From: Candidatus Portnoybacteria bacterium CG02_land_8_20_14_3_00_45_8
Lineage (GTDB): Bacteria; Patescibacteriota; Minisyncoccia; Portnoybacterales; GWB1-42-6
Length of the DNA stretch: 12,650 nt
Direction: 5' to 3'
Assembly (NCBI GenBank): GCA_002780785.1
Contig: PEUE01000032.1
Coordinates: 410-13,059, forward strand
Part shown: piece after piece, positions 1 through 12,650 of the stretch
Position numbering within the stretch: position 1 is the first letter of the stretch
Layout: every line of letters begins with the position of its first letter
The notes under the pieces: model-generated
Database searches by the model: none
What the model saw: the letters and a program-made list of their open reading frames with translations, nothing else
Told to the model about the DNA's origin: nothing
Program-made: the position numbers and the translations under genes

Positions 1-522
1 TGACTGGACGCTTTGCTGCAGCGCCGGATATTTGGTCAGCTCGTCGGCTGCCAGGATTTGACCGGTCTGGTTGAACGACTCAATCCGGCCTTTGGCAATT
101 TGGTCGGCCAGCATGGCGCTAAGCGCGGTGGTTAAATTGTTGGGCAGAGGCCGAGGCGTCTTGGGAGTGGTGCCGGGCAATTCGTCCCCGGGCGCTTTTT
201 TAGCCGGGTCATAACCCGAAGCCGCCTCTTCTCCGTCCAAATATCCGTCGCCGTCAGTGTCGGTCTCGCAGGGGTCGGAAAAATAGGTCTGATATTCCTG
301 CCAGTCCTTTAAGCCGTCTCCGTCCGAGTCCTTTTCGGGGTCGTTGGCGTTGGGCTGGCAAGTTAGAGGCGCAATAGTTTTGTTGCCGAGAATATCATCC
401 AGCTGGCTGGCCGCGCCGCGGTTGCTTTTTAAGACCAAATAGCCGCCAAGCAATATGCCGGCCAGCAATATTAAAACCGCCGCCAAGACGCTAATTTTTC
501 GCGATTTTTTTGGTGTTTTCAT
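1..522 (-). CDS. Membrane-anchored thrombospondin type 3 repeat protein (3' part outside window)
   Basis: The start codon is the ATG at 522; 174 codons run off the left edge without a stop, so the C-terminus is missing. The N-terminus is basic (MKTPKKSRK) and followed by a hydrophobic segment at about residues 11-31, which fits a signal anchor with the rest outside the cytoplasm. Two acidic calcium-binding loops follow at about residues 65-105: DSDGDGLKDWQEY and DTDGDGYLDGEEA, the DxDxDGxxD pattern of thrombospondin type 3 / EF-hand-like repeats. A Pro/Thr-rich linker comes next. In this family the loops bind Ca2+ and stiffen extracellular stalks; the partner and exact role cannot be read here. 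Each loop is close to a cysteine, which might form a disulfide (inference). The start is supported by a TATAAT box ending 10 nt upstream. Confidence 0.85.
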   Translation of the reverse strand, partial: MKTPKKSRKISVLAAVLILLAGILLGGYLVLKSNRGAASQLDDILGNKTIAPLTCQPNANDPEKDSDGDGLKDWQEYQTYFSDPCETDTDGDGYLDGEEAASGYDPAKKAPGDELPGTTPKTPRPLPNNLTTALSAMLADQIAKGRIESFNQTGQILAADELTKYPALQQSVQS

Positions 523-532
523 GTCTGCCTGA

Positions 533-561
533 ATTATACAATATTTAAGCGTTGTCAACAA
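533..561 (-). promoter_or_regulatory. Promoter of the thrombospondin-repeat gene, near-leaderless
   Basis: A perfect TATAAT lies at 533-538 on the minus strand. TTGTTG at 556-561 is spaced 17 nt from it; an overlapping perfect TTGACA at 553-558 has a too-short 14-nt spacer. The expected transcription start, around 526, is only about 4 nt before the ATG at 522. Confidence 0.65.
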
Positions 562-769
562 TGAAAAAATCGGCTTGTTTATCCACAAAAATAGGGCTAG
601 TAAACCTTGATAGAAAATATCGCTGCCGAGACGGGATATTTTAGTTAAAAATCGTGTGAGCTAACTTTATCCTGCCGCAGATTGAGCCAAAGGTTCTGAC
701 TTAAGGTTTTTAATTTCCAAAACCATTTTCTGCTTTCTGTTTTGTGGCTACTTTTTCGTTAGATTTAAT

Positions 770-1249
770 TTAATCTTTAATTATTACTTTGTTTCCGACT
801 CTGACTTGATGTTTTTCTATCCATCCCGCTTCAACCTCTAAAACCTTATCCGCTGTTTGGGCTGGTCGGTAAGTCGTTGGATGGCTTGAATCTTCAGGCA
901 CCGGCACATTTTCAGTAATGTCGCTAATTTCATCGCCGCGAATCCAAATAAAATCCAGCGGAAATTTCATACCGCGCATCCAGAAAGCATAAAAATCCGG
1001 CTTATCAAAAATAAAAAGCATGCCCGTTTCATCGGCTAGAAATTCGCGGTCGCCTAAACCTTGTTTGCGCTTTTGGTCGTCATCGGCTATTGCCGCCGTC
1101 AACTTATGTGGTCCAACCCAAATCTCTTTTGTTGTTTCGTCGGATAAAATCCGTTTGGAAAAATCATCCACTGGATCAGTCGTCGGCCAGACCGCGACCA
1201 GCAAAGATAAAACAAACATAAATACTAAAATTAAAGATATCTTTTTCAT
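770..1249 (-). CDS. DUF192 family protein, probably exported
   Basis: This is a complete DUF192 (PF02643-like) protein of 159 residues. It begins with a signal-peptide-like stretch (about residues 2-22, KKISLILVFMFVLSLLVAVW), followed by the compact DUF192 domain. Diagnostic elements are MLFIFDKPDFYAFWMRGM followed by FPLDFIWI, and near the C-terminus a segment around VLEVEAGWIEKH before the closing VGNKVII strand. The family is widespread and its biochemical role is not established. A GTG at 1252 lies immediately before the ATG at 1249; I chose the ATG, but GTG would add only one residue. No good Shine-Dalgarno or -10 box is seen upstream, so transcription may come from further up, through the rsmA remnant. 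The gene starts exactly where the remnant's homology to RsmA ends. Confidence 0.88.
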   Translation of the reverse strand: MKKISLILVFMFVLSLLVAVWPTTDPVDDFSKRILSDETTKEIWVGPHKLTAAIADDDQKRKQGLGDREFLADETGMLFIFDKPDFYAFWMRGMKFPLDFIWIRGDEISDITENVPVPEDSSHPTTYRPAQTADKVLEVEAGWIEKHQVRVGNKVIIKD

Positions 1250-1253
1250 CACT

Positions 1254-1370
1254 TTCTTTGCTTAGGGTTTCAGCTCTTTGTTTGGGCTGGAGGCCGATTT
1301 TTTTTAACGCCGCGTCAATTCGGGCGCGGTTAATTTTTAAACCAGCGTTTAGATTGTTTAATATCTTCCT
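1254..1370 (-). pseudogene. rsmA: C-terminal remnant of a second rsmA (16S rRNA dimethyladenosine transferase)
   Basis: One minus-strand frame reads RKILNNLNAGLKINRARI and continues to IGLQPKQRAETLSKE, 39 codons. It aligns with the C-terminal region of the intact RsmA at 2156-3151 (LLNNLSKGLKLKREKI ... IEPKQRAETL), with about 18 identities in 34 aligned positions by eye. The methyltransferase domain is absent, an in-frame stop precedes the segment, and the usual final residues after RAETL are missing because the DUF192 gene begins there. At DNA level the two copies differ strongly, so this is not a fresh duplication. It more likely records replacement of an older or foreign rsmA allele, or an old duplication, with the RAYT/REP unit now occupying the junction. 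Confidence 0.8.
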
Positions 1371-1392
1371 CTATTTTTTTGTTTATTACCGG

Positions 1393-1425
1393 AGCATCTA
1401 TCGAGGTTGAACCTCGATAGATGCT
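1393..1425. repeat. REP-like palindrome at the 3' end of the RAYT transposase gene
   Basis: Perfect inverted repeat: left arm AGCATCTATCGAGGTT, one central G, right arm AACCTCGATAGATGCT. The right arm overlaps the stop codon of the transposase gene. The core TATCGAGGTT matches the palindromes at 1914-1934 and 2127-2153 except for a C/T change that is compensated by G/A on the other arm. It could also act as a transcription end or stabiliser for the transposase mRNA. Confidence 0.85.
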
Positions 1426-2113
1426 ACTCAAAGGTCAAGTTTTTGTCCAATCGTAAATCTCTTTCTTTTAACCATCGCACTGCTTCTTTTCTATATTCCC
1501 TTGCGCCATCAAAAAATTCTAAAAGATCATCCCTCGTGGTTACGGAAGGAAAATTTTTTAATCCTATATAATCCGGAAAGCTGCTCCATCGATATTTTTC
1601 CAAAAAATCGATCTTATCTTCTATTGATGTTGAACTTTGATAATTCGGCATTAGTTTCAATGGATTAAAATGAATATAAAATGGCAAATGAATAAAATGC
1701 GCTCTTTTTAAAATCAGAACTGCCTTAAACCTTCCCTGAAATAAAGAGCCGACTCTTTCGTGCTTTTGATTAAAATACATACTATAACCAGTTCCTACTT
1801 TTTGTAAAAATTTGACTATCCCATTTTCTACTCTTTGCCTCAAAATTAAATGAAAATGATTTGGCATTAAAACAAATGCTAGAATATCCACGAGTAGTTT
1901 GCGTTTTTTAATATATTGAGGTTGAACCTCAATAGGCCTTGGCCCCCTTTTTAAGAAATAAGAAGAATTATAAACCCTGTCTTCGTCGTTAAATTCATAC
2001 AGATCGTGCATAAATCTAAAATAATCTTTTTCATCCATAAAAATATTGCGTTTTTCTACGCCGCGATTAAAAATATGATAAATTTGATTTTCAACAAATT
2101 GGGGTTTTTGCAT
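1424..2113 (-). CDS. REP-associated tyrosine transposase (RAYT, Y1_Tnp / IS200-like)
   Basis: This is a single-strand-DNA transposase of the Y1/HUH superfamily, REP-associated subgroup. From the ATG at 2113 it has 229 residues. Motifs visible are the N-terminal YHIFNRGVEKRNIF, the HUH metal-binding pair in VLMPNHFHLILRQ (His86, His88), a GSLFQGRFKAVLI segment, and the catalytic-tyrosine context FYIHFNPLKL (probably Tyr146), then YRWSSFPDYIG. All expected catalytic parts are present, so it may be active. An upstream ATG at 2128 lies inside the flanking hairpin and upstream of the predicted -10 box, so I prefer 2113. The gene is bracketed by REP-like hairpins and contains two more of them in frame (1914-1934, 1622-1642). 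RAYTs are thought to act on their cognate REP hairpins; here those are probably the flanking palindromes (inference). Confidence 0.9.
   Translation of the reverse strand: MQKPQFVENQIYHIFNRGVEKRNIFMDEKDYFRFMHDLYEFNDEDRVYNSSYFLKRGPRPIEVQPQYIKKRKLLVDILAFVLMPNHFHLILRQRVENGIVKFLQKVGTGYSMYFNQKHERVGSLFQGRFKAVLILKRAHFIHLPFYIHFNPLKLMPNYQSSTSIEDKIDFLEKYRWSSFPDYIGLKNFPSVTTRDDLLEFFDGAREYRKEAVRWLKERDLRLDKNLTFE
1622..1642. repeat. Degenerate REP-like copy inside the transposase gene
   Basis: The 21 bases match the perfect palindrome at 1914-1934 at about 17 positions but have lost perfect symmetry. They encode YQSSTSI in the transposase, between the catalytic-tyrosine region and the WSSFPDY motif. Confidence 0.55.
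1914..1934. repeat. REP-like palindrome inside the transposase gene
   Basis: Perfect inverted repeat: arms TATTGAGGTT and AACCTCAATA around a central G. It is read in frame as IEVQPQY, in the loop before the HUH strand. It matches the core of the palindrome at 2127-2153. Confidence 0.8.
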
Positions 2114-2119
2114 ATTTCT

Positions 2120-2148
2120 ATTGTACATCTATTGAGGTTCAACCTCAA
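2120..2148 (-). promoter_or_regulatory. Transposase promoter formed by the REP hairpin, leaderless
   Basis: On the minus strand TTGAGG (2143-2148) is followed after exactly 17 nt by TACAAT (2120-2125). The -35 box lies inside the palindrome. The expected transcription start, 7 nt after the -10 box, is the A of the ATG at 2113. Confidence 0.6.
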
Positions 2149-2153
2149 TAGAT
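2127..2153. repeat. REP-like palindrome at the 5' end of the RAYT transposase gene
   Basis: Perfect inverted repeat: arms ATCTATTGAGGTT and AACCTCAATAGAT around a central C. It lies between the rsmA stop codon (2156-2158) and the transposase start, and carries the -35 box of the transposase promoter. Confidence 0.85.
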
Positions 2154-2155
2154 TG

Positions 2156-3151
2156 TTAAGGTTGAATGAGCTTTGTCAGGTTCAGCCAATCGTTGAGCAT
2201 TAAGGTTTCGGCTCGTTGTTTCGGCTCAATGTTCGCGGATCGCAATACTTTAATAATTTTTTCTCGTTTGAGTTTTAGCCCTTTGCTTAAATTATTGAGC
2301 AGTTGTTTGCGGGGGTGGGCAAAGCCGGCGCGAACTAGGCGGAAGAATCGTTCTATCTCCTTCTTTGTAAAAGGAGGGTGAGGGAGGATTTCGTTTCGTT
2401 CTAAATCCCCCCCCGCCACCCTTTCATAAGGGGGGGAATTATAGGGGGGTCTTTTGGCAGCAGAGGGGGAATTATGGGGAGTTATTCTAATAATCGCCGA
2501 GTCCACTTTGGGTTTGGGCCAAAAAGCGCCCTTGGGCACGTAAGAGATAATTTTTGGTTGAGCATAAAATTGCACCGATACCGCCAGAAGCGACATTTTG
2601 GGCGGCTTAGCGCCCGCCTCGCCCGACGAGCGGGCTCGTCGAGGCGGGCAAATACGCTGGGCCACCTCTTTTTGAATAAGCAAAACGATGTCTTGGGGCG
2701 GATTGGCGCTTTCCAATAACAGCCGAATTAGATGGGAAGTTAGGTAGTATGGAATATTAGCGATGACTTTATAGTTTGGTGAAGACGAGAATTTGTCATC
2801 CCGGCCTTGAGCCGGGATCCAGGACCTGGATTCCTGCTTTCGCAGGAATGACAGAATATCATCTTGGATAATTTCCACATTTTGATTATTTTGAAATTTG
2901 TTTTTGAGTTGCACGGCTAGCCGTTTATCTTTTTCAACAGCAATAACACGGCAGGCGTTTTTGGCCAGTTCTTCGGTCAGCGCGCCCAATCCCGGCCCAA
3001 TCTCCAGTACTCGCTCCCCTGCTTTGAGGTCAGCGGCTTGGATAATTTTGGCCAGCACATTTTTGTCGCGCAGAAAATTTTGGCCGAGAAGCTTGTTGGG
3101 TTTTAGAATGAAGGATTTTTTATTTGATTTATTTTTGTTTGCGATTCTCAT
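2156..3151 (-). CDS. rsmA: 16S rRNA (adenine1518/1519-N6)-dimethyltransferase RsmA (KsgA) with palindromic insertions
   Basis: RsmA dimethylates the two adjacent adenines in the 3'-terminal hairpin of 16S rRNA, using S-adenosylmethionine, late in 30S assembly. The N-terminal LLGQNFLRD is typical, motif I is VLEIGPGLGALTEEL (residues 48-62), and motif IV is NIPYY (132-136). LLIQKEVAQRI, KMSLLAVSVQFYA, and the C-terminal FFRLVRAGFAHPRKQLLNNL and PKQRAETL blocks all match. The protein has 331 residues while family members usually have about 260-280. The excess falls in three places that coincide with palindromic DNA: residues 101-119, about 169-180 and about 227-265. All are in frame and the catalytic motifs are intact, so the enzyme is probably functional. 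No Shine-Dalgarno sequence precedes the ATG. It follows uvrD after 94 nt on the same strand, so co-transcription is possible, although the gap holds a large inverted repeat. Confidence 0.95.
   Translation of the reverse strand: MRIANKNKSNKKSFILKPNKLLGQNFLRDKNVLAKIIQAADLKAGERVLEIGPGLGALTEELAKNACRVIAVEKDKRLAVQLKNKFQNNQNVEIIQDDILSFLRKQESRSWIPAQGRDDKFSSSPNYKVIANIPYYLTSHLIRLLLESANPPQDIVLLIQKEVAQRICPPRRARSSGEAGAKPPKMSLLAVSVQFYAQPKIISYVPKGAFWPKPKVDSAIIRITPHNSPSAAKRPPYNSPPYERVAGGDLERNEILPHPPFTKKEIERFFRLVRAGFAHPRKQLLNNLSKGLKLKREKIIKVLRSANIEPKQRAETLMLNDWLNLTKLIQP
2357..2475. repeat. C-rich palindromic element inserted in rsmA (third insertion)
   Basis: It contains two hairpins: CTCCTT (2357-2362) with AAGGAG (2371-2376), and a run of C at 2408-2414 with a run of G at 2430-2436. 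An 11-base direct repeat GGGGGAATTAT sits at 2432-2442 and 2465-2475. It is translated as roughly residues 227-265 of RsmA, a Pro-rich stretch including ILPHPPFTKKE, between the IIRI strand and the FFRLVRAGF helix that are normally close together. Confidence 0.65.
2612..2649. repeat. GC-rich palindromic element inserted in rsmA (second insertion)
   Basis: Outer arms GCCCGCCTCG (2612-2621) and CGAGGCGGGC (2640-2649) are perfect complements; inner arms ACGAG and CTCGT (2626-2639) extend the hairpin. It is read as about PPRRARSSGEAG in RsmA. Removing it would join RIC to AKPPKMSLL, the usual family sequence. The distal arm resembles that of the element in uvrD at 3718-3745. Confidence 0.75.
2795..2852. 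repeat. Double-hairpin palindromic element inserted in rsmA (first insertion)
   Basis: It is bounded by GTCAT and ATGAC. It contains two hairpins: ATCCCGGC/GCCGGGAT (2798-2818) and ATTCCTGC/GCAGGAAT (2830-2849), with CCAGGACCTGG between. It is translated as FLRKQESRSWIPAQGRDD (residues 102-119), a peptide I recognise as the translation of a repeat dispersed in many bacterial genomes. It lies between the QDDIL strand and the NYKVIANIPYY motif. Confidence 0.85.
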
Positions 3152-3162
3152 AAAGTGGACCG

Positions 3163-3240
3163 TACGGAATTACAGATAAATACGGATAGTACAGATAAAA
3201 TTATGTATCCGTAAAATCCGTACTAATCCGTAATTCCGTA
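3163..3240. repeat. Long imperfect inverted repeat of TACGGAT units between uvrD and rsmA
   Basis: The ends TACGGAATTAC (3163-3173) and GTAATTCCGTA (3230-3240) are perfect 11-bp complements. The interior repeats TACGGAT / ATCCGTA units, so nearly the whole 78 bp can fold as one interrupted hairpin. There is no following T run, so it is not a classical terminator. It could stabilise or attenuate the uvrD-rsmA transcript, or be a dispersed repeat. Confidence 0.7.
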
Positions 3241-3245
3241 AGGTT

Positions 3246-5222
3246 CTAAAACGGCATTTCTATTCCCTCCTTATCTTCTTCGCCATTCTCAATATTAATA
3301 TATTCCACCAAACTTGGCGGGATATCGTCCAAAAAGCGCGAGGGCGGGTTGACCATAGTGGAGCCGAAAAGCTGTCGGGTGCGGGCGGTGATTAAATAAA
3401 GTTTTTGTTTGGCGCGGGTGACGCCAACGTAGCAGAGCCGCCGTTCCTCTTCCATTTGCCACTGGTCAATTAAACTTCGCGAGTGCGGAAAAATTCCCTC
3501 TTCCAGACCCGCGATAAATACTACCGGAAATTCCAGCCCCTTGGCGCAATGCAGGGTCATCAAATTAACCACGTCTTTGGCGCTTTCCACTTCGTCGTGA
3601 TTGCTTATCAGCGCGGCCTCTTCTAAAAATGCGGCCAATCCCTCTTGCCCCGGCCAGGCGTCATATTTTTTAGTTACCGAGAAGAGTTCTTTGACATTTT
3701 CCCAGCGTTCCTCCCCCGCTCCGACTCGATCGGATCGAGGCGAGCCCTCTTTGGTAATAGTGCGGCCCTTAATATATTGTTCGTAGTCAATTTGAGCAAT
3801 AATTGTTTTAAGCAGTTTGCTTAAAGGCAGGGTTTGAGCTTTGACGCGCAGCTCGTCCATTAATTGTGAAAATTTATTCCAGGACTTTTGCCGGTGGGGT
3901 GTCAATTGGCTGATTAGGGCGTGGTCAGAGTCAGCTAACACTTGGCAATTAATGTTTTTGCCAAAGCCGCGCGGCGGCACATTAATAATTCGTTCCATGG
4001 CCACCAAGTCCCGCGGATTTTGGATTAAACGCAAAAAAGCTAACAAGTCCTTAATCTCTTTGCGGTCGTAAAACTTGACCGAACCCACGATTTTGTAAGG
4101 AAAGCCGGCCTTAAGAAATATCTCTTCCAGCGCGCGCGACTGGGCGTTGGTGCGATAAAGCACGGTAAAATCGCGCAGTCCAAGCAACGGCTGTTGGCGT
4201 TTGAGTTTAACGATTTCTTCAATAATGAAACGGGCCTCCTCTTTTTCGTTTTGGGCGCCAAAAATGGTAATGGGCTGGCCGGCGAGGTTCTCGGTCCAAA
4301 GTTTTTTATCTTTGCGGTGTTTGTTTTTAATGATAATGTGGTGAGCCGCGTCCAGAATATTCTGGGTGGAGCGGTAGTTTTGTTCCAGCATCACCACTTT
4401 GGCTTCCGGGTAGTCCTTTTCAAAGTTTAAAATATTGCGAAAATCCGCCCCGCGCCAGGAATAGATGCTTTGCGCTTCGTCGCCAATCACAAAAAGATGC
4501 CGATATTTTTGGGCCAGCAGGTTTATCAATAAATATTGGGAATGGTTGGTGTCTTGGTATTCGTCCACTAAAATATATTTGAACTTGTTCTGATATTTTT
4601 GCAGAATTTTGGGGTGCTCGCGCCACAGCTTAACCACCAGCATTATGAGGTCGTCAAAATCCAGAGCGTTTTGCTGTTTGAGTTTGGCTTGATAGGCCGA
4701 ATATACTTTGGCCACGGTTTGCGGGAAGAAATCCGTGGCTTGGCTGGCAAAGGCGGGCGCGTCAACCAGCTCCGCTTTGGCTTGCGAGATAACTTTGGCC
4801 ATAGCGTTGGGGTTGAACTGGTCTTCGGACAACTGCAATTCCTCCATCGCGCGCTTAATCAGTGTCAGAGTGTCTTTGCTGTCAAAAATCGCAAAGTCGC
4901 GTTTATAACCAAGGCGGTCAGCTTCGCTGCGCAGGAGCTTGGCGCAAACCGCGTGGAACGTGCCGATAGTCGGAAGTTTAAAGTCGCGTTTGGCCTGCAG
5001 CGAGATGAGCTTGGTAATGCGCTCTTTCATTTCGCCGGCCGCTTTGTTGGTGAAGGTGACCGCTAAGATATTTTCAGCCGGCACTCCCTGTTTTATGAGA
5101 TACGCCACGCGGTGGGTCAGAACCCGTGTTTTACCCGAACCCGGTCCCGCGATAATCAATACCGGTCCCTCAATTTGGGTGACGGCTTCAATTTGTTTTT
5201 GGTTGAGATTTTTTAAAATCAT
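3246..5222 (-). CDS. UvrD/PcrA-type superfamily 1 DNA helicase
   Basis: This is a 3'-5' SF1A ATP-dependent helicase of the UvrD/PcrA/Rep type, acting in repair and in clearing replication blocks. From the ATG at 5222 it has 658 residues. Motifs in order: Q-motif LNQKQIEAV; motif I AGPGSGKT (25-32); Ia AVTFTNKAAGEM; Ib TIGTFHAVCAKLLR; motif II ILVDEYQDT (DEYQD 220-224); motif III GDEAQSIYSWRG (247-258); motif IV LEQNYRST; motif V VNLMTLHCAKGLEF (about 552-565); motif VI EEERRLCYVGVTRAK. Motif III has GDEAQ where GDDDQ or GDPDQ is more usual. An ATG at 5249 would add nine residues, but the best promoter lies between the two ATGs, so 5222 is preferred. Residues about 492-503 (GSPRSDRVGAG region) are extra compared with the family and coincide with a palindrome at 3718-3745. 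UvrD, PcrA and Rep cannot be separated by eye. Confidence 0.95.
   Translation of the reverse strand: MILKNLNQKQIEAVTQIEGPVLIIAGPGSGKTRVLTHRVAYLIKQGVPAENILAVTFTNKAAGEMKERITKLISLQAKRDFKLPTIGTFHAVCAKLLRSEADRLGYKRDFAIFDSKDTLTLIKRAMEELQLSEDQFNPNAMAKVISQAKAELVDAPAFASQATDFFPQTVAKVYSAYQAKLKQQNALDFDDLIMLVVKLWREHPKILQKYQNKFKYILVDEYQDTNHSQYLLINLLAQKYRHLFVIGDEAQSIYSWRGADFRNILNFEKDYPEAKVVMLEQNYRSTQNILDAAHHIIIKNKHRKDKKLWTENLAGQPITIFGAQNEKEEARFIIEEIVKLKRQQPLLGLRDFTVLYRTNAQSRALEEIFLKAGFPYKIVGSVKFYDRKEIKDLLAFLRLIQNPRDLVAMERIINVPPRGFGKNINCQVLADSDHALISQLTPHRQKSWNKFSQLMDELRVKAQTLPLSKLLKTIIAQIDYEQYIKGRTITKEGSPRSDRVGAGEERWENVKELFSVTKKYDAWPGQEGLAAFLEEAALISNHDEVESAKDVVNLMTLHCAKGLEFPVVFIAGLEEGIFPHSRSLIDQWQMEEERRLCYVGVTRAKQKLYLITARTRQLFGSTMVNPPSRFLDDIPPSLVEYINIENGEEDKEGIEMPF
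3718..3745. repeat. GC-rich palindromic element inserted in the uvrD/pcrA gene
   Basis: The core is perfect: CTCGATC-G-GATCGAG at 3725-3739, flanked by GCTC and GAGC. It is translated within EGSPRSDRVGAGE, between the YEQYIK segment and GEERWENVKEL, where family members normally have a short acidic loop. The end GATCGAGGCGAGC resembles the rsmA element end CTCGTCGAGGCGGGC. Confidence 0.6.
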
Positions 5223-5230
5223 ATGAAATA

Positions 5231-5259
5231 AGTATAAGCTAATAATCATAAAAAGCCAA
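5231..5259 (-). promoter_or_regulatory. Promoter of the uvrD/pcrA gene, near-leaderless
   Basis: On the minus strand TTGGCT (5254-5259) and TATACT (5231-5236) are spaced 17 nt. Transcription would start about 2 nt before the ATG at 5222 and downstream of the alternative ATG at 5249. Confidence 0.6.
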
Positions 5260-5350
5260 AAACGTTGACTTTAGGGGGCGGAATTAGTAACCTGATAACA
5301 GGATAATTAAGGCCAATGGGAGTTCATATTAAGAACTTAAGTAGCCGAAT

Positions 5351-6508
5351 TTGTCTATTTTTAGCAAAAAATTAGGGGGGCTTAAATTCTCAACAAAGTT
5401 ACGAGGTTTTTTTAATTGGCTCGGCAAGGGACTAACTAAGTTCTGGCGGATGCACAGCCGATGTTTAATGTTGTCGGCTGTTATTTTGGGTATTTTTGGT
5501 TTTTTGGAATATCGCCGACCTACGATGAGCCTTATTGGTAGTATGGCCAGCTCCACCTGGGCAAGCGAGACCTTAATTGAAGAAACCGCGGATATGACCA
5601 GCGAGCAGTTGCTCGGCGGGCCGTTTAATCTAGGAGTAGTGGAGGTGCCGGTGGCCCAAGCCAGCGTTGACTTTAGCGCCGATGACGAACTAGAAAACCA
5701 GGACTTGGCTATTATGGAAGGCAGTGGTCTGACCGCGCCCAACACCCCCGCCAGCGGTTCGTTTACCAACATGAGCCGCGAGGTGGCAACTTATGTTGTG
5801 CAGTCGGGCGACTCACCCTCTTCTATCGCGATTAAATTTGGTGTTAATACCAATGTGGTCTTGTGGGCGAATAATTTGCGCGATGGCGATTTGATTAAGC
5901 CCGGCCAGTCGCTGATAATTTTGCCGATTAACGGCGTGCGGGTGAAAATTGCCGCCAAAGACACCATTGCCGCTTTGGCTAAAAAGCATAAAGGCAAGGA
6001 AAGCGAAATTAGCGCTTTCAATAATATTTATGACGACAGCAAGCTGGTAGCGGGCAATTTTATTATTATTCCGGACGGCGAGCCGGCTGCGGTGGTGATT
6101 AAAGCCAGCCCTAAAGTGACCGCGCCTCAATACGCGCAGAATAAAACACAGCTGGGCAAATGGCTGATTGCGCCGGCCGCCGGCCGCGTTTGGTCGCGGC
6201 TTCACAGCCAAAATGGCGTTGATATTTCCAACGCCTGCGGCACGCCGCTTTACGCTTCAGCCGCGGGTACGGTTATTTTAGCGGATACGGTCGGCTGGAA
6301 TTACGGCTACGGCAAATATATTATGATTAGGCACTCAAATGGCGTGGCTACGCTTTACGGCCATACCTCGCGCATCTTAGTTGAGGTTGGCCAAAGCGTT
6401 GACCAGGGGCAGTTAATTGCTTTGATGGGTTCAACCGGTCGTTCCACGGGCTGCCATGTGCACTGGGAAGTTCGCGGCGCCACCAATCCGCTGGGCACTC
6501 GCCGGTGA
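5351..6508 (+). CDS. LysM / M23 peptidase (peptidoglycan endopeptidase or envelope factor)
   Basis: This is a secreted or membrane-anchored cell-wall protein of 385 residues. A basic N-terminal region (1-37) precedes a hydrophobic segment at about residues 38-54. Two LysM peptidoglycan-binding modules follow, at about 147-192 (TYVVQSGDSPSSIAIKFG ... IKPGQSLIIL) and about 196-240. The C-terminal M23 domain reads NGVDIS, then YGH (His338) and GCHVHWEV (His369, His371), the HxH zinc and catalytic motif. The first metal-binding His, normally four residues before Asp291, is Gln287 here; His285, two residues earlier, is the only nearby candidate. The start is uncertain: a stop lies at 5342-5344, so TTG at 5351 is the first candidate and keeps the basic tail, while the first ATG is at 5450. 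The gene is divergent from uvrD and convergent with the cassette at 6583-7522. Confidence 0.9.
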   Translation: MSIFSKKLGGLKFSTKLRGFFNWLGKGLTKFWRMHSRCLMLSAVILGIFGFLEYRRPTMSLIGSMASSTWASETLIEETADMTSEQLLGGPFNLGVVEVPVAQASVDFSADDELENQDLAIMEGSGLTAPNTPASGSFTNMSREVATYVVQSGDSPSSIAIKFGVNTNVVLWANNLRDGDLIKPGQSLIILPINGVRVKIAAKDTIAALAKKHKGKESEISAFNNIYDDSKLVAGNFIIIPDGEPAAVVIKASPKVTAPQYAQNKTQLGKWLIAPAAGRVWSRLHSQNGVDISNACGTPLYASAAGTVILADTVGWNYGYGKYIMIRHSNGVATLYGHTSRILVEVGQSVDQGQLIALMGSTGRSTGCHVHWEVRGATNPLGTRR

Positions 6509-6537
6509 AATAGTGAACAAGTAAACAAGGGACAAGT

Positions 6538-6566
6538 AAAACCCCCCGCCTAGGCGGGGGGTTTTT
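6538..6566. terminator. Bidirectional intrinsic terminator
   Basis: A 9-bp GC stem, CCCCCCGCC (6542-6550) and GGCGGGGGG (6553-6561), is flanked by AAAA on the left and TTTTT on the right. A T run therefore follows the hairpin on both strands, fitting the convergent M23 gene and the 6583-7522 cassette. Confidence 0.9.
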
Positions 6567-6582
6567 GGGTTACAGAAGACTA

Positions 6583-6993
6583 TTATTTTATTTTTTTCCA
6601 CTCTCTAACAATAACAGCTACGTAAAAAGTGTCCCCTGAGCCGTAAAGGATTCTTTTTAATATTTTAAAAACTTTTTTTATGTCATAGTCTATTAGTTTT
6701 CCAACAGGCTGCTGTTTTGGACTAAGGTCATGAACTGAATTTGTATCTCTTCTATCTAAGCATGCGTAGCTGTCTACGGAAAAACAATTATAGTTTGCTC
6801 TCAGTAATTTCCAGGCATTTGATAAATAGCGAGGCGCCCTAGAGGTTATCACAGAACATAAAAGATTGTGTTCAAAGCCCATAATTGCTGAGGGTAGTAA
6901 GATTAGCGCAAAATGTTCAGCTGACGCGCCGGTATCAGTGAAAACGTATTTTTTAAAATGAAGAATGTCAGCGGCTCGGTAGTTATTAACCAT
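6583..6993 (-). CDS. Hypothetical protein, candidate toxin of a Panacea-type toxin-antitoxin pair
   Basis: I do not recognise this 136-residue protein with certainty. It has no signal peptide or membrane segment. A hydrophobic strand EHFALILLPS, then LLCSVITSR, then FSVDSYACLDRRDTNSV and a final helix-like KKVFKILKRILYG give an order reminiscent of MazF/PemK-like beta-barrel RNases (strand, 'TS' strand, long C-terminal helix). The family's usual N-terminal GxxRPalVl is not clearly present (TDTGASAEHFALILL). It starts one base after the stop of the 6995-7522 gene (TAA-A-ATG) without a Shine-Dalgarno sequence, so translation is probably coupled. The position directly downstream of a Panacea-domain gene is the main reason to call it a toxin. 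Its base composition is visibly more AT-rich than comM or the M23 gene, suggesting acquisition. It ends just before the terminator at 6538-6566. Confidence 0.6.
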   Translation of the reverse strand: MVNNYRAADILHFKKYVFTDTGASAEHFALILLPSAIMGFEHNLLCSVITSRAPRYLSNAWKLLRANYNCFSVDSYACLDRRDTNSVHDLSPKQQPVGKLIDYDIKKVFKILKRILYGSGDTFYVAVIVREWKKIK

Positions 6994-6994
6994 T

Positions 6995-7522
6995 TTAGGC
7001 GGTAATTATTTCAAGAATATCTTCATCAAGAGGAATAGACTCAAAACTTATTCTAAGGCCGCTAAGGATATCGGTCTTAGCCTTTTTCTCTTCAGCTAGA
7101 ATTTCTTTCATGGGTTCGGTATTATAAACAATTTCTTTAAGTTTTTTTATTGTTAAGCCAAGATAAGACTCAAAGACACTATTCATGAATAAAACTTCGG
7201 ACTCTTTAAAATCAAATTTCTTTATTTGTTTTTTTAAAGAGATACAGTGTCGGCTATGGGTATAATCTGGTTTTTTTGTTTCTTTAATATTTATATATTT
7301 ATCGTTTAATTTTTCTAGCGCCCTAAAAATATCAATAGATATAGGTCCGTTTTTTTCTCGAACAAAACTAATTGAGTCAAAAAAGCTTTTTCCAGTGAAG
7401 CGGTAAGACTCAACTTCCAATAAAAAAACAAGCTTAAATAACTCAATTTTTGATAGGTTATCTAAGCCTTTTAGATTAGCCCGCGTTAGGAGATATAATA
7501 TTGTATTTTCTAATCTCCCCAT
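6995..7522 (-). CDS. Panacea (DUF4065)-like antitoxin
   Basis: This 175-residue soluble protein has the arrangement of the Panacea/DUF4065 domain: IELFKLVFLLEVESYRFTGK (residues 26-45) with the KL-[YF]-x-x-E/D signature, then the loop FVREKNGPISIDIFRALEKL (53-72) carrying the conserved Gly-Pro, and a later KEIVYNTEPMKEIL segment. Panacea domains neutralise many unrelated toxins, usually from an adjacent gene (Kurata and colleagues' PanAT systems; also SocA). Here the partner would be the gene immediately downstream, one base away. The ATG at 7522 is supported by a -10-like box 5-10 nt upstream. The cassette sits between comM and a convergent terminator and is AT-rich, as expected for a horizontally moved module. 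Assignment is by motif pattern only. Confidence 0.68.
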   Translation of the reverse strand: MGRLENTILYLLTRANLKGLDNLSKIELFKLVFLLEVESYRFTGKSFFDSISFVREKNGPISIDIFRALEKLNDKYINIKETKKPDYTHSRHCISLKKQIKKFDFKESEVLFMNSVFESYLGLTIKKLKEIVYNTEPMKEILAEEKKAKTDILSGLRISFESIPLDEDILEIITA

Positions 7523-7527
7523 GTTTA

Positions 7528-7562
7528 ATAATAGGATACCACATTAAGAGAAAGTTCGTAAA
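7528..7562 (-). promoter_or_regulatory. Promoter of the toxin-antitoxin cassette, near-leaderless
   Basis: On the minus strand TTTACG (7557-7562) and TATCCT (7533-7538) are spaced 18 nt; an overlapping TATTAT (7528-7533) is a better -10 box but lacks a good -35 box. Either places the transcription start within about 4 nt of the ATG at 7522. Confidence 0.45.
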
Positions 7563-7589
7563 GGGTTTAAAAAAAATAGATGGTTTCTT

Positions 7590-9131
7590 TCAAAAGTTAT
7601 CTTCTCTGGGCCGATATTGGAGCGCTTCGGCCAGATGCTGGGCTTGGATTTGCTCGGTGCCGGCCAAGTCCGCAATGGTGCGGGCCAGTTTCAGCATGCG
7701 ATGGTAGGCGCGGGCGGATAAATGTAGATTATTGACCGCGGTTTTCAAAATTTCTTGGCCAGCGCTATCCAGCTGGCAATATTTTTTCATTTGCGGCAGG
7801 TTCATAGCGGAATTGGTTTGGATGTGTTCATTGCGGAAACGTTCTGTCTGCCGTTGGCGCGCTGTTTGCACGCGCGCTCGCACAGCGGATGATTCTTCCC
7901 CGACTTTTTCGGTGGCCAGCTTATCGTATTTGATGGCCGGCACATCAATGTGCAAGTCAATGCGGTCCAGCAGGGGCCCTGAAATGCGGCGTTTGTATCG
8001 GCTAATTAAGGCCGGAGAGCAGATGCATTGTTTTTCGGGATTAGTGTGGTGGCCGCAGGGGCAAGGGTTCATGGCCGCTACCAGCATAAACTGGGCCGGA
8101 AACTCTAAAGCCCCTGAAGCGCGCGATACAACGATGACGCCATCCTCCAGCGGTTGGCGCAGGGCTTCCAGAACATCGCGGTGAAACTCGGGCAGTTCAT
8201 CCAAAAACAGCACGCCGCGGTGCGACAGAGTAATTTCGCCGGGCTTAGGATGATTGCCGCCGCCCACCAGCGCCACGGCGGAGGCCGTATGGTGCGGACT
8301 GCGGAAGGGGCGTTGTGTTAAAACCGGCTTAGCTGAGTTTAAGCGGCCGGCAATACTGAAAATCTTAGTTACTTCCAGCGCTTCATCAAAAGTTAATGGC
8401 GGCAAAATACTGGGCAGAGTGCGGGCCAGCAATGTTTTTCCCGTGCCGGGCGGTCCCGTCATTAAAATATTATGATGCCCAGCCGCGGCAATTTCCAGGG
8501 CGCGCTTGGCATGTTCCTGGCCCTTAATATAGGCCAGGTCAGACCCGCTGGCTAGCTCGTCAAAAATAAAGTCCAACTTGGTTGGGGGTTGGGGCTCCAG
8601 AATTTGTTTTTGTTCCAGGTGTAAAAACAGCTGCTGGAGCGAATCCAGGCCAAAAACTTTGATTTCTTTAATCAGGGCGGCTTCCGCGGCGTTAGCTGTC
8701 GGCACAAAAATTTCTTCAAATCCCCTATCGCGCGCCATCAAAGCCATTGGCAGGACACCGCTTACCGGCCGAAGCTTACCTTCCAGCGCCAGTTCTCCGA
8801 CAAAGATTTTTTTATTGACTTGGCTGGCCAGCAGCTGCTCGGAAGCCAATAAAAAAGCCACGGCAATGGGCAAATCATAAGCCGGGCCTTCCTTTTTGAT
8901 ATCAGCGGGCGCTAAATTAACGATCACGCGGCGGTTGGTGTGATGTGGCGGCGAGGCGCCGGAGTTTTTAATGGCCGAGGAAACCCGTTCCTTGGCTTCG
9001 TTAACCGCGGCGTCGGGCAGGCCGACGATTTGAAAACTATGCAAGCCCGGACTCATATCTACTTCAACTTCAATGGGCTGGCAACTAAGACCGAGAGTAG
9101 CGGCAGAAAATACTTTGGCGGGTGAAGGCAT
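7590..9131 (-). CDS. comM: ComM/YifB family AAA+ protein (Mg-chelatase-like)
   Basis: This is an AAA+ ATPase. In naturally competent bacteria ComM is a hexameric branch-migration helicase promoting integration of transforming DNA. From the ATG at 9131 it has 513 residues, the usual family length. The N-terminal ChlI/Lon-like domain contains FQIVGLPDAAVNEAKERV and NLAPADIKKEGPAYDLPIA. The AAA+ core has Walker A GPPGTGKT (226-233), FRSPHHTAS, Walker B VLFLDE (308-312) and AAMNPCPCG followed by two further Cys, a feature of the family. LISRYKRRISGPLLDRIDLH and the C-terminal sensor domain (LSARAYHRMLKLARTIADL) complete it. An in-frame TTG at 9155 would add eight residues; family members start at the equivalent of the ATG. 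In a lineage with type IV pili it would fit DNA uptake, but no pilus gene is in the window. No Shine-Dalgarno sequence is visible. Confidence 0.95.
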   Translation of the reverse strand: MPSPAKVFSAATLGLSCQPIEVEVDMSPGLHSFQIVGLPDAAVNEAKERVSSAIKNSGASPPHHTNRRVIVNLAPADIKKEGPAYDLPIAVAFLLASEQLLASQVNKKIFVGELALEGKLRPVSGVLPMALMARDRGFEEIFVPTANAAEAALIKEIKVFGLDSLQQLFLHLEQKQILEPQPPTKLDFIFDELASGSDLAYIKGQEHAKRALEIAAAGHHNILMTGPPGTGKTLLARTLPSILPPLTFDEALEVTKIFSIAGRLNSAKPVLTQRPFRSPHHTASAVALVGGGNHPKPGEITLSHRGVLFLDELPEFHRDVLEALRQPLEDGVIVVSRASGALEFPAQFMLVAAMNPCPCGHHTNPEKQCICSPALISRYKRRISGPLLDRIDLHIDVPAIKYDKLATEKVGEESSAVRARVQTARQRQTERFRNEHIQTNSAMNLPQMKKYCQLDSAGQEILKTAVNNLHLSARAYHRMLKLARTIADLAGTEQIQAQHLAEALQYRPREDNF

Positions 9132-9203
9132 AGGCTGAAAATTTTCAAGTTTCAATTCTCAATTTTTCGCCTTTTGGGTGACCACTCATAGGGCGGCAAT
9201 AAT

Positions 9204-9220
9204 GTCCCGCTTCGCGGGAC
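9204..9220. repeat. Hairpin in the comM leader region
   Basis: GTCCCGC and GCGGGAC pair perfectly across a 3-nt loop. It lies between the predicted comM promoter (9256-9284) and the comM start. Direct repeats of ATTGATAATTG-type sequence are next to it at 9224-9250. It may be another dispersed palindrome or a leader structure. Confidence 0.6.
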
Positions 9221-9255
9221 TGGATTGATAATTGATTATTGATAATTGGTTATTT

Positions 9256-9284
9256 ATTATAGTATAACTTTTACCAAACAAAAA
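9256..9284 (-). promoter_or_regulatory. Probable comM promoter
   Basis: A perfect TATAAT lies at 9256-9261 on the minus strand with a weak TTTTTG (9279-9284) 17 nt upstream. It sits directly after the dksA terminator and would give comM a leader of roughly 118 nt, unlike the near-leaderless genes around it. Confidence 0.5.
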
Positions 9285-9304
9285 AACCACCGGCTGGGGT
9301 GGTT
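9278..9304 (-). terminator. Intrinsic terminator of the dksA-like gene
   Basis: On the minus strand AACCACC pairs with GGTGGTT (9285-9304) across a 6-nt loop and is followed by a run of T. It lies 23 nt beyond the stop codon of the gene at 9328-9690. Confidence 0.85.
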
Positions 9305-9327
9305 TGGTCAGATAGAAAATCGGGCGG

Positions 9328-9690
9328 CTACTTTTTATGGCACTTAAGACAAGCTTTTGCCTCGGGCATTATATCCAGGCGCTTGGGGTCAATCGGCCCT
9401 TGGCAGTTTTCACAGACGCCGTAAGTTCCACCGGCAATTTTTTCCAGGGCCTTGTTTATTTCAACCAATCTTAACTCCAGCGCATACTCAATTGGCAAGG
9501 CGCTGTCGTAGGTTGCCACTTTTAAGGCCGCTTCATCCGGGCTTTGAATTTGTCCCAAGTCCGGAAAGCGGGTATCATAATCGCCGGCCACCTTAATGTC
9601 TTTCTCGGTAAAGGTCGCCAGCTCTGCTTCGGCCTTGGCTTTGTGTTCCAGGAGTTTGGCTTTCAGTTGTTCTAACATTTTTTTATCCAT
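9328..9690 (-). CDS. DksA/TraR family C4 zinc-finger protein
   Basis: This is a small regulator of the DksA/TraR superfamily, whose members enter the RNA polymerase secondary channel and modulate initiation, often with ppGpp. The 120 residues contain an N-terminal helical region (about 1-30, MLEQLKAKLLEHKAKAEAEL), a central helix (about 65-88) and the C-terminal zinc finger: Cys93-x2-Cys96-x17-Cys114-x2-Cys117, with GTYGVCENCQGPI and RLDIMPEAKACLKC. Its length and YG-C pattern fit the short TraR/YteA-like branch more than E. coli DksA (151 residues). The loop between the helices is IQSPDEAALK; whether it carries the acidic tip residues needed for DksA activity cannot be settled by eye. It has its own promoter and terminator, so it is monocistronic. 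The ncRNA candidate lies just upstream on the same strand. Confidence 0.93.
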   Translation of the reverse strand: MDKKMLEQLKAKLLEHKAKAEAELATFTEKDIKVAGDYDTRFPDLGQIQSPDEAALKVATYDSALPIEYALELRLVEINKALEKIAGGTYGVCENCQGPIDPKRLDIMPEAKACLKCHKK

Positions 9691-9702
9691 AGCTTTACCT
9701 AT

Positions 9703-9732
9703 ATTATAAGGTCAGGCCTTGCAATAAAGCAA
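9703..9732 (-). promoter_or_regulatory. Promoter of the dksA-like gene, short leader
   Basis: On the minus strand TTGCTT (9727-9732) and a perfect TATAAT (9703-9708) are spaced 18 nt. The expected start near 9696 leaves a leader of about 6 nt before the ATG at 9690. Confidence 0.65.
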
Positions 9733-9770
9733 CCCCTGCTGGTCTAAACTATAAGTGAACCAATTATAAA

Positions 9771-9795
9771 TAAAAAAAACACCGCTTGTCGGTGT
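9771..9795 (-). terminator. Intrinsic terminator of the candidate ncRNA
   Basis: On the minus strand ACACCG pairs with CGGTGT (9779-9795) across the loop ACAAG and is followed by an uninterrupted run of eight T (9772-9779). No coding gene ends nearby on this strand, so it must end some other transcript. Confidence 0.88.
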
Positions 9796-10063
9796 CGGTC
9801 TGGACTGAGGGTTTTTAAAATTATTGAGGGGCGTTATGAGCCCGAATTATATAAATTATTACAAGGGTTCAACGCCCCTCAGCCTTTATGCACTATTGCC
9901 CTTTATTAGGACAGACCTCTTTGGCTTTATTTTTATGCAGCCATTGAAAGTACTTATAGCGTACAAAGGAAAAAATGGTCCTTAACCAGTTATTCCTGCT
10001 CAACGCAGGTATTGGATAGGAATCCAATAACTTTTTTAAAGTAACTAACCAGTCAATGACTCT
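9771..10063 (-). ncRNA. Candidate structured non-coding RNA, family unknown
   Basis: About 290 nt lie between a consensus promoter (10070-10098) and a strong intrinsic terminator (9771-9795), with no ATG- or GTG-started frame of useful length on this strand. The segment is rich in complementary arms: 10011-10017/10022-10028 (7 bp, 4-nt loop), 9995-9999/10005-10009 (5 bp), 9922-9926/9939-9943 (5 bp), 9826-9835/9871-9880 (10 bp, perfect), and a long-range pair 9797-9802/9912-9917 (6 bp). A second long-range pair, 9805-9811/9876-9882 (7 bp), competes with the 10-bp hairpin. I see no RNase P RNA, SRP RNA or tmRNA hallmarks. 6S RNA or a lineage-specific RNA remain possible. The transcript ends before the dksA promoter, so it is probably an independent trans-acting or housekeeping RNA rather than a dksA leader. 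Confidence 0.6.
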
Positions 10064-10069
10064 AATGAT

Positions 10070-10098
10070 ATTCTAACACTGGGCTAAACTTGTGTCAA
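10070..10098 (-). promoter_or_regulatory. Strong promoter of the candidate ncRNA
   Basis: On the minus strand a perfect TTGACA (10093-10098) and TAGAAT (10070-10075) are spaced exactly 17 nt. This is the best -35/-10 pair in the window. Transcription should start near 10063. Confidence 0.75.
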
Positions 10099-10133
10099 TC
10101 CTGGCCTATCCACATATTCTCCACAGCCCAGGC

Positions 10134-10832
10134 CTAATCAATTACCCTGTCAATGGTTTCTTTGAGGGCGTTAAGATCACTACTGATTAAAAAATAGTTT
10201 TGAACCTGAACATAAAAGAGATTCGCTTGGCTCTGATTTAATTCTTTGACTTTAGTAATGGTGGTTTGGCGGTAGTCCTCGTCGGCCAGGTCAAAATTTT
10301 GTTTAAGTTGCTGAGTAGTTTGTTTAAGCAGGGCGTCAAAATCGTTACGGCTGGCTTGTCTGGTAGTAAAAATCAGCCAAGCGGGTCGCGGCCCGACCTT
10401 GGGCAATATTGCTAGAGCCATTTTATTGTCAAAGAGGCCTGAGATAGCATCAAGCGAGGACAGCTGGTTTTTAGCCAAGAATTTTTTTGTTGTTTCTTGG
10501 GCCCAGTTAAAGGGCGGCCAGCTATACTGGTTTTTGGAGAGCGCCACAACTATTTCTTTGAGGGCGGTCTGGTCAAAGTAAGCCACCAGAGCGGTTTTTG
10601 GGGGCATCAGATTGTCAAAAGGCAAAGGCGGTTTGACAATGAAAAAGCAAATCAACGCTACTCCTTCCCCAATAGCCGCGGCTATCAAGGCCCAAAACAG
10701 CCAACGGAGATAGCGGGCAATGACGGGCTTTTGGGCATTTTCCGGGCTGGGAGTTAAGTTTAGGACGTTTTTAACTTCCGTCTCGCTGGGCTTAGCCGTC
10801 CGTCTTATTTTTATGGGAATAAATGAAGCCAT
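10134..10832 (-). CDS. DUF3352-like single-pass membrane protein
   Basis: I cannot assign a function. The 232-residue protein has a basic, probably cytoplasmic N-terminus (about 1-42), one membrane segment at about 43-66 (LFWALIAAAIGEGVALICFFIV) and an outside domain beginning LMPPKTALVAYFDQ, as in DUF3352-type proteins where a 'P-x-x-T/S-A-L' strand opens the domain. Its second half contains PAWLIFTTRQASRNDFDALL and, at the end, YFLISSDLNALKETIDRVID. A similar order of segments occurs in the protein at 11773-12650, so the two look like distant relatives. It starts 5 nt after the nucleotidyltransferase gene with no Shine-Dalgarno sequence and is the last gene of the cluster; the ncRNA promoter follows at once. 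Confidence 0.72.
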   Translation of the reverse strand: MASFIPIKIRRTAKPSETEVKNVLNLTPSPENAQKPVIARYLRWLFWALIAAAIGEGVALICFFIVKPPLPFDNLMPPKTALVAYFDQTALKEIVVALSKNQYSWPPFNWAQETTKKFLAKNQLSSLDAISGLFDNKMALAILPKVGPRPAWLIFTTRQASRNDFDALLKQTTQQLKQNFDLADEDYRQTTITKVKELNQSQANLFYVQVQNYFLISSDLNALKETIDRVID

Positions 10833-10837
10833 AGATT

Positions 10838-11770
10838 TTAGATTAAACTGGCTAGACGTTGATTAAAGACCTGCAGCAGTTGGTAGCTTTTGGAATGGGG
10901 GTGGAACATTAAACAAGTGGAGCTGGTATAGATTTGGTCGTCGGGTTGATTTTCATTTTTTAGACGAATGCGTTGGCCCTGCCATCGGCCAAAAGTTTTT
11001 TCCAGTCGTTCCCCTATCCGGTCGCCCAGCAGCCATTCAGCGATTCGGCGCAAGATGCCCAAGAAGGGGCTGGGTGTTATTTTTTTGGCGCCGATAAAAT
11101 TTGACCAGGGGTAAACAGCTAAAAAGTCCTTGAGCCAGCTGTTTTGGGTTAAAAATTGTTGGTAAAGTCCATCGGCAATTTCTAATACCGGTGTCATTCG
11201 GCCGTATTCTTGGGCTGAATGGAAATCGTGGGGTTTGGCCGCGTGTTTTATTTCTAAGCCCGCTTGCGTTAGGTAGCAGTTTAGACATAGCCGGTCGCGT
11301 GTTGCCCGGCCGTGGCGGCGGATGCCCAACATCGCGGTGAGCGCCGTCAAAAAAGTTCGCGCTGTCCATAATCGGTCGCTTTGCGCTACCACCAGCAAAT
11401 CAAAGTCGCTGCTCGGCTGGGTGTTATAGGCGGTGAGGGAACCCGTCACGGCTACTAACTTTAAAAAAGGTACCAGCGCCAGACGTTTTACCAGCGTGCG
11501 CAGTTTTTTCCATTTAAGCTGGGATAATTTTAGGCGGTCCCCGCGCAGCGCTAGCAGTCCATCGCGTTTTTTAAGAAAGTAAAGGCCTTGGCGCGTCTTA
11601 ATCCGTTCGGCTAGCCAATCGGAGCTTGCTAGTGTTTGCTGTATTTGAAAAAAAGATACCTCGGGCTTCACGGCCGGGAGGTATTTGAAAATTTCTAAAG
11701 CCGTTAAGGGGCGGTCCAATAAGTCGTAGTAGATTATCGGAGTGATAATAGCTTTTTCCAGTGAAGTCAT
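10838..11770 (-). CDS. Winged-helix plus nucleotidyltransferase-fold protein
   Basis: The 310-residue soluble protein begins with a winged-helix-like region (about 1-70: IIYYDLLDRPLTALEIFKYL ... LYFLKKRDGLLALR). A pol-beta-type nucleotidyltransferase core follows: VAVTGSLTAYNTQPSSDFDLLVV, with Gly110-Ser111 and the metal-binding Asp122/Asp124. These nucleotidyltransferases transfer NMP to proteins, RNA or small molecules; the substrate here is unknown. A third catalytic acid should lie further on, perhaps in GLEIKHA (not certain). The C-terminal part (about 200-310) has no recognisable motif. The first residues up to the YYDLLDRPLT block match a pattern I associate with Patescibacteria proteins of this kind. 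It is sandwiched between two membrane proteins with gaps of 2 and 5 nt, so it is almost surely in one operon with them. Confidence 0.8.
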   Translation of the reverse strand: MTSLEKAIITPIIYYDLLDRPLTALEIFKYLPAVKPEVSFFQIQQTLASSDWLAERIKTRQGLYFLKKRDGLLALRGDRLKLSQLKWKKLRTLVKRLALVPFLKLVAVTGSLTAYNTQPSSDFDLLVVAQSDRLWTARTFLTALTAMLGIRRHGRATRDRLCLNCYLTQAGLEIKHAAKPHDFHSAQEYGRMTPVLEIADGLYQQFLTQNSWLKDFLAVYPWSNFIGAKKITPSPFLGILRRIAEWLLGDRIGERLEKTFGRWQGQRIRLKNENQPDDQIYTSSTCLMFHPHSKSYQLLQVFNQRLASLI

Positions 11771-11772
11771 AG

Positions 11773-12650
11773 TTAAGGCAGGAGGCCGGCCGGCGCTGGC
11801 GAGGCGGACTCAGACGAAGTGTTGATTCCTGTCTTTTCGGCAAAAATTCTATCAAGCGCCGCGTACATGGCGTCTTTGGAAGTGGTAAAAATTAGATAAT
11901 GGCCGGCCACAGCGTAATCAATTGATAATTTGTCTTGGGGCAAATTAAGGTAGCGGATGGCTGTATTTTTATAGGCGTTATCCAAAAACACGGCGCTGGA
12001 CGGAATGGCTGGCTGGCGGCCTAAAAATAGTCCGGATAATGATTGGCTTAGTGTCGGCTCCAGCGATTTCAACTTTGAGTATAAATCGTCGGCCGAAGCG
12101 GTTTCTTTTAGGGCGACGATTAAACCGGCCCGGGTTTGGTTTTGCCCGGCATTAAAGGGCGAGGAGGTGGTGTTGGTATCTTGGACGTAAGTGAATAATG
12201 AGAAAGAGGCGGCCTTGAGCTGGTCAATTATCTCGTCGGGCGAAGAAGTGGCCGGAGCGAATAAGTTGAGATTTAAAAGCTGAGCGGCTTTTGTCAGGTC
12301 AGCGTAGGTTATTCCGTTTTGGCTATCGGTGATTTTTATTAAGACCTGAACGAAATTGCCGGTGGTTTCATCGGTCGCCGACAGGGCGTTCATTGATTCG
12401 GCCAAGGACTGGGTTTGGGCGGTGGCGGCGAGAACCTGTTGGGAGTCCATTTTGAATAAGGCGACTGGCGGCGAGGGGGCGGGCTTTACAGAGGGGCTAG
12501 TGCTGGGCGTGGCTGAGGCCTGAGGCGAAGAAGCTGGCTGGTCAGAAAAGAAAAATAGAGCCAAGGGGATAATTATCAAAAGTAAAATTACTGCGCCGCC
12601 CAAAAGCCACACCCATTTTTTTCTGGAAGAAGAAGGTGGTTTGGGAGCGC
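11773..12650 (-). CDS. Single-pass membrane protein with extracytoplasmic domain (5' end outside window)
   Basis: The reading frame stays open to the right edge, so the true start lies beyond 12650. A GTG at 12612 is not convincing because the frame upstream (PKPPSSSRKKWVW) reads as a natural cytoplasmic Pro/Ser- and Lys-rich tail before the membrane segment LLGGAVILLLIIIPLALFFF. A Ser/Pro/Thr-rich linker follows, then an outside domain of about 200 residues. Its second half has AGLIVALKETASADDLYSKL, later YKNTAIRYL and YAVAGHYLIFTTSKDAMYAALDRIF, resembling the downstream protein at 10134-10832 and DUF3352-type proteins. The function is unknown. It is the first visible gene of a tight cluster, two bases before the nucleotidyltransferase. 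Confidence 0.75.
   Translation of the reverse strand, partial: APKPPSSSRKKWVWLLGGAVILLLIIIPLALFFFSDQPASSPQASATPSTSPSVKPAPSPPVALFKMDSQQVLAATAQTQSLAESMNALSATDETTGNFVQVLIKITDSQNGITYADLTKAAQLLNLNLFAPATSSPDEIIDQLKAASFSLFTYVQDTNTTSSPFNAGQNQTRAGLIVALKETASADDLYSKLKSLEPTLSQSLSGLFLGRQPAIPSSAVFLDNAYKNTAIRYLNLPQDKLSIDYAVAGHYLIFTTSKDAMYAALDRIFAEKTGINTSSESASPAPAGLLP

Follow-up and report, generated by a model that had tools for sequence, protein, structure and literature searches.

A probable RNA gene beside dksA in Candidatus Portnoybacteria and other Patescibacteria, of a family unlisted in Rfam

Here, we describe a structured RNA encoded beside dksA in Candidatus Portnoybacteria bacterium CG02_land_8_20_14_3_00_45_8 (assembly GCA_002780785.1, contig PEUE01000032.1), which, judged from sequence comparison, belongs to an unlisted RNA family and is probably a real RNA gene, because paired positions change together, preserving the pairing, across many distant relatives. 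The window, to which all coordinates refer, is the whole stretch of DNA analysed (12,650 nucleotides). The Patescibacteria rank with the most reduced bacteria, and to our knowledge little is known of their non-coding RNAs. The RNA is found in many genomes of the class, in three outside the class and in one Kerfeldbacteria record, with genome sizes of roughly 0.4-1.3 Mb; an RNA whose fold, and often also whose location next to dksA, persists across many class genomes is probably important to Patescibacteria. The locus is laid out as follows.

10134..10832, minus strand: upstream neighbour, a DUF3352-like protein of 232 aa (E 8.1e-5, below the Pfam cut-off)
10070..10098, minus strand: sigma-70-type promoter TTGACA-17-TAGAAT, with TG before the -10 (11/12 consensus bases)
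9771..10064, minus strand: structured RNA, ends inferred from promoter and terminator (fold z -6.2)
9778..9796, minus strand: intrinsic terminator stem, then T run (sequence search of the window)
9703..9732, minus strand: possible separate dksA promoter, TTGCTT-18-TATAAT (seen by eye; absent from the promoter-search list)
9328..9690, minus strand: downstream neighbour, a DksA/TraR zinc-finger protein of 120 aa (ORF list and domain search)

The preliminary description of this DNA had placed the TTGACA-17-TAGAAT promoter opposite a terminator about 290 nt away on the minus strand and saw no supported protein between them; the strong expression it proposed is a prediction from the promoter. Both elements are confirmed, the promoter by its 11/12 match and the terminator by a stem with a T run. 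The promoter has the top score among the 32 sites listed in the window (sites of at least 9/12 average 16.7 in the shuffled window), and terminator-like sites number 29 in the window versus 20.5 in shuffles, so that this class of site is by itself not rare. The ORF list agrees that no supported protein lies between: the longest minus-strand frame has 44 aa and the longest plus-strand frame 53 aa (TTG start in each). Codon-like conservation of a frame, named beforehand as grounds for refutation, was checked through this ORF list, which is the sole basis for rejecting a coding function.

The RNA of the window folds at -94.2 kcal/mol, versus -63.6 +/- 4.9 kcal/mol for shuffled sequences (z -6.2; 0/200 shuffles equal). 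A set of 37 RNAs was assembled around promoter anchors chosen by eye (G003, which has no promoter anchor, was left out); z lies below -3 in 37/37, and below -2 in 32/32 refolded without P3 (60 shuffles each). The conserved elements, in transcript order, are:

10046..10056, minus strand: 5' strand of the long-range helix P1, TTGACTGGTTA (helix comparison)
10038..10045, minus strand: place of a boxA-like motif, in the window GTTACTTT, divergent from G[TC]TCTTT (motif comparison)
9982..9992, minus strand: 3' strand of P1, TAACTGGTTAA (helix comparison)
9959..9969, minus strand: 5' strand of P2, a helix with one A-C mismatch (helix table)
9883..9893, minus strand: 3' strand of P2, immediately 5' of P3 (helix table)
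9821..9884, minus strand: hairpin P3, GAGGGGCGTTGA-CCC...CGGG...AACGCCCCTC, the best conserved element (range of the model match)

Conservation of the pairs in relatives had been set beforehand as a test on which the RNA could fail, and the pairs are kept. P3 is 90.9% paired in 15 sequences, with both-side changes at 12/17 pairs, and 89.6% paired in 25 sequences, with both-side changes at 15/17; its covariation score in the 25 is 0.446, versus 0.203 shuffled and at most 0.170 slid, and 0/500 shuffles reached the observed values. Members from outside the order were picked up with P3 models, a selection that favours the P3 fold. Whole-RNA MAFFT alignment left P1 and P2 unaligned, so the helices were compared singly; since their strands were chosen as complementary runs, only both-side changes are informative. 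P1 has the core [A/G]CUG : [C/U][A/G]G[U/C] and both-side changes at 9/12 columns (20/37 RNAs tabled); in P2, 3/140 cells are unpaired (11/13 order RNAs tabled). The hairpins and long-range pairings seen earlier in the window are present, with P1, P2 and P3 backed by relatives; the other hairpins of the minimum-energy fold are not all backed. The possibility that CGGAGGG, present in a P1 hairpin, mimics a Shine-Dalgarno sequence was rejected, since it occurs in only part of the order and the copies read have no start codon at the usual distance (by eye). A T run follows P3 in 13/24 copies from outside the order, whereas order copies have a separate terminator after it (by eye).

It is scarcely credible that the region holds no RNA gene and is a spacer with a promoter, stacked terminators or mobile repeats between two genes. 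Such a spacer would account for the palindromic repeats near several of the RNA loci and for the commonness of terminator-like hairpins in the window, but not for long-range both-side changes and a kept order of elements, nor for z below -3 in every RNA folded.

The covariance scan against Rfam that had been proposed earlier assigns no family at gathering score in the window, and a permissive scan yields six weak matches only, the best being Ms_IGR-7 on P3 (E 0.065, 21.4 of 45 bits). Across the loci of 22 relatives (8+5+9), no family exceeds its cut-off at the RNA itself; the one match above cut-off is a tRNA adjoining the RNA in L119, and the closest approach to a cut-off at the RNA comes from the Bacillus sRNA ncr1175, matched over P3 in the same locus (37.2 of 60 bits, E 0.0016). 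SRP RNA was tested solely via these scans of the window and the 22 loci. RNase P RNA (RF00010) was rejected as an identity, the genome having its own match elsewhere (G000:C1; 21/23 order genomes match), as was tmRNA (RF00023), with a full-length match elsewhere (G000:C45) and none found by ARAGORN in the window. Both genes lie on other contigs of the genome. For 6S RNA (RF00013), the genome of the window, estimated 76% complete, has no match at E 0.001, a level reached in 4/38 genomes, one of them over cut-off; identity with 6S was rejected on G002, G003 and G006, which carry the window-type RNA together with a 6S match on other contigs (over cut-off in G002 only). A diverged member of a known family (6S, SRP RNA, RNase P RNA, tmRNA or other) is highly improbable: the missing 6S match and the weak Rfam matches on P3 speak for it, whereas the separate RNase P RNA and tmRNA genes, the separate 6S matches in RNA-bearing genomes and the failure of the window and 22 loci to reach any cut-off at the RNA speak against it. 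Together with the fold z of -6.2 and the kept pairs, these scans support the initial proposal of a structured non-coding RNA outside known families.

Clear copies of the RNA are present in 15/23 genomes of the order (Ca. Portnoybacteria by the named copies). Covariance models of P3 were built from 9 order sequences (R1), from 15 sequences (R2) and from 25 (R3). R3 at E 0.01 matches 17/23 order genomes, the 15 clear ones plus G009 and G016, which are weak and unchecked; under strict filters it has no match at E 0.01 in the other six (G001, G005, G007, G010, G012, G019). Plain DNA similarity over 55 genomes falls below E 0.001 for G008 and G014 alone, and the copies in G003, G006 and G018 were found via the P3 model. 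dksA is matched in 18/23 order genomes and lies 67-1326 nt downstream of the RNA, on the same strand, in 12 of the 15 with clear copies. Upstream of dksA, eight order genomes besides that of the window show the same arrangement by eye: promoter, GTTCTTT in most, hairpins, P3 as GAGGGGCRTTGA-CCC...GGG..TCAAYGCCCCTC or a variant, and terminator. The DUF3352-like gene was confirmed in 11/15, eight by alignment and three by profile (G013, G015, G017); the RNA lies downstream of it in G013 and G017, and a different gene precedes the RNA in G004 and G014. When 84,980 genomes of named records were searched with an exact pattern for P3, 12 loci came up, of which six are known copies titled Portnoybacteria, Parcubacteria or Patescibacteria, one is a duplicate sequence, and one (L115, Ca. 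Kerfeldbacteria) is an additional copy with dksA just downstream. The remaining four, in Vibrio, Leptothoe, Actinomycetota and Singulisphaera records, were not accepted as relatives.

Beyond the order, R1 matched 18/237 class genomes, nine of them non-order. Four of these nine matches are on the dksA strand, either at the gene or no more than about 570 nt ahead of it: in G140 the match is 17 nt before dksA, in G185 and G238 the match is about 40 nt and about 570 nt before the dksA open frame, and in G186 it is at the 5' end of the frame. The other five (G221, G191, G090:C27, G046, G044) are away from dksA. Among 379 phylum genomes, R2 at E 0.001 matched four, namely the genome of the window and three outside the class (G265, G300, G339); in G265 the upstream gene matches the DUF3352-like profile (E 6.6e-9) and dksA is downstream with one gene between. 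Over 83 dksA neighbourhoods (L128, from the already included G013, was excluded from the dksA loci), R2 scored five matches at E below 0.01, each of them preceding dksA in the same orientation, and weaker ones of mixed placement, with L124, L125, L173 and L192 on the other strand or downstream of dksA at E of at least 0.055.

R3 at E 0.01 matched 75/383 sampled class genomes. Placement was scored in a test set of 19, comprising class genomes that were matched, were not used in R3 and have a known dksA place; outside it fell G009 (only pieces) and G016, G065, G108 and G174 (no dksA place). The dksA search gave no place for genomes numbered above G184; for G185, G186, G238, G660 and G680 it came from an HMM run on their loci, and in G660 and G680, both outside the R3 model, dksA is next to the match. 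In 7/19 the match precedes dksA by 40-914 nt in the same orientation, and in 0/19 is one equally close on the opposite strand; for a target of roughly 1 kb on a single strand and a genome size near 0.8 Mb, we roughly estimate that well under one such upstream placement would be expected by chance. The match is on a contig other than dksA's in 11/19 and elsewhere on the contig in 1/19. G088, G150 and G100 have matches of E about 1e-7 yet on a contig other than dksA's, as has G009, outside the count of 19. P3 is a G+C-rich hairpin, and model matches away from dksA (5/9 for R1, 12/19 for R3) were not counted as support.

The main rival to an independent RNA gene is a cis-acting leader or attenuator of dksA, in which the RNA would be the 5' part of the dksA transcript, P3 an attenuator whose read-through is set by boxA and P1, and free S10-NusB the factor that tunes dksA; we consider it unlikely. 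In 18/21 model-building genomes the RNA precedes dksA by no more than 2.3 kb in the same orientation, as a leader would, a placement owed in part to many of the genomes having been found from dksA, and it does so within 1 kb in the 7/19 genomes outside the model. The T runs after P3 in non-order copies (13/24) also fit a leader, and so does G140, where only 19 nt separate P3 from dksA with no promoter-like site between, so that a leader is favoured at least there. In 14/15 loci, against a leader, promoter-like sites of 8-12 of 12 stand between P3 and dksA (a loose threshold with no shuffle control), and order copies have their separate terminator after P3 (by eye). Other genes, which we take to be yraN-like or lgt-like, intervene between RNA and dksA in G033, G104, G061, G144 and G265. 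A gap of 2.2 kb separates RNA and dksA in G017, the two are 6.5 kb apart and oppositely oriented in G044, and no dksA is found within the 3-kb locus of G339 or G300, so that G044, G339 and G300 have no dksA downstream within the DNA seen. The distant copies (G017, G044, G339, G300), the promoter-like sites before dksA and the second terminator of the order tip the balance from a leader towards a trans-acting RNA gene.

In the boxA consensus the core is of TCTTT type. The related motif G[TC]TCTTT occurs in 26/37 RNAs, against a shuffle mean of 2.0 and a highest value of 7 in 300 rounds, and in 12/13 order RNAs tested, the exception being the window's own GTTACTTT; the exact motif is absent from 11/37 RNAs, the window's included. 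Among the 16S leaders, 11/14 were readable, and GTTCTTT stands shortly after a promoter-like site in 2/11 (G017, G021), but is absent from the 300 nt before 16S in five leaders of the window's family (its own genome, G003, G004, G007 and G008). The boxA reading is therefore weakest in the family of the window itself, where GTTACTTT is divergent and these five leaders have no GTTCTTT. In L088 (G017) and L090 (G021), 16S leaders and RNA copies share GTTCTTT. According to PMC5725501, the main effect of Nus factors at rRNA is to promote RNA folding, and they can either prevent or promote termination by Rho, as the context dictates; from this we infer a boxA step at the predicted boxA-like site here.

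Our preferred reading, to which we give about an even chance, is a gene of Patescibacteria for a structured non-coding RNA that is transcribed on its own, putatively with the aid of boxA, and whose mature form would act in trans. In the proposed mechanism, NusB-S10 would bind the boxA-like site during transcription, in the loop closed by P1 or, in short forms, just 5' of P1, and would keep polymerase processive on an untranslated, structured transcript. The 5' strand, held near polymerase, could then close P1, much as Nus factors reportedly help rRNA to fold. P3, which has its own T run in about half of the distant relatives, would end and protect the RNA, and the mature product would be stable, trans-acting and probably protein-bound. 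The RNA would probably act in trans, and given its steady dksA neighbourhood a target is best sought first in the transcription or ribosome machinery. With a family and its conserved positions in hand, direct tests are feasible.

It is distinctly improbable that the RNA serves as a decoy, titrating NusB-S10 or another boxA-binding factor and thereby setting rRNA transcription. A boxA-like motif far above shuffles would suit a decoy, but 11/37 RNAs, that of the window among them, do without the exact motif, and titration has no need of three conserved helices.

An extension of the preferred trans-acting RNA gene, unlikely as a whole, is a Patescibacteria-wide housekeeping RNA with boxA-guided strand exchange and a NusB-S10 tether, which would report ribosomal protein supply to the transcription machinery beside dksA. 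In long forms, strand B can pair across boxA with A' (P1) or with an earlier strand A, and both the A/B and the B/A' helix are listed for G104, G238, G033 and G339, of 8 long forms; since strand B is able to pair with A or A', the RNA could switch between two folds during synthesis. Separately, the long forms of L155, L156, L168, L189 and L057 (about 460 nt) have in common a C-rich-looped hairpin of the type CAATCACAATTTCCCCCTATTTGTGATTG, along with A-rich linkers, for example AAACAAAAACAAAA.

Standalone structured RNAs form a known kind, within which the dksA-side RNA appears to be a new family. OLE, raiA, GOLLD and ROOL are orphan large structured bacterial RNAs, which it resembles in being standalone, heavily structured and intergenic, with a function unknown or late-found. 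6S RNA is likewise a gene with its own promoter; it forms one long irregular hairpin, in contrast to the three-domain fold described here. Against Rfam (release 15), the dksA-side RNA reaches no cut-off in the window or the 22 relatives' loci, and no description of it was found in the literature, among open-licence papers. The boxA elements of rRNA and suhB resemble the predicted boxA-like site in having a TCTTT-type core in an untranslated stretch of transcript, but differ in that the motif here sits in a seemingly independent RNA gene, frequently within the P1-closed loop, and in that the bases 3' of the putative boxA core are not conserved.

Several other features were noted in the window and in relatives. 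A SocA/Panacea-domain protein, antitoxin-like (E 5.8e-11), is encoded at 6995-7522 (minus strand), with a 136-aa ORF directly downstream (6583-6993, minus strand); the two are possibly a toxin-antitoxin pair. The frames at 2156-3151 and 1424-2128 (minus strand) are presumably a KsgA-like 16S rRNA dimethyltransferase and an adjoining REP-type transposase-like ORF, and stretches such as RKQESRSWIPAQGRDDK and PRRARSSGEAGAKPP in the KsgA-like protein look like in-frame repeat insertions. A palindromic repeat of the type CCCCGTTAGA...TCTAACGGGG recurs near genes in L003 (about 1335-1440), in L034 just before dksA, in the 16S leader of L089 and in L147.
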